Assembly: GCF_003573915.1 (NCBI RefSeq)
Contig: NZ_AP014608.1
Location: 546,001 to 610,000 of the forward strand
DNA from: Blattabacterium cuenoti STAT
Lineage (GTDB): Bacteria > Bacteroidota > Bacteroidia > Flavobacteriales > Blattabacteriaceae
Direction: 5' to 3'
DNA length: 64,000 nucleotides
The position numbers were made by a program, and so were the translations under genes. How positions within the stretch are numbered: the stretch's first letter is position 1; each line of letters starts with the position of its first letter. Shown one piece after another: positions 1 through 64,000 of this stretch. The notes beneath the pieces were generated by a model. That model was not told the DNA's origin, ran no database searches, and saw only the letters and a program-made list of their open reading frames with translations.

Positions 1-537
1 TCTATTCAAAATATAAAAATTGTTTCTTCTTTAATAGGTGACTATAACTTATACAACATAGCTTCTGCTATTACTATTGGAATATATTTCAAGGTTTCTT
101 TAAAAAAGATAAAAAAAGCTATAGAAGAATATGTTCCTGATAATTATCGTTCTCAATTTTTTATAAAAAAAAATATTAGAATTATTATAGATTGTTATAA
201 CGCAAATCCAACTAGCATGGAAAAATCTCTTATTTTTTTTAATAAAATACAAGGAAAAAAAATCGTAATACTAGGAGATATGTTAGAATTAGGTTTATTT
301 TCTCATAATGAACATGAGAAAATTGTTTTTTTTATAAAAAATAGTAACATTCACATTGCTTTTTTAATTGGAAAAAATTTTTTTAATACTAAAAAAACTT
401 CACATAAAATAAAAAAATTTATGGAGAAAAAATTTTTTGTTGAATGGATTAAAAAACACTCTATTCAAAAAACGGATTATATTTTGATTAAAGGATCTAG
501 AAAGATTGCATTAGAAAGTGTTATTGATTTAATTTAA
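1..537 (+). CDS. murF: UDP-N-acetylmuramoyl-tripeptide--D-alanyl-D-alanine ligase, C-terminal part
   Basis: MurF adds the D-Ala-D-Ala dipeptide to UDP-MurNAc-tripeptide, the last cytoplasmic step of the peptidoglycan precursor. The open frame runs in from the window edge, so the N-terminal and ATP-binding parts are missing; 178 codons remain. Visible family motifs are GDYNLYN near the start, NYRSQF, DCYNANPTSM (about residues 64-73 of the visible part) and GDMLELG followed by a conserved His. These mark the end of the Mur central domain and the C-terminal ligase domain. An internal ATG at 217 lies inside the conserved NANPTSM motif and is not the real start. It is followed by pdhA after a 72-nt gap that appears to hold the pdhA promoter. 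Confidence 0.93.
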   Translation, partial: SIQNIKIVSSLIGDYNLYNIASAITIGIYFKVSLKKIKKAIEEYVPDNYRSQFFIKKNIRIIIDCYNANPTSMEKSLIFFNKIQGKKIVILGDMLELGLFSHNEHEKIVFFIKNSNIHIAFLIGKNFFNTKKTSHKIKKFMEKKFFVEWIKKHSIQKTDYILIKGSRKIALESVIDLI

Positions 538-549
538 TTTTTTTCTCTA

Positions 550-580
550 TTTGTTTATTTAATCTTTAAGATTAAATTTG
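550..580 (+). promoter_or_regulatory. Predicted pdhA promoter of Bacteroidetes type
   Basis: A TTTG at 550-553 and TAAATTTG at 573-580 are separated by 19 nt. This matches the known Bacteroidetes sigma-A promoter (TTTG near -33, TAnnTTTG near -7, spacing about 17-23). The -7 box ends 29 nt before the pdhA ATG. It is the only site in the window where I found both elements at the right spacing. Confidence 0.5.
557..577. repeat. 10-bp perfect inverted repeat in the pdhA promoter spacer
   Basis: ATTTAATCTT (557-566) and AAGATTAAAT (568-577) are exact reverse complements around a single central T. The repeat lies between the predicted -33 and -7 elements of pdhA and overlaps the -7 box. It could be an operator. 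It has one G-C pair and no following T-run, so it is a poor murF terminator. Confidence 0.55.
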
Positions 581-609
581 TACATGATGATTTTATAAAA
601 TTTTTATTA

Positions 610-1614
610 ATGAAAGAAATTACCCCAAAAACCTATATCAAGTGGTTCAAAGACATGTTTTTTTGGAGAAAATTTGAAGACAAATGTCGTTCTTTATACC
701 TAAAACAAAAAATTAGAGGATTTTTGCATCTATATAATGGACAAGAAGCTGTTCCTGCGGGATTAACCTATGCAATGGATTTATCTAAAGATAAAATTAT
801 AACTGCTTATAGATGCCATATTTTTCCTATTTCTATGGGAGTAGATCCCAAAAAAGTAATGGCTGAGCTTTTAGGAAAAAAAACAGGAACTTCTCATGGA
901 ATAGGGGGGTCTATGCATATTTTTAGTAGAAAATATCGTTTTTATGGTGGACATGGAATTGTAGGGGGACAAATTCCGTTAGGAGCTGGAATTGCTTTTG
1001 CTGATAAATATTTTAATAGAAAAGCTGTTACTTTAACTATTATGGGAGATGGCGCAGTAAGACAAGGATCTTTGCATGAAACATTTAATATGGCTATGAT
1101 ATGGAAACTTCCTGTTGTCTTTATATGCGAAAATAATAAATATGCTATGGGAACTTCTGTAAAAAGAAGTAGTTCTATAGAAGAAATTTATAAAGTAGGA
1201 AAATCGTATGGTATGACTTCTCATTCCGTAGATGGAATGGATCCGGATAAAATAGCTATATCAGCTTATTCCGCTATAGAAAGAGCAAGAAAAGGAAAAG
1301 GTGCTACTTTTTTAGATATTAAAACATATAGATACAGAGGTCATTCTATGTCTGATTCTGAATTATATCGTAGTAAAGAAGAAGTAAATTTTTATAAAAA
1401 AAAAGATCCTATTTTAAAACTAAAGGAAAAAATTATCCATAATAAATGGGAAATAATAGAAAATTTGAATACGATAGAAAATGAAGCTAAAAAAAAAGTA
1501 GAATCTTGTGTTGAATTTGCAGAAAAATCCGATCTTCCTTCTTTAGAAGAAATGTACAATCTTGTTTATCATGAAAAAAATTATCCTTTTTTAGATAAGG
1601 TTTTACCTTTATAA
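610..1614 (+). CDS. pdhA: Pyruvate dehydrogenase E1 component, alpha subunit
   Basis: The thiamine-diphosphate-dependent E1 alpha subunit decarboxylates pyruvate and passes the acetyl group to the lipoyl arm of E2. The 334-residue length is normal for the alpha chain of the heterotetrameric E1. The ThDP-binding motif begins with GDGAVRQG at residue 146 and ends near ENNKYAMGTS about 30 residues later; the phosphorylation-loop-like segment YRYRGHSMSD is also present. The E2 gene follows after 15 nt, so the two are very likely co-transcribed. The E1 beta gene is not here; in Bacteroidetes it usually sits elsewhere. The ATG at 610 is the only sensible start. Confidence 0.95.
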   Translation: MKEITPKTYIKWFKDMFFWRKFEDKCRSLYLKQKIRGFLHLYNGQEAVPAGLTYAMDLSKDKIITAYRCHIFPISMGVDPKKVMAELLGKKTGTSHGIGGSMHIFSRKYRFYGGHGIVGGQIPLGAGIAFADKYFNRKAVTLTIMGDGAVRQGSLHETFNMAMIWKLPVVFICENNKYAMGTSVKRSSSIEEIYKVGKSYGMTSHSVDGMDPDKIAISAYSAIERARKGKGATFLDIKTYRYRGHSMSDSELYRSKEEVNFYKKKDPILKLKEKIIHNKWEIIENLNTIENEAKKKVESCVEFAEKSDLPSLEEMYNLVYHEKNYPFLDKVLPL

Positions 1615-1629
1615 AATAAAATAAAAATA

Positions 1630-2790
1630 ATGGCAGAAATAATATACATGCCCCAATTAAGTGATACAATGAATGAAGGGACTGTAATCAAATGGAATAA
1701 AAAAATAGGAGATAAAGTTTCAGAAGGTGATATTTTAGCTGAAATAGAAACCGATAAAGCGACTCAAGATTTTGAAATAGATGTTAGTGGTTTCTTACTT
1801 TTTATTGGAGTCAAAGAAGGAGAAACAACACGTGTTAATGACGTACTAGCAATTATAGGAAATGAAAAAGAAGATATCAGTCATATTATTTTAAAATTAA
1901 AATCTAAAAAACAAGAAAATAAACAAATAAAAAAAGAAAACGGAAAAAAAAATATAATTTCTCCTATAGCGAAAAAAATGGCTAAAGAAATAGGAATTTC
2001 TATAGATAGGATTAAAGGAAGTGGAGATAATGGAAGAATCATTAAGAGAGATATAGAATTTTACGAAAAAAAAAATTTAAATATAATACAAAAGGAAAAA
2101 TATAAAAAAACTGTTAAAATTCCTCACTCTTCTATAAGAAAAAAAATAGCAGAACATTTATCTTATTCCAAATTTTCTGCACCACATTATTATTTGTTTA
2201 GTGAGATTAATGCAGATAATTTAATTAAATTTAGAAAAAAATTAAATAATAAACTTTCTTCGGAAAAAAAAATATCATTTAATGATATTCTTATAAAGGC
2301 AGTAGCTCAATCTTTAAAAAAACATCCTGATATGAATGTATCATGGGACGATGAAAAAATCATAGTACATTCCAATATTCATATTGGAGTAGCTGTAGCT
2401 ATTTCAGATGGATTAATAGTCCCTGTTATTAAAAATGCAGATCAGAAATCATTATCAGTGATTTCCAAAGAAATTAAAGATAAAGCTTTACGTTCGAAAT
2501 CAAAAAAAATACAACCAGAAGAAATAGAAAATAGTACTTTTACAATTTCAAATTTAGGAATGTATGATATAGAATCTTTTACTTCTATTATTAATACACC
2601 TAATACATCTATATTATCTGTAGGGGCTATTGTAGTCCGTCCAGTTGTTAAAAATTATAAAATTGAAATAGGAAACGTTATGAAAATTACATTGTCTTGT
2701 GATCATAGAATTATAGATGGGGCTAAAGGTAGTGAATATATTTGTTCCCTTAGAAATTTTTTAGAAGATCCTATTACTATATTATTTTAA
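1630..2790 (+). CDS. pdhC: Dihydrolipoyllysine-residue acetyltransferase (PDH E2)
   Basis: E2 is the core of the pyruvate dehydrogenase complex and transfers acetyl groups from lipoamide to CoA. Domains in order: one lipoyl domain with the acceptor lysine in ETDKAT (K43), a lysine-rich linker, a peripheral-subunit-binding domain (about residues 112-150, motif SPIAKKMAKEIG), and the catalytic domain ending in DHRIIDG with active-site H359. Many flavobacterial E2 proteins carry two lipoyl domains; this one has a single domain in 386 residues. The branched-chain or 2-oxoglutarate E2 are alternatives, but adjacency to pdhA favours PDH. The 3' end overlaps the convergent TerC gene by 4 nt. Confidence 0.92.
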   Translation: MAEIIYMPQLSDTMNEGTVIKWNKKIGDKVSEGDILAEIETDKATQDFEIDVSGFLLFIGVKEGETTRVNDVLAIIGNEKEDISHIILKLKSKKQENKQIKKENGKKNIISPIAKKMAKEIGISIDRIKGSGDNGRIIKRDIEFYEKKNLNIIQKEKYKKTVKIPHSSIRKKIAEHLSYSKFSAPHYYLFSEINADNLIKFRKKLNNKLSSEKKISFNDILIKAVAQSLKKHPDMNVSWDDEKIIVHSNIHIGVAVAISDGLIVPVIKNADQKSLSVISKEIKDKALRSKSKKIQPEEIENSTFTISNLGMYDIESFTSIINTPNTSILSVGAIVVRPVVKNYKIEIGNVMKITLSCDHRIIDGAKGSEYICSLRNFLEDPITILF

Positions 2791-3503
2791 TTTACTTTAT
2801 CCTTTATTATTTTTTTTATCCATGATAGAAAAATGGGAAATATAAATATTGAAAAAGTTAATAAAGAAAATATTTTTTCCGAAAAAAGAAATAAAAATAA
2901 ATTAGGGATGTATTTTTTTGAAAAAAAAATAAGTTTTATTCCCAGAATAATAATTACAATAAAAGATGAATCTTTTAATTCAGGAATTTTTTCCATTAAT
3001 TGAATAAAAAATTGCGAAATCCATCTTATAGAAAAAATCCCTATACATACACCTAAAAAAACTAATATCAAATTTTCTGATAAAGCAACAGAAGCAAAAA
3101 TATTATCAATGGAAAAAGCTAAATCCATTATTTCTATAATAAGGATAACTTTCCAAAAGGAATCTTGTTTTTTTTCATTTTTTAAATGAAAAGATTTTTT
3201 TTTCACAAAAAAATATTTCAATCCTACAAAAATCAAATATATGCCTCCTAATGGTTTTAACCACCATATTTTTATCAGTTTAGATGCAAATAATAGACAT
3301 AATCCTCTAAAAAAATAAGCACCAATAATTCCATATTTTATAGCTTTTTTTCTATCTTTTTTTTTAAGATTCAAAATCATAGAAGCTATAATAGCAGCGT
3401 TATCTATAGATAAAATACTTTCTATTAAAAATAAATTTCCTATAACAGAAATGGATAAAATAGGATGATAAATAATTTCTGAAATACTTTTTTCAAAATT
3501 CAT
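2787..3503 (-). CDS. TerC family integral membrane protein
   Basis: This 238-residue, strongly hydrophobic protein has about seven predicted membrane segments. The two TerC/Alx signatures are present: ESILSIDNAAI near residue 30 and EIMDLAFSIDNIFAS near residue 125, both carrying the acidic and Asn residues conserved in membrane helices of the family. Family members are linked to metal (mainly manganese) export and protection of membrane-protein maturation; the substrate cannot be read from the sequence. It lies 55 nt downstream of the ABC exporter on the same strand and may share its transcript. Convergent overlap of 4 nt with pdhC leaves no room for a terminator. Confidence 0.88.
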   Translation of the reverse strand: MNFEKSISEIIYHPILSISVIGNLFLIESILSIDNAAIIASMILNLKKKDRKKAIKYGIIGAYFFRGLCLLFASKLIKIWWLKPLGGIYLIFVGLKYFFVKKKSFHLKNEKKQDSFWKVILIIEIMDLAFSIDNIFASVALSENLILVFLGVCIGIFSIRWISQFFIQLMEKIPELKDSSFIVIIILGIKLIFFSKKYIPNLFLFLFSEKIFSLLTFSIFIFPIFLSWIKKIIKDKVN

Positions 3504-3558
3504 TTTTTTTAAAAACTTTGTGTAGATATGAATTTACTATAAATTTATTTTTTTGAAA

Positions 3559-5349
3559 TTAAAATATTATATTGTGTTTTCCTTGTTCTATAATTTTTCC
3601 TTTTTCTAACACAATAATATAATCTGAATTTTTTGCAATAAAAGAAGATAATTTTTTTACTATTACAAGAGATGTTTTATTTTTCATTATTTTATTTAAT
3701 GCTTTTTGAACAAAAAATTCAGATTCTGCATCTAAAGAAGAGGTTGCTTCATCTAAAATCATGATTGGAGGATTTTTAAATACAGCTCTAGCTATGCTAA
3801 TTCTTTGTTTTTGACCTAGAGATAATTTATTTCCGTTATATCCTATAATCGTATCATATCCTTTTGGAAGTTTTTTTATAAAACAATGTGCGTTAGCAAC
3901 TTTAGCCGATTCTATGACAGAATCTATAGATATCTTTTTTTCTAATCCTAATGTTATATTATTCAAAACAGAATCATTAAAAAGAATCGGTTCTTGAGTT
4001 ACAATTCCCAATAGTTTTCTATAATTTTTAATTTTTAAAGATTGAATATTGGTTCCATCTATAGTAATTTTTCCAGATGTTACATTATAAAAATTCAATA
4101 ATAAATTGGCAATAGTTGATTTTCCGCTACCAGATCTCCCCACTAAAACTACAGTTTTTCCTTTTTTTAAAGAAAAATTTAAATTTCGAATCGAAATAAA
4201 TTTGTTGTAGGTAAATGATACATTATGAAATACAATTTCATTTTCAAAATGAAAAATAGATTTATATTTAATTTTTTTGTTTAAAATATATTTAGTATTC
4301 AATATCTCTACAACACGTTCTGCTGCAGCTTTTCCTTTTTGAATGTTAGATATAGAATTAACTAAACTTTTAGCTGGATTAATAATTTGAAAAAATAAAC
4401 CTATAAAAGGAAAAAGAATTTCTGGTTCCATTCCTTTATTTTCCAAAAACAGTTTTCCTCCATACCAAATAATTAAAATCATGGTAATTGAACCAAAAAA
4501 TTCGCTTATAGGAGAAGCTAATTCTTTCTTTCTGTTAACACGAGCAGAAAGGCTTTTTTGATATTCAGATACTCGTTCAAAATTTTTTTGCATTTTATTT
4601 TCAGCGCTGAAAATATTTATAATATTAGTAGAATTTAAAGTTTCTTCTATAATAGAAAATAATTTTCCTAATTCATTTTGAGCTCCTCTTGCATCTTTTT
4701 TTAAACTATTTCCTATAATAGATAAAAAAATTCCCATTAAAGGAAGTAACAAAAAAGCAAGAAACGTCAGTTTATAACTCATAAAAAATAAAGTTATTAA
4801 ATGAAAAGTTACCATAATGGGAGAGCTAATTAAATTTGCCAAAGAACTCACTATAGAGATCTCTATCTCATTAACATCATTAGATAATCTAGACATTAAA
4901 TCTCCATTTCTTTTATTTGAAAAAAAAATTTTGGGTAAGGAAAGTATTTTTTTATGAAAATCATTTCGAATATTTCGAACTATAGAAGTTTTTATTCCTA
5001 TTAAAAAATATTCTGCTAAGTATCTAAAAATATTTCGAATTAAAAAAAGGAAAATAATAAAGATGCAAAATATAGCTAGAGTATTGATTTTTCCATATTT
5101 ATATGATAAGATTCTTATATAATCATGAAAATATTTAATAATAAAGTTAAAAGATATATTAAAAGAATTAAAAAATGTTGTTTTATTTTTATCTTGAGAA
5201 GAAGATTCAAATAAAATACTCAATACAGGTGAAATAGATATGATAGATATAACTGAAAATAAAGAATATAAAAAATTACATGATATATTAATAATATAAT
5301 GATATTTATAGGGTTTTGAATAAGCTAAAATTTTTTCAAGTGCATTCAT
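3559..5349 (-). CDS. MsbA-like ABC exporter, fused permease and ATPase, with altered H-loop
   Basis: A half-transporter of 596 residues: six membrane helices in the first about 330 residues, then an ATPase domain. The closest functional class is MsbA-type lipid or multidrug exporters. Walker A is GRSGSGKS, the Q-loop VTQEP, the signature LSLGQKQRISIAR (LSGGQ altered at the third position), Walker B IMILDEATSSLD. The H-loop, normally VIAHRLS, reads VIVKKLS with Lys at position 565 instead of the switch histidine, followed by a one-residue insertion. The usual C-terminal tail after the GTHxxL motif is absent. Divergent from secDF across 126 nt. Family assignment is firm; substrate and activity are uncertain. 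Confidence 0.88.
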   Translation of the reverse strand: MNALEKILAYSKPYKYHYIINISCNFLYSLFSVISIISISPVLSILFESSSQDKNKTTFFNSFNISFNFIIKYFHDYIRILSYKYGKINTLAIFCIFIIFLFLIRNIFRYLAEYFLIGIKTSIVRNIRNDFHKKILSLPKIFFSNKRNGDLMSRLSNDVNEIEISIVSSLANLISSPIMVTFHLITLFFMSYKLTFLAFLLLPLMGIFLSIIGNSLKKDARGAQNELGKLFSIIEETLNSTNIINIFSAENKMQKNFERVSEYQKSLSARVNRKKELASPISEFFGSITMILIIWYGGKLFLENKGMEPEILFPFIGLFFQIINPAKSLVNSISNIQKGKAAAERVVEILNTKYILNKKIKYKSIFHFENEIVFHNVSFTYNKFISIRNLNFSLKKGKTVVLVGRSGSGKSTIANLLLNFYNVTSGKITIDGTNIQSLKIKNYRKLLGIVTQEPILFNDSVLNNITLGLEKKISIDSVIESAKVANAHCFIKKLPKGYDTIIGYNGNKLSLGQKQRISIARAVFKNPPIMILDEATSSLDAESEFFVQKALNKIMKNKTSLVIVKKLSSFIAKNSDYIIVLEKGKIIEQGKHNIIF

Positions 5350-5475
5350 CTAATTTTCTTAATCCCAATCTAATTAAAGATAGTTATAAAAAATTTTTTA
5401 ATCTGTTAATAAAATAATAATTTCACATATAAATTCTATGTTATCTCATTTTATGCAAATCGATATAAAAATAAA

Positions 5476-8217
5476 ATGCGTATAAAAAACTTTTTTACGA
5501 TTTTTATAACCATAATACTGACAACAATTTGTTTATATTATATATCATATAACATATATTCTGATAATGAGAAAACTTTAAATCTAGGATTAGATTTAAA
5601 AGGAGGAACTAGTATGATTTTAGATATTTCTGAAAAAGATTTATTAAAAAAATTTTCTGAAAATTCAAAAAATTTTATTTTTTTAAAAGCGTTAGAAAAT
5701 GCAGATAAGAAAAAAAAAGAAAATCCAAGTACAGATTATTTATCATTTTTCATTCATTCCTTTAATAAAGAGATAAAAAATAAAAGATTAAATCTTAGTT
5801 TATCTTCTCCAAATTTATTTGGAAATAAATCAAATAATGAACATATTGATTCTAATAGTTCTGATTCTGAAGTAGAAAAATTTTTAAGAAAAAAAATAGA
5901 ATTATCTATAATTTCCATTCAAAATATTTTAAGATCTAGAATAGATAGGTTTGGAATTATTCAACCTAATATTCAAAAAATTAAAAATTCTAATCGAATT
6001 TTAATAGAATTATCTGGTATAAAAAATGTAGATAGAATCAAAAATATTTTAGAAAAAAAAGCAGAATTACATTTTTTCGAAACTTATAGTTTTCAAGAAG
6101 TTATTTCATACTTTAATACAATAAAAAAATTGTATGGAGAAAAACACAATAAAATAAAAAAATCTTTTATAGATTTATTGAATTTTCCTCTTATTAAGAA
6201 TTCCAATTCAGTTGGATTAGTTCATATTAAATATAAAAAAATTATTTCCGATTTTTTAAATTCTTCAGAAACTATAAATTATTTACCATATCACTTACAT
6301 AATGTAAAATTTTTTTGGGGAGCAAAAAATTTGGATAATTTTTTTCAATTATTCGCTATAAAAATTAATGATGAAGAGACTTCTTCTTCATTGAACGGAG
6401 ATATGGTAACCCATGCTTATAAAACTTTTGATTCTTTAAATGAGAAGGCTATAATAAATATAAAAATGAATCAAGAAGGAACTAAAAAATGGAAAATATT
6501 TACAGAGAAAAATGTGGGAAAAAGTATTGCTATTGTCCTTGATAATTTAGTTTATGCAATTCCTATAGTACAATCAGTTATTCCAAATGGAATATCTCAA
6601 ATATATGGGGATTTTTCAATACAAGAATCTAATGATTTGATCAATGTATTAAATACAGGAGAACTCCCTACTTCTGTAAGAATTATTCAAACTGACATGA
6701 TAGGCCCTTATTTGGGAAAAGAATCTATTAAAAAAGGAATTTTATCTTTTTTCATTGCTTTATTTTTTATATTTATTTGGATGTTTTTTTACTATTCAAT
6801 TCCAGGAATATATGCTAATATTGTTTTGTTTTTTAATATAATATTCATTTTTGGTATTCTTATTTCTATAAATACAGTATTGACTTTTCCTGGTATTGCA
6901 GGAATTATCCTTACACTAGCAATGTCCATGGATGCTAATATTCTTATTTATGAACAAATTAAAGAAAACATAAAAAAAAATAAAGAAAATAAATTAATAT
7001 CTATTAATAATAGTTATACCTTACAAGGCGCTTTATCATCTATTATAGATGGACAAATTACAACTTTGTTATGTGGAATCATTTTATTTTATTTCGGAAT
7101 AGGACCAATACGTGGTTTTTCTACTACCTTAATTATTGGAATTTTGGTATCTATGTTTACTTCTATTTGTTTAGGAAGATTATTCTTGGAATGGCATTTA
7201 AAAAAATATAAAAAAATTTTTTTTGAAAAAAAATTTTTTGTTTTGAATTTTATTCAAAATATAAAATATGATTTTTTATCTAAAAGAAAATGGAGTTATA
7301 TCATCTCTTGTCTTCTTATAATTATTAGTATACTTTCTTTTTTTTTAAAGGGATTTAATCTAGGATTAGATTTTGTTGGAGGCCGTTCTTATGTGATTCT
7401 TTTTGATCGTAAAATGGTCCCTGAAAAAATTTCAGAAATTTTATCAAAAACATTTATAGAAAATGGAAAACCTTCTTTTCCTAGGGTACAAACATTTGGA
7501 GATGAAAATCAACTTAAAATTGTAACAAAATATAAAATATGGGAAGAAAATAACAAAACAGACGAAATAATTTTAAAAAAAATGTTTTTTGCTTTAAAAA
7601 CTTTTCTTCCTATAAATTTTGAAGATTTTAAAAATATAAAAAAAAATAAATCATTAGGTATTTTATCTATTGAAAAAATAGGACCTACAGTAGCTGTAGA
7701 TATAACTCGTAAAGCTTTTATTTCTATAATAATTTCTTTTATAGCTATTTTTGCATATGTTTTTATGAGATTCAAAAAATGGCAATTTGGATTAGGTGCA
7801 ATAATATCTTTAGTTCATGATTCAATTATCGTACTTGGCTTTTTTTCTTTTTTTCATGAAAAAATTCCTATTCTAGAAATAGATCAAACTTTTATAGCTT
7901 CCTTATTAACGATTATAGGATATTCTATAAATGACACTGTAATAGTTTATGATAAAATTAGAAAAATATCAAAAAAAACATTATTTATAACAAAAAAAAT
8001 TATTAATCAAGGAATTTGTAATTCTCTTACTAGAACTATTAATACTTCTTTAATCACTTTATTAGTAATTTCTATTATTTTTTTATTTGGAGGAAAAATT
8101 CTTCATAGTTTTATGTTATCTTTATTTATTGGAATCAGCATTGGAACTTATTCCTCTATATTTATAGCTCCATCTATAATATATGATTGTTTTAATAAAA
8201 AAAATATAAAAAAATGA
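5476..8217 (+). CDS. secDF: Protein translocase subunit SecDF (fused)
   Basis: SecD and SecF use the proton gradient to complete protein translocation by SecYEG and SecA. The two are fused here (913 residues), as is usual in Bacteroidetes. The SecD half starts with a membrane helix and LGLDLKGGTSM, followed by a large periplasmic region (about residues 60-410) and membrane helices with MSMDANILIYEQ near residue 482. The SecF half starts near residue 605 with LGLDFVGGRSY and has GYSINDTVIVYDKIR near 818. The periplasmic part is slightly shorter than in free-living relatives. The stop codon overlaps the start of tatA as ATGA, which suggests translational coupling of two export functions. Confidence 0.95.
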   Translation: MRIKNFFTIFITIILTTICLYYISYNIYSDNEKTLNLGLDLKGGTSMILDISEKDLLKKFSENSKNFIFLKALENADKKKKENPSTDYLSFFIHSFNKEIKNKRLNLSLSSPNLFGNKSNNEHIDSNSSDSEVEKFLRKKIELSIISIQNILRSRIDRFGIIQPNIQKIKNSNRILIELSGIKNVDRIKNILEKKAELHFFETYSFQEVISYFNTIKKLYGEKHNKIKKSFIDLLNFPLIKNSNSVGLVHIKYKKIISDFLNSSETINYLPYHLHNVKFFWGAKNLDNFFQLFAIKINDEETSSSLNGDMVTHAYKTFDSLNEKAIINIKMNQEGTKKWKIFTEKNVGKSIAIVLDNLVYAIPIVQSVIPNGISQIYGDFSIQESNDLINVLNTGELPTSVRIIQTDMIGPYLGKESIKKGILSFFIALFFIFIWMFFYYSIPGIYANIVLFFNIIFIFGILISINTVLTFPGIAGIILTLAMSMDANILIYEQIKENIKKNKENKLISINNSYTLQGALSSIIDGQITTLLCGIILFYFGIGPIRGFSTTLIIGILVSMFTSICLGRLFLEWHLKKYKKIFFEKKFFVLNFIQNIKYDFLSKRKWSYIISCLLIIISILSFFLKGFNLGLDFVGGRSYVILFDRKMVPEKISEILSKTFIENGKPSFPRVQTFGDENQLKIVTKYKIWEENNKTDEIILKKMFFALKTFLPINFEDFKNIKKNKSLGILSIEKIGPTVAVDITRKAFISIIISFIAIFAYVFMRFKKWQFGLGAIISLVHDSIIVLGFFSFFHEKIPILEIDQTFIASLLTIIGYSINDTVIVYDKIRKISKKTLFITKKIINQGICNSLTRTINTSLITLLVISIIFLFGGKILHSFMLSLFIGISIGTYSSIFIAPSIIYDCFNKKNIKK

Positions 8218-8474
8218 AAAATTTCTTATTTATTAGTATAGAAGAAAGTTTTTTTATCATTTTTATAGCTATACTAGTTTTTGGTCCTAAAAAAATTCCA
8301 GATATAGCTCGCGGATTAGGAGAAGGAATTCGATATTTAAAAAATGCAAAAACAAAAATTAAAAATGAAATTTTTAAAAAAAATATTAATCGATCTATAA
8401 AAAAAAATTTTGGCAATAAAGAACATGATAAAAAAATAAAAAAACATCTTCCACCTTATTCTATTAAACGATAG
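8214..8474 (+). CDS. tatA: Twin-arginine translocase subunit TatA/TatE type
   Basis: An 86-residue protein with one N-terminal membrane helix (about residues 8-23), the FGPKKIPDIARGLGEGIR hinge and amphipathic helix characteristic of TatA/TatB, and a lysine-rich tail. TatA forms the pore-like assembly that carries folded proteins across the inner membrane with TatC. The start overlaps the secDF stop by 4 nt (ATGA). No tatC is in the window. The family fit is strong; the TatA versus TatB choice rests on the short length and the FGP motif. Convergent with the ppiD-like gene with only 2 nt between. Confidence 0.9.
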   Translation: MKNFLFISIEESFFIIFIAILVFGPKKIPDIARGLGEGIRYLKNAKTKIKNEIFKKNINRSIKKNFGNKEHDKKIKKHLPPYSIKR

Positions 8475-8476
8475 AA

Positions 8477-10603
8477 TTAATTTTTTCTATAATCTTTAAT
8501 GTTAGATTTTTCAATTAACACATTTCCTATTTTTTCTAAAATATTTTTTCTTAAGTTATTGTTTGAAGATTCAATTTCGGAAGAAAAATAAGAACGTTTT
8601 TTATATGTATTAAAACGTTTTAATGTTCTTATAAAAAAAACTCCTTTTTCTCCTAATATTGGTTTAGAAGTTTCATATAATTTTGAAGAAAAAGCGCATC
8701 CTACTACTTTAGGTTCTTTAAAATTATCAATCATATTTTTATGAAAATTGATTTTATAAGATTTATTTATTTTTTTAGAAAAAAGAAATGCTATTTTCTC
8801 TAAATCCAGATGTTTACTTCTTACGATATTTGACAAATATCGATTTATTTTTATATTAATAAGAAAAGGAATTAAATAATTTTTTATTTTTTCAATAGGA
8901 TACCCTCTTTTTTGAATTTTAGATAAAAAAACCATAATATAATCTTTATTGGTAGTTTGAAAAATTTTTATATCCCCTTTTTTTCTATTTTTTTCATAAG
9001 ACCAATTTATAATTTCTTTATCCAATTCAGTATTCAAATCTTGAATATTCCATTGATAATTTTTTATTTCTTTTAAAAAGATAGTTTCATACCTTTTTCT
9101 CCTTGCGTTATTAATAAATGTATTAAGACTTGAATTTTTATTTTCTTTCATGAATTTAAGAATTTCTTGATACAGGATTTCTTCTGTTTTTTTTGATGGA
9201 GTAAGTGTTTTTATTATTATAGAAAATTGATAAACAGGTTTTATATCCTTTGTTGCGTCAATTCTAATAATATGGTATCCAAATTTAGTTTCAGTTAAAC
9301 CTATTGTTCCTTTTTTATTTTTTAAAGAAAAAAAATCAAAATATTTTTTTTCTTTAAAGGTATCATTTTGTTCCTCATATTTAATCCATCCTAAATTTCC
9401 TTTATTTTTTTTTGCATTGATAACATCATCTGATTTTTCCATAACCAAAGAATCGAACTTTTTAGGGTTTTTTACAACAATATCATATATTGTTTTTGCC
9501 ATATTTTCTGCTTTTTTTTTAGTTCTATTATTGGAGAAACGGATAGAATTTTTATGAGAAATTAATATATGACTAGATAAAACGGAATTATATATCATTT
9601 TTTTTCCACTAAGTTTAGCCATGATGTATGTGTTGTTTTCTTTAATAGGACCAAACATGTCTCCTACATGATTTTTTTTTTCTAAAAAATATTGTAAAAC
9701 AATAGGAAGATTTTTTTTTAGATAAAAACTAGAATCAAAAGGTTTTTCAGATTGATTAGAAACAATTATAGAATTATGATTAGAATTTTTAAATTTATTA
9801 AATAATTTTTTTATTTTTAAATCCATATTTTTTTCATCATCTAATGATGGAAAAGAACGGAAAAATATAAAACTAAGATTTCTTAAATTTTCTTTTTTAT
9901 AAAGAAATTTATTTTTTTTGATAAAATCATAAATTTCATAGTTTTTTATAAGATCATATTTTTTTTCTATTTCTGAATAAGGAATAAATATATAATCAAT
10001 TATAGAAAATGAATTTTTATCTCTATAATTTAATAGAGCTTCTATAAAAGATGTATTTAAGCCATACATCAACATTTCCACATACTTTCTTGAAACTATT
10101 TTTTTTGGAATGCTATTTTTTTCATAAGCCCAAATATTTTTTTCTTCTTCTATTTGAGGGTTCGAATTTGAAGAAATTTTTTCCAAATTTTTTAAATATA
10201 ATTTAAATTTTTCCATATTCATTTTTCCTTCTTCATCTTGAAAATCAATTATCTTACTATATATTGATTGCTTTTCTATTGCTTTCCAGAAATCTTCTTT
10301 TGTGCTTTGTATTCCTAATTTTTTAGCTTGTTGATTCAGTACTTTTTCATGAATTAATAATTTCCAAGCATCATTTTTCAAATAATGATCAGGTACATTT
10401 TCACGAAAATGTTTTAAAAATTGAAAACAATCTAAGTATTCTTTTAAAGAAATATTTTCTCTATTTACTTTTCCAATAACAGAGGAATTTTTAGTAAAAA
10501 ATTTAAGTAAAATATTAGGATCTAATATGAAAAATAGCAAAGATATACTTATAAAAAATAAAACTAACCATGTATTTTTTCTGATTTTTTCTAAAAAACT
10601 CAT
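8477..10603 (-). CDS. ppiD: Peptidyl-prolyl cis-trans isomerase, SurA/PpiD type
   Basis: A 708-residue protein anchored by one N-terminal membrane helix (about residues 11-29, WLVLFFISISLLFFIL) with the rest in the periplasm. A SurA_N-like chaperone segment follows (VIGKVNRENISLKEY). A parvulin PPIase domain lies at about residues 340-450 (SSHILISHKNS, then GNLGWIKY and KFGYHIIRI). Such proteins help fold exported and outer-membrane proteins. The order lptC, CorC/HlyC gene, ppiD is conserved in flavobacteria. Only 1 nt separates it from the upstream CorC/HlyC gene, so they form one operon. The gene symbol is by architecture; strict orthology to E. coli ppiD is not proven. Confidence 0.88.
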   Translation of the reverse strand: MSFLEKIRKNTWLVLFFISISLLFFILDPNILLKFFTKNSSVIGKVNRENISLKEYLDCFQFLKHFRENVPDHYLKNDAWKLLIHEKVLNQQAKKLGIQSTKEDFWKAIEKQSIYSKIIDFQDEEGKMNMEKFKLYLKNLEKISSNSNPQIEEEKNIWAYEKNSIPKKIVSRKYVEMLMYGLNTSFIEALLNYRDKNSFSIIDYIFIPYSEIEKKYDLIKNYEIYDFIKKNKFLYKKENLRNLSFIFFRSFPSLDDEKNMDLKIKKLFNKFKNSNHNSIIVSNQSEKPFDSSFYLKKNLPIVLQYFLEKKNHVGDMFGPIKENNTYIMAKLSGKKMIYNSVLSSHILISHKNSIRFSNNRTKKKAENMAKTIYDIVVKNPKKFDSLVMEKSDDVINAKKNKGNLGWIKYEEQNDTFKEKKYFDFFSLKNKKGTIGLTETKFGYHIIRIDATKDIKPVYQFSIIIKTLTPSKKTEEILYQEILKFMKENKNSSLNTFINNARRKRYETIFLKEIKNYQWNIQDLNTELDKEIINWSYEKNRKKGDIKIFQTTNKDYIMVFLSKIQKRGYPIEKIKNYLIPFLINIKINRYLSNIVRSKHLDLEKIAFLFSKKINKSYKINFHKNMIDNFKEPKVVGCAFSSKLYETSKPILGEKGVFFIRTLKRFNTYKKRSYFSSEIESSNNNLRKNILEKIGNVLIEKSNIKDYRKN

Positions 10604-10604
10604 T

Positions 10605-11894
10605 TTAAAAATTTTTTTTAAGAAAAACTTCTTCTATTTTATTTTTGGATACTTTTTTAATTTCAATATTAAAATTTCTATTTATGACAATTTTATCTCC
10701 ATGTTTTGGAATATCTCCTGTATAAGTTACAATCAATCCACCTAAAGTTTCATATTTATCAGATTTAGGAAGATTTAAATTATATTTGGCATTAATAAAA
10801 TCAATTTCTAAACGTGCAGAAAATAAAAATTCATAATCATTTAATTTATTATCCAGTAATAAATTTTCATCATGTTCATCTTTTATATCTCCAATAAATT
10901 CTTCTAAAATATCTTCTATAGTTATCATTCCTGCAGTTCCTCCGTATTCATCTAAAACAATAGCAATACTTCTTTTTTTTTTAATTAAAAGATCCATAAT
11001 TTCTTTAACAGGAGTTGTTACGTAAACTAATTCTACTGATCTAATTATAGATTCAATATTTTTTGGTTTTTTCAATAATTCTAAATAATGAATATAACCA
11101 ATAATGTTATCTATATTATTTTTATAAATAACTATTTTAGATAAACCACTTTCAGTAAAAAGATTTCGGATTCTATCTATAGAAGAAATAACTAGATTAT
11201 AAGAAACTATTTCTTTTCTAGGAACCATACATTCTCGTGCTTTTTTTTCATAAAAATTTAGAGCTTTATGAAAAATTTCAACTTCTATAAATTCTTTTTC
11301 TTTTGCATTTTTTTCTATATTTTCTGACAAAAAACAAATCAAATCTTCTTTATCAAAAATTTTTTTTTGATCATTTTCTTGTTCTCCTAAAATTTTTAAA
11401 AAAACATTAGAAATACAAATAATAGAATTTGTAATAGGATAAAATATTTTATATATCACATATGTAGGGATGATCAATAAACTCAATAGTTCATTTGAAT
11501 AGACACTAAATATTAATTTTGGAATAAATTCTCCAATAATCAAAATAATAGTAGCAGAAAAAACTGTCTCTATGAAAATTATCCATAAAGAATTATCAAA
11601 AAAATCTTTTGGAAAAAGATTCAAAAATAATTTCCCCATATAAATTCCATATATAACTAAAGATATGGTATTTCCAATTAGCATTGTTGTGATAAATTTT
11701 TTTGAATTATTAATACTTTTTGAAAGTATTTTCGAATGAAAAGATCCTTTTTTATTTTCCTTTTCTAATTCTATTTGAAACAAACTAGAAGAAATCAGAG
11801 CCATTTCCATTCCGGAAAAAAAAGCAGACATAAGTATAGTAAAAAAAACTATACCAATATGAAAAATTATATTATTTAACAGGAAAAGTCCCAT
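10605..11894 (-). CDS. CNNM/CorC-HlyC family membrane protein with CBS domains
   Basis: 429 residues: an N-terminal DUF21 (CNNM) membrane domain with about four helices and the FFSGMEMALISS motif near residue 26, a CBS-domain pair (about residues 200-330, with ECMVPRKEI and VLDEYGGTAGMITIEDILEE), and a C-terminal CorC_HlyC domain (about 345-425, ending with DIPKHGDKIVI). Members act in divalent cation (Mg/Co) transport or its regulation; the flavobacterial relative GldE has the same layout. The start overlaps the end of lptC by 23 nt, and ppiD follows after 1 nt, consistent with one transcript. The specific substrate is unknown. Confidence 0.9.
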   Translation of the reverse strand: MGLFLLNNIIFHIGIVFFTILMSAFFSGMEMALISSSLFQIELEKENKKGSFHSKILSKSINNSKKFITTMLIGNTISLVIYGIYMGKLFLNLFPKDFFDNSLWIIFIETVFSATIILIIGEFIPKLIFSVYSNELLSLLIIPTYVIYKIFYPITNSIICISNVFLKILGEQENDQKKIFDKEDLICFLSENIEKNAKEKEFIEVEIFHKALNFYEKKARECMVPRKEIVSYNLVISSIDRIRNLFTESGLSKIVIYKNNIDNIIGYIHYLELLKKPKNIESIIRSVELVYVTTPVKEIMDLLIKKKRSIAIVLDEYGGTAGMITIEDILEEFIGDIKDEHDENLLLDNKLNDYEFLFSARLEIDFINAKYNLNLPKSDKYETLGGLIVTYTGDIPKHGDKIVINRNFNIEIKKVSKNKIEEVFLKKNF

Positions 11895-12426
11895 TAATAT
11901 TTTTTAATCTAATTTTTTTTAAGTCCTCAGAAGCTTCTATTCCATTTATTGCATATAATATCATTTTTTTTGAATGAAATATAATTTTTGTATACTTTTT
12001 ATTAAATATTTTTTTTTTTCTCCTATCCCAAAAAATCTCCTCAGTTTTCAAGCTGACTCCTTTATGACTCATAATTATTATATTTCCTTTAATATGAAAA
12101 AACATTTTATCAATTGATTTCACCCAATCTGCACGAAGATAAGTATATTTATTGTACGTATTTTTATCATAAATAAATAAATTCAAACCATTCGGAAATA
12201 AAGTGTAAAAAGCATATTCTTTAACAATTGGAGAATAAATGAAAAATTTTAAAAATCCTTTTTCTTTATAAAATAGATTTGTTTTGAAAAAAATTTTTTT
12301 AGGGACATCTTCTTTCTTTCCTTCTCTATTTTTTTTTATTATAAAATTCTTATTCATAACACAAGAAAATAGAACAAAAAATAATAAAAAAATATAGTAA
12401 TGAAATTTATTACTGATTATTTTAAT
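11872..12426 (-). CDS. lptC: LPS export periplasmic protein LptC-like lipoprotein, probable ATT start
   Basis: LptC passes lipopolysaccharide from the LptBFG transporter to LptA. The mature part shows the LptC pattern: GLNLFIYD, then YLRADWVKS, KGNIIIMSHKGVSLKTEEIFWD, and GIEASEDLKKIRLKNINGTF. The first ATG (12357) would remove the export signal. The same frame stays open upstream to a stop at 12439-12441 and encodes a charged start, a hydrophobic stretch (IFLLFFVLF) and a lipobox-like LFSC with Cys at 12361-12363. There is no ATG/GTG/TTG there; the ATT at 12424-12426 (or ATA 12418-12420, ATC 12415-12417) would give a normal lipoprotein signal peptide. Start chosen on that basis. tRNA-Phe lies just upstream on the other strand. 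Confidence 0.78.
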   Translation of the reverse strand: MKIISNKFHYYIFLLFFVLFSCVMNKNFIIKKNREGKKEDVPKKIFFKTNLFYKEKGFLKFFIYSPIVKEYAFYTLFPNGLNLFIYDKNTYNKYTYLRADWVKSIDKMFFHIKGNIIIMSHKGVSLKTEEIFWDRRKKKIFNKKYTKIIFHSKKMILYAINGIEASEDLKKIRLKNINGTFPVK

Positions 12427-12444
12427 GTACTTTTGTTTTTACAT

Positions 12445-12517
12445 GGTATCTTAGCTCAGTAGGTAGAGCAAAGGACTGAAAATCCTTGTGTCCCCGGTTC
12501 GATTCCGGGAGATACCA
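12445..12517 (+). tRNA. tRNA-Phe (anticodon GAA)
   Basis: A complete 73-nt cloverleaf. The acceptor arms GGTATCT and AGATACC pair over 7 bp; the D stem is GCTC/GAGC, the anticodon stem AAGGA/TCCTT with loop CTGAAAA (anticodon GAA), and the T stem CCCGG/CCGGG around TTCGATT. The discriminator is A, and CCA is not encoded (CTA follows). It is flanked by minus-strand lptC and ompH, so it is transcribed against them. Confidence 0.97.
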
Positions 12518-12537
12518 CTAATACTTATTATTACTTA

Positions 12538-13041
12538 TTATTTTAACCCTAATTCTTTTTTTACATCTTCAGTAATGTCCTCTCCTTTATTTACTAAAAT
12601 TCCTTTTCCAGGACTACAATCATCAACTCTCATAATATTTTTATCTTTATCTATTACTTTATAAATGGCTTTTTCTATTTTTTTATATATAGGATTTAAT
12701 AATTCGTTTTGCTTTTTCGTTAAATCATCTGAAGCTGTTTTTTGATAGGCATGAGCTCTTGCCTGTAAAAATACTAGTTCCTTTTTAAGAACTGGATTTC
12801 TATTTTTTTTAAATTTTTCTGCTTTTATATGAAATTCTTTTGCTAATTTATCTAAAATAGTTTCATGAACTTTACTAATTCTATTCAATTCTTTTTGAAC
12901 AACAGAAAATTCTGTAATTTTTTCTATCAAAGCCGTGCTATTAAGACAAACTATTTTATTAGGACATTCCCTAGAATATAAAAAATGGTTTCCAAATAAA
13001 AATAGAAATAAAATAAAATAAAAAATTGTATTTTTTTTCAT
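12538..13041 (-). CDS. ompH: OmpH/Skp family periplasmic chaperone
   Basis: A 167-residue protein with a signal peptide (about residues 1-22) and a charged, mostly helical body typical of the Skp tentacle (about residues 40-115, coiled coil). The C-terminal half, with NPIYKKIEKAIYKV and GEDITEDVKKELG, matches Bacteroidetes OmpH proteins. Skp holds unfolded outer-membrane proteins in the periplasm on their way to BamA. It is 35 nt downstream of bamA on the same strand, the standard bamA-ompH arrangement in this phylum. Many flavobacteria carry two tandem ompH genes here; only one is present. Confidence 0.9.
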   Translation of the reverse strand: MKKNTIFYFILFLFLFGNHFLYSRECPNKIVCLNSTALIEKITEFSVVQKELNRISKVHETILDKLAKEFHIKAEKFKKNRNPVLKKELVFLQARAHAYQKTASDDLTKKQNELLNPIYKKIEKAIYKVIDKDKNIMRVDDCSPGKGILVNKGEDITEDVKKELGLK

Positions 13042-13076
13042 ATAAGTTTTATGTTTTTATTTTTAATATTATTAAA

Positions 13077-15608
13077 TTACAAATCTTTTCCTATTATAAA
13101 ATGTGTATTCCATTTTGATTTTTTTAAACCATGAACGATATCTTGATTTATCGGATATCCAAAATCTATCCCTAAAAAACCTATTGGAGGAAAAAATAAA
13201 CGAAATCCAAATCCAAAAGATTTATTCAAAATCAATGGATTAAAATTTTTATAAGAATCACTAATATTTCCTCCTTCTATAAAACAAGTTGTCCAAAATT
13301 TTAACTTTGGGAAGTTCTTAATTAAATAACGAATCTCTATAAGAAATTTATTATAAATTATTCCTCCATTGTTAAAAATAGGGTCTTTAGAAGAATAACC
13401 TCTTAGTGGAATATGATCTTTATCATATAATTTTGATCCTAATGAATTACTATTTGATCCACCCATATAAAATTTTTGAAACGAAAATAATTCTTTCGAA
13501 TTATTATATTTTCCTAAATAACCTAATTCTCCTCCTGTTTTCAATATTATATTATCCATAATTTTCCGATACCAATAGAAAATGAATTTTAATTTAAAAT
13601 ATTCTATCCATTTCTTATGATTTTCAATTATTATGGAATATGGAGGAGTAAATATACCATTCAACTCCATATTTGATCCTTGAAGTGGAAAAATCATGGG
13701 AATTACTGAATTTCTATGCAATGAAATTAAATAACTTAGGTTATTAAAATTTCGTTTCTGATCTAAATCAGAAGGTTTTTCCTTTTTATAAATAAATTTT
13801 TCATAATCTATAGATGTTGAAATTTTAGAAAAAGGATCTAAAAAAGTTAAAAATTTATTTAAATAAATAGAAAAACCTATTTTTTTTAAAAATTGTTCTT
13901 CTTCATCTGATATTTTAGTATTATTATCTACTTTAGATAAAAAATCTAAACTTTCTTCGTTTTTTATTTTTTTTATAGAATATTGACTTTTTAAAGTAAA
14001 AGAAGTAGGGTTTTTTTTTTCTATCCAAGGTTCTGTAAAAGAAAAACCATAAGATGTAAAATCTTTTCCTAACTGACTATGAATAGTTAATTTTTGTCCA
14101 TCTCCTTGAGGAAAAATAGGGTTCCATAAGTTCCATTTATTATTAAAAATATTTTGAACAGAAAAATTTCCAAAATTAAATTTAAAATTTCCGATAATTT
14201 TCCTAAAATCTTTTCCTCCAAATCCTAAATGAAATTGAAATTCATTAGTATTTTTTTCTGATACATGCCATTCTAAATCTAGAAATCCATTTCTTTCATT
14301 TGGTTTGATTTTATAATATACTTTTTCAAAAAGATTTAGATTCTCTAAACTCATTAAATTAGAATTTAGTTTTTCAATAGAAAAAAGATCTCCCGGATAA
14401 ATTTTTAATTCTCTTCTAATAACATGGTCTTTAGTTATAGAATTTCCTAATATGAAAACTTTATTTACATATACAGGCTGATTTTCTTTTATTTGAATTT
14501 CCAAATCTATTTTATTAGAAATAATCCTTTTTTCTATAAAAGAAATATTAATAAGTAAATACCCCAAATTTAAATAAGCATATAAAATACTATCAGGATA
14601 AGAAGAGTCTAAAATATTCTTTTTTATTCCAATTTGATTATAGATTTCTCCCTTTTTATAAAAAATTTTTTTATTTAATAAATCTGTTTCTAGTTTTTTA
14701 TTCCCTAATATATAAATATTTCCTAAATAATACTTTTTTCCTTCTATGATTTTTATTTTTATTCCATAATTTCCGGATTTTTTTTTCCATATAGAATCCA
14801 AATCTACTTGAACATCAATAAATCCCATGGATTTATATCGATTTATAATATTTTTTAAATCTTTTTTTATATTTTCTTGAACAAAAAAAGATTTTTTAAT
14901 TATAGAAAAAAATTTATTAGGAGTTTTACTAATCATTAAATTAAGCAATTCCTTATCTTGAATAGATTGATTACCATCAAATAATATTTCTTCTATTTCA
15001 ATTTTTTTTCCTTTATCTGTATATAAATAAAGTACATTTTTATTTTTCTCGTTCTTATTAATTTCGCTTATTACATTAATCTTATGATATCCTTTTTTGA
15101 CATAATATTCTTGAATCTCATTTTTTATAGTTTGTAACAATTCACCAGAAATCTTATCTCCAATTTTTATGTTTTTTATAGTAGGAAATTTATTTTTTTC
15201 AATTCCTTCTATTTTTATTTCATGAATTTCTTCTAAATCTTCCAATTCAAAAAATAAGTCAATTTCATTTTTATTTACATTTTTTTTGTAAATAGATATT
15301 TTTCTAAAAAAATTACTTTTCCACAATTTTTTTATAGCATAATCTGTTTTAATTCCATAATTATCAACGGAATCTCCAGGATAAATACCTGATAATTCAG
15401 AAATAAAACGACTATCGTATTTTGTTTTTCCTATGATATATATTTTTCTTACAATAAAAAAAATATTTTTACTTTTTTTTGTGATAGAAAGATCTTCATT
15501 TTCATTGTTTTCATTGTTAACAGAAAATGAGTATGCTTTTTGTATTTGTAATTGTATTATTATTATCAATAATAAAAAAATGCTATTTTTAACAATATTT
15601 TTTTTCAT
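13077..15608 (-). CDS. bamA: Outer membrane protein assembly factor BamA
   Basis: BamA is the Omp85 insertase that folds beta-barrel proteins into the outer membrane. The 843-residue protein has a signal peptide (about residues 1-27), a series of POTRA repeats (about 50-440, e.g. NKIDLEIQIKENQPVYVNKV and KDHVIRRELKIYPGD) and a C-terminal barrel. The barrel has the Omp85 features FYMGGSNS followed by LRGY (the RGY of the conserved loop) and the last strand ending in FIIGKDL. It sits between uppS (13 nt upstream) and ompH in an apparent operon. Retention of bamA, ompH and lptC shows the organism still builds an outer membrane with LPS-like material. Confidence 0.95.
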   Translation of the reverse strand: MKKNIVKNSIFLLLIIIIQLQIQKAYSFSVNNENNENEDLSITKKSKNIFFIVRKIYIIGKTKYDSRFISELSGIYPGDSVDNYGIKTDYAIKKLWKSNFFRKISIYKKNVNKNEIDLFFELEDLEEIHEIKIEGIEKNKFPTIKNIKIGDKISGELLQTIKNEIQEYYVKKGYHKINVISEINKNEKNKNVLYLYTDKGKKIEIEEILFDGNQSIQDKELLNLMISKTPNKFFSIIKKSFFVQENIKKDLKNIINRYKSMGFIDVQVDLDSIWKKKSGNYGIKIKIIEGKKYYLGNIYILGNKKLETDLLNKKIFYKKGEIYNQIGIKKNILDSSYPDSILYAYLNLGYLLINISFIEKRIISNKIDLEIQIKENQPVYVNKVFILGNSITKDHVIRRELKIYPGDLFSIEKLNSNLMSLENLNLFEKVYYKIKPNERNGFLDLEWHVSEKNTNEFQFHLGFGGKDFRKIIGNFKFNFGNFSVQNIFNNKWNLWNPIFPQGDGQKLTIHSQLGKDFTSYGFSFTEPWIEKKNPTSFTLKSQYSIKKIKNEESLDFLSKVDNNTKISDEEEQFLKKIGFSIYLNKFLTFLDPFSKISTSIDYEKFIYKKEKPSDLDQKRNFNNLSYLISLHRNSVIPMIFPLQGSNMELNGIFTPPYSIIIENHKKWIEYFKLKFIFYWYRKIMDNIILKTGGELGYLGKYNNSKELFSFQKFYMGGSNSNSLGSKLYDKDHIPLRGYSSKDPIFNNGGIIYNKFLIEIRYLIKNFPKLKFWTTCFIEGGNISDSYKNFNPLILNKSFGFGFRLFFPPIGFLGIDFGYPINQDIVHGLKKSKWNTHFIIGKDL

Positions 15609-15621
15609 GAATACAAAAAAA

Positions 15622-16353
15622 TTATTTTACGTTTCCAAAACGACGTTTTCTTTTTTGATAATTTATTATAGCTTCGAAAAAATCTTTCTTTCTAAAATCA
15701 GGCCACAAAATATTTGTAAAATATAACTCTGCATAAGCAGATTGCCAAAGTAAAAAATTGCTAATACGTTGTTCTCCGCTTGTTCTAATAATTAAATCTA
15801 CATCTGGAAAATCTTTAGTATACAAATGTTTCTGAAAAAAAGAACAATCTATATCTTTTAATAAACAAAAACCATTGCATACTTTTTTCGCAATGTTTTT
15901 TGTTGCTCTTAAAATCTCTTTTCTTGCGCTATAACTTAATGCTAAAATTAGTGTAACAGATGTATTATGTTTTGTTTTTTTTTCGAAAAAAAATAATTCT
16001 TTTTGAATTTTTTCAGAAAATCTTTCTATTTCACCTATTGTCATGATTTTCACATTTTTTTTATGAATTTCTTCTAAATGAATTTTTAAATTAGTGTGAA
16101 ATAAATGCATTAATTTATCTATTTCCTGTTTAGGTCTATTCCAATTTTCTATTGAAAATACATATAAAGTTATATAAGGAATTCCTAATTTTTTACATCC
16201 ATTTATAACGTCTTTTACAGATTGTACAGCACTTTCGTGACCAAATGTTCTTAATTTTCCTCTTTTTTCAGCCCAACGACCATTTCCATCCATAATAATA
16301 GCTACGTGGCGCGGAATATTATTGTAATCTATTTTTTTTAATAATTCTTTCAT
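15622..16353 (-). CDS. uppS: Isoprenyl transferase (undecaprenyl diphosphate synthase)
   Basis: A cis-prenyltransferase that makes the C55 lipid carrier for cell-wall synthesis from farnesyl and isopentenyl diphosphates. The 243-residue length is typical. Catalytic Asp22 lies in IIMDGNGRWAEKRG; other conserved blocks are YVFSIENWNRP, LALSYSARKEI and the late DLIIRTSGEQRISNF and ELYFTNILWPDF segments. Its isopentenyl substrate would come from the mevalonate pathway, whose kinase gene is 1 kb away. It lies between nadK (54 nt upstream) and bamA, a conserved flavobacterial order. Confidence 0.95.
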   Translation of the reverse strand: MKELLKKIDYNNIPRHVAIIMDGNGRWAEKRGKLRTFGHESAVQSVKDVINGCKKLGIPYITLYVFSIENWNRPKQEIDKLMHLFHTNLKIHLEEIHKKNVKIMTIGEIERFSEKIQKELFFFEKKTKHNTSVTLILALSYSARKEILRATKNIAKKVCNGFCLLKDIDCSFFQKHLYTKDFPDVDLIIRTSGEQRISNFLLWQSAYAELYFTNILWPDFRKKDFFEAIINYQKRKRRFGNVK

Positions 16354-16407
16354 AAAAAATCAGAAATACATCTTTTTTTTTACAAAGATATGATAGATTT
16401 TTTACAT

Positions 16408-17295
16408 TTAATTTCGTTGATCCATTCCCCATAAAAGTTTTTCTCTCAATGTTTTATAATATGTATTTTTTTTTTCTTGAATAAGATATATATAAAATGG
16501 TGCTTTTTGTATGTATAATTCATTTTCCTGATCTAAAGAAGTTAGTCTTGTATCCATAGATAAGGAATAAGATTTTACACGACTATGTATTTTTAAATAA
16601 ACTTTTTGATGATCCGATATAATTAATGGACGTGAAAATAAATTATGTGGAGATATAGGTGTCAAAACAAAATTTTTATTTTCAGGACTAATAATAGGCC
16701 CTCCACAACTTAAAGAATAACCAGTAGATCCAGTTGGAGTAGAAATAATCAAACCATCCGCCCAATAAGAAGTTAAAAATTCATTATCTATATAAGCGTC
16801 TATAGTAATCATAGAAACCATTTCTTTTCTAAGAACAACGATTTCATTTAATGCATAATTAAAAAAATTATGATGATTCGTTACAGAAGTTTTTAACGAC
16901 AATAAACTTCTTGGCATTATATGAAGTTTTTTATTAAAAATTTGATCTATTTTTTTTATAAAAACATTTTTATTAAAAGTAGCTAAAAAACCTAAATTTC
17001 CTGTATTAACTCCAATTATAGGAATACCAGAATCTCTAATTAATGTAATAGCAGATAAAATAGTTCCATCTCCTCCAAAAGTAAACATTAAATTGAAATT
17101 TTTAGTTTTTAATTCTCTATAATGAGAAAAAATAGGAAAATCTAAATTTTTAAATTCTCCAAAAGAAGACAAAATATGAAAAAATGATTTTTCGATGTAT
17201 ATTTCTATGGAATGACTAGAAGCATAGCCTATGAACTGATTCAAATATGGGATATTTTTTTTACAATATTTTTGTCCATATATGGCTATTTTCAT
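16408..17295 (-). CDS. nadK: NAD kinase
   Basis: Phosphorylates NAD to NADP using ATP or polyphosphate. The signature GGDGT is at residues 74-78 (FGGDGTILSA), followed by GVNTGNLGFLATF and the second conserved block ISTPTGSTGYSLSCGGPII. Length 295 residues fits bacterial NadK. I chose the ATG at 17295, giving MKIAIYGQKY as in relatives; an upstream in-frame TTG at 17319 would add eight residues not seen in the family. It heads the minus-strand series nadK-uppS-bamA-ompH and is divergent from the mevalonate kinase gene. The 104-nt space has a small 6-bp inverted repeat (AGATTT/AAATCT, about 17310-17325). Confidence 0.94.
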   Translation of the reverse strand: MKIAIYGQKYCKKNIPYLNQFIGYASSHSIEIYIEKSFFHILSSFGEFKNLDFPIFSHYRELKTKNFNLMFTFGGDGTILSAITLIRDSGIPIIGVNTGNLGFLATFNKNVFIKKIDQIFNKKLHIMPRSLLSLKTSVTNHHNFFNYALNEIVVLRKEMVSMITIDAYIDNEFLTSYWADGLIISTPTGSTGYSLSCGGPIISPENKNFVLTPISPHNLFSRPLIISDHQKVYLKIHSRVKSYSLSMDTRLTSLDQENELYIQKAPFYIYLIQEKKNTYYKTLREKLLWGMDQRN

Positions 17296-17399
17296 TTTAA
17301 AAATTTGTAGATTTGACAAAATCTAACCAAATATATATAAATTATGTTTAATGATAATTAAGTTTTTTTTTAATTAAATTATTTTACAAAAAAACATAA

Positions 17400-18326
17400 T
17401 TGAAAAAATCTTTTTTTTCTGCAAAAGTTTTGTTATTTGGGGAATATGGAATTTTGAAAAATTCAAGTGGACTTTCTATTCCTTATAACATTTATAATGG
17501 AACTTTAAAAATTCATTCTGAATTTAACCGAGATATTTTATATTCCAATTATGAAATCAAAAAATTTTATAATTTTTTATCTATTTTAGAAAAAAAAAAA
17601 ATAAATTCAATAAAATTAGATTTAAATAAATTATCTCAGGATATACAAAAGGGTATGTTTTTTTATTCAAACATACCTATAGGATATGGTTTAGGAAGTT
17701 CTGGAGCGTTAGTTGCTGCTATTTATGATAAATATAAAAAAGATAAATTAAAAGGATGTTTGAAAAACAACATTTTAATATTAAAAAAAATATTTAGTCA
17801 AATGGAATCTTTTTTTCATGGTAAAAGTTCTGGAATAGATCCTTTAATTTGTTATTTAAATAAACCTTTACTCATTCGATCCAAAACTGATATTTCTATA
17901 ATCAGAATTCCAAAAAAAGATCAAGGAAAAAGAGCTGTTTTTTTATTAAATTCAGAAACTCCTAGCAAAACTAATTTTATGATTCAATTTTTTTTTAGAA
18001 AACTAAAACAAGATAAATTCAAAAAAATTTTTTTCATAGAGTTTATGAACTATAATGAAAAATGTATTAAATTTTTTTTAAAAGAAGATTTTGATAAATT
18101 TTTAAAAAATGTTAAATCTTTATCTACTTGGGTTTTAAAACATTTTCGTCCTATGATTTCTGATAAATTATTGAAAATATGGGAGAATGGATTATTTAAT
18201 AATATTTATTATTTAAAATTGTGTGGTTCTGGAGGAGGGGGGTTTTTTTTAGGTTTCACTCCAAATTATGACTTATCCAGAAAAGAATTGAAAAAATATG
18301 CCATAGAAGTACTTTTTCGTTTTTAA
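17400..18326 (+). CDS. mvk: Mevalonate kinase (GHMP kinase)
   Basis: GHMP-family kinase of 308 residues. The start KVLLFGEYGILKNSSGLSIP is the pattern of flavobacterial mevalonate kinases; the ATP-binding loop is IGYGLGSSGALVAAIYDKY (about residues 95-113), and the C-terminal GHMP motif is CGSGGGGFFLGF. It phosphorylates mevalonate on the way to isopentenyl diphosphate, feeding undecaprenyl and menaquinone side chains (uppS and menD are also here). The start is a TTG at 17400, since no in-frame ATG precedes the first conserved strand. A run of 12 A at 17590-17601 keeps the frame. Followed after 14 nt by a pseudouridine synthase gene. Confidence 0.85.
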   Translation: MKKSFFSAKVLLFGEYGILKNSSGLSIPYNIYNGTLKIHSEFNRDILYSNYEIKKFYNFLSILEKKKINSIKLDLNKLSQDIQKGMFFYSNIPIGYGLGSSGALVAAIYDKYKKDKLKGCLKNNILILKKIFSQMESFFHGKSSGIDPLICYLNKPLLIRSKTDISIIRIPKKDQGKRAVFLLNSETPSKTNFMIQFFFRKLKQDKFKKIFFIEFMNYNEKCIKFFLKEDFDKFLKNVKSLSTWVLKHFRPMISDKLLKIWENGLFNNIYYLKLCGSGGGGFFLGFTPNYDLSRKELKKYAIEVLFRF

Positions 18327-18340
18327 TTTATTTGTTTTTT

Positions 18341-19060
18341 ATGCATCATAATAAAATTAGATTAAATCATTATTTATCCAACGCAGGAATTTCTTCCAGA
18401 AGAAAAGCGGATAAACTTATTCAATCTGGAGCAATAGAAGTAAATGGGAAACCTGTTTTTAAATTAGGAACCATCATTCATACAAATGACATTGTTAAAT
18501 TTCATGGATCAAAAATTAAATCCAAAAATAAAATTTATATATTACTCAACAAACCTAAAGGTTTTATTACAACTACAAAAGATCAATTTAATAGAAAAAC
18601 AGTCATGAATTTAATTCCTTTTTTCTCTGAATATAGAATTTTTCCTGTAGGAAGATTAGATTATTCTACTACAGGTGTTTTACTTCTAACAAATGATGGA
18701 TATATAGCTGAAAAACTTACTCATCCTAAATATCATATAAAAAAAATATATCATGTATCATTAAATAAAAGAATTAGAAATGAGGATTTAGATCAAATAA
18801 AAAAAGAAAAAATTTATCTAAAAGAAGGAAAAGTAAAAATTCTTTTTGTAAAAAATAAAAGAAAAGCTAAAAATCAAATAGAAATTGGATTATATATGGG
18901 ATGGAATCAAATTATTAAACGAATATTTAGAAAATTAAATTATAAAGTTATTCGATTAGATAGAATTAATTTTGGGGGAATTTCTAAAAAAAATCTTAAA
19001 ATAGGAAACTGGTGTTTTTTAAATAAAAAAGAAATAGAAAATATTATTACTAAATCATAA
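18341..19060 (+). CDS. RsuA/RluB family pseudouridine synthase
   Basis: A 239-residue RNA pseudouridine synthase. The N-terminal S4 RNA-binding domain (about residues 4-60, RLNHYLSNAGISSRRKADKL) precedes the catalytic domain. Catalytic Asp107 lies in FPVGRLDYSTTGVLLLTNDG; LLNKPKGFITT and GWNQIIKRIFRKL are further RsuA/RluB/RluE/RluF blocks. The S4 domain plus sequence suggests RluB-like modification of 23S rRNA, but RsuA cannot be ruled out. I use the ATG at 18341, which gives the normal MHHNKIRLNHYL start; an in-frame TTG nine nt earlier is less likely. aroQ follows after 8 nt. Confidence 0.9.
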   Translation: MHHNKIRLNHYLSNAGISSRRKADKLIQSGAIEVNGKPVFKLGTIIHTNDIVKFHGSKIKSKNKIYILLNKPKGFITTTKDQFNRKTVMNLIPFFSEYRIFPVGRLDYSTTGVLLLTNDGYIAEKLTHPKYHIKKIYHVSLNKRIRNEDLDQIKKEKIYLKEGKVKILFVKNKRKAKNQIEIGLYMGWNQIIKRIFRKLNYKVIRLDRINFGGISKKNLKIGNWCFLNKKEIENIITKS

Positions 19061-19068
19061 TTTTTTTC

Positions 19069-19491
19069 ATGAAAAAAATAACCATTATTAATGGTCCTAA
19101 TTTAAATCTTTTAGGAACCAGAGAACCTGAATTGTACGGAAATGAAAATTTTTTAGTTTATCTTAAAAAATTAAAAAAAAAGCTATCTTATGATATAGAA
19201 ATAATTTATTATCAAAGTAATAGTGAAGGAAAAATTATAGATATTTTACACTCTGTAGGAGTTAAATCAGATGGAATAATTATAAATGCAGGTGCTTATA
19301 CTCATACTTCTATAGGAATTGCTGATGCTATAAAATCTATTTCTTCTCCTGTTATAGAAGTTCATATCTCCAATATTTATTCCAGAGAATCTTTTAGAAA
19401 AAAATCATATCTTTCTCCTGTTTGTAACGGAACAATTTTTGGTTTTGGATTAAAATCTTATGAATTAGGAATAATGAGTTTTTGTTTATAA
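19069..19491 (+). CDS. aroQ: 3-dehydroquinate dehydratase, type II
   Basis: Third step of the shikimate pathway, converting 3-dehydroquinate to 3-dehydroshikimate for aromatic amino acids. The 140-residue protein has all type II blocks: NGPNLNLLGTREPELYG with catalytic Tyr23, QSNSEGKIID, INAGAYTHTSIGIADAI, and EVHISNIYSRESFRKKSYLS containing the active-site His and Arg. Length matches the family. It is convergent with the alpha/beta hydrolase gene with 11 nt between. Retention fits nutrient provision by a symbiont, since animals cannot make aromatic amino acids. Confidence 0.95.
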   Translation: MKKITIINGPNLNLLGTREPELYGNENFLVYLKKLKKKLSYDIEIIYYQSNSEGKIIDILHSVGVKSDGIIINAGAYTHTSIGIADAIKSISSPVIEVHISNIYSRESFRKKSYLSPVCNGTIFGFGLKSYELGIMSFCL

Positions 19492-19502
19492 AAATTTTTG
19501 TT

Positions 19503-20294
19503 TTAAATACATAAGTAGTTTTTATGATTAAAATCGAATTTAGAAAGCCATTTTTCTAATATTTTTATAAATATTTTTGGATGTTCCATCATAGGAACAT
19601 GTCCACATTTATCTATCCAATGTAATTCTGAATGTGGTAACAGTCTATGAAATTCTTTTGCAACTTCCGGAGGGGTAACATGATCTTGTTTGCCCCAAAT
19701 TAAACATATAGGTTGATGAATTACAGATAAATCTTTGGACATATTGTTTTTCATAGAACTTTTGGCAATATATAATGTTTTAATTCCTTTTTTTTTATCG
19801 TTTACAATATGAAAAACTTCATCTACTAATTTTTTTGTAGCTATATCAGGATTATAGAATACTTCTTGTGATTTTTTCCTGATATATTCATAATTTTCTC
19901 TTTTAGGAAAAGCATCTCCAAAAGCTTTTTCGAATAAACCAGAACTTCCTGTTAAAACTAAAGAGTGAACTAAATCTATCTTTTTTTTTGCTATAATTAA
20001 AGCAATGTGTCCTCCAATAGAATTTCCTATTAAAGTCGCTTTTTTAATCCCTATTTCTATTAAAAATTGGGTTATATATTTAGATATATTAAAAATATTA
20101 GTTAAAAACAATGGCATATTATAAAAAGGTAATGAGGGAATAATAACTTGATATCCCTTTTTTGGAAAAAAATCAAAAATAGCTTTAAAGTTACTTAACC
20201 CTCCCATTAATCCATGAAGTAAAATTAAAGGATGACCTTTTCCTTTTTTTATGTGAGGAAATTTTTTTTTTTTATTTTCAATAATATGAAACAT
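19503..20294 (-). CDS. Alpha/beta hydrolase family protein
   Basis: A 263-residue alpha/beta hydrolase. The oxyanion-hole segment LILLHGLMGG is near residue 23, the nucleophile Ser lies in LIGNSIGGHIAL (about residue 93), the acid is probably the Asp of WGKQDHVTPPE, and the His lies in KCGHVPMMEHP. The substrate is not identifiable; relatives include esterases and meta-cleavage hydrolases. It is 15 nt downstream of rnc and may belong to the acpP-fabF-rnc transcript. The complete catalytic triad indicates a working enzyme. Confidence 0.85.
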   Translation of the reverse strand: MFHIIENKKKKFPHIKKGKGHPLILLHGLMGGLSNFKAIFDFFPKKGYQVIIPSLPFYNMPLFLTNIFNISKYITQFLIEIGIKKATLIGNSIGGHIALIIAKKKIDLVHSLVLTGSSGLFEKAFGDAFPKRENYEYIRKKSQEVFYNPDIATKKLVDEVFHIVNDKKKGIKTLYIAKSSMKNNMSKDLSVIHQPICLIWGKQDHVTPPEVAKEFHRLLPHSELHWIDKCGHVPMMEHPKIFIKILEKWLSKFDFNHKNYLCI

Positions 20295-20309
20295 AATATC
20301 ATGATTATT

Positions 20310-21062
20310 TTATTTTTGATCTGTTTTAAAATTTATTTTATATTGTCTTTGAACAATAAAATAAGCTTCTTTAGCTGCCATTTCTTCTGATTTTTTTTTC
20401 GAAGAACCTGTTCCTTGAGTTTGAATTCCACATTCTGATATTGTAAATTCAGATAAATAAATAATTTTTCTTTGATTTTGATCTTCTCTAAAAGTTTTGA
20501 AATTTATAAAAAATTTATTTTTTTGAGACCATTCTAGAATCCATACTTTATAACTGAATATTTCATTTTGCAACTTTTCAATATTTACATGAGGATGTAA
20601 TATTTTTTTGTATACAAAATTTTCACATTTTTGATATCCTCCATCTAAAAAAATAAAACCTATTAAAGCTTCAAGTGTATTTCCAAGTATATTTTCAGAT
20701 ATCATAGATTTATCAAAAAAAATATCTGAAATAGTTAATTTTCTAGAAATTTTATTTAGATTTCTTCTACATACGATTTTAGATCGTATCTGAGTTAGCT
20801 CTCCTTCTTTTTTTTCAGGAAATTTTTCACACAAAAAATATGATATTATAGAATTTAATATAGCATCTCCTAAAAATTCTAATCTTTGAAAATTAAGAGA
20901 ATAATTTTGATTGAAATTTCTTTTTTTTGTATAAAAACTATATATAAAAACTTCTTTTAAAAATTTTGTATTTTTTGGACAAAATCCTAATATTTTTATT
21001 AAAATTCCAACTAAAACAGAAGAGTCATTTTTTTCAAAAAAAATTCTATTTTCAGATAACAT
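20310..21062 (-). CDS. rnc: Ribonuclease III
   Basis: Double-strand-specific endoribonuclease that processes rRNA precursors. The catalytic signature QRLEFLGDAILNSIISYFL and the second acidic site NTLEALIGFIFLDGGY are intact. A C-terminal dsRNA-binding domain (about residues 160-240) ends in the GSSKKKSEEMAAKEAY pattern. Length is 250 residues. The start overlaps the end of fabF by 11 nt, and the order acpP-fabF-rnc is a classic bacterial cluster, so the gene is surely read from the acpP promoter. Confidence 0.94.
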   Translation of the reverse strand: MLSENRIFFEKNDSSVLVGILIKILGFCPKNTKFLKEVFIYSFYTKKRNFNQNYSLNFQRLEFLGDAILNSIISYFLCEKFPEKKEGELTQIRSKIVCRRNLNKISRKLTISDIFFDKSMISENILGNTLEALIGFIFLDGGYQKCENFVYKKILHPHVNIEKLQNEIFSYKVWILEWSQKNKFFINFKTFREDQNQRKIIYLSEFTISECGIQTQGTGSSKKKSEEMAAKEAYFIVQRQYKINFKTDQK

Positions 21063-22317
21063 TTATTTTCTTAAATAAAATACAAACATTATGTCCTCCA
21101 AAACCAAAAGTATTACATATACTAATTTTTACTTCCTTTTTTATTGCTTTATTTGGTGTTAAATTAATTTTTGGATCGATATTTTTATCTATATGAAATA
21201 AATTAATGGTTGGAGGAATAATTCCTTTTTTTAAAGGAAGAATAGAAGCAACAGCTTCTATTGCTCCAGCTGCACCTAATAAATGTCCTGTCATAGATTT
21301 TGTAGAATTAATATTAATATTATATATATTTTCATGAAATACTTTTTGTATTGCTTTTATTTCTGCAAGATCTCCTAATTTAGTAGATGTTCCATGAGAA
21401 TTAATATGATCAACTTCTTTACATCTAACTCCTGCATCTTTAATAGCGGATTTCATAGCTAAAATAATTCCTATTCCTTCTGGATGAGGAGCTGTCATAT
21501 GATAAGCATCTCCAGACATGCCTACTCCTCCTATTTCTGCATATATATTGGCTCCTCTTTTTTTAGCATGAAGATATTCTTCAAGAACAAGACATCCAGC
21601 TCCTTCTCCTAATACAAATCCATCTCTATTTTCGTCAAAAGGACGTGATGCAGTTTGATAATCTACATTTCTTGTAGATAATGCATGTAAAGCATTAAAT
21701 CCTCCTATTCCACTTTGTGTGATAGCAGCTTCAGATCCTCCAGTAACGATGATGTCGGCTTTTCCCAAACATATTAAATGATAAGCATCTACAATTGCAT
21801 TAGAAGATGATGCACAAGAAGATACCGTAGCATAATTTGGGCCATGAAATCCATGATTTATAGAAATCAAACCAGCAGTAATATCTATAAGCATTTTTGG
21901 AATGAAGAATGGGCTAAATTTAGGATATTTTCCTCCATGTACATAATCGGAAATAGACTCTTCTAAATTTAATAGTCCTCCAATTCCAGATCCCCAAATC
22001 ACTCCTATTCTTTCTCTCTTTTCTTTTGAAAAATTTATTTTACTATTTTTAATTGCTTCTTCAGAAGCAACAATTCCATATTGTGCACAAGGATCTAATT
22101 TTCGTATTTCTTTTTTATTAAAAAAAATACTTGAATCATAATTTTTTAACTCACAAGCAAATTTAGTTTTATATTTTTTAGTATCGAAATAAGTAATAGG
22201 AGCACAACCATTTTTTCCATGAACAAGAGAATTCCAATATTCCTCCACAGTATTTCCTATAGGGGTAATAGTCCCAATACCAGTTACTACTACCTTTTTT
22301 TTAATTAGTTTCTCCAT
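21052..22317 (-). CDS. fabF: 3-oxoacyl-[acyl-carrier-protein] synthase II
   Basis: Condensing enzyme that elongates acyl-ACP with malonyl-ACP in fatty acid synthesis. The 421-residue protein has the catalytic triad: Cys168 in TVSSCASSSNAI, one His in INSHGTSTKLGD and the second in KSMTGHLLGAAGA. The N-terminal VVVTGIGTITPIGN and C-terminal NTFGFGGHNVCILF blocks are typical. acpP lies 69 nt upstream and rnc overlaps its end, so acyl carrier and synthase are made together. FabB is an alternative name for close relatives, but this cluster position indicates FabF. Confidence 0.95.
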   Translation of the reverse strand: MEKLIKKKVVVTGIGTITPIGNTVEEYWNSLVHGKNGCAPITYFDTKKYKTKFACELKNYDSSIFFNKKEIRKLDPCAQYGIVASEEAIKNSKINFSKEKRERIGVIWGSGIGGLLNLEESISDYVHGGKYPKFSPFFIPKMLIDITAGLISINHGFHGPNYATVSSCASSSNAIVDAYHLICLGKADIIVTGGSEAAITQSGIGGFNALHALSTRNVDYQTASRPFDENRDGFVLGEGAGCLVLEEYLHAKKRGANIYAEIGGVGMSGDAYHMTAPHPEGIGIILAMKSAIKDAGVRCKEVDHINSHGTSTKLGDLAEIKAIQKVFHENIYNININSTKSMTGHLLGAAGAIEAVASILPLKKGIIPPTINLFHIDKNIDPKINLTPNKAIKKEVKISICNTFGFGGHNVCILFKKINVI

Positions 22318-22386
22318 AATAATATCTATCTATTATTCATACGTAACATAAAAATAATATCTATATAATAATATCTAATTCAGTTT

Positions 22387-22641
22387 TTATTTTGAATTTT
22401 TTTTCTCCATCAAAAGATTTTCTATAGCCTGCACGGCTTCACCTACTGTTGTTATTTTTTCAGCTTTTTCATCTGAAATACTAATATTAAATTCTTTCTC
22501 AAACTCCATAATGAGTTCTACTATATCTAGGGAATCTGCTCCTAAATCATTAGTAAAACTCGCATTAGGAGTTATCTCGCTTTCTTCTACACTTAATTTT
22601 TCTACAATAAGAGCATTGACTTTAGATGCAATATCAGACAT
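22387..22641 (-). CDS. acpP: Acyl carrier protein
   Basis: An 84-residue acidic carrier protein. The phosphopantetheine attachment site is Ser37 in [17 protein letters not shown], preceded by the usual helix I and followed by [20 protein letters not shown]. It shuttles the growing fatty acid between enzymes, including FabF encoded next. A TAATTTTG box on the minus strand (22665-22672), 24 nt before the ATG, is a plausible -7 promoter element for the acpP-fabF-rnc cluster. Confidence 0.97.
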
Positions 22642-22664
22642 AGATTCATAATTTTTTTATGATA

Positions 22665-22672
22665 CAAAATTA
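22665..22672 (-). promoter_or_regulatory. Candidate -7 element (TAATTTTG) for acpP
   Basis: The reverse-strand sequence matches the Bacteroidetes TAnnTTTG -7 consensus and lies 24 nt upstream of the acpP ATG. No clear -33 TTTG was found at 17-23 nt spacing, so support comes from the -7 box and its position only. Confidence 0.35.
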
Positions 22673-22694
22673 GTAAACTTTTGTAAATCATACA

Positions 22695-22702
22695 TAAATT
22701 TG
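22695..22702 (+). promoter_or_regulatory. Candidate -7 element (TAAATTTG) for pckA
   Basis: Matches TAnnTTTG and lies 33 nt before the pckA ATG at 22736. It overlaps an in-frame TTG at 22700, which argues against that TTG being the pckA start. No -33 element at normal spacing was found. Confidence 0.35.
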
Positions 22703-22735
22703 CTTTATACACATACAATAAATAGTACACAATAT

Positions 22736-24316
22736 ATGATCTCTTTTTCTATAAAAAAATATGGAATTTTAAATTCTTCATTCAATTGGCAACTGACGCC
22801 ATATGCGCTACAAAAAATTATTATTCGAAAAAAAATGGGAATAGAAACGAATTCAGGAGTTTTAACTATAAATACAGGTTCTTTCACTGGAAGATCACCA
22901 GAAGATCGATTTATTGTAAAAGATAAGATTACAGAACAAAAAATTTGGTGGGATGAAAAAAATAATCAATCTTTTGATTCAGGAAAATTTGATTGTTTAT
23001 ATCAAAAAGTAACCCGATATTTATCGGGAAAAACGATATATGTTCGAGATGGATATCTTTGTTCTGACAAACGTTATCAATTAAATGTTCGTTCGATTAG
23101 TGAATATCCATGGTCTGATTTATTTATTCATAATTTATTTTTAAGATTTCAAAAACTGGAAAAAATTTTACCAGATTGGTTATTATTCTGTGCTCCAGGA
23201 TTTAAAGCAAATCCCATAGAAGATGGAACACGAAATAAAAATTTTTCTATCTTAAATTTTTCTAAAAAAATAATTCTAATTGGAGGATCCGGATATACAG
23301 GAGAAATTAAAAAATCTATATTTTCTGTTCTAAATTTTATACTTCCTAATAAAAATGTTTTTCCTATGCATTGTGCCGCAAATGTAGGAATAAAAAAAAA
23401 AGATACGGCTATTTTTTTTGGATTATCCGGAACAGGAAAAACTACAATTTCTAATGATATCAATAGAAATTTAGTTGGAGATGATGAACATGGATGGACC
23501 TATGATAATATAGTCTTCAACTTTGAAGGAGGATGTTATGCTAAAATATTGGGAATTTCTAGAAAAAATGAGCCAATGATTTATCATGCTATAAAAAAAG
23601 GAGCCATGTTGGAAAATGTTTCTTTCAAAAAAAAAACTAGAGAAGTAGATTTTTTAAATGATACTATAACTCAAAATATAAGAATAAGCTATCCCATTTA
23701 TTTCATAAAAAATATTGAAAAAAAACTATTGTCTTCTAATATAAAAAACATTTTTTTCCTAACATATGATGCTTTTGGAGTTCTTCCGCCTATAGCTAAA
23801 CTGAATAAAGCACAATCTTACTATTATTTTTTATTAGGATATACATCTAAAGTAGCAGGTACTGAATTGAATATTCAAAACCCAAAATCAACTTTTTCTT
23901 TTTGTTTTGGAGCTCCATTTATGCCTTTGCATCCCGTTCAATATACAAAAATGTTTATGAAAAAATTAGAAAATACTGAAATAAATGTCTGGATGGTAAA
24001 TACAGGATCGATATCAGGAGAAGATTTCTATAGAGAAAGAATTAAACTAGATGATACACGTAGAATAATACAAAATGTTTTAAACGGTTTTTTATTAAAA
24101 GTTCCTTATGAGAAATATCCTATTTTTAATTTCAAAATTCCAAAGCATTGTCCAGGAGTATCTTCTAATATTTTGAATCCAAAAAATTCATGGAAAAATG
24201 AAAAAATATATAAAAATCAGGTCAAAATACTTGCAAAAAAATTTATTCAACATTTTGATAAATATAGAAAATATATAGACAAAAATATTTTATATGGAGA
24301 ACCTATTTTGGAATAA
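22736..24316 (+). CDS. pckA: Phosphoenolpyruvate carboxykinase (ATP)
   Basis: Converts oxaloacetate and ATP to phosphoenolpyruvate, CO2 and ADP, the entry to gluconeogenesis; it can also run in the carboxylating direction. The 526-residue protein has NTGSFTGRSPEDRFIV near the N-terminus, the kinase P-loop GLSGTGKT (residues 229-236), the metal-binding VGDDEHGW, and FGAPFMPLHP further on. This is the ATP-dependent class, not the GTP class. I place the start at ATG 22736; an upstream in-frame TTG at 22700 overlaps the predicted promoter box. Divergent from acpP and convergent with the riboflavin synthase gene (21 nt gap). Confidence 0.94.
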   Translation: MISFSIKKYGILNSSFNWQLTPYALQKIIIRKKMGIETNSGVLTINTGSFTGRSPEDRFIVKDKITEQKIWWDEKNNQSFDSGKFDCLYQKVTRYLSGKTIYVRDGYLCSDKRYQLNVRSISEYPWSDLFIHNLFLRFQKLEKILPDWLLFCAPGFKANPIEDGTRNKNFSILNFSKKIILIGGSGYTGEIKKSIFSVLNFILPNKNVFPMHCAANVGIKKKDTAIFFGLSGTGKTTISNDINRNLVGDDEHGWTYDNIVFNFEGGCYAKILGISRKNEPMIYHAIKKGAMLENVSFKKKTREVDFLNDTITQNIRISYPIYFIKNIEKKLLSSNIKNIFFLTYDAFGVLPPIAKLNKAQSYYYFLLGYTSKVAGTELNIQNPKSTFSFCFGAPFMPLHPVQYTKMFMKKLENTEINVWMVNTGSISGEDFYRERIKLDDTRRIIQNVLNGFLLKVPYEKYPIFNFKIPKHCPGVSSNILNPKNSWKNEKIYKNQVKILAKKFIQHFDKYRKYIDKNILYGEPILE

Positions 24317-24337
24317 TATATTTTTATTATCTATTAT

Positions 24338-24943
24338 TTATTTTTCCAAGTATTGCTGAATTGATCGTTTAATATATTTTCCTAAAATATCAAATTCTAA
24401 ATTTACAATATCACCAATTTTCAATTGGTGGAAATTGGTGGTTTCATAAGTATAAGGAAGAATAGAAACGTTAAAAATATATTGATTTTTACATGTTATT
24501 ATAGTAAGGCTTACTCCATTAATAGCAATAGAACCTTTTTTTACAATTTTATCATTTAATTTTTTTTTAGACTTAAAAAAAAACAACCAACTTCCATTTC
24601 TATTTTCAATCTTAATAATTATAGCAATTGTATCTACATGTCCTTGGACTATATGTCCATCTAATCTTTCATGTAATTTTATTCCTCTTTCTAAATTAAC
24701 TTCATCTTGAATTTTTAAAAAATTTAAATTAGTACATAATAAAGTTTCTTCAGAAGCTATGACTGAATAAGTTTTTTTATTAATGTTTATGATACTTAAA
24801 CATATTCCATTATGACAAATACTTTGATTGACTTGAATTTCATTATTTTTTGAAAATGGATTATTAAAAGTTATTCGAAGATTGTTTTTCTCATAAATTA
24901 ATCGATGTACTTTTGTAGTACATTCTATGATTCCAGTAAACAT
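24338..24943 (-). CDS. ribE: Riboflavin synthase
   Basis: Dismutates two lumazine molecules to riboflavin and the pyrimidine precursor. The canonical N-terminus MFTGIIE fixes the start at ATG 24943; an in-frame ATG at 24967 would add eight atypical residues. Two repeated lumazine-binding halves are visible, with VNQSICHNGICLSI in the first, ERLDGHIVQGHVD at the join, and KGSIAINGVSLTI in the second. Length is 201 residues. An imperfect direct repeat of attggtgg lies near 24425-24442, inside the coding region. ribF is 3 kb away; together they make FMN and FAD. Divergent from pdxA across 52 nt. Confidence 0.94.
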   Translation of the reverse strand: MFTGIIECTTKVHRLIYEKNNLRITFNNPFSKNNEIQVNQSICHNGICLSIININKKTYSVIASEETLLCTNLNFLKIQDEVNLERGIKLHERLDGHIVQGHVDTIAIIIKIENRNGSWLFFFKSKKKLNDKIVKKGSIAINGVSLTIITCKNQYIFNVSILPYTYETTNFHQLKIGDIVNLEFDILGKYIKRSIQQYLEK

Positions 24944-24995
24944 GCTAATTTTTATAATTTTTATCAAATTAATTAAATAAATAATATTTTATTCT

Positions 24996-26036
24996 ATGAA
25001 TTATAGAAAAAAAAAAATTAAAGTTGGATTTACTACGGGTGATATTAATGGAATAGGAATTGAAATTTTCCTGAAAGTTTGTTGTAAGAAAAAAATTTTA
25101 GATTTTTTTACTCCAATATTATTTGGATCACCAAAACTATGTTTTTTTTATAAAAAAATTTTAAATATGGAAATTAATAACATAAGAGAGATTAAAAATT
25201 TCAAAGAAGTTGTTGATTATAAAATAAATGTATTCAATATATGGAAAGAAGATATTAAATTTGAATCTATAAAAATCAATCATCCAGAATCAGGAAAATA
25301 TCCATTTTCATCTTTAAAAACAGCTGTAAAAGCTTTAAAAGAAGGAAAAATAGATGTACTTGTAACAGCTCCTGTTAATAAAAAATCTATGAATTTCAAA
25401 AATTTTTCATTTTTTGGACATACTGAATATCTAAAAAACGTTCTAGAGGGAGAACCTTTAATGTTTATGATTCACGATATTTTAAAAATAGCTTTAGTAA
25501 CTAATCATTTACCCTTAAAAAGGGTGAGTTCAGAGTTGTCTATAAAAAAAATAATAAAATCAATTAAAATTTTACATCAATCTCTTATCATTGATTTTTC
25601 TATAGAAAAACCTAAAATTGCGGTTTTAGGATGTAATCCTCATTCAGGTGATAATGGATTAATAGGAAATGAAGAAAAATCAAAAATTAAACCGGCAATT
25701 GATAATTTTTTTCAAAAAAAAGGGTGGTTAATTTTTGGTCCTTATCCTTCAGATAGTTTTTTTGGAAATCAAAAATATATAAATTTTGATGGTGTTTTAG
25801 CAATGTACCATGATCAAGGATTAATCCCTTTTAAAACCTTAACTTTTAATCAAGGGGTAAATTTTACAGCTGGCCTTTCTCACATACGAACATCTCCTGA
25901 TCATGGAGTAGCTTATGATATAGCTAAAAAAGGAATAGCCAATGAAAATTCCTTTGAAGAAGCGATTTTTAATGCTATAAAAATATTTAAAAATAGAAAA
26001 GAATATATGAAACTCAATTCATCAAAATTATCATAA
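24996..26036 (+). CDS. pdxA: 4-hydroxythreonine-4-phosphate dehydrogenase
   Basis: Oxidises 4-phosphohydroxy-threonine in the DXP-dependent pyridoxal phosphate pathway. The 346-residue protein shows VGFTTGDINGIGIEIFLK at the N-terminus, VTAPVNKKSM with FGHTEYL (metal- and substrate-binding His), LGCNPHSGDNGLIGNEE, YHDQGLIPFKTL and TSPDHGVAYDIA. Metal-binding His residues are conserved. The last vitamin B6 enzyme, PdxH, is also encoded in this window. The 3' end overlaps the convergent atpC gene by 6 nt. Confidence 0.95.
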   Translation: MNYRKKKIKVGFTTGDINGIGIEIFLKVCCKKKILDFFTPILFGSPKLCFFYKKILNMEINNIREIKNFKEVVDYKINVFNIWKEDIKFESIKINHPESGKYPFSSLKTAVKALKEGKIDVLVTAPVNKKSMNFKNFSFFGHTEYLKNVLEGEPLMFMIHDILKIALVTNHLPLKRVSSELSIKKIIKSIKILHQSLIIDFSIEKPKIAVLGCNPHSGDNGLIGNEEKSKIKPAIDNFFQKKGWLIFGPYPSDSFFGNQKYINFDGVLAMYHDQGLIPFKTLTFNQGVNFTAGLSHIRTSPDHGVAYDIAKKGIANENSFEEAIFNAIKIFKNRKEYMKLNSSKLS

Positions 26037-26261
26037 AATTACAATAATCATATTTTTTTTTACTTGTAAAATTCCACTTTCTATTTTAATTTCTTTTTTT
26101 ATATTTTTTAATTCTAATTTTAAACTTCCATTCATTAATATGGAAATAAATGGAGCATGATTTTTCAATATTTGAAAATATCCCTGTATTCCAGGAGCTG
26201 TAATAGAAATTATATCTCCTTGGTATAAAATTTTATGAAAATTAAGAATTTTTATTCTCAT
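26031..26261 (-). CDS. atpC: ATP synthase F1 epsilon subunit, short form
   Basis: A 76-residue protein that contains only the beta-sandwich domain of the epsilon subunit (ISITAPGIQGYFQILKNHAPFISIL, then ESGILQVKKNMIIVIL). The C-terminal helical hairpin, which in many bacteria inhibits ATP hydrolysis, is absent. Short epsilon subunits are usual in Bacteroidetes, so this is probably lineage-normal. It follows atpD by 11 nt. The atpD-atpC pair separated from the other ATP synthase genes is a Bacteroidetes arrangement. The end overlaps pdxA by 6 nt. Confidence 0.9.
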   Translation of the reverse strand: MRIKILNFHKILYQGDIISITAPGIQGYFQILKNHAPFISILMNGSLKLELKNIKKEIKIESGILQVKKNMIIVIL

Positions 26262-26272
26262 AATAAATTTAT

Positions 26273-27814
<1,542 letters not shown>

Positions 27815-27858
27815 TTATATTTGCAATTGTAAATGTAAAAGAAAAAAAAGAAAAAATT

Positions 27859-28800
27859 TTGAAAATTTATTCATTGATTAATGAATTTTCTTCTCTTGAT
27901 CCATGTGTATTTACGCTTGGAATTTTTGATGGAGTTCATATAGGTCATCAAAAAATTATTAAAAATCTAATTCTTAGATCTAGAAAAAAATATTGTTCTG
28001 TTTTGCTCACCTTCCATCCACATCCAAAAGAAATATTAAATACTAATAAAAAATTTTTTTATTTAAATACTCTTTCTGAAAGAATATATAACTTAAAAAA
28101 AACAGGAATAGAACACTTGATAGTTCATCCTTTTACTACTAATTTTTCAAAATTAAGAACAAAAGATTTTTTAAAAAAAATTTTACATCCTAAATCTAAA
28201 ATTAGAAAAATCATTACTGGATATGATTCCATTATTGGAAAAAATAGAGACTCTTCTTACGAAGAATTAAAAAAAATATCTCATAAATATGGAATAAAAG
28301 TTTATAAAGTAAATCCTTATAAATTTCAAAAAAAAATAGTAAGTTCTACTCATATACGTGAGTCTCTTTTATTAGGAAATATACAATGGGCGAACCGAGC
28401 TTTGGGATATTTTTATACATTATCCGGAAATGTTATAGAAGGAAAAGGAATAGGTAAAATGATTAATTTTCCCACTGCAAATTTACAAATAGATTCTAAA
28501 AAACTGATTCCTAAACAAGGGGTTTATGCTGTAAAAATTAATTATTTAAATAACATGTATTTGGGAATGTTAAATATAGGAATAAACCCTACTCTAGAAA
28601 AAGAAAATAGAAAAATAAAAATAGAAGTGCATATATTCGATTTTTTCGAAAATATATATGGAAAAAAAATAGATATTTTAATGATTCGTATAATACGTGA
28701 AGAAAAAAAATTTAATTCAATACAAGAATTAAAAAAACAGATATGCATGGACAAAATAAATATACAGAAATTTTTTTCTTGTGAAAAAAAAATTAGATAA
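27859..28800 (+). CDS. ribF: Bifunctional riboflavin kinase / FAD synthetase
   Basis: Phosphorylates riboflavin to FMN and adenylylates FMN to FAD. The N-terminal nucleotidyltransferase domain has TLGIFDGVHIGHQ with the HIGH-like motif at residues 27-30 and LTFHPHPKEIL. The C-terminal kinase domain (about 185-305) contains GKGIGKMINFPTANLQ and GVYAVKI. Length 313 is normal. No ATG precedes the first strand; the TTG at 27859 gives MKIYSLINEF, as in relatives. A TATATTTG box at 27816-27823 is a possible promoter -7 element. The last 20 nt overlap the next gene. Confidence 0.93.
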   Translation: MKIYSLINEFSSLDPCVFTLGIFDGVHIGHQKIIKNLILRSRKKYCSVLLTFHPHPKEILNTNKKFFYLNTLSERIYNLKKTGIEHLIVHPFTTNFSKLRTKDFLKKILHPKSKIRKIITGYDSIIGKNRDSSYEELKKISHKYGIKVYKVNPYKFQKKIVSSTHIRESLLLGNIQWANRALGYFYTLSGNVIEGKGIGKMINFPTANLQIDSKKLIPKQGVYAVKINYLNNMYLGMLNIGINPTLEKENRKIKIEVHIFDFFENIYGKKIDILMIRIIREEKKFNSIQELKKQICMDKINIQKFFSCEKKIR

Positions 28801-31441
28801 AATTATTAACTCTATATTAAAAAATTTAAATTATAAAACTGTTTTTATATCAAAAGATTCTAATATTATAGAATATATTAAGAATAAATATAGTTCAAAA
28901 TTTAGTACCGAAGTTAAATTTTTTACAATAGAGGAATTTTTTGAAATTATTTCTGGACTAAAAATTTTAGACTATCATTCAATATTACTTTATTTTTTTT
29001 CTATTTTAAAAAAGGATGATTTTTCTATAGAGGAAAAATCCTACGATTTTTTTGATTGGGGACCTAAAATATTAAATAATTTTCAGAATATGGATTTTAA
29101 TATGGTCAATGTTGAAGATTTTTTTTCTTCTGTTATTTCTACAGAAAGGATAAATAAGTGGACTCTTGAATTTTTTCCCCAAAAAAAAACTTTTTTTTGG
29201 GAAAAAATTCAAGAGTCCTATTATACTTTACAATCTCAACTTTTAAAAAAAGGATTCTCTTATCATGGAATGCTTTTCAAAAAAGCTATCTCTTGTTTAG
29301 ATTCTTTTTTATCTAAAAATTTAGATACAAAAATTGTATTATTTCTTGTTCAAAATATTGCATTTTTAAATCAATGTGAAAAAATTTTTACCAAAAAAAT
29401 TATTCAAACAGGATTAGTATACGATTTATGTGCAAAAAATATTTCAATTTTTACTTTAAATTCTTTAAATGAAAAAAATATTTCGAATTCAAAAATACCT
29501 TTACAAAATGAAAATTTAAAAATAATTGGTGTTTCAAAAGAAATAGAACAAGTGAAAATTGTAAAGAACATTATATGCAAATTGATAAAAGAAAATCAAA
29601 AACCTAATAAAATACTCATAATTCCCGGAGACCAAAATTTGACTATGCCATTGGCATATTCTATAAAAAAATTAGGAATTGGTATATTTTTTAATATAGA
29701 TTTTCCATTGAATAATATTCCTATTTATTATACTTTTTATTCTATATTCCAACTATTATTAAAAAAAAATAAATTCAAAAAATTTATTAAAAAAGATGTA
29801 ATCAAAGTTTTATCTAATGGATATATACAAAAATTTTTTTTAAAAAAAAATCTAATTTTAAAAAAGCTAAATATAGAAAATGATTCGGATTTTGTTTTCG
29901 ACAATACAATAAAAAAATATTTATATAGAAATGACTTGTCGATTATTTTTGAAATCAAAACTAATGATATCAAAATGATTCTTGCAAGTCTTATTAGTTT
30001 TATTAGAAAATTTAAAAATTTTTTTTTAAAAAATAGAAAAAAACATTTTTTAGAATTAAATTTTATTTCTAAACTAGAATTTTATATACAAAAATTAAAG
30101 ATTATAGTTAGAAAAACTAAAAATTTATCTTTAAAGATAAATGATATTTTTAATATATATGAACAATTTTCTCATACAAAAAATATACGATATATACATA
30201 AAAATAGAAGAGGATTGTATATTACAGGCTTTACAGATATTTTTTTAGAAAATTTTGATGTTGTGATTATTACTTCTTTTAATGAGGGAGTGATTCCTAG
30301 AAATTATAATGATAAAGATTCTTGTTTTATTCCCTTTGAAAAAGAAAAAAAATTACAGAATAATTTTAACGAAAATTTTTATTTTCATCATTTAACGAGA
30401 ATTGTTCAATTTTCAAAAAAAACATATTTAATATATAAAGATCAACCAGACGAGATTAATTCTGGAGAAAGAAGTCGCTTTATTCATAGAATAGAAATAA
30501 ATTCCAAAATTCCGATAGAAAAAATAAAAAAACCATTTTTTCCTATAAATTCAAAAAGACTTCCTATTGTAATTAATAAAACTAAATCTATAATTCAATG
30601 TTTACATAAACTAATCAATAAAGGATTATCCCCTTCTTCTATTCATTTATATAATTATAATCCTCTTTTATTTTATTATAAGAAAATTCTTAATTTAAAG
30701 GATCCAGAAAAAATATCTCACAAAAAAAAAATAGGAAAAATTATTCATAAAATATTAAAAATTTTATATGATCCCATAAAAGAAAATTTGATAACTATTG
30801 ATTCTATTCATAAAATGAAAAAAAATTATGAATCTATCATAAAAAAAGTTTTTTTAGAAAAAAAAGAAATCATTGAAGGAAATAACATGTTTTTTTATTG
30901 TATTATAAAAAATTATGTAAAAAATTTTATTTCATGGGATGAAAAATTTATTAGACATGGACATAAAATTTTTATAAGAGAAATAGAAAAAAAAGCATAT
31001 GCAATATTAAACATAGGATCAAAAAAAATAAAATTACACGGAATTATAGATCGTATAGATGAATACGATGGAAAGATTCGTATTCTTGATTATAAAATTG
31101 GATATTCAAGAATTAAAAAAATCAATATTTCTTTAAAAAATATTGAAAATATTTTTTATGATAAAAATTATGTAAATACCATGCAATTATTAATTTATGT
31201 TTATTTATGGTTTCAATCTTCTATCTTTAAAAAAAAGAGTAAAAACAAATCTCCTATCATAGGAATTATTTCTCCAGAAATGAATGGAAATATATTACAA
31301 ATTCCTATTATAAATATTTTTCCTATTCAAAAAATAGATATTACATATGAAGATTATAAAATAAACGTTCTACCATTTCTTAAAAAAAGAATTTTTGATC
31401 TTCTAGATCCTAATATTCCAATTATAGAAAAAATTTATTGA
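28781..31441 (+). CDS. AddB-like PD-(D/E)XK nuclease family protein
   Basis: An 886-residue protein of the AddB/RexB-like class found in Bacteroidetes. The N-terminal two thirds resembles an inactivated UvrD-like helicase with no Walker A motif I can find. The C-terminal part is a RecB-family nuclease: SPSSIHLYNYNPLLFYYKKI, GKIIHKILKILY, and the catalytic GIIDRIDEYDGKIRILDYKIG (Asp, then Asp-Tyr-Lys). It would act with an AddA helicase in double-strand break repair; no addA is in the window. The start is a GTG overlapping ribF by 20 nt. A long perfect hairpin lies at 29160-29218. Convergent overlap of 7 nt with leuB. Confidence 0.8.
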   Translation: MKKKLDKIINSILKNLNYKTVFISKDSNIIEYIKNKYSSKFSTEVKFFTIEEFFEIISGLKILDYHSILLYFFSILKKDDFSIEEKSYDFFDWGPKILNNFQNMDFNMVNVEDFFSSVISTERINKWTLEFFPQKKTFFWEKIQESYYTLQSQLLKKGFSYHGMLFKKAISCLDSFLSKNLDTKIVLFLVQNIAFLNQCEKIFTKKIIQTGLVYDLCAKNISIFTLNSLNEKNISNSKIPLQNENLKIIGVSKEIEQVKIVKNIICKLIKENQKPNKILIIPGDQNLTMPLAYSIKKLGIGIFFNIDFPLNNIPIYYTFYSIFQLLLKKNKFKKFIKKDVIKVLSNGYIQKFFLKKNLILKKLNIENDSDFVFDNTIKKYLYRNDLSIIFEIKTNDIKMILASLISFIRKFKNFFLKNRKKHFLELNFISKLEFYIQKLKIIVRKTKNLSLKINDIFNIYEQFSHTKNIRYIHKNRRGLYITGFTDIFLENFDVVIITSFNEGVIPRNYNDKDSCFIPFEKEKKLQNNFNENFYFHHLTRIVQFSKKTYLIYKDQPDEINSGERSRFIHRIEINSKIPIEKIKKPFFPINSKRLPIVINKTKSIIQCLHKLINKGLSPSSIHLYNYNPLLFYYKKILNLKDPEKISHKKKIGKIIHKILKILYDPIKENLITIDSIHKMKKNYESIIKKVFLEKKEIIEGNNMFFYCIIKNYVKNFISWDEKFIRHGHKIFIREIEKKAYAILNIGSKKIKLHGIIDRIDEYDGKIRILDYKIGYSRIKKINISLKNIENIFYDKNYVNTMQLLIYVYLWFQSSIFKKKSKNKSPIIGIISPEMNGNILQIPIINIFPIQKIDITYEDYKINVLPFLKKRIFDLLDPNIPIIEKIY
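29160..29218. repeat. 20-bp perfect inverted repeat inside the AddB-like gene
   Basis: The arm 29160-29179 (starting GGACTCTTGAA, then T6 and CCC) is the exact reverse complement of 29199-29218. The 19-nt middle is C, nine A, C and eight T, and can itself pair for eight more A-T pairs. The whole structure is in frame within the coding sequence, encoding about residues 127-146. Confidence 0.9.
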
Positions 31442-32493
31442 TGAATAATATATTTTTTTATATAATCTCCTACCTCTTCAGTAGTAGAGGATAACTTTGA
31501 ATCGATAATATCTGGTGTACAGATTTCTTTTTCAATAGAATCTTTTACAGCTTCTTCTAAAAGATTTTTTTCCCTATACATACCAAAATATTCTAACATC
31601 ATAGAACCTGAAAGAATACAACCCAAGGGGTTTGCAATATTTTTTCCTTCTGCTTGAGGATAAGATCCATGTATAGGTTCAAACATAGATTTATCATCTC
31701 CTATAGATGCCGAAGGAAGCAAACCTAAAGAACTTGTTAAAACACTTGATTCTTCCGAAAGAATATCTCCAAACATATTATCCGTTAATATGATATCAAA
31801 TTTTTTAGGATTCATAATAATTTGCATAGATGCATTATCTATATATAAAAAATCTAAATCAATACTTGGATAATCTAATGAAATTTTTTTAATAACTTCT
31901 CTCCATAATCTAGATGTTTCTAATACATTAGCTTTATCCACTAATGTTACTTTTTTTTTACGAAAAAGAGCAGCTTTAAAAGCTTTTTCTCCAATTTTTT
32001 CAATTTCTTTTTTAGAATAAATACAATGATCATAAGCTTTATCTCCATTTTTATAACGACCTTTTTCTCCAAAATAAACGCCTCCCGTTAATTCACGATA
32101 TATAATAAAATCAACATTATTTAATAATTCCTTCTTTATAGGAGATTTATCTAGTTTAGGAAAGATGGATATAGGACGAATGTTACAATATAAATTCATT
32201 TTTTTTCTTAGTTTTAATAATCCATCTTCAGGTCTCATTCCCTTTGGATTATGATCATATTTAGGATCTCCTATACAACCAAATAAAACAGCATCTGCTT
32301 TTAAACAATGATTTATGGTTTCTTCTGGCATAGGATCTCCAAATTTTTCTATAGCTTTAGATCCAGCTAATAAATTTTTATAATGAAATTTATGCCCATA
32401 TTTTTTGGCTATAGAATTTAATACTTTTATGGTTTGTTTGATCACTTCAGGACCTATACCATCTCCTTCTATTATAGAAATACTTTTTATCAT
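31435..32493 (-). CDS. leuB: 3-isopropylmalate dehydrogenase
   Basis: Oxidative decarboxylation of 3-isopropylmalate to 2-oxoisocaproate, using NAD. The 352-residue protein starts IIEGDGIGPEVIKQT; the substrate Arg region (LLKLRKKMNLYCNIRPI), RELTGGVYFG, catalytic Lys in VDKANVL, TDNMFGDILSEESS and EPIHGSYPQAEGKNIANP are all intact. It is the last gene of leuACDB, starting 4 nt inside the end of leuD (ATGA overlap). Its 3' end overlaps the convergent AddB-like gene by 7 nt. Confidence 0.97.
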   Translation of the reverse strand: MIKSISIIEGDGIGPEVIKQTIKVLNSIAKKYGHKFHYKNLLAGSKAIEKFGDPMPEETINHCLKADAVLFGCIGDPKYDHNPKGMRPEDGLLKLRKKMNLYCNIRPISIFPKLDKSPIKKELLNNVDFIIYRELTGGVYFGEKGRYKNGDKAYDHCIYSKKEIEKIGEKAFKAALFRKKKVTLVDKANVLETSRLWREVIKKISLDYPSIDLDFLYIDNASMQIIMNPKKFDIILTDNMFGDILSEESSVLTSSLGLLPSASIGDDKSMFEPIHGSYPQAEGKNIANPLGCILSGSMMLEYFGMYREKNLLEEAVKDSIEKEICTPDIIDSKLSSTTEEVGDYIKKYIIHQ

Positions 32494-33089
32494 ATTAAAA
32501 AAAATTTCCTATTTTTTTCAAAATTTTTTACATCATCTTTAATAGAAATTAAAAAATCTATATCATCAGATCCATTAATAAAACAATTTTTTTTATATGG
32601 ATGGATATAGAATTTTTCTAATTCTCCTGTTTTTAGGTTTATTACCTTTTGATTAATTAAATCAACTTTTATCCTGGTTTTAGGATCGTTTTCAACTGTA
32701 TAAAATAATTTTTTTAAAAAACATTCGGGTACTTCTACAGTTAGTAATCCATTGTTTAATGCGTTTTCTTTAAAAATATCAGCAAAAAAACTAGATATGA
32801 TTACCCTAAATCCATAATCAAAAATAGCCCATACAGCATGTTCACGACTAGACCCACAACCAAAATTTTTTCCTGATAAAAGAATTTTTCCATGAAAATT
32901 AGAATTATTTAATATAAATTTTTTATTTAAGGATCCATCTTTTTGATGACGCCAATCCATAAAAATATTTTTTACACATTCTTCACGTCTAATCTCTTTT
33001 AAAAAACGAGAAGGTATAATTTGATCCGTATCTACATCTTCTATAGGTAATGGAATAGCCTGACTAATTAGCATCGTAAATTTTTTCAT
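32490..33089 (-). CDS. leuD: 3-isopropylmalate dehydratase small subunit
   Basis: Small (swivel) subunit of isopropylmalate isomerase, 199 residues. The key motif GKNFGCGSSREHAVWAI and the early PIEDVDTDQIIPSRFL are present. It completes the LeuC iron-sulfur enzyme that isomerises 2- to 3-isopropylmalate. It overlaps leuC by 26 nt at the start and leuB by 4 nt at the end, so the operon is tightly coupled. The ATG at 33089 fits; the internal ATG at 33077 is also possible and would shorten the protein by four residues. Confidence 0.96.
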   Translation of the reverse strand: MKKFTMLISQAIPLPIEDVDTDQIIPSRFLKEIRREECVKNIFMDWRHQKDGSLNKKFILNNSNFHGKILLSGKNFGCGSSREHAVWAIFDYGFRVIISSFFADIFKENALNNGLLTVEVPECFLKKLFYTVENDPKTRIKVDLINQKVINLKTGELEKFYIHPYKKNCFINGSDDIDFLISIKDDVKNFEKNRKFFLI

Positions 33090-34467
33090 GAATATATTTA
33101 TTAATATCTACAATTTTACCTTTAATAGCTATAATAGCTGCAGTTAAGGGACTAACAAGTAAAGTACGAGATCCCGTCCCTTGTCTTCCTTCAAAATTCC
33201 TATTAGATGTAGAAACGCAATATTCTCCTGAAGGAATTTTATCTTCATTCATTCCTAAACAAGCAGAACATCCTGGTTGACGAAAATCAAATCCAGAGTC
33301 TTTAAAAATCTTATCTAATCCTTCTTTTTCAGCTTGTTTAACAACTTGATTTGATCCAGGAACAATCATTACTTGTACATGATCCGCTTTTTTTTTTCCT
33401 TTTATTATAGATGCTACTAATCTTAAATCTTCTATTCTAGAATTAGTACAACTCCCTATAAAAATGTAATTTATCATTTTTCCTATCAAAGATTCACCTA
33501 TTGATAACCCCATATAATATATAGATTTATGATCTATATTTATTTTAGGAATTTTCTCATATATCTTAATTGCCGTTCCAGGGTTTGTTCCATATGTTAT
33601 CATAGGTTCAATATCTTCAGCATCTAATACATATTCTTGATCAAATACTGTATTATTATCGGTTTTTAAAGTTTTCCAATATTCTATGATTTTTTTTTTT
33701 TTTATTTTTTCCAATGTTTGGAACATCTTTCTTTTTCTTACATAATCAAAAGTAATTTTATCTGGAGCGATTAATCCACCTTTTGCTCCCATTTCAATAC
33801 TCATATTACAAATTGTCATTCTTCCTTCCATACTCATTTTTTTAATAGTGGTACCTGTATATTCTATAAAAAAACCAACTCCAGCATTCACTCCTAATTT
33901 TGATATGATATACAAAATTGCATCTTTTGGAGTTACTCCTTTTTTTAAATATCCATTTAATTGAATTTTCATTTGTTTAGGTTTAGATAACAATAAACAT
34001 TGACTAGCCATAACCATGGTAATTTGACTGGTTCCAATTCCAAATGCTATGCTGCCAAAAGCACCATGAGTAGAAGTATGACTATCTCCACAAACTATGG
34101 TCATTCCAGGTAAAGTATAACCTAATTCAGGACCAATTACATGAACTATTCCATTATTTTTATTTCCTAATCCATATAATTTGATTCCATATTTATTGCA
34201 ATTATCTGTTAATAAGTTAATTTGTCTTCTAGATAAAGAATCCGAAATAGGCAAATGTTGATTAATTGTAGGAACGTTATGATCCACTGTTGCTATGATT
34301 TGATTAGGGTTAAAAATAGATAAATTTCTTTTTTTTAACTCTGAAAATGCTTGTGAACTAGTTACTTCATGTATATAATGTCTATCTACATAAAGAACAT
34401 ATATTTCATTTTCTAGTTTTTTAATAATATGTTCTTCCCAAATTTTATCAAATAATGATTTTGCCAT
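33064..34467 (-). CDS. leuC: 3-isopropylmalate dehydratase large subunit
   Basis: Aconitase-like large subunit, 467 residues, carrying a 4Fe-4S cluster. The cluster cysteines are visible in IFIGSCTNSRIEDL and in RQPGCSACLGMNEDK. VCGDSHTSTHGAFGSIAFGIG and SNRNFEGRQGTGSRTLLVSP are further signatures. It pairs with LeuD encoded just downstream. A run of 14 A on the coding strand (33690-33703) encodes part of KIKKKKIIEYW and keeps the frame, but is a likely slippage site. leuA ends 2 nt upstream. Confidence 0.97.
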   Translation of the reverse strand: MAKSLFDKIWEEHIIKKLENEIYVLYVDRHYIHEVTSSQAFSELKKRNLSIFNPNQIIATVDHNVPTINQHLPISDSLSRRQINLLTDNCNKYGIKLYGLGNKNNGIVHVIGPELGYTLPGMTIVCGDSHTSTHGAFGSIAFGIGTSQITMVMASQCLLLSKPKQMKIQLNGYLKKGVTPKDAILYIISKLGVNAGVGFFIEYTGTTIKKMSMEGRMTICNMSIEMGAKGGLIAPDKITFDYVRKRKMFQTLEKIKKKKIIEYWKTLKTDNNTVFDQEYVLDAEDIEPMITYGTNPGTAIKIYEKIPKINIDHKSIYYMGLSIGESLIGKMINYIFIGSCTNSRIEDLRLVASIIKGKKKADHVQVMIVPGSNQVVKQAEKEGLDKIFKDSGFDFRQPGCSACLGMNEDKIPSGEYCVSTSNRNFEGRQGTGSRTLLVSPLTAAIIAIKGKIVDINKYIHEKIYDAN

Positions 34468-34469
34468 CG

Positions 34470-35702
34470 TTATAGAACGTTAATTATTCTATTATTTTTC
34501 GTGTTATGATTTTTATTCAAAATTTTATTATTATTTATTTCATTACTGTTTAAATTAGCTTTTTCTAATATTGCTTTTAATTCCATATCAGTAATTTCTT
34601 TATTTTCATCTGCATACTTTATAAAAATGGAATAAACTAAATCCAAAAAATTTTTTTTCAAGAAGAATCCCAATTTTTTATATCGATAATCTAAAGCGGC
34701 TCTTCCACTTCTAGCTGTAAGGATTATTGATGATTGATCTATTCCAATATCTTTTGGATTAATACTCTCATAAGTTTCTCTTTTTTTTATGATTCCATCT
34801 TGATGGATTCCAGAAGAATGAGAAAAAGCATTAATTCCTACTATAGCTTTATTGAATTGTACTTTCATTCCCGTACATTTTGATACCAAATGACTTGCAG
34901 AAGAAATCAATTTTGTATTAATTTTAGTAAATAAATTTAAATGGGGTTTTTGTTTAATAATCATAACAATTTCTTCTAGAGAAGTATTTCCTGCTCTTTC
35001 TCCAATTCCATTAATTGTACATTCTACTTGTTTCGCTCCATTCGTAATGCCAGCTAATGAATTAGCTGTAGCTAGTCCTAAATCATTATGACAATGAGTT
35101 GATAATATAATTTTATGAATTCCTTTTACATTTTCTTTTAAAAAACGTATTTTATATCCATATTCTTCTGGTAAACAATATCCTGTAGTATCAGGAACAT
35201 TAATAACTGTTGCTCCATATTTGATTACATTTTCACAAATTTTTGCTAAAAATTCATTTTCTGTACGTCCTGCATCTTCTGCATAAAACTCTACATCTTC
35301 TACATATTTTTTTGCATGTTTCACAGCATAAATCGCTCTTTCTATAATTTTTTCCGGAGTGCTATTAAATTTATAGCGAATATGATAATAAGAAGTTCCT
35401 ATTCCAGTATGAATTCTCGGAAATTTAGCATATTTTAATGCTAACCCTGCAATTTCTATATCTTTTTCTACGGCCCTAGATAAGGCGCAAATTATTGTAT
35501 TTGAAACTGATTTACAAATTTTTTGAACAGATTGATAGTCTCCTGGACTTGAAATAGGAAAACCAGCTTCAATCACATCTACTCCTAAATATTCTAACTT
35601 TTTAGCAATTTTTACTTTATCTTTAGTGTTCAATTTACACCCTGGAACCTGTTCTCCATCTCGCAAAGTCGTATCAAAAATATGTATTCTATTTTTTTCC
35701 AT
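34470..35702 (-). CDS. leuA: 2-isopropylmalate synthase, short form
   Basis: First committed step of leucine synthesis, condensing acetyl-CoA with 2-oxoisovalerate. The TIM-barrel catalytic part is complete: [16 protein letters not shown] at the N-terminus, [12 protein letters not shown], and metal ligands in [18 protein letters not shown]. The protein has 410 residues against about 520 for LeuA with a full leucine-binding regulatory domain; what follows the barrel and linker is a short Asn/Lys-rich tail. Feedback control by leucine may therefore be lost, though short LeuA forms also occur in free-living relatives. First gene of leuACDB; a TAGTTTTG box (minus strand, 35722-35729) lies 19 nt upstream. 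Confidence 0.94.
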
Positions 35703-35759
35703 ATTATTGGATAATTTTCATCAAAACTATTTTTTTTCAAAAAAAAATAGAAATAATTT

Positions 35760-35776
35760 ATTGTAATATTTACAAT
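35760..35776. repeat. 7-3-7 inverted repeat between leuA and a divergent gene
   Basis: ATTGTAA (35760-35766) and TTACAAT (35770-35776) are exact reverse complements around TAT. The site lies in the 139-nt divergent region between leuA and the gene at 35842. Its size and position fit an operator, but the region is extremely AT-rich, so chance is possible. Confidence 0.35.
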
Positions 35777-35841
35777 ACCTAATTAATAAAATTAATTTAT
35801 ATATTTCTATTAATCAAGTTAAATATCATTATAAAATTACA

Positions 35842-37395
35842 ATGTCTAATTCTAAATCAGATCATCTTTTTTTATTAATTCAAACTTTATCAAAATCTGA
35901 AAAAAGAAATTTTATACTTTATTCAAATCGAATAAAAAAAAATAAACATACTAAGTTTATGAAATTATTCGAAATCATGAGAAAAATGAATTTTTATGAC
36001 GAAAAAAAAATATTAAAAAATGTTCCCATTAAAAAAGAGCAATTATCTAATGTGAAAGCCCATTTATACAATCAAATATTGATTAGTCTAAAAAAAATAC
36101 AAAATACTGTAGAAAACTATGATATAAAAATTCGCGAATATTTAGATTTTTCTAAAATTTTATATAATAAAGGTTTATATATACAAAGTTTAAAATTATT
36201 AAAAAAAGCAAAAATAATTGCTAAATCATACGAATCTAATACCATTCTTTTAGAATTAATAGAATTTGAAAAAATGATAGAATCTCAACATATAACTAGA
36301 AGTCTTTATTCTAAAAATGTAGAATTATCCGAAGAATCAAAAGAATTAATTGAAAGAATTCAATGTAACAATACGTTATCTAGTCTATCTTTAGAATTGT
36401 ATGGTTTATATTTAAAAGTAGGATATGTTAGAAATGAAAAAGATAAAATATTTATAGAAACATATTTTCGAACAAATCTTCCAAAAATTGATATTAAAAA
36501 ACTTAGTTTTTATGAAAAATTATTTTTATATCAATCTCAAGTTTGGTATCATTATATCCGACAAGATTTTATTATGTGTTATAGATCATCTTATAAATGG
36601 ATTGAATTATTTCAAAATTATAAAAATGCAAAAAAAATGGCTCCTGTAAGCTATTTAAAAGGATATCATTATTTATTAGATTCTTTATTTTATTTGAATT
36701 ATTACTCAAAATTTATTCATGTCTTTCAACAATTCGAAAAAGAAATCCAAAATGGAGAAATATTGATAAATGAAAATACTAAAATGTTAATTTTTATGTA
36801 TACATACACTAACCGTATCAATAAACATTATATGGAAGGAAGTTTTTCGGAAGGAGTCAAAAAAGTAATTCCATTATTATTTATAGAACTTAATAAAATA
36901 TCTAACCGTATAGATTCTCATTATATTATGATTCTTTATTATAAAATTTCTTGTTTATATTTTGGAAGTGGAGATAATGAAAATACTATCCGGTATTTAT
37001 CCAAAATTATGGAAAATAAAAAAAAAAATTTACGACAAGATCTACAATGTTTTTCTAGACTTTTATATTTAATTGCGTGTTACGAAAGTGGATTAGATGA
37101 AAATATGGATCGAAAAATTCGATCTACATATAAATTTTTTATCCAAATGGATGATTGGTATGTTGTACAAAAAAAAATTATTCATTTTTTTAAAAACTTG
37201 GGAAATGTTTATCCACATCAAATTAAAAATCATTTTAAAAAATTAAAAGATCAATTAATAAAATATTATGACCATCCTTATGAAAAAAGGATTTTTCTGT
37301 ATTTAGATATTATTTCTTGGATAAATTCAAAAATAGAAAATAAACCTGTAGAATTAATTATAAAAGAAAAATTTATCAAAAGTAATAAAAAATAA
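35842..37395 (+). CDS. Conserved helical-repeat protein of unknown function
   Basis: A 517-residue protein I recognise only as a Bacteroidetes conserved hypothetical. It has no signal peptide or membrane helix. The opening SDHLFLLIQTLSKSEKRNFILY and following lysine-rich helices are typical of that family. The rest consists of repeated helices with TPR-like spacing (for example YNKGLYIQSLKLLKKAKIIAK and YYKISCLYFGSGDNENTIRYLSKI), suggesting a protein-binding scaffold in the cytoplasm. No catalytic motif is visible. It is divergent from leuA. Survival of a 1.5-kb gene in a reduced genome suggests a real role. Confidence 0.75.
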   Translation: MSNSKSDHLFLLIQTLSKSEKRNFILYSNRIKKNKHTKFMKLFEIMRKMNFYDEKKILKNVPIKKEQLSNVKAHLYNQILISLKKIQNTVENYDIKIREYLDFSKILYNKGLYIQSLKLLKKAKIIAKSYESNTILLELIEFEKMIESQHITRSLYSKNVELSEESKELIERIQCNNTLSSLSLELYGLYLKVGYVRNEKDKIFIETYFRTNLPKIDIKKLSFYEKLFLYQSQVWYHYIRQDFIMCYRSSYKWIELFQNYKNAKKMAPVSYLKGYHYLLDSLFYLNYYSKFIHVFQQFEKEIQNGEILINENTKMLIFMYTYTNRINKHYMEGSFSEGVKKVIPLLFIELNKISNRIDSHYIMILYYKISCLYFGSGDNENTIRYLSKIMENKKKNLRQDLQCFSRLLYLIACYESGLDENMDRKIRSTYKFFIQMDDWYVVQKKIIHFFKNLGNVYPHQIKNHFKKLKDQLIKYYDHPYEKRIFLYLDIISWINSKIENKPVELIIKEKFIKSNKK

Positions 37396-37404
37396 TTTAA
37401 AAAA

Positions 37405-37773
37405 TTAATTCAATAAAAATATAACTCTAAAAATAAGAATCATAAAATATGAAAAAATAAAATGAATGAAAGCTTTTAATAAAAAAGATAAATGTGAAAC
37501 ACCGTAACAATCGATAATTGAATAAAAAAAAACAAAAATACTGAAAAATAATTTCATTGTACTACATAACATATAAACATATGGAGAAATATATTTGTTT
37601 TTTTGTTTTATAAATAAATAGGACATGAAAAATAAACTATTTATAGGAAATAAAAAAATATATATTTTTAATATAAAAGGTAAATATATTTTAAAAAAAA
37701 TTGTATTGTAAATAATGTGAACTAAACTAAAAAAAAAAGTAAATAAATTGTACATTGCGATTTTTTTTATCAT
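37405..37773 (-). CDS. Small membrane protein, unknown function
   Basis: About 122 residues with four predicted membrane helices that fill nearly the whole protein, and a few lysines between. I place the start at ATG 37773 (MIKKIAMYNLFTFFF); an upstream in-frame TTG at 37812 would overlap tyrS. I do not recognise the family with confidence; small four-helix proteins of this kind (for example DUF6168) occur near ATP synthase genes in flavobacteria, but that context is absent. It lies convergent to the helical-repeat gene (9 nt gap) and divergent from tyrS (33 nt). Confidence 0.55.
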   Translation of the reverse strand: MIKKIAMYNLFTFFFSLVHIIYNTIFFKIYLPFILKIYIFLFPINSLFFMSYLFIKQKNKYISPYVYMLCSTMKLFFSIFVFFYSIIDCYGVSHLSFLLKAFIHFIFSYFMILIFRVIFLLN

Positions 37774-37806
37774 AATCAAATAATTTAAAATTACTATTAT
37801 TTTTTT

Positions 37807-39081
37807 ATGCAAAATATTATTGATGAACTCTCATGGAGAGGTTTAATTAAAAATAAAGTTCCTGGTGTAGAAAATCAATTGAAAAAACCTACTACCATGT
37901 ATATAGGTTTTGATCCTACATCTGATTCTTTACACGTAGGAAGTCTTTTACCTATTATTATGTTAATTCATTTTCAAAAAAAAGGACATAAATCTTTAGC
38001 ATTAATTGGGGGATCTACAGGATTTATAGGAGATCCTTCAGAAAAAAAAGATCGAAGAATCTTTTTGAGTAAAAAAAATTTGGAAAAAAATTCGGAATCT
38101 ATAAAAAATCAAATATTAAGACTTTTAAAAGTTTATTCAAAAAAAATAGAATTGTTAAATAATTTTGATTGGATTAAAAATATTCCTTTTATCGATTTTA
38201 TTCGTGAAATAGGAAAATATATTACTGTAAATCAAATGATATCTAAAGATTCTGTAAAAAAAAGAATTCATAATAAGAAAAACGGGATATCTTTTACTGA
38301 ATTTTCTTATTCTCTTATACAAGGATATGATTTTTTGTATTTAAACCAAGTCAAAAATTGCCAACTGCAAGTTGGGGGGTCTGACCAATGGGGAAATATC
38401 ACAACAGGGATAGAATTAATTCGAAAAAAAACAGGAAAAAAAGTATATGGATTTACTTTTCCTTTAATTACTCAATCTAATGGAATTAAATTTGGAAAAA
38501 GTGAGAAAGGAGAAAATATATGGCTAGACGAAAAAAAAACATCTCCATATAAATTTTATCAATTTTGGATGAATCTTTCTGATTTTGAAATCGAAAAGTA
38601 TATTAAAATATATACTTTTTTATCTAAAGAAAAAATTGAAAATTTGATTTTTGAACATAAAAAACATCCAAATAGAAGATTCTTGCAAAGAAAACTAGCT
38701 AATGAAATTACTGAATGGGTTCATGGAAATGAAATTTCCAAAAAAATGATAGAAATTACGAGTATTTTATTTGGAAAAAAAAATAAACCCCTTCAATTAT
38801 TAAATGAGAAAACTTTTATTTCTATATATAATCATATTCCACATATGTTTATATCTTATGAAAATTTTGAAAAAGGAATTTTTTTATTAGATCTCTTAAA
38901 AAAAAGTGGTTTTTTTTCTTCTAAAAGTAAAGCGAATCGTGCTTTAAAAGAAAATTCAATTCATTTAAATCAAATTCTTGTAAAAGAAAATATTTTGATT
39001 AAAAAAGAAAACATAATAGGAAAAAAATATATTTTATTTCAATTTGGAAAAAAAGAATTTTTTATTATAAAAATTGAATAA
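37807..39081 (+). CDS. tyrS: Tyrosyl-tRNA synthetase
   Basis: Class I synthetase charging tRNA-Tyr, 424 residues. The tyrosine-binding and HIGH-like region is YIGFDPTSDSLHVGSLLPI; the KMSKS equivalent is KFGKSEKGENIW. Also conserved are GYDFLYLNQ and GGSDQWGNITTG. A C-terminal S4 RNA-binding domain (about residues 355-420) is present. The start at ATG 37807 gives the usual N-terminus. Convergent with era, 11 nt apart. Confidence 0.96.
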   Translation: MQNIIDELSWRGLIKNKVPGVENQLKKPTTMYIGFDPTSDSLHVGSLLPIIMLIHFQKKGHKSLALIGGSTGFIGDPSEKKDRRIFLSKKNLEKNSESIKNQILRLLKVYSKKIELLNNFDWIKNIPFIDFIREIGKYITVNQMISKDSVKKRIHNKKNGISFTEFSYSLIQGYDFLYLNQVKNCQLQVGGSDQWGNITTGIELIRKKTGKKVYGFTFPLITQSNGIKFGKSEKGENIWLDEKKTSPYKFYQFWMNLSDFEIEKYIKIYTFLSKEKIENLIFEHKKHPNRRFLQRKLANEITEWVHGNEISKKMIEITSILFGKKNKPLQLLNEKTFISIYNHIPHMFISYENFEKGIFLLDLLKKSGFFSSKSKANRALKENSIHLNQILVKENILIKKENIIGKKYILFQFGKKEFFIIKIE

Positions 39082-39092
39082 CTTTAATACCA

Positions 39093-39976
39093 TCAATATC
39101 CAAAATTTTTTAATTTTTTATAATCATATCTCCAGTTTTTACAAACTTCTACATCCAATGTCAATTGGATTTTTTTCTTAAAAAAAGATTCTATACTATT
39201 TATAGAAAAAAGTTTTAATTTTTTAATAGCATTTCCTTTTTTTCCTATTAATATTCCCTTTTGAGAAGGTCTTTCTACATATATATATGATAATATATAT
39301 ATAAAAGTATTTTTAACTTTAAAAAATTTTGTCTGTATTTCTACAGAATAAGGAATTTCTTTTTTATAGAAAAAAAATATTTTTTCTCTTATAATTTCAT
39401 TAACAAAAAAACGTTCAGATCTATTACTTAGATAATTTTTTTTAGGATAAAAAGGTGGATGTTCAGATAATAAAGATATTATTTTATTCATTAATAGATC
39501 TTGATTCATTTTTTTTAATGCAGATATCGGTAATATTTCTGAATTAGGAAATAATTTATGCCAATAGTTTATTGTATAATATAATGTATCTTTTTTATAT
39601 TGTATTCCAATTTTATCAATTTTATTAATCAATATAATAATAGGAACATTTTTTTTTTAATGTGATTAAATAATGAAACATTTTCAAATTTTCCTATTTC
39701 TGTAGTAAATAGAATAATATCTGCATCTTCCAATGATTTTTTCACATATTCCATCATAATTTTTTGCATGGGATAAATAGGATCAATAATACCCGGAGTA
39801 TCCGAAAATATAATCTGAAAATCAGATCTATTTACGATTCCTAATATTCTATGACGAGTAGTTTGTGGTTTTTTTGTGATAATAGAAAGTTTTTCTCCTA
39901 CAAGAGAATTCATTAAGGTAGATTTTCCTACATTAGGAAATCCTATAATATTAACAAAACCGGATTTATGAATCAT
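39093..39976 (-). pseudogene. era: GTPase Era, interrupted by a frameshift in a poly(A) tract
   Basis: Era is a GTPase with a KH domain needed for 16S rRNA maturation and 30S assembly. The 5' part (39629-39976) carries G1 GFPNVGKST, the switch segment QTTRHRI and G3 DTPG. The 3' part carries G4 NKID (about 39619-39629), G5 ISALK and the KH domain with GILIGKKGNAIKKL. The two are in different frames. The break falls in a run of ten A on the coding strand (39649-39658). One added A, or two fewer, gives [15 protein letters not shown], the normal family sequence. Everything else looks intact, so this may be rescued by polymerase slippage, be a sequencing error, or be a recent lesion. Confidence 0.85.
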
Positions 39977-39993
39977 TTATTGAAGTGATTTTT

Positions 39994-42624
39994 TTAAATA
40001 TTTATATTTTCAATTTTTTCTGACTGTCGAAATACAATTCCTTTTTCTTTGAAAAAATCTATTAGAATTTTATGATTTTTTTTAATTTTTCCTTTTATGA
40101 TTTCTTTAGAAAGATAATTCAAAATATCATGTTGAATCACTCTTTTTAAAGGTCTTGCTCCAAAATGAGGATCATATCCTTTTTCGGATAAATATTCTAT
40201 AGCTTCATTAGTCGATTCTATTAATATATTTTTTTTATCATGTAGTAATTTTCCTAATTTTTTCATTTGAAGTTTAACAATATCTTTTATCTCTTTTCTA
40301 GAAAGAGGATTAAACAAAATGATTTCATCTATACGATTAATAAATTCAGGTCTTACTACATTTTTCAATAAATTTATTAAATCTTTTTTTGTTTCTTCCA
40401 TTCTATTTCTACTAGAAGAAAATTCTTTATCCAATTTTTTCTGAATGATATTTGCTCCTATATTGGAAGTCATAATAATAATAGTATTTGTAAAATTAAC
40501 CGTTCTTCCTTTATTATCCGTTAGTCTTCCATCATCCAAAATTTGTAAAAGTATGTTAAAAACATCTGAATGAGCTTTTTCTATTTCGTCTAACAAAATA
40601 ACACTATAAGGACGTCTTCGTATAGCTTCTGTTAATTGTCCACTTTCATCATAACCTATATATCCAGGAGGAGCTCCTATGAATCGACTTACAGAATGAC
40701 GTTCTTGATATTCGCTCATATCTATACGAACCATATTATTTTCATCATCAAATAAATATTCTGCTAAAGTTTTAGCTAGTTCTGTTTTTCCTACTCCTGT
40801 ACAACCCATAAAAAGAAAAGATCCTATAGGTTTTTTTTCATCTTGTAATCCTGCTCTAGAACGTCGTATAGAATCTGCTATAGATTGAATAGCATTATCT
40901 TGTCCTATCACTCTTTTGTGTAATTCTTTTTCCAAGAATAATAATTTTTCTTTCTCGCTTTGCAACATTTTAGTAACAGGAATTCCTGTCCATTTAGATA
41001 CGATTTGAGCTATATCTTCTCTATAAACTTCTTCTTGTATCATTTTATTCCCCTTATATTCTTGTTTTTTTAATTCATTTTCTAATATTTTAACTTTATT
41101 TTCTTTTTCTTTGATTTTACCATATCTTAGTTCTGCTACTTTTCCATAATCTCCTGATCTTTCAGCCTGTTCTGCTTCAAATTTATAATTTTCTATTTTA
41201 TCTTTCGCTTTTTGAATTTCTTCAACTAAATCTTTTTCATTTTGCCACTGAGTTTGCAGTTTTGTTTTCTCTTTATTTAATTTATATAATTCTTTTTTTA
41301 AAGGAATTAATTGTTTTTCATCATTTTCTCTTTTTAAAGCTTCTACTTGTATTTCCATATGCATGATTTTTCTATACAGAATATCTAATTTTTCTGGTTT
41401 TGAATTTATCTCCATTCTTAATTTAGAAGCAGCCTCATCTATAAGATCAATAGCTTTATCTGGTAGAAAACGTTCATTAATATAACGTTTAGACAATTCT
41501 ACAGCAGATATAATAGATTCATCTTTTATTCTTACTTTATGATGACTTTCGTATTTTTCTTTAATTCCACGTAATATAGATATTGCATCATCAATAGAAG
41601 GTTCATCTACATATACTTGTTGGAATCTTCTTTCTAAAGCTTTATCTATTCTGAAATATTTTTGATATTCATTTAAAGTTGTAGCTCCTATAGCTCTAAG
41701 TTCTCCTCTAGCTAATGCAGGTTTTAAAATATTGGCGGCATCTATAGCCCCTTCGCCTCCTCCTGCACCAATTAAAGTATGAATTTCATCAATAAATAAA
41801 ATAATTTCTCCATCTGAAAATATTACTTCTTTGACTACGGCCTTCAGTCTTTCTTCAAATTCTCCTTTGTATTTAGCTCCTGCAATTATAGAAGCCATAT
41901 CTAAAGAAAATATTTGTTTATTTTTTAAATTATCTGGAATATCTTCACTAATAATACGATGAGCTAATCCTTCAGCAATCGCTGTTTTTCCTACTCCTGC
42001 TTCTCCTATCAATATAGGATTGTTCTTTGTTCTTCTAGATAATATTTGCAAAACTCTACGGATTTCTTCATCACGTCCAATAACAGGATCTAATTTACCT
42101 CTGTAAGCCCATTCATTAAGATTTTTTGCATATTTATCCAAAGCATTATAAATATTCTCTGCTGTAGAAGAGATGATTTTTCCGTTTTTTTTTCTCATAT
42201 ATTCAATAATTTCTTTTATTTTTTTTTTCGTGATTCCTTCATCTTTTAGTAATTTCGAAGTAAAATCAAAACTCATAAAAATTCCATAAAAAATATGCTC
42301 TATAGAAATAAATTTATCTTTTAATGTATGAGCGTAATTTTCTGCAATATTCAACATTTTTGTTACATATAAACTAAAATGTAAAGTCAAAGGTCCACTA
42401 ATAATTTTTGGATAATGAGAAATCATACGGTCTAATCCAATAGTTATTGATTGAAAATTTATTTTTAATTTTTTGAAAAAAAAAGGAATTATATTTTTTT
42501 CAATTTCTAACATTGATTTTAAAATATGTGCATTTTCAACAGTTTGTTGACTATTTTTTAACGTTAAATACTGTGCTTTTTGTATTACTTCTTGTGATTT
42601 AATCGTAAACTTATTATAATCCAT
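39994..42624 (-). CDS. clpB: ATP-dependent chaperone ClpB
   Basis: AAA+ disaggregase of 876 residues that works with DnaK to rescue aggregated proteins. Domains in order: Clp N-terminal repeat (about 1-145), first ATPase with Walker A GEAGVGKT and Walker [18 protein letters not shown], the ClpB-specific coiled-coil middle domain (about 400-530), second ATPase with Walker [13 protein letters not shown] and [11 protein letters not shown], and the C-terminal domain ([13 protein letters not shown]). The second Walker A has Cys where Pro is common. The middle domain distinguishes it from ClpA/ClpC. Divergent from prfB across 94 nt. Confidence 0.97.
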
Positions 42625-42718
42625 GTAAAAATGAAATTTATATTTTTATAATATAAAAAAAATTTATAATGAGAATCACTATCAAAAAAAATTATGTCAA
42701 AATAATTATTTTCGTACT

Positions 42719-43807
42719 ATGATCAAAAAAGAAGAAATTCAATCTATTTCAGAAAGAATCCATAGAATATATTCTATTCTAAAAATAGATCAAATAAAAA
42801 AGCACATCGATAAAGAACAAGAAAAAATATCTAATCCTAATTTTTGGAAAGATTATAAAAAATTCAAAACTTTTATAAAATATATGCATGATATGAAAAC
42901 ATGCATAAAAAATTTTACAAAATTAAAAAACGCTTTTGAAGAGTTAGAAATAATATTTTCTCTTTCAAAAGAACAAAATTTAGAAAAAGAGTTTGAAAAT
43001 CAATTATATAAAACAAAAAAATTACTTTTAAATATAGAATTTGAAAATATTTTTTCAGAAAAAGAAGACTCTTTCAACGCTATATTGCAAATCTCTTCTG
43101 GAGCTGGAGGAACTGAAAGTTGTGACTGGACTTTTATGTTAACGAGAATGTATTCCATGTGGGCTGAAAAAAAGAATTTTTTTGTAAAAAAAATTCACTC
43201 TCTCCATGGAGATGTCGTTGGTATTAAATCTGTTACATTAGAAATTAATGGGCTCTATGCTTTTGGATATTTGAAAGGAGAAAATGGAGTACATAGATTA
43301 ATACGAATATCTCCGTTTGATAGTAATTCAAAACGCCATACTTCTTTTTCTTCTGTATATGTTTATCCTATGATAAATAAGAATATTAATATAGATATTA
43401 AAACATCAGATATACAATGGGAAACTTTTCGTTCTAGTGGAGCAGGAGGACAAAACGTAAATAAAGTAGAAACAGGAGTAAGATTACGTCATAATCCTAC
43501 GGGAATTATTATAGTAAATACAGAATCAAGATCTCAAATACAAAATAGACAAAAAGCTTTGCAAATATTAAAATCTAGATTGTATGAAATAGAAATTATT
43601 AAAAATAATAATAAAAAAGAAAAAATAGAATCAAAAAAAAAAAAAATAGAATGGGGTTCTCAAATTCGAAATTATATTATGCATCCTTATAAATTAGTAA
43701 AAGATTTAAGAACCGGTTATGAAACTACAAAAATTCAATCTGTAATGGACGGAGAAATAGATGTTTTTTTAAAAAAATTTTTATATAAAACAGAAAATAA
43801 AAATTAG
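42719..43807 (+). CDS. prfB: Peptide chain release factor 2
   Basis: RF2 terminates translation at UAA and UGA. The RF2-specific recognition motif SPF is at residues 198-200 and the catalytic GGQ at 243-245 ([15 protein letters not shown]). Length 362 is typical. The usual programmed +1 frameshift near codon 25 is absent: the frame is continuous from the ATG through [13 protein letters not shown] run of 13 A (43633-43645) encodes the lysines in [11 protein letters not shown] in frame. Stop codons in the window include TGA, so RF2 is needed. Followed by speA after 13 nt. Confidence 0.95.
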
Positions 43808-43820
43808 TTATTCAATTTCA

Positions 43821-45212
43821 ATGAAAATCCGTTACGCTGATCTTATAGATCAAACTTTTGATTTTCCCACTGAGGAATTTTCTATAAAAAATAATTTTTT
43901 AGAATTTCACGGAATTCCATTAATGGAACTTATTAAAAAATACGGAACTCCATTAAAATTTACATATTTACCAAAAATATCTAAAAATATACAAAAAGCA
44001 AAAAAATGGTTCGAAAAAGCAATTCATTCCAATCAATATAACAATAAATATACCTATTGTTATTGCACAAAAAGTTCTCATTTTTCTTTTGTTTTAGAAG
44101 AAGTTCTAAAAAATAATATTAGTATTGAAACTTCATATGCTTATGATATAGAAATTGTAAAAAATCTTTATCAAAAAGGAAAAACTACTAAAAATATTGA
44201 AGTTATATGCAATGGATTTAAAACGAAAAATTATATTGAAAATATATCAGAACTTATTAATAGTGGATTTTATAATACTATACCAATATTAGATAATTCT
44301 GATGAATTAGAGAAACTAAGTTTAGTAATTCATTATCCTTTTAAATTAGGAATACGTATTGCTTCTGAAGAAGAACCTAAATTTGAGTTTTATACTTCTA
44401 GATTAGGAATTGGATATAAAGATATTATTGTTTTTTATTTAAATAAAATAAAAAATAATCCTAAAATAAAATTAAAAATGTTGCATTTTTTTATAAATAC
44501 AGGAATAAAAGATACTGCTTATTATTGGAATGAACTTTTCAAGTGTTTGCATATTTATGCTAAATTGAAAAAAATAGCACCAGAATTAGAAATTTTAAAC
44601 ATAGGAGGAGGGTTTCCCATTAAAACATCCATGTCTTTTAAATACGATTATGAATACATGACAAATGAAATAGTTTATCAAATAAAAAAATTCTGTCAAA
44701 AAGAAAATATTTATGAACCTCATATTTATACAGAATTTGGAGCTTATACAGTGGGAGAAAGTGGAGGGATTTTATATAAAATACTTAACCAAAAACGTCA
44801 AAATGATAGAGAAAAATGGAACATGATAAATAGTTCTTTTATGACTACACTTCCTGATACTTGGGCAATAAGTCGTAGATTTATTATGATGGCAATTAAT
44901 CGTTGGAATGATTGTTATGAAAGAGTTTTTTTAGGAGGATTAACATGTGATAGTGATGATTATTATAATTCAGAACAACATATGAATGCAATATATCTTC
45001 CTTGTTTTCATAAAAAAACTCCACTTTATATTGGATTTTTCAATACTGGAGCTTATCAAGATACAATAAGTGGATATGGTGGAGTACATCATTGTTTAAT
45101 TCCTCAACCTATTCATATATTGATAGATCATGATAAAGAAAAAAATTTTGTATATAAAATTTTTCGTCCATCACAAAGTCCGGAAGAAATTTTAAAAATA
45201 TTGGGTTATTGA
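43821..45212 (+). CDS. speA: Arginine decarboxylase, PLP-dependent (fold III, Bacteroidetes type)
   Basis: 463-residue enzyme related to the SpeA/LysA alanine-racemase fold. It converts arginine to agmatine. The pyridoxal-phosphate Lys is K84 in YCYCTKSSHFSF, the phosphate-binding glycines lie in NIGGGFPIKTSM, and late motifs include FGAYTVGESGG, LGGLTCDSDD and FFNTGAYQD. It is shorter than the E. coli 658-residue SpeA, as in other flavobacteria. The agmatinase gene starts inside its stop codon (TTGA), which supports arginine/agmatine rather than diaminopimelate as the substrate. LysA is the main alternative. Confidence 0.87.
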   Translation: MKIRYADLIDQTFDFPTEEFSIKNNFLEFHGIPLMELIKKYGTPLKFTYLPKISKNIQKAKKWFEKAIHSNQYNNKYTYCYCTKSSHFSFVLEEVLKNNISIETSYAYDIEIVKNLYQKGKTTKNIEVICNGFKTKNYIENISELINSGFYNTIPILDNSDELEKLSLVIHYPFKLGIRIASEEEPKFEFYTSRLGIGYKDIIVFYLNKIKNNPKIKLKMLHFFINTGIKDTAYYWNELFKCLHIYAKLKKIAPELEILNIGGGFPIKTSMSFKYDYEYMTNEIVYQIKKFCQKENIYEPHIYTEFGAYTVGESGGILYKILNQKRQNDREKWNMINSSFMTTLPDTWAISRRFIMMAINRWNDCYERVFLGGLTCDSDDYYNSEQHMNAIYLPCFHKKTPLYIGFFNTGAYQDTISGYGGVHHCLIPQPIHILIDHDKEKNFVYKIFRPSQSPEEILKILGY

Positions 45213-46081
45213 AATTAAATAAAAAAAAAACTTTTGCAGGAATTTCTAAAAAATATTCAACACTTAATAACTGTAAAATAGTTCTTATTCCAGTACCATA
45301 TGATTATACTCAAACATGGAAAAAAGGGGCTAAAAAAGGACCTAAAGCTTTTTTAACTGCAGCAGAACATATGGAATTATATGATATTGAAACCAATTCA
45401 GAAGTATATAAAAAAGGAATATTTATAGTTCCTTCTATTATTAATTCTTCAATTTCTATAAAAAAAATGATAGAAAAAGTCTATAATATTACAAAAAAAT
45501 ATCTTTTAAAAGAAAAATTTATTACCCTTATAGGAGGAGATCATTCTATATCAATAGGCAGCATTCGAGCTTTTGGAGAAAAATATAATAATAATTTAAG
45601 TATTCTCCATATGGATGCGCATACAGATTTACGTCCTATATATAAAGGAACTCCTTATAACCATGCATGTTCTATGCATGAAGCATCTAAAAAATATCCC
45701 ATAATCCAAATAGGAATTCGTAGTATGGATATAGTAGAAAAAAAATATATCCAAAAAAAAAACATATTTTATATGCACAAAATTTATAAAAATGATTTAT
45801 GGATGAAAAATGCTATTTCTAAATTATCTACTAATGTATTTATTAGTATAGATATAGATGTTTTTGATCCTAGCATAGCCCCTTCTACAGGAACTCCAGA
45901 ACCAGGAGGTTTATCTTGGTATACCGCCTTAAAATTTTTTAAAAAAGTTTTTAAAAAAAAAAATATAATAGGATTTGATATAGTTGAACTTTTACCTAAT
46001 CAAAAAGAATCCTCTACAGATTTTTTAGCAGTCAAACTTTATTATAAATTACTATCATATAAGTATAATATAAAAAAGTAA
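45209..46081 (+). CDS. speB: Agmatinase / ureohydrolase family enzyme
   Basis: A ureohydrolase of 290 residues that splits agmatine to putrescine and urea, or possibly arginine to ornithine and urea. All binuclear manganese ligands are present: GGDHSISIG, LHMDAHTDLRP and SIDIDVFDPSIAPSTGTPEPGG. The start is TTG overlapping the speA stop (TTGA), giving KLNKKKTFAGISKKY; no ATG lies nearby. The coupling to speA favours agmatine as the substrate. Urea released here could feed urease, known from Blattabacterium but not seen in this window. Confidence 0.88.
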   Translation: MKLNKKKTFAGISKKYSTLNNCKIVLIPVPYDYTQTWKKGAKKGPKAFLTAAEHMELYDIETNSEVYKKGIFIVPSIINSSISIKKMIEKVYNITKKYLLKEKFITLIGGDHSISIGSIRAFGEKYNNNLSILHMDAHTDLRPIYKGTPYNHACSMHEASKKYPIIQIGIRSMDIVEKKYIQKKNIFYMHKIYKNDLWMKNAISKLSTNVFISIDIDVFDPSIAPSTGTPEPGGLSWYTALKFFKKVFKKKNIIGFDIVELLPNQKESSTDFLAVKLYYKLLSYKYNIKK

Positions 46082-46095
46082 ATTCATTTATTAAT

Positions 46096-46785
46096 ATGAA
46101 TCAAAAAATTATTATAGCTATAGATGGATATTCTTCATCCGGAAAAAGTACTTTAGCAAAAGCTATTTCTAAAAAGTTAAAATATAAATATATAGACAGC
46201 GGGGCTATGTATAGAAGTGTCACTTTATTTGCTATTCAAAACAAAATTTTTAATAGTGATTTATGGAATATACAAAATTTTATTCCTATTTTGAAAGAAA
46301 TAAATTTAAAATTTAAATGGAATAAAAAATATAATCAAACAGATATTTTTTTAAATAAAGAAAATATTCTTTATAAAATTAGATCAGAACAAGTAGAAGA
46401 TAAAGTAAATTTCATTTCTCAAATTCCGGAAGTTAGAGAAAAATTAACTCTTATGCAAAGAAATATGGCAGAAGAAAAAAAAGGAATTGTTGTAGATGGA
46501 AGAGACATAGGAAATTATGTATTTCCTAAATCAGAACTAAAAATATTTATGAAAGGATCTATAGAAATTCGTTCTTATAGGAGATATAAAGATCTAAAAA
46601 AAAGAGGAAAAAAAATATCTTATGAAGAAGTAAAAAAAAATCTAATTTATAGAGATATAATGGATACTTCACGAAATATTTCTCCACTTAAAAAATCTAT
46701 AGATTCTATAGAAATAGATAACACATTTTTAAGTGTAGAAAAACAATTAAATCTCATTTTTAAATTAATTAATAAAAAAAAATAG
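46096..46785 (+). CDS. cmk: Cytidylate kinase
   Basis: Phosphorylates CMP and dCMP, 229 residues. The P-loop is DGYSSSGKST (residues 10-19), followed by YIDSGAMYRSVTLFA, VVDGRDIGNYVFPKSELKIF and a C-terminal ID-NTFLSVE stretch. These match bacterial type 1 CMP kinases. It lies 14 nt after speB and 17 nt before fabG, all on one strand from prfB onward, so the run may be one transcript. Confidence 0.95.
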   Translation: MNQKIIIAIDGYSSSGKSTLAKAISKKLKYKYIDSGAMYRSVTLFAIQNKIFNSDLWNIQNFIPILKEINLKFKWNKKYNQTDIFLNKENILYKIRSEQVEDKVNFISQIPEVREKLTLMQRNMAEEKKGIVVDGRDIGNYVFPKSELKIFMKGSIEIRSYRRYKDLKKRGKKISYEEVKKNLIYRDIMDTSRNISPLKKSIDSIEIDNTFLSVEKQLNLIFKLINKKK

Positions 46786-46802
46786 TCATATCTGTCATAC
46801 AT

Positions 46803-47537
46803 ATGAAATTATTAAATGGAAAAATAGCTGTAGTTACAGGAGGTTCAGGAGATATAGGTAGATCTATAATAAAAACTTTCGTAAAACATGGAGCTCATGT
46901 TATTTTTACATTTTTTTCTTCAAAAAATGAAGCAAAAAAAATAGAGTTTGAATTTCAAAATATAGTTGAAGCATATAAAATAGATCTTTCAGATTTCAAT
47001 TCTTCAGAAAACTTAGTAAAAAAAGTAATAAAAAAATATGGAAGATTAGATATATTAGTAAACAATGCAGGAATTATAAGAGATAATTTTTTGCTTAAAA
47101 TTTCCAAAAAAGATTGGGATTATGTTCTAAAAACTAATCTATACTCTATATTTAATTTAACAAAACATGCTATTCATCCTATGATGAAACAAAAAAAGGG
47201 AAGCATTATTAATATGAGTTCCGTTGTCGGACTAACGGGAAATATTGGTCAATCTAATTACGCAGCATCTAAAGCGGGAATTATTGGATTCACAAAATCA
47301 ATAGCCAGAGAATTAGGAAAAAAAAATATTCGTTGTAATGCTATAGCACCTGGATATATCGTAACAAAAATGAATTCTCACTTCAGATCTAAAATCAAAG
47401 AAAATTGGATAAAAAATATTCCATTAAAAAGACCAGGAACTCCTCAAGAAATAGCAAACTCTACTTTATTTTTGGCTTCAGATTTATCAGATTATATTAC
47501 CGGTGCTGTATTAAACGTAAATGGAGGATTAATTTAA
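46803..47537 (+). CDS. fabG: 3-oxoacyl-[acyl-carrier-protein] reductase
   Basis: Short-chain dehydrogenase of 244 residues reducing 3-oxoacyl-ACP with NADPH in fatty acid synthesis. The cofactor motif is VVTGGSGDIGRSI, with VNNAGI further on; the catalytic residues are Ser140, Tyr153 and Lys157 (SNYAASKAG). The C-terminal YITGAVLNVNGGLI is typical of FabG. Other SDR functions cannot be fully excluded, but similarity in all blocks and the organism's need for FabG support this call. menD follows after 13 nt. Confidence 0.92.
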   Translation: MKLLNGKIAVVTGGSGDIGRSIIKTFVKHGAHVIFTFFSSKNEAKKIEFEFQNIVEAYKIDLSDFNSSENLVKKVIKKYGRLDILVNNAGIIRDNFLLKISKKDWDYVLKTNLYSIFNLTKHAIHPMMKQKKGSIINMSSVVGLTGNIGQSNYAASKAGIIGFTKSIARELGKKNIRCNAIAPGYIVTKMNSHFRSKIKENWIKNIPLKRPGTPQEIANSTLFLASDLSDYITGAVLNVNGGLI

Positions 47538-47550
47538 ACCATAACAAATA

Positions 47551-49242
47551 ATGTATTCGGATAAAAAAATTGTACAAAGCTTAGGGGTAATTTTAAAAGC
47601 AAAATCTATATTCAATATTATCATATCTCCAGGATCTAGAAACGCTCCAATCATTATACATTTTACTCAACATAAAGATTTTAAAACTTATAGTATTGTA
47701 GATGAAAGATGTGCTGGTTTTTTTGCTTTAGGAATAGCTCAACAAATAAGAAAACCTGTAGTTGTTAGTTGTACTTCTGGTTCTTCTGTTGTTAATTATT
47801 ATCCCGCTGTAACGGAAGCTTTCTTCCAAAATATTCCACTTGTTTTAGTAACAGCAGATAGACCAAAAGAAATTATAGATATATTTGAAGGACAATCTAT
47901 TTATCAAGAAAATATTTTTCAAAAACATGTAGAAGCTTCTGTTCAATTAACAGAAGATGAATCTAAATCAGGGATATGGTATAATGATAGATTAATGAAT
48001 GAATCTATTAATAAATGTATTATTAAAAATAAACCTATACATATTAATATTCCATTTTCAGAACCACTTTATGGTACTACAAATCATTTACAAGTAAAAC
48101 CTAAAATTATAAAAACTATACCTGTTAAAAATTATGTTGAAATATGTGATTATAAAAAAGAACAATATGTGTGGAAAAAATATGGAAAAAAAATGATCCT
48201 ATTAGGATTGTATTATACAGAAAAAAATACGGAAAAAATTTTAAGAAAATTAAGTTTAGATCCTTCTGTTGTAATTTTTACGGAAAAAACATCATCTCAT
48301 GCATATGGAAAGAATTTTTTCTCATGTATAGATCAACTTATTTTTAATATGAATCTTAAAGAATGGATAAATTTTAAACCTCATATTTTATTAACCATTG
48401 GAATCAATATTATATCTAAGAAAATAAAAATTCTTTTAAGAAAGTCTCCTCCGATATATCATTGGCATATAGGAGAACATAACGGAAAATATCCGGATAC
48501 TTATTATAAATTAACTACTTATTGGCCTATTAATCCAGGATTATTTTTAAAAATTTTTTATTATAACAATATAACATCTGTTCCTTATTCAGATTATAAA
48601 AAAAAATGGGAAAAGTTGAGAAAGGAAAAAATGAAAAAACATAAATTTTTTTTAAAAAAAGAAAAAAGTTTTTCAGATTTAAACGTTTTATTTTTTGTAT
48701 TTAAATCTATACCTAATCATACTATTCTACAATTAGGAAATAGTATGATTATAAGATACTATCAACTTTTTAATGAAAAAAAATATTCTATTAAATCCTA
48801 TTGTAATCGTGGAACCTCAGGAATAGATGGATCTGTTTCAACTGCTATAGGTTCTGCTACAATAAGAAAAAAAATTGTAACATTAATTGTTGGAGATTTA
48901 AGTTTTTTTTATGACAGTAATGCTTTATGGAATAATTATATTCCAAAAAATTTTCGGATTATACTTATTAATAATGGAGGGGGAAATATCTTCAAATTTA
49001 TATCAGAAAAAAAACTACCTGAAAAGATATTTCATTTTTTTGAAACAAAACATATTTTTTCTGCAGAAAAAATATGTGAAATGTATCATTGGAAATACGA
49101 GGAAATATCTGATTTTTATACTTTAAAAAATAGTTTATCATGTTTTTGGAAAAAATCAAATCAACCTTGTTTATTGGAAATCAATACTAAAACGTCTAAT
49201 AATGATAAAATTTTAAAAAAGTATTTATCTTATTTATCCTAA
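47551..49242 (+). CDS. menD: Menaquinone synthesis protein MenD (SEPHCHC synthase)
   Basis: Thiamine-diphosphate enzyme joining 2-oxoglutarate-derived succinic semialdehyde to isochorismate in menaquinone synthesis. The 563-residue protein starts with SPGSRNAPI and the catalytic-Glu segment VDERCAGFFALG; the ThDP-binding part is NRGTSGIDGSVSTAIG with VGDLSFFYDSNALWN, then NNGGGNIFKF. These are MenD-specific. Menaquinone is the usual flavobacterial respiratory quinone, and its prenyl tail would come from the mevalonate route. Convergent with the SanA-like gene, 2 nt apart. Confidence 0.94.
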   Translation: MYSDKKIVQSLGVILKAKSIFNIIISPGSRNAPIIIHFTQHKDFKTYSIVDERCAGFFALGIAQQIRKPVVVSCTSGSSVVNYYPAVTEAFFQNIPLVLVTADRPKEIIDIFEGQSIYQENIFQKHVEASVQLTEDESKSGIWYNDRLMNESINKCIIKNKPIHINIPFSEPLYGTTNHLQVKPKIIKTIPVKNYVEICDYKKEQYVWKKYGKKMILLGLYYTEKNTEKILRKLSLDPSVVIFTEKTSSHAYGKNFFSCIDQLIFNMNLKEWINFKPHILLTIGINIISKKIKILLRKSPPIYHWHIGEHNGKYPDTYYKLTTYWPINPGLFLKIFYYNNITSVPYSDYKKKWEKLRKEKMKKHKFFLKKEKSFSDLNVLFFVFKSIPNHTILQLGNSMIIRYYQLFNEKKYSIKSYCNRGTSGIDGSVSTAIGSATIRKKIVTLIVGDLSFFYDSNALWNNYIPKNFRIILINNGGGNIFKFISEKKLPEKIFHFFETKHIFSAEKICEMYHWKYEEISDFYTLKNSLSCFWKKSNQPCLLEINTKTSNNDKILKKYLSYLS

Positions 49243-49244
49243 TT

Positions 49245-49817
49245 TCAATATAAAAAACAAAGAATATCCCATAAGGCTTTAATCCTTGCAAAAACTTCTC
49301 TGAATTGTATTTTACTGTCAAAAGTAAGGTTTTTAGCATTAAATCCAATGACATCCAAGCCCAAACAATTTCCAATAAAAATTGCTCTTTCATTATGAAA
49401 CTTTTGAGATATAATTGTAAACTTTTTTTGGTGAAAAATTTTATGAGCTCTTGCAATAGAATGCAATGTACTAATTCCATAAAAATCTTCATATATAAAA
49501 TGAGAAGGAATTCCTTTTTTAATTAATTCCTTTTTCATCATTTTTGGTTCATTGTAGTTTTTTTCTCTATTATCTCCACTTACAATAATATAACGTATTT
49601 TATTATGACGAAAAAGAAAAAAAGCCGCGTCTATTCTGTATTTAAAATAAGCGTTAATTCCTCCTCCATACAAATATTTAGAAGTTCCTAAAACTACACC
49701 AAATGTATTATATGGAATATAATTAATAGAATCATAACTTTTTCTTTTTGACCAAAAACTTATTCCAAGATAACAGAATACAATAAATGAAATGATAAGA
49801 AAAAATATACGTTTTAT
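49245..49817 (-). CDS. SanA/YdcF-like DUF218 protein, probable ATA start
   Basis: DUF218 (SanA-type) proteins are inner-membrane-anchored and linked to envelope barrier function. The first ATG/GTG/TTG in frame is a TTG at 49673, which gives 142 residues but cuts off the first strand of the domain. The frame is open upstream to a stop at 49824-49826 and encodes a membrane helix (KRIFFLIISFIVFCYLGI) and GVVLGTSKYLYGGG, the expected N-terminus. The ATA at 49815-49817 would start it, giving 190 residues. Other blocks: YIIVSGDNREKNYNEP, KGIPSHFIYEDFYG, ISQKFHNERAIF and REVFARIKALWD. secA ends 16 nt upstream on the same strand. Confidence 0.75.
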   Translation of the reverse strand: MKRIFFLIISFIVFCYLGISFWSKRKSYDSINYIPYNTFGVVLGTSKYLYGGGINAYFKYRIDAAFFLFRHNKIRYIIVSGDNREKNYNEPKMMKKELIKKGIPSHFIYEDFYGISTLHSIARAHKIFHQKKFTIISQKFHNERAIFIGNCLGLDVIGFNAKNLTFDSKIQFREVFARIKALWDILCFLY

Positions 49818-49833
49818 TTCTAATTAACACATT

Positions 49834-52800
49834 CTAAAAAGAATTATCCTCTATAATCCATTCTCCTTTTTTTAAAAAAAGATCTATATGTTTGAATTTA
49901 ATATTTTTAATTTCTCCCGTAGTTAAATGACGAATATTAATTCTATTGTTTCTTCCTAATTTTTTTTCTTTCATAAAAAGATTTTTTTTTAAATTATTTT
50001 TTGGAAAACAAAAAATATCTCCTGTTATAATTTTTGCTTTAAGAAAAAAAGAAATAATTCTTTTGTTTATACCATAAACTCTTTCTTGAAATAAATTAAA
50101 AGCATTTTGTTTATAAACAATAAGAGGATCTTTTTGTTCAAAAACAGCATTTTGTACAGAAAAACGCAAACTATCCATTTCACGTAAATGTTCTTTCCAT
50201 TTTTCATCCATGAAACATAATATAGTCTTTTTTTCAAACATAGATAATAAAGACTTTCCTTTTGTTTTATAAAATTCTTTTAAACCTGATATAGAAACTA
50301 TATTTTGGGATCCATCTGTTAAAACAACCCGTATTTGATAAAATTCATAATTTTTATTTACAATATTAGATATAATAGGTTTTATATCATAATCAATCAT
50401 TTTTACCTTCTTTTTTTCATAAAAATCAATGATTATATCATGAAGTTTATTTACACAATCACGTTCTTTATAAGATAGAAATTCATCTTCTGGTATTGGA
50501 AATTCAATACCAAAAGTTTGGAAAAATTCAAACTCCAAATTTTTAAAATCATGGATAGACTGATTTACAGTCATCATAATATCTAGTAAAACATAAATCA
50601 TGTTAGAAATATCTAAACTTAATTTATTTTCACATAATGCATTTTTTCGTTTTTTGTAAATAAACTCTCTTTGTTGATTAATAACATCATCATAGTCTAA
50701 CAAACGTTTTCGTATACTGAAGTTATTTTCCTCTATTTTTTTTTGTGCTTTTTCAATAGATTTTGTCAACAAAGGATGTTGTATTATATCTCCTTCTTTG
50801 TGTCCAAATCTGTCCATTAATTTAGAAAGTCTTTCCGAATCAATAAATAAACGAATTAAATTATCTTCTAAAGACACATAAAATTGAGAACTACCTGGAT
50901 CTCCTTGACGACCTGATCTTCCTCTTAATTGGTTATCTACTCTTCTAGAATCATGTCTTTCCGTACCTAAAACGAATAATCCTTTATTTTTAATAACTTC
51001 TTTTGATAATTTAATATCAGTTCCACGACCTGCCATATTAGTTGCTATAGTAACAGAACCAGGAAATCCAGCCTTTGCTATGGTTTCTGCTTCTTTTTCA
51101 TGTAATTTTGCGTTTAAAACATTATGTGAAATTTTCATAAATTTCAAAGCTCTACTCAAAAATTCTGAAATTTCAACAGATGTTGTTCCAACAAGAACAG
51201 GACGTTTTTCATTTTTAGATAAAAAAATAATTTTTTCTATAACAGCATTATATTTTTCCCGTTGAGTTTTAAAAACAAGATCTTGAAAATCTTTTCTTTG
51301 TATTTTCTTATGTGTGGGAATTACTACTACATCCAATTTATAAATATGCCAAAATTCTCCAGATTCTGTCTCCGCTGTTCCTGTCATTCCAGATATTTTT
51401 CTATACATTCTAAAATAATTTTGTAAAGTTATTGTAGCAAGAGTTTGACTGGAGGATTCTATTTTAACATTTTCTTTTGCTTCTATAGCTTGATGCAACC
51501 CATCAGAATAACGTCTTCCTTCCATTATACGACCAGTCTGTTCATCTACTATTTTTACTTTTCCTCCTAAAACAATATAATCCACATCTTTTTCAAATAA
51601 AGTAAAGGCTTTAAGTAATTGATTGATAGTATGAATTCTTTGTGATTTTAGAGAAAAATTTTTTAAAAGTTTTTCCTTTTCTTCTGTCTCTTTTTCTTTT
51701 GAAAAATTTTTTTTTTCTACTTCAGAAAGTTCCAGATTCACATCTGGTAAAACAAAAAAACCTATATCTTCCACATTTTTCGATAAAAATTCAATTCCTT
51801 TATCTGTTAATTCTACAGTATTATTTTTTTCATCAATAACAAAATAAAGGTCTTTATCTACTTTATATATTTCTCTTCCATGATCTTGCAAATATTGACT
51901 TTCTATTTTTTGTAAAATCAAACGAATATTATCTTCACTTAAAAATTTTATTAAAGATTTTTTTTTAGGTAAACCACGATATGCTTGAAATAATTTGAAT
52001 CCACCTAATTTTTTTTCTCCATTTTTGATTAAACTCTTTGCTTTATTTAAGAAATCTTTAACTATCACGTTTTGTTGATCGACTAGAATTTTTACTTTTT
52101 TTTTAAATAATTCAAATTCTTCTTTATTATCTCTTTTAGAATCAACAGGTCCCGATATGATCAAAGGAGTACGTGCTTCATCTATTAAAACTGAATCGAT
52201 TTCATCTATAATAGCATAATTTAATTCTCTTTGAACCAGTTCTTCTTTATAACAAGCCATATTATCTCGTAAATAATCAAACCCAAATTCATTATTTGTT
52301 CCATAAGTAATATCTGCTTGATAAGCTTTTTTACGCATATATACGTCAGAAGACGTATAATTATCAATACAATCAACTTTTAATCCATGAAATTCCATTA
52401 AAGGAGCCATCCAATTTGTATCTCTTTTAGATAAATAATTATTTACTGTAACAATATGTACTCCTTTTCCAGAAAGTGCATTTAAATAAGCAGATAAAGT
52501 TGCTACAAAAGTCTTCCCTTCTCCCGTAGCCATCTCAGCAATTTTTCCTTGATGTAAAACTATACCTCCCATAAGTTGAACATCATAATGAACCATATCC
52601 CAAATTATTCTTTTTCCATGTGCATTCCATTCATTTTTCCAAAATGCTTGATTTCCTTCCAAATGAACATAAGATTTTATTTTTGATAATTCTTTATCAA
52701 AAGAAGTAGATGTTACGATAAGTTGTTTTTTTTCTTTGAATCGTTTAGCTGTTTCTTTAATAACAGCGAATGCTTGAGGTAAAATCTCTATTAATATTTT

Positions 52801-53109
52801 TTTCTCAATTTTATAACATTCTTCTTTAAGATTTTCTATATTTGAATATATTTTTTCTAAAATAAGAATAGGAAAAAATTTTTCTTGTATTTCAATCAGT
52901 AATTTTTTTTCTTCTTCATAAAGTTTTTTTGTAGACTTTTGTATCAGATTTTTAAAATATTGAGTTTTATTTCTTAATTCATCATCAGATAATAAAAATA
53001 TTTTATTTTCTTCTTTTTTAATTTTAACCAACAACTTTTTAACCTCTTTCAGGTCTCTATCATTTTTATTGACTAATAATTTATTTAAAATTTTTCTAAT
53101 AAAACTCAT
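49834..53109 (-). CDS. secA: Preprotein translocase ATPase SecA
   Basis: Motor ATPase driving proteins through SecYEG, 1091 residues. Key blocks: Walker A region MATGEGKTFVATL, the DEAD-like box IDEIDSVLIDEARTPLIISG, EGRRYSDGLHQAIEAKE, SGMTGTAETE, TNMAGRGTDIKLS and QLRGRSGRQGDPGSSQF. It is about 190 residues longer than E. coli SecA because of insertions usual in Bacteroidetes, for example around residues 325-420. The C-terminus LFLKKGEWIIEDNSF lacks the cysteine-rich zinc tail, as in other flavobacteria. The small DUF2795 gene lies 56 nt upstream. SecDF is also in the window. Confidence 0.97.
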   Translation of the reverse strand: MSFIRKILNKLLVNKNDRDLKEVKKLLVKIKKEENKIFLLSDDELRNKTQYFKNLIQKSTKKLYEEEKKLLIEIQEKFFPILILEKIYSNIENLKEECYKIEKKILIEILPQAFAVIKETAKRFKEKKQLIVTSTSFDKELSKIKSYVHLEGNQAFWKNEWNAHGKRIIWDMVHYDVQLMGGIVLHQGKIAEMATGEGKTFVATLSAYLNALSGKGVHIVTVNNYLSKRDTNWMAPLMEFHGLKVDCIDNYTSSDVYMRKKAYQADITYGTNNEFGFDYLRDNMACYKEELVQRELNYAIIDEIDSVLIDEARTPLIISGPVDSKRDNKEEFELFKKKVKILVDQQNVIVKDFLNKAKSLIKNGEKKLGGFKLFQAYRGLPKKKSLIKFLSEDNIRLILQKIESQYLQDHGREIYKVDKDLYFVIDEKNNTVELTDKGIEFLSKNVEDIGFFVLPDVNLELSEVEKKNFSKEKETEEKEKLLKNFSLKSQRIHTINQLLKAFTLFEKDVDYIVLGGKVKIVDEQTGRIMEGRRYSDGLHQAIEAKENVKIESSSQTLATITLQNYFRMYRKISGMTGTAETESGEFWHIYKLDVVVIPTHKKIQRKDFQDLVFKTQREKYNAVIEKIIFLSKNEKRPVLVGTTSVEISEFLSRALKFMKISHNVLNAKLHEKEAETIAKAGFPGSVTIATNMAGRGTDIKLSKEVIKNKGLFVLGTERHDSRRVDNQLRGRSGRQGDPGSSQFYVSLEDNLIRLFIDSERLSKLMDRFGHKEGDIIQHPLLTKSIEKAQKKIEENNFSIRKRLLDYDDVINQQREFIYKKRKNALCENKLSLDISNMIYVLLDIMMTVNQSIHDFKNLEFEFFQTFGIEFPIPEDEFLSYKERDCVNKLHDIIIDFYEKKKVKMIDYDIKPIISNIVNKNYEFYQIRVVLTDGSQNIVSISGLKEFYKTKGKSLLSMFEKKTILCFMDEKWKEHLREMDSLRFSVQNAVFEQKDPLIVYKQNAFNLFQERVYGINKRIISFFLKAKIITGDIFCFPKNNLKKNLFMKEKKLGRNNRINIRHLTTGEIKNIKFKHIDLFLKKGEWIIEDNSF

Positions 53110-53165
53110 TATAAAAAATATAAATTATATATTTATTTAATAACAAAACAAAAAAAATAAAACAT

Positions 53166-53399
53166 TTAAAGTTCATATTCATCTCTATTCCAATAAAAAT
53201 CTTCGTCATCACGTGGATAATCTGCCCATATGTCTTCTATAGATTCAAAAATTTCTCCATCTCCATTTTCTAATTGCTGAAGATTTTCCACTACTTCTAA
53301 AGGAGCTCCAGTACGAATAGCAAAATCAATTAATTCTTCTTTTGTAGCAGGCCAAGGTGCATCTTCTAAATGAGAAGCTAATTCTAAAGTCCAATACAT
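53166..53399 (-). CDS. DUF2795 family protein
   Basis: An acidic 77-residue protein matching the DUF2795 family seen next to secA in many Bacteroidetes: MYWTLELASHLEDAPWPATK, then ELIDFAIRTGAP and a tail rich in Asp, Glu and Trp (DIWADYPRDDEDFYWN). The function is unknown. Its base composition is noticeably less AT-rich than its neighbours and its sequence strongly conserved, which points to selection. The fixed position upstream of secA suggests a link to export or to the same regulation. Confidence 0.9.
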   Translation of the reverse strand: MYWTLELASHLEDAPWPATKEELIDFAIRTGAPLEVVENLQQLENGDGEIFESIEDIWADYPRDDEDFYWNRDEYEL

Positions 53400-53451
53400 A
53401 TATTGATATTTTAATTATTAAAAAATCAAAAAAAATGATATTTTATTTTTA

Positions 53452-53474
53452 TATATTTGATTTTCAAAAATCAA
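53452..53474. promoter_or_regulatory. Candidate fmt -7 box next to an 8-bp inverted repeat
   Basis: TATATTTG at 53452-53459 fits the TAnnTTTG consensus 75 nt before fmt. It runs into the inverted repeat TTGATTTT (53457-53464) / AAAATCAA (53467-53474). The site lies in the 135-nt divergent region between DUF2795 and fmt. Both are short AT-rich patterns, so support is weak. Confidence 0.25.
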
Positions 53475-53534
53475 TGAACTTTTTCATAAAAATCACAAGA
53501 TAAAATTAGTGAAATTAAATTACAAATAAATTAC

Positions 53535-54494
53535 ATGAAAAAGTTTCCAAAAATAGTATTTATAGGTTCAACCCATTTTTCTCTTTATTCATTAAACGAA
53601 TTATATACCAAACGGTATAACATTGTAGGAATAATTACAAGTCCTGATAATCGTTTTTTAAAAAATCAGAAAGCGTTTACTCCTGTAAAAAGATATGCAT
53701 TAAAAAATAATATACCTTATTTACAACCTGTAAACCTTTTAAATTCTTCTTTTTTAGAACATCTAAAAATATGGAATGCCGATATACAAATTGTTGTATC
53801 TTTTCGAATTTTACCAAAAGAAATCTGGAATTTTCCTAAAATGGGATCTTTTAATTTACATGCTTCTCTTTTACCCCAATATAAAGGAGCCGCTCCTATT
53901 AATTGGGTTATTATTAATGGGGAAAATAAAACGGGATTGACTACTTTCTTTATAGAAGAAAAAATAGATTCTGGAAAAATTCTTTTACAAAAAAAAATTC
54001 AAATAAAAAAGAAAGAAACTGCAGGAGAATTAGAATTAAAATTAAAAAAGATTAGTGGATCTATAGTTATTCAAACTTTAGAAAAGATTATAAAAAAAAA
54101 AATCACTCCTATTTCTCAAAAAAATATTAATTTTTCTTTATTAAAATATGCACCTAAAATAAAGACAAAAAACTGTAGAATACAGTGGGAAAATCCTTAT
54201 ATAGATTCTATATATAATAAAATAAGAGGATTAAGTCCTTATCCTACAGCATGGACGTTTTTATTTTTCAATAATAAAAAATTTTTTAGATTTAAAATTT
54301 TTCTTGTTAAAAAAATACGGAAAACTCATACTTTACCAATTGGTAGGATATTGATTTCATCACATGAAATGAAAATATCCGTTAAAGAAGGTTTTATCTC
54401 TCTTATAGAAGGACAAATAGAAGGAAAAAAAAGAATGAATGTTAAAAACTTAATTAATGGATTGAAAATCAGAAAAAACCTTTTTGTTCGATAA
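53535..54494 (+). CDS. fmt: Methionyl-tRNA formyltransferase
   Basis: Formylates initiator Met-tRNA using 10-formyl-tetrahydrofolate, 319 residues. The catalytic residues are Asn107, His109 (NLHASLLPQYKGAAPINW) and Asp145 (EEKIDSGKIL). The N-terminal IVFIGSTHFSLYSLNEL and the C-terminal OB-like tRNA-binding domain (about 210-310, YNKIRGLSPYPTAW) complete the pattern. Retention indicates that formyl-Met initiation is still in use. Confidence 0.94.
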   Translation: MKKFPKIVFIGSTHFSLYSLNELYTKRYNIVGIITSPDNRFLKNQKAFTPVKRYALKNNIPYLQPVNLLNSSFLEHLKIWNADIQIVVSFRILPKEIWNFPKMGSFNLHASLLPQYKGAAPINWVIINGENKTGLTTFFIEEKIDSGKILLQKKIQIKKKETAGELELKLKKISGSIVIQTLEKIIKKKITPISQKNINFSLLKYAPKIKTKNCRIQWENPYIDSIYNKIRGLSPYPTAWTFLFFNNKKFFRFKIFLVKKIRKTHTLPIGRILISSHEMKISVKEGFISLIEGQIEGKKRMNVKNLINGLKIRKNLFVR

Positions 54495-54511
54495 AATTTT
54501 AGTTATTTATC

Positions 54512-54519
54512 TATATTTG
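54512..54519 (+). promoter_or_regulatory. Candidate -7 element (TATATTTG) for hup
   Basis: Fits TAnnTTTG and lies 73 nt before the hup ATG, giving an untranslated leader of about 65 nt. A TTTG lies 25 nt upstream (54483-54486), slightly beyond the usual spacing. Confidence 0.35.
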
Positions 54520-54592
54520 TTTCTGCTTTAGTTCTTAAATAAAAAATTAATTAAGATTATTTCATAGTTAAATAAAATTAAATTCATCATTC

Positions 54593-54859
54593 ATGAACAA
54601 AACAGAATTGGTCAATTCAATAGCTGAAAAAACTGGAATAACAAAAATAAAAGCTAAAAATGTTACAGATGCATTTATTGAAACAATAATTGAATCTTTA
54701 AAAAAAGGAAATAAGGTCACTCTTGTAGGATTCGGGACCTTTTCTGTAGTAAAAAGACATCCCAGAAATGGAGTTAATCCTAGAACAGGAAAAAAAATAC
54801 ATATTCCAGGAAAAAAAGTAGCTAAATTTAAAATAGGGGCGGAATTAACGAAATTATAG
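54593..54859 (+). CDS. hup: HU family DNA-binding protein
   Basis: A basic, 88-residue nucleoid protein that bends DNA. The DNA-binding arm signature GFGTFSVVKRHPRNGVNPRTG (about residues 46-66) and the N-terminal helices MNKTELVNSIAEKTG are intact. It is a single-gene unit with its own candidate promoter upstream and a hairpin terminator downstream. As a highly expressed gene it is one of few here with a recognisable terminator. Confidence 0.96.
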   Translation: MNKTELVNSIAEKTGITKIKAKNVTDAFIETIIESLKKGNKVTLVGFGTFSVVKRHPRNGVNPRTGKKIHIPGKKVAKFKIGAELTKL

Positions 54860-54876
54860 ATTTCTAATTTTATTCT

Positions 54877-54923
54877 AAAAAAAAGATTAAAGTTTGATAG
54901 AATTAAACTTTATCTTTTTTTTT
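54877..54923. terminator. Predicted bidirectional terminator between hup and pdxH
   Basis: AGATTAAAGTTT (54884-54895) pairs with AAACTTTATCT (54905-54915) through a 9-nt loop, with one bulged T. A run of T follows (54915-54923) and a run of A precedes (54877-54884), so the structure can work on both strands for the convergent hup and pdxH genes. Confidence 0.6.
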
Positions 54924-54942
54924 ACTATTATTTAGTTATTTT

Positions 54943-55593
54943 TTACGGATAAAATCTATATAAAATCCATTTTTTTTCTTTTTTTAAAATATAAATTAAT
55001 CTATCATGAAGTCTATTAGGCTGTCCTTGCCAAAATTCCATTTTATATGGTTTTACAATATACCCCCCCCAATCAAAAGGACGTTTTATTATTTTTTTAT
55101 CAAAAAAATCTTTCCATTTATTGTATTGTTTAAATAAATATTTTTTAGATGGAAGAATCATACTTTGTCTAGAAGCCCAACTTCCAATTTGGTTTTCTCT
55201 AGGTCTTTTATGAAAATATTCATCCGATTTTTTTTTTTGAACTTTTGATGTTATTCCTTTAATAATAATTTGTCTTTCCATTTTTTTCCAATAAAAAGAA
55301 ATACATACTTTTGGTATATTTTGAATAGATTTTCCCTTTGAACTAAAATAATTTGTATAAAAAATAAATCCGTTTTCTGAATATTCTTTTAATAAAACAA
55401 CTCTAGTTTCTGGACAGCCATCTTCTCCTATAGTAGAAAGAGACATTGCGTTAATTTCTTCGTTATCTTTTTGAAGTTTTTTTTCCTGTTGAAACCATTC
55501 ATCAAACAATAGAAAAGGTTTTTCTGGAACATCAAATTCCAATAATGAATTTTTTTCATAATTTTTTCTAAAATTACTTAAATCAACAGTCAT
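54943..55593 (-). CDS. pdxH: Pyridoxamine 5'-phosphate oxidase
   Basis: FMN-dependent oxidase making pyridoxal phosphate, 216 residues. Conserved blocks: MSLSTIGEDGCPETRVVLLKEY, FYTNYFSSKGKSI (FMN phosphate binding), QIGSWASRQS, and the C-terminal substrate-binding WQGQPNRLHDRL with the terminal RFYP. A run of eight G on the coding strand (C at 55063-55070) encodes WGGY and is unusual for this AT-rich genome. With pdxA it covers early and last steps of vitamin B6 synthesis. A TATTTTTG box (minus strand, 55613-55620) lies 19 nt before the ATG. Confidence 0.95.
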   Translation of the reverse strand: MTVDLSNFRKNYEKNSLLEFDVPEKPFLLFDEWFQQEKKLQKDNEEINAMSLSTIGEDGCPETRVVLLKEYSENGFIFYTNYFSSKGKSIQNIPKVCISFYWKKMERQIIIKGITSKVQKKKSDEYFHKRPRENQIGSWASRQSMILPSKKYLFKQYNKWKDFFDKKIIKRPFDWGGYIVKPYKMEFWQGQPNRLHDRLIYILKKEKKWILYRFYP

Positions 55594-55648
55594 AATATTA
55601 TTTATTAATAAACAAAAATATACTAACTTTATCGATTATTAATAAAAT

Positions 55649-55725
55649 GGCGTGATAGCTCAGTATTTGGTTAGAGCGTTGGATTCATAACCCAGAGGTC
55701 GGGGGTTCAAATCCCCCTCACGCTA
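55649..55725 (+). tRNA. tRNA with anticodon CAT, probably elongator tRNA-Met
   Basis: A 77-nt cloverleaf. The acceptor stem GGCGTGA/TCACGCT has a G-U first pair; the D stem is GCTC/GAGC with a long 12-nt loop; the anticodon loop is TTCATAA; the T stem GGGGG/CCCCC encloses TTCAAAT. The anticodon stem TTGGA/CCCAG has an A-C mismatch next to the loop. It lacks the three G-C pairs in the anticodon stem typical of initiator tRNA. tRNA-Ile with a modified CAT anticodon cannot be excluded. CCA is not encoded. Confidence 0.93.
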
Positions 55726-55771
55726 TTACAAAAAGAAATGAATTGTTTTTATTAAAACAACACTACAGAAT

Positions 55772-56917
55772 ATGATTTTTTCTGTTTTGAGTTCTTTTCT
55801 ATTAAAAAAATTATATACTTTATATAAAATTATAAATATTAATAAATTATCGAATTTAATTACTTTTGAAGTATCGAAAAAAAATCAATTAAAAATTATA
55901 TGGGGGTTAGATTCAAAAAATATAATTCATACATATTTGAAAATCAATATCCTGAAATATACAAAAGAAAAAGTAACTCTATCTATCAAATTTATGATAG
56001 ATATTTTAACTACATTTTCAAATGAAAAACTTTTTTTAAAAAAGGAGAAATATACACTTAATATTTATTCTAAACAAGGAGTTTATAAAATTCCTACTTA
56101 TTATGATTCAAATCATTATGATGATAGATTATATAAATCTTCTCTTGTTCATAAAATTTCTTTGTTTTCCAAGTTATTTTTAAAAATATTAAATAAAACT
56201 TTATTTTTTTCTACTACTGAAGATGAAGAATTAAAACCCGTATTAAATGGAGTTTTTTTTCAATTTTTTACTCATGAAGCAAATTTCATAGCAACAGATA
56301 CTTATAGACTTATTAAGTATACTATAAAAAACTTTAAAACAAATCAAGAGATACAATTTACCATATCAAGAAAATATCTTACTATAATTCGTGAAATTTT
56401 AAAAAACGAAAAAAAAAATAATATTATTATTGAATATTCTGAAAAAGAAAATATAATTTTTTATTTTAAAAATTACATTTTTTCATGTCAACTAATAAAT
56501 AAAAAATATCCAGACTATCGTTCTGTAATTCCTAATAATAATCAATGTCATGTATCTTTTGTTATTAATAAATTTTTATTATTAAATACTATTAAAAGAA
56601 TATCTATTTTTTCTAAAAAGAAAAAGAATTTTATTAATTTTCATTTTTTTAATTATAAAAAATTAAAAATTTATGACGAAAATACAACTGATATTCATAA
56701 TTCTATTTCAGAAATAAAATGTAAAGTTCTTTTAAATGATCTGAAAAATATAAAAATAGGTTTTAACTCTAAATTTTTAATTGAAATTTTATCTTCTTTA
56801 AATGAAGATTTTATTTATTTTGAATTATATCAAAAAATGGGAATTATAAGACCTATATATAAGAAAAAAAAAGAAGAATCAATTTTGATATTAATTATGT
56901 CTATCATAAAAATATGA
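55772..56917 (+). CDS. dnaN: DNA polymerase III beta subunit (sliding clamp)
   Basis: Ring-shaped processivity clamp, 381 residues. Recognisable blocks are ELKPVLNGVFFQF with FIATDTYRLIKY (domain 2), the KKYPDYRSVIPNN segment and the C-terminal GFNSKFLIEILSSL. The protein is quite diverged and lysine-rich: the C-terminal LIMSIIKI replaces the common MPMRL-type ending that shapes the partner-binding pocket. It follows tRNA-CAU by 46 nt and overlaps pheT as ATGA, so the two are probably co-translated. Confidence 0.9.
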   Translation: MIFSVLSSFLLKKLYTLYKIININKLSNLITFEVSKKNQLKIIWGLDSKNIIHTYLKINILKYTKEKVTLSIKFMIDILTTFSNEKLFLKKEKYTLNIYSKQGVYKIPTYYDSNHYDDRLYKSSLVHKISLFSKLFLKILNKTLFFSTTEDEELKPVLNGVFFQFFTHEANFIATDTYRLIKYTIKNFKTNQEIQFTISRKYLTIIREILKNEKKNNIIIEYSEKENIIFYFKNYIFSCQLINKKYPDYRSVIPNNNQCHVSFVINKFLLLNTIKRISIFSKKKKNFINFHFFNYKKLKIYDENTTDIHNSISEIKCKVLLNDLKNIKIGFNSKFLIEILSSLNEDFIYFELYQKMGIIRPIYKKKKEESILILIMSIIKI

Positions 56918-58995
56918 AAATATCATTGAATTGGATTAAAAAATATGTTTTATTTCCTGTTGAAATAAACGAAAACGAGATATCCAATATATTAACTGAT
57001 ATCGGAATAACAGTAAAAGAAATTAGTAATGAGAACCAAGATTTTATTTTAGATGTAGAAATTACGCCTAATCGTACAGATGCTATGAGTCATTATGGAA
57101 TTGCACGTGATTTATACGCAGTCTTAAAATTTCGTGGATATAAAGTTCATTTAATAAAACCAGCAGTAATAAATAAAGAATTTTTTTTCCAAAAAAAATC
57201 TCATGTTTCAATTTTTGTAAAAAAACGTGAAACCTGTATAAGATATTCCGGAATATTGATTTCTAAAATCAAAATAGAACCATCTCCATATTGGTTAATT
57301 TCTAGATTAAAATCTATAGGGATTAAATCTATTAATAATATAATAGATATTATACATTTTGTTATGTATGAATTAGGACAACCTATGCATATATTTGATA
57401 TGGATAAAATAGAGGATAAAAAAATTATAATAAAAAATGCGGAAGAAAATACAAGATTTCAATCTCCAGATAAAATTATAAGAAAACTAGATAAAGAAGA
57501 TTTAGTTATTTATGATAAGATTAAACCATTATCTATAGCTGGAATAATAAACCATTTTGAATCAAATATACACATTAAAACTAAAACTATTTTTATTGGA
57601 ACTGCTTGTTTTAATCCCATTATAATCCGGAACCTTAGAAAAAAACATTCTCTAAAAATAGAAACACTACATCTTTTTGAAAAAGAAACAAATCCTAATC
57701 AGACTATATACGCTTTGCAAAGAAGCGCTTTTCTCATCAAAAAAATTATAAAAAATAAAATAATTTTTTCTGATATAATTGATTATTATCCTAACCCTAT
57801 TTCTATTTCAAAAATAAAACTTCGTTATAATAAAGTTATAAATATTATAGGAAAAAAGATTTCGAAAAAAAAAATCAAAGAAATTCTATCATTGTTAGAA
57901 ATGATGATTCATTCTGAAAATGATAATTTTTTATTAATTAGTGCTCCTTCTTATAGAACAGATATTCAAAGAGAAATAGATGTAATCGAAGAAATATTTC
58001 GAATTTATGGAATCCATAAAATTCCAATATATAACCGAATAAAAATTTCGGTATCTCCCAAAAGTTTTTTTAAAACAGAACATGAAATACAAAAAATACT
58101 TTTTGAACAATTAGTTTGTTTTGGTTTTCAAGAAATTATTTCATCTACGATGAGAAAAAATGAAGGAAAATCTTCTTCTTTACTAAATTTATCTTTTAAT
58201 AGACAAGAAATTAAAATCCTTAATCCTGTGAACAAAAATTATCAAATTATGCGTTCTAGTTTATTATTCAGCATAATAGATTGCATAAAATATAATTTCA
58301 ACAAAAATAGGATTAAATCTAATATAAAATTTTTTGAATTAGGAAACATATATTATAAAAAAAATAATAAATTTTTAGAAAAAACATATCTTGGAATAGC
58401 AATTTATCAAAAAGAAAAAATAGAATATAAAAATTATCCTTTTTTTTATTTAAAAGGAATTATTGAACAAATTTTTCAAAAAAGTGGAATATTAAATTAT
58501 ACTCAAATACTTTCTAAACATCCATTATTAGAAAATGGAATTTCTATATTATATAATAAAAAAAATTTAGTCGAACTAGGAAAAATTCAAAACTATGTTC
58601 TAAAGCAAAGTGAAATATTTTATGCAGAAATTGATTGGAAATATTTAGTATCTATTATTCAAGAAAAAAAAATAATTTATATTCCATTTTCAAAGTATCC
58701 TACCTCAAGAAGAGATTTATCTTTATTAGTAGATAAAACAATTTCATTCGAAAAAATTAATCAATTAATTAAAAAAAAAGAAAATCATTTTATTAAAAAA
58801 ATTAAAATATATGATTTATATGAAGGAAAAAATTTACCAAAATCAAAAAAATCTTATACAGCAAGTTTCTTTTTTGAAAGTCAAAAAGAAACACTAACTG
58901 ATAAAATTATTAATAATTCAATGAAAAAAATTGAATTATTTTTGAAACAAAAATTAAAAGCTGAAATAAGAAGAAAACAAAATCACGTAGAATAA
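56914..58995 (+). CDS. pheT: Phenylalanyl-tRNA synthetase beta subunit lacking the EMAP/OB domain
   Basis: Beta subunit of the tetrameric PheRS, 693 residues against about 800 usually. The N-terminus (LNWIKKYVLFPVE, LTDIGITVKEI) runs straight into DVEITPNRTDAMSHYGIARDL at residues 47-67. The EMAPII-like tRNA-binding OB domain, normally about 110 residues between these parts, is absent. The B3/B4 editing region, B5 domain (QREIDVIEEIFRIYG), catalytic-like domain and C-terminal FDX-ACB anticodon-binding domain (YPTSRRDLSLLVD onward) are all present. The frame is clean across the junction. Overlaps dnaN by 4 nt and convergent glyS by 13 nt. Confidence 0.93.
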   Translation: MKISLNWIKKYVLFPVEINENEISNILTDIGITVKEISNENQDFILDVEITPNRTDAMSHYGIARDLYAVLKFRGYKVHLIKPAVINKEFFFQKKSHVSIFVKKRETCIRYSGILISKIKIEPSPYWLISRLKSIGIKSINNIIDIIHFVMYELGQPMHIFDMDKIEDKKIIIKNAEENTRFQSPDKIIRKLDKEDLVIYDKIKPLSIAGIINHFESNIHIKTKTIFIGTACFNPIIIRNLRKKHSLKIETLHLFEKETNPNQTIYALQRSAFLIKKIIKNKIIFSDIIDYYPNPISISKIKLRYNKVINIIGKKISKKKIKEILSLLEMMIHSENDNFLLISAPSYRTDIQREIDVIEEIFRIYGIHKIPIYNRIKISVSPKSFFKTEHEIQKILFEQLVCFGFQEIISSTMRKNEGKSSSLLNLSFNRQEIKILNPVNKNYQIMRSSLLFSIIDCIKYNFNKNRIKSNIKFFELGNIYYKKNNKFLEKTYLGIAIYQKEKIEYKNYPFFYLKGIIEQIFQKSGILNYTQILSKHPLLENGISILYNKKNLVELGKIQNYVLKQSEIFYAEIDWKYLVSIIQEKKIIYIPFSKYPTSRRDLSLLVDKTISFEKINQLIKKKENHFIKKIKIYDLYEGKNLPKSKKSYTASFFFESQKETLTDKIINNSMKKIELFLKQKLKAEIRRKQNHVE

Positions 58996-60422
58996 AATAA
59001 TTTTTTCAAAATTTTTTTAAATCCAGTTTTTTTTTCTAAAATTTTCGGTATTTCTTTTATGTGAATTCTTTTTTGTTTCATATTATCTCTATTTCTCATA
59101 GTTACTGTATCTGTTTTGATAGTATCGTAATCTACAGTAAAACAAAATGGAGTTCCTATTGCATCTTGTCTTCTATATAACTTTCCAATAGATTCTTTTT
59201 CGTCATAAACTAATCTATGATGAATTTTTATATCATGAAATATTTTTTTTGCTATTTCTGGTAATCCGTTTTTTTTAACTAATGGAAATATAGCGGCTTT
59301 AATTGGAGATAAACAATAGGGAAGTTTTAATACTATACGTTTTTTTCCATTTTTTAATTCTTCTTCTTTTAAAGAAGAAGAAAATATAGCTAAAAAAAGA
59401 CGATCTAATCCTAAAGAAGTTTCTATAACATAAGGAATATAATTTTTTTCCAACTCAAAAATTCTAAATTTTTTCTTAGAAAAAAATTCATGATTTTTTA
59501 AATCAAAATCTCTACGAGAATGAATTCCTTCTATTTCTTGAAATCCAAAAGGAAAATGAAATTCTATATCTGACCCAAAACTTGCGTAATGAGCTAAATG
59601 ATCATGATCGCATAATCGATAATATTTTTTATTTACTAAATTTAAATCTAAATGCCATTTTAATCGGCTTTTTTTCCAATAGTTATACCATTTTATTTCC
59701 TCTTTTGGAAGAATAAAAAACTGCATTTCCATTTGTTCAAATTCCCGCATTCTAAATATAAATTTTCTTGCAATAATTTCATTTCTAAATGATTTTCCTA
59801 TTTGTGCAATTCCAAATGGAATTTTCATTCTATTAGATTTTACAATATTATGAAAATTTGAAAATATGCCTTGAGCTGTTTCAGGACGAAGAAATAAATC
59901 TTTTTCTATAATTTTGAACATCATATTGAAATTTCTAATTTCTGTCCAATTTTTTGTTTTAAAAATGGGATCACAAATACACAATTCATCAATCAAAACT
60001 TTTATATCTAGTAAATTTTTTTTCTTTAAAGATTGAGATAAACGAGATAATATTTCTTCTTTTTTTTTTGGATCATTTAAAAAATTTTTTTCTACATATT
60101 TTTGAATCAAAATTTCAGGACGATATCTTTTTTTGGAATCTTTATGATCAATCAATAATTCATTAAATTTATCAATATGACCGGATGCCCGCCAAATATC
60201 AGAATGCATAAGAATAGAAGAATCTATTCCTACTATATTTTCATGAAGTTGAGTCATAGACTTCCACCAAAATTCTTTGATATTGTTTTTTAATTCTACT
60301 CCATGTGGTCCATAATCATAAATTGCATTTAATCCTCCATAAATTTCACTAGAAGGAAAAATGAAACCATAAACTTTTGCATGAGAAATTAAAAATTCAA
60401 AAAAATAATTACATTTTTTCAT
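58983..60422 (-). CDS. glyS: Glycyl-tRNA synthetase, homodimeric type
   Basis: Class II synthetase charging tRNA-Gly, 479 residues, of the alpha2 type (as in Gram-positives, Bacteroidetes and eukaryotes), not the E. coli alpha2-beta2 type. Motifs: GFIFPSSEIYGGLNAIYDYGPHG at the N-terminus, FLRPETAQGIFSNF, GIAQIGKSFRNEI, FRMREFEQMEMQFF, and the late SLGLDRLFLAIF. A C-terminal anticodon-binding domain (about 375-475) carries KLYRRQDAIGTPFCFTVD. The 3' end overlaps pheT by 13 nt. trxB lies 4 nt upstream. Confidence 0.95.
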   Translation of the reverse strand: MKKCNYFFEFLISHAKVYGFIFPSSEIYGGLNAIYDYGPHGVELKNNIKEFWWKSMTQLHENIVGIDSSILMHSDIWRASGHIDKFNELLIDHKDSKKRYRPEILIQKYVEKNFLNDPKKKEEILSRLSQSLKKKNLLDIKVLIDELCICDPIFKTKNWTEIRNFNMMFKIIEKDLFLRPETAQGIFSNFHNIVKSNRMKIPFGIAQIGKSFRNEIIARKFIFRMREFEQMEMQFFILPKEEIKWYNYWKKSRLKWHLDLNLVNKKYYRLCDHDHLAHYASFGSDIEFHFPFGFQEIEGIHSRRDFDLKNHEFFSKKKFRIFELEKNYIPYVIETSLGLDRLFLAIFSSSLKEEELKNGKKRIVLKLPYCLSPIKAAIFPLVKKNGLPEIAKKIFHDIKIHHRLVYDEKESIGKLYRRQDAIGTPFCFTVDYDTIKTDTVTMRNRDNMKQKRIHIKEIPKILEKKTGFKKILKKLFYST

Positions 60423-60426
60423 ATCT

Positions 60427-61368
60427 CTACATATATAAATATTTTTCTAAATCTAATGCAGCCATACATCCTGTTCCCGCAGAAGTAATAGCTTGACGAT
60501 AAATAGGATCTTGCACATCACCTGCAGCAAATACACCAGGTTTACTGGTTATAGTTCTTCCTTTTTGTACAATAACATACCCTTTTTCATCTAAATCTAA
60601 TTCATTTCTAAAAATTTCTGTATTAGGAATATGACCGATAGCAATAAATAAACCACTAATTAAAACAATTTTATTAGTTTTTGTTTTATGATTAAAAATA
60701 TTAATTCCTTCCAAAAAGTTATCTCCAATAATTTCAGTAATTTTAGAACAAAATAATGTATCAATATTATTTTTTTTTAAAAAAATTTTTTGCAAAATTT
60801 TAGATGCTTTTAAGTGATCTTTTCTAACTATTAAATAAACTTTTTTACAAAATTTTGATAAAAAGATTGCTTCTTCTAAAGCGGTGTCACCCCCTCCTAT
60901 CACTGCTACATTTTTTTCTTTATGAAAAAAACCATCGCAAGTAGCGCAAAAAGAAATTCCTAATCCTAGAAATTTTTTTTCTTTATGAATCCCCAAAAAT
61001 TTTGGACGAGAACCTGTAGCTATAATCAAACCTTTACTTTCTATACATTTTTCTGTAGAAAAAAAAATACGATGATTTCCTCTTATTTTATTGGATAAAA
61101 TTACATGATTCACAGAATGATTAATTATTTCTGTATTAAACCGTTTTGCTTGATCTTTACAATTTTTCATAAAATCGACTCCCTTAATTCCTTCTGAAAA
61201 ACCCAGATAATTATCAACAACAGTTGTAGTGGTCAATTGTCCTCCTGGTTGAAATCCTGTAAAAAGAATAGGATTCATATCAGCTCTTGCTGCATATATA
61301 GCAGCAGAATAACCAGAAGGTCCAGATCCGATAATTACACAATCTTGTATTTTTTTTTTTAAAAACAT
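60427..61368 (-). CDS. trxB: Thioredoxin reductase
   Basis: NADPH-dependent flavoenzyme reducing thioredoxin, 313 residues. FAD binding: IIGSGPSGYSAAIYAARA (residues 12-29). Redox-active cysteines 141 and 144 are in CATCDGFF. NADPH binding: VIGGGDTALEEAIFL. The C-terminal FAD motif GVFAAGDVQDPIYRQAITSAG is intact. It lies 4 nt before glyS on the same strand and is divergent from the small HsdR_N gene across 66 nt. Confidence 0.96.
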   Translation of the reverse strand: MFLKKKIQDCVIIGSGPSGYSAAIYAARADMNPILFTGFQPGGQLTTTTVVDNYLGFSEGIKGVDFMKNCKDQAKRFNTEIINHSVNHVILSNKIRGNHRIFFSTEKCIESKGLIIATGSRPKFLGIHKEKKFLGLGISFCATCDGFFHKEKNVAVIGGGDTALEEAIFLSKFCKKVYLIVRKDHLKASKILQKIFLKKNNIDTLFCSKITEIIGDNFLEGINIFNHKTKTNKIVLISGLFIAIGHIPNTEIFRNELDLDEKGYVIVQKGRTITSKPGVFAAGDVQDPIYRQAITSAGTGCMAALDLEKYLYM

Positions 61369-61434
61369 AAAAATATTTATTTTTTCTAAAAAAAATGATT
61401 TAATACAAATATTTTATCATTTGATTAATAAATT

Positions 61435-61869
61435 ATGCGTGATATAAATTTTTTTATAGATAAACATTTGCATTTAAAAAAAATAAAAAATAGAATTCAT
61501 ATATTTTGTGTAATCAGAAAAAAATTTTATCTTTTTACTCAAGAAGAGGTAATCCGTCAATATATAATTTTTTTATTAAAAAAGATAAAAAATTATAAAA
61601 ATTCAAACATATGGGTTGAATATCCTTTTAAAATAAATAAATTAAATAAACGAATAGATATACTTGTTCAAGTTCAAAAGAAACCACATATTCTTATAGA
61701 ATGCAAAACTCCAAAAATTTCTATTACACAAAAAACTTTTGATCAAATTTCTATATATAATAAAACTATTAAAGCTCCATTTTTAATGATAAGTAATGGA
61801 ATAAAAAATTTTATTTTCCAAATTGATAAGAATAAAAAACAATTTTTTTTTTTAAGAAAGATTCCATAA
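61435..61869 (+). CDS. HsdR N-terminal-like (PD-(D/E)XK) small protein
   Basis: A 144-residue protein matching the stand-alone 'type I restriction enzyme R protein N-terminal domain' family common in Bacteroidetes. VIRKKFYLFTQEEVIRQYIIFL is the family's N-terminal block; KRIDILVQVQKKPHILIECKTP carries the nuclease-like Asp and Glu-Cys-Lys pattern. There is no helicase part and no methylase or specificity gene nearby, so it is not a restriction system. The role is unknown. Convergent with gapA (21 nt gap). Confidence 0.83.
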   Translation: MRDINFFIDKHLHLKKIKNRIHIFCVIRKKFYLFTQEEVIRQYIIFLLKKIKNYKNSNIWVEYPFKINKLNKRIDILVQVQKKPHILIECKTPKISITQKTFDQISIYNKTIKAPFLMISNGIKNFIFQIDKNKKQFFFLRKIP

Positions 61870-61890
61870 ATAAAATTTATGGATCAAATT

Positions 61891-62901
61891 TTATGATGAT
61901 AAAGAATGCATATACTCAATAAGATCTAATAATTTTATAGAATAACCAACTTCATTGTCGTACCAAGACACAATTTTTAAAAAGTTGGAATTTAACATAA
62001 TACTAGAATTAGCATCAAAAATAGAAATTCTTTTATCCCCTATAAAATCAGATGAAACAACAGGATCTTCTGTATATCCTAATATTCCTTTTAATGTAGT
62101 TTGAGAAGCCTGTTTCATTAGAAATTTAACTTTATTAAAATTTGTGCTAGTTTTTAAATTTACTGTAAAATCCAAAACAGAAACATCTGCAATAGGGACT
62201 CTAAAAGCCATTCCTGTTAGTTTTCCATTTAAACTAGGAATAATTTTACCTACTGCATTAGCCGCACCTGTTGATGATGGTATTATATTCCCTAATGAAG
62301 ACCTACCTCCTCTCCAATCTCTAATAGAAACAGAATCAACAACTTTTTGAGTTGCAGTAGAAGCATGTATTGTTGTCATCAATCCTTCATATATTCCAAA
62401 ATTATCATTTAATACTTTAACAATCGGAGAAAGACAATTAGTAGTGCAGGAAGCATTAGATACAATATTTTGATTTTTTCTCATGTTTTTATGATTTACT
62501 CCCATAACAAACATAGGAATATCATCTTTAGGAGGAGCTGATATGATTACTTTTTTAGCACCTGATTTTAAATGAGCATTAGCCAAATCTTTTGTTAAAA
62601 AAAGTCCAGTGGACTCTATAACATATTCCACATTCAAAATCCCCCAATTGAGTTTTTTAGGATCTTTTTCATTAGTAACTTTTATCCGTTTTTCATTCAA
62701 TACGAGATAATTTGTATTTTCAATACGAATATTTCCTTTAAAAGAACCATGAACTGAATCATATTTTAACATGTAAGCCAAATATTCTATAGATACTAGA
62801 TCATTTATAGATATTACTTGAATATTATTTCTATTTAAAGCAGATAATAAAACTATCTTTCCTATTCTTCCAATTCCATTAATTCCTATTTTTATAGACA
62901 T
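61891..62901 (-). CDS. gapA: Glyceraldehyde-3-phosphate dehydrogenase
   Basis: Oxidises glyceraldehyde-3-phosphate with NAD, 336 residues. NAD-binding [17 protein letters not shown] and Asp34 (SINDLVS) indicate NAD preference. Catalytic Cys152 lies in [27 protein letters not shown], the [20 protein letters not shown] substrate site and [15 protein letters not shown] complete the family pattern. With pckA in the window it supports gluconeogenic as well as glycolytic flow. lepA lies 26 nt upstream; a TAGTTTTG box (minus strand, 62923-62930) overlaps the lepA stop and could give gapA its own promoter. Confidence 0.97.
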
Positions 62902-62927
62902 AATTAAATAATTTTTTTGTTACAAAA

Positions 62928-64000
62928 CTAATTTTTAACTTTTAAAAAAGTCATAAAAGTAGATGATGGGATTTCAATCTTTCCTATCTTACGCATTTTT
63001 TTCTTTCCTTTTTTTTGTTTTTCCAAAAGTTTTCTTTTTCTAGAAATATCCCCTCCATAACATTTATCCGTAACATTTTTTCTGAACGCTTTAATGGTTT
63101 CTCTTGCTATAATTCTTCCAGATACAGAAACTTGAATAGGAATACTAAATTGATGTTTTGGAATTAATATAGATAATTCTTTACATATTTTTTTTGCTAA
63201 AAAGAAAACTTTTGTTTTATGAACTAAAAGAGACAAAGGTTCTATTTTTTCGTGATTAATCCATACAGTAATTTTTTTTAAATCCGAACTTCTATAACCA
63301 ATAAAATTATAATCAAAAGATGCATATCCATTAGAAACACTTTTTAATTTATCATAAAAATCAAATACAATTTCCGATAAAGGCATCTCATACATAATTT
63401 TTATTCTTCTAGAAACCATATAATCATGATTTTCAACCATAATTCCTCGTTTTTCAATACATAACGACATTATATTCCCTATGTAAATATCTTTAGTAAA
63501 AATAGAAACTAAAATATATGGTTCTTCTACCTTTTTTAATTTTTCCATTTCCGGAAAATCCGAGGGATTATTAATTAAAACCTTTTGATTATTTTTCATA
63601 TAAACTATATAAGAAACATTAGGGATAGTGAGTATTACAGAAATATCATATTCACGTTCTAAACGGTCTTTTACAATTTCCATATGAAGAAAACCTAAAA
63701 ATCCACAATGGAAACCAAAACCTAATGCTGGAGAAGATTCAGGTTTAAAAGAAAGAGAAGCATCATTTAATTTTAATTTTTCTATAGAAGAACGTAATTC
63801 TTCATATCTATCAGAATCAACTGGATAAATACTAGCGAAAACCATAGGTTTAAATTCTTTAAATTTTTGTATTGCTTTTTTAGCTGGTATTTGATTATCT
63901 GTTATAGTGTCTCCTACTCTTACTTCGTTTGCATTTTTTATCCCAGAGACGATATATCCAACATCTCCTGTATTAATTTGATTTTTAGAAATACGTTTTA
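62928..64000 (-). CDS. lepA: Elongation factor 4 (LepA), 5' part outside the window
   Basis: LepA is a ribosomal GTPase that back-translocates stalled ribosomes. The frame is open to the window end, so about 357 codons are seen and the GTPase domain is missing. The visible part begins with NTGDVGYIVSGIK and VGDTITDNQIPA (domain 2), continues KPMVFASIYPVDSDRYEELR, then the domain with SPALGFGFHCGFLGFLHMEIV, and ends in the LepA-specific C-terminal domain (CYGGDISRKRKLLEKQKKGKKKMR). The ATG at 63845 is internal, not the start. Confidence 0.95.
   Translation of the reverse strand, partial: KRISKNQINTGDVGYIVSGIKNANEVRVGDTITDNQIPAKKAIQKFKEFKPMVFASIYPVDSDRYEELRSSIEKLKLNDASLSFKPESSPALGFGFHCGFLGFLHMEIVKDRLEREYDISVILTIPNVSYIVYMKNNQKVLINNPSDFPEMEKLKKVEEPYILVSIFTKDIYIGNIMSLCIEKRGIMVENHDYMVSRRIKIMYEMPLSEIVFDFYDKLKSVSNGYASFDYNFIGYRSSDLKKITVWINHEKIEPLSLLVHKTKVFFLAKKICKELSILIPKHQFSIPIQVSVSGRIIARETIKAFRKNVTDKCYGGDISRKRKLLEKQKKGKKKMRKIGKIEIPSSTFMTFLKVKN

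Follow-up and report, generated by a model that had tools for sequence, protein, structure and literature searches.

Era is a GTPase whose gene, era, is normally essential. In the window analysed here, a stretch of 64,000 nucleotides comprising bases 546001-610000 of the 631,621-bp genome of Blattabacterium cuenoti STAT (the source genome), a cockroach endosymbiont whose genus has small, AT-rich genomes, era is split by one -1 frameshift at a run of ten adenines (39093-39976, minus strand), and the question is whether such a gene is dead or still decoded. An earlier note on this DNA had proposed the latter, through slippage of RNA polymerase on the run.

Structure of the era locus

The division of era into two frames described in the earlier note was confirmed by a frameshift-aware protein-DNA alignment and by Era profile matches to both pieces. 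The alignment contained exactly one event, a -1 shift at the tract, and zero stops, which bears out the further claim that the gene has no other damage. The joint had also been placed correctly: reading from the start codon at 39976 on the minus strand, the coding strand at the tract is ATT AAAAAAAAAA TGTTCC, with ten A at 39658-39649, and eleven A, or eight, would restore the frame. The downstream open frame reaches upstream into this tract. Other features are listed in Table 1.

Table 1. Features of the window referred to in the text, numbered from its first nucleotide
Feature	Position	Strand	Remarks
aroQ (type II 3-dehydroquinate dehydratase)	19069..19491	+	Intact in source genome, A9 run
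AddB-like nuclease gene	28781..31441	+	Intact in source genome
tyrS-type gene	37807..39081	+	Convergent with era; synteny anchor and control; no break in any of the 49 genomes
era, downstream frame	39093..39632	-	179 aa counted from TTG; stop at 39093
KH domain	39129-39359		In era downstream frame
G4 NKID	39615-39626		In era downstream frame
era, upstream frame	39629..39976	-	115 aa; TGA just past the shift
A10 tract, site of -1 frameshift	39649..39658	-	Homologous tract in frame, A11, in close relatives
G3 DTPG	39791-39802		In era upstream frame
G1 GFPNVGKS	39920-39943		In era upstream frame
clpB-type ATPase gene (presumed)	39994..42624	-	Directly upstream of era; synteny anchor and selection control
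dnaN (sliding clamp)	55772..56911	+	Single copy, intact in source genome

Both pieces were assigned to Era by NCBIfam (PRK00089/TIGR00436), while Pfam identified MMR_HSR1 in the upstream piece and KH_2 in the downstream piece. They cover positions 1-104 and 117-291 of the PRK00089 profile, and the Era architecture is present across them, namely a GTPase domain with G1, G3 and G4 and, C-terminal to it, a KH domain. At 100 and 94 bits, each piece scores below the family cut-off of 116, and the A10 tract leaves no continuous frame. An intact second copy was sought across the whole genome and none was found; other Era-like matches proved to be GTPases in different long open frames, which are also present in era-intact relatives. 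The gene upstream of era is presumed to encode a clpB-type product.

Distribution of era across the genus

The comparison set comprised 49 genomes of the genus, i.e., the source genome and 48 congeners. One assembly, G046, had -1 frameshifts only, about nine of them within 65 kb and at A7-A10 runs, including in secDF- and pckA-type genes; it is probably an error-prone assembly with homopolymer under-calling, which could mislead pseudogene counts, and it was left out of counts where possible.

era was intact in 36 genomes, where it formed one frame of 293-322 aa; it carried a single lesion in four (the source genome, G028, G044 and G046), was decayed in three (G021, G012 and G034) and was deleted without trace in six. 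The tyrS, rpoC, dnaE and ksgA genes were unbroken in all 49. In a FastTree phylogeny of tyrS and ClpB, each era-defective genome had an era-intact near relative, and the defects were resolved into 11-13 independent events, the range being set by weakly supported nodes. The frameshift of the source genome was not common to its sisters. era is therefore dispensable in this genus and has been lost repeatedly, and the premise of the earlier note that the gene is essential here was wrong. Losses of this kind show that the function need not be kept, which counts against reading the split gene as a leaky allele. The dispensability is peculiar to the genus rather than general among reduced flavobacterial symbionts, since Karelsulcia, with a far smaller genome, retains era intact beside tyrS (outgroup era loci came mostly from free-living Bacteroidota, of which Karelsulcia alone was used).

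Comparison of the tract itself, which had been recommended previously, showed that intact relatives, among them G015, G016, G019, G030, G031, G033 and G048, have A11, and that the homologous tract is contracted in four other genomes. The tract was one base shorter in G028, G046 and G021, as in the source genome, and G044 had an equivalent one-base loss; in the decayed gene of G021, the A10 contraction was accompanied by two later indels. The lesion in the source genome is real: a mutation-prone A11 tract has lost one base, and this -1 change is the only one in the gene.

Selection on the split gene and age of the lesion

Under a three-taxon codon model, omega for era on the terminal branch of the source genome was 0.08-0.10 (95% range 0.05-0.20), over a branch of about 0.34 neutral substitutions per site; this matched intact sisters and controls. 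The value for G044 was 0.11, again as in intact sisters, and the shorter and less certain branches of G046 and G028 gave 0.23 and 0.33. In a dead era, stop-creating mutations were expected at about 80 per neutral substitution per site, or about 25 over the whole branch, and none was seen; therefore, any dead period lasted at most about 0.04 substitutions per site, i.e., some 10-15% of the branch. Neither of the marks of a pseudogene, a second lesion or a raised omega, was found in era, but a very recent null would look alike, and indeed low omega and the absence of further lesions are equally given by a very recent mutation.

The main rival to a leaky gene is accordingly a young null pseudogene, in which a recent contraction killed era, the cell obtains no useful Era, and further lesions have not yet had time to build up. 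The six deletions and three decayed copies lie on separate branches and agree with such a view, as does G021, where the same contraction shows that the lesion can start decay; the bounds from stops and omega allow the death of era within the final portion of the branch, and engB, another ribosome GTPase gene, has also been lost in the source genome and its sisters. Against this, single-lesion copies are over-represented. If loss of function were instant, and loss times evenly spread along terminal branches, no more than about 0.6 of the 13 defects would be expected in the single-lesion state, whereas 4 were seen (p ~0.002); without G046, there were 3 (p ~0.01-0.02). The one-lesion state recurs, moreover, in genes that are never lost, as described below. 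A recent null is thus a possibility that we take seriously, while judging it doubtful.

Frameshifts in genes that are never lost

Other genes in the window were scanned for frameshifts across the genus. None of the 49 genomes lacks aroQ or the AddB-like gene. aroQ was frameshifted at one A run (A9-A13), the one that is in frame as A9 in the source genome, in seven genomes including G046, or six without it; all of these frameshifts were -1, with no other lesion and both halves intact. The near relatives G026 and G037 shared a site, through common ancestry or in parallel. The AddB-like gene was split by an A/T-run frameshift in 14 genomes including G046 (13 without), all of them -1 and single in each genome except for one with two, while the 2.7 kb was otherwise open; a homologous run was often hit repeatedly. 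The counts exclude apparent events less than about 15 residues from either end, which were treated as alignment artefacts, and also one more -1 close to the C-terminus in G042. Sites were common to three pairs of near relatives (G047/G001, G017/G020 and G025/G026), where shared ancestry and parallel change are both possible.

The part of the AddB-like gene downstream of these frameshifts would be untranslated without rescue, yet omega remained at 0.12-0.25 in most tested lineages, which favours rescue; on the short branches of G017 (0.33) and G020 (0.55), neutrality was not rejected. Were neutrality instant, nine lineages would all stand at one lesion with a probability of about 5e-15, and the number of lineages makes a recent origin of those lesions implausible. 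One-lesion copies of aroQ and the AddB-like gene suggest that such frameshifts are often tolerated, probably through slippage. The run at residues ~136-156 of the AddB-like gene, one base shorter in seven relatives, is the strongest candidate for frameshift rescue across the genus.

Direction of frameshifts

Outside G046, 27 of 28 single-lesion frameshifts belonged to the -1 class; among the extra lesions of decayed era genes, only 3 of 12 did so, most being +1 (Fisher p = 7e-6). The contrast persisted when sister cases were merged (p = 2e-5). In Buchnera, 151 of 157 transcriptional insertions fell in homopolymer runs and rose with run length, compared with 16 of 57 deletions (PMC5574713). Because insertions, and not deletions, concentrate in A/T runs, slippage would repair -1 frameshifts only and not +1, as observed. 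The direction bias had been noticed before these insertion data, and the agreement is a fit rather than a blind test; the same study saw no frame-restoring transcription error in Buchnera (PMC5574713). A -1 excess would equally arise if mutation tended to shorten long runs or if run lengths were under-called. For estimating that mutational tendency, intergenic runs provided only four length differences, none of them polarised. Between sister pairs, coding runs of at least 8 had the same length in 285 of 294 comparisons, and about 2% of other coding runs of at least 10 were out of frame; that run-length changes are rare and so few long runs out of frame suggests that rescue is too poor for most genes.

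Explanations of the split era

Our preferred reading, held tentatively at close to, though short of, an even chance, is that era is leaky and not dead, some messages acquiring one A from RNA polymerase and giving full-length Era at a reduced level. What we infer is slippage at the era tract, a sufficient yield of protein and tolerance of reduced Era. In some of the messages the polymerase would copy one A twice, turning A10 into A11; these messages would be translated into full-length Era in lowered amount; and the genus, already moving towards loss of era, would for that reason tolerate the shortfall. The rescue proposed originally is indirectly favoured by apparently unrelaxed selection on the branch and by the -1 A/T-run frameshifts of never-lost genes throughout the genus, while the essentiality on which it had also relied fails. 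A broader proposal, to be regarded as a serious but tentative possibility, is that the genus tolerates almost only -1 frameshifts in A/T runs of low-dosage genes (AddB-like, aroQ, era, dnaN and engB) because the polymerase inserts a nucleotide often enough; genes would then flip in and out of frame over the long term, with era moving between leaky expression and loss.

The frame might instead be restored by -1 ribosomal frameshifting on A AAA AAA. By hand reading, this heptamer lies in the upstream frame of the tract, and a -1 shift there would yield a protein identical to that from A11 mRNA; the single lesions of era, aroQ and the AddB-like gene are all -1 and at A or T runs, as ribosomal slippage needs. 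However, no stimulatory structure was found downstream of the tract (folding z-score -0.57), and it is insertion by slippage in A/T runs that has been documented in an insect symbiont (PMC5574713); the literature consulted did not show ribosomal rescue there. This mechanism is unlikely.

Sequencing or assembly error, such that the genome is truly A11, is very unlikely in the source genome. G046 demonstrates that -1-only patterns can come from error, and for that assembly error is the likely account. Yet the 52 genes of the window in the source genome contain 28-31 coding A/T runs of at least 10, including two of A14, and only the era tract was out of frame. In ten assemblies without G046, era runs were out of frame far more than runs of other genes (Fisher p = 6e-5), and errors would need to have fallen on era in 4 of about 8 out-of-frame cases, though the gene holds few long runs. 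That the halves of era, both open and conserved, are translated independently and act together is scarcely credible, as G4 and G5 are missing from the upstream half, the downstream half has its nearest start at a TTG within the G4 region, and relatives keep era as one frame.

Comparison with known systems

Rescue of a frame by slippage is a phenomenon of a known kind. As the earlier note had stated, rescue of poly(A) frameshifts in this way has been described in Buchnera and Blochmannia (Tamas et al. 2008 and Wernegreen et al. 2010, as summarised in PMC3017870 and PMC5009743); corrected transcripts make up 12-50% in aphid and ant symbionts (PMC5009743), and eight candidate genes were listed for Blochmannia vafer (PMC3017870). 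era resembles those cases in belonging to an AT-rich insect endosymbiont, with one indel, located in an A run of about 10, an otherwise intact gene, intact orthologues in relatives and apparently maintained selection. It differs in that the host of the gene is a member of the Bacteroidota rather than the Gammaproteobacteria, that era has been lost outright in several relatives, that the -1 bias is strong, and that the case is known from DNA alone. No report of slippage rescue in Blattabacterium was found in the literature searched, which lacked some key papers.

Gene erosion in symbionts has also been described as starting from homopolymer indels (Moran et al. 2009, as cited in PMC3017870). 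The case of era is similar in that a hotspot tract has contracted in a gene that parallel lineages have lost, and in that contraction was followed by decay in G021; it differs in that, against the prediction of instant neutrality, single-lesion copies are too common and too well conserved. Genes with programmed frameshifting or slippage, such as dnaX, have the A run and the -1 direction in common with era; unlike them, era is not programmed, being a single frame in intact relatives and having no detected stimulatory structure.

Were the preferred reading true, slippage rescue would no longer be confined to two gammaproteobacterial symbionts but would recur in a symbiont of the Bacteroidota from which dozens of species have been sequenced. 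The test of direction (-1 tolerated, +1 not) would separate rescued from dying genes by sequence alone, and automatic pseudogene calls in AT-rich symbionts would miscount gene content, as for era, aroQ, dnaN and the recombination nuclease.

Other gene losses

Three genomes, G015, G030 and G032, had dnaN frameshifted at runs of A11-A13 (two -1, one +1). The gene was deleted in a clade of eight relatives, where the flanking genes, when measured, were about 180-260 bp apart, and was dropped as an essential-gene control for this reason. The ribosome-assembly GTPase gene engB/ysxC was missing from the source genome (at ~19500-20200), from G015 and G016, and from six others, and was broken in G011 and G037, both single-lesion cases. 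Loss of engB overlapped with era defects in the source genome only, which was not significant. Two apparent results were rejected: a 'split' engB in G030 was a masked run of N, and R62 'frameshifts' in every genome reflected a faulty reference drawn from one genome.

Two further observations concerned neighbouring regions. For the clpB gene next to era, neither G001 nor G041 gave a clear full match, which suggests decay or loss in that clade. G015 appears to be without leucine genes (leuA, leuB and leuC/D-type), which in relatives correspond to ~31-36 kb of the window.
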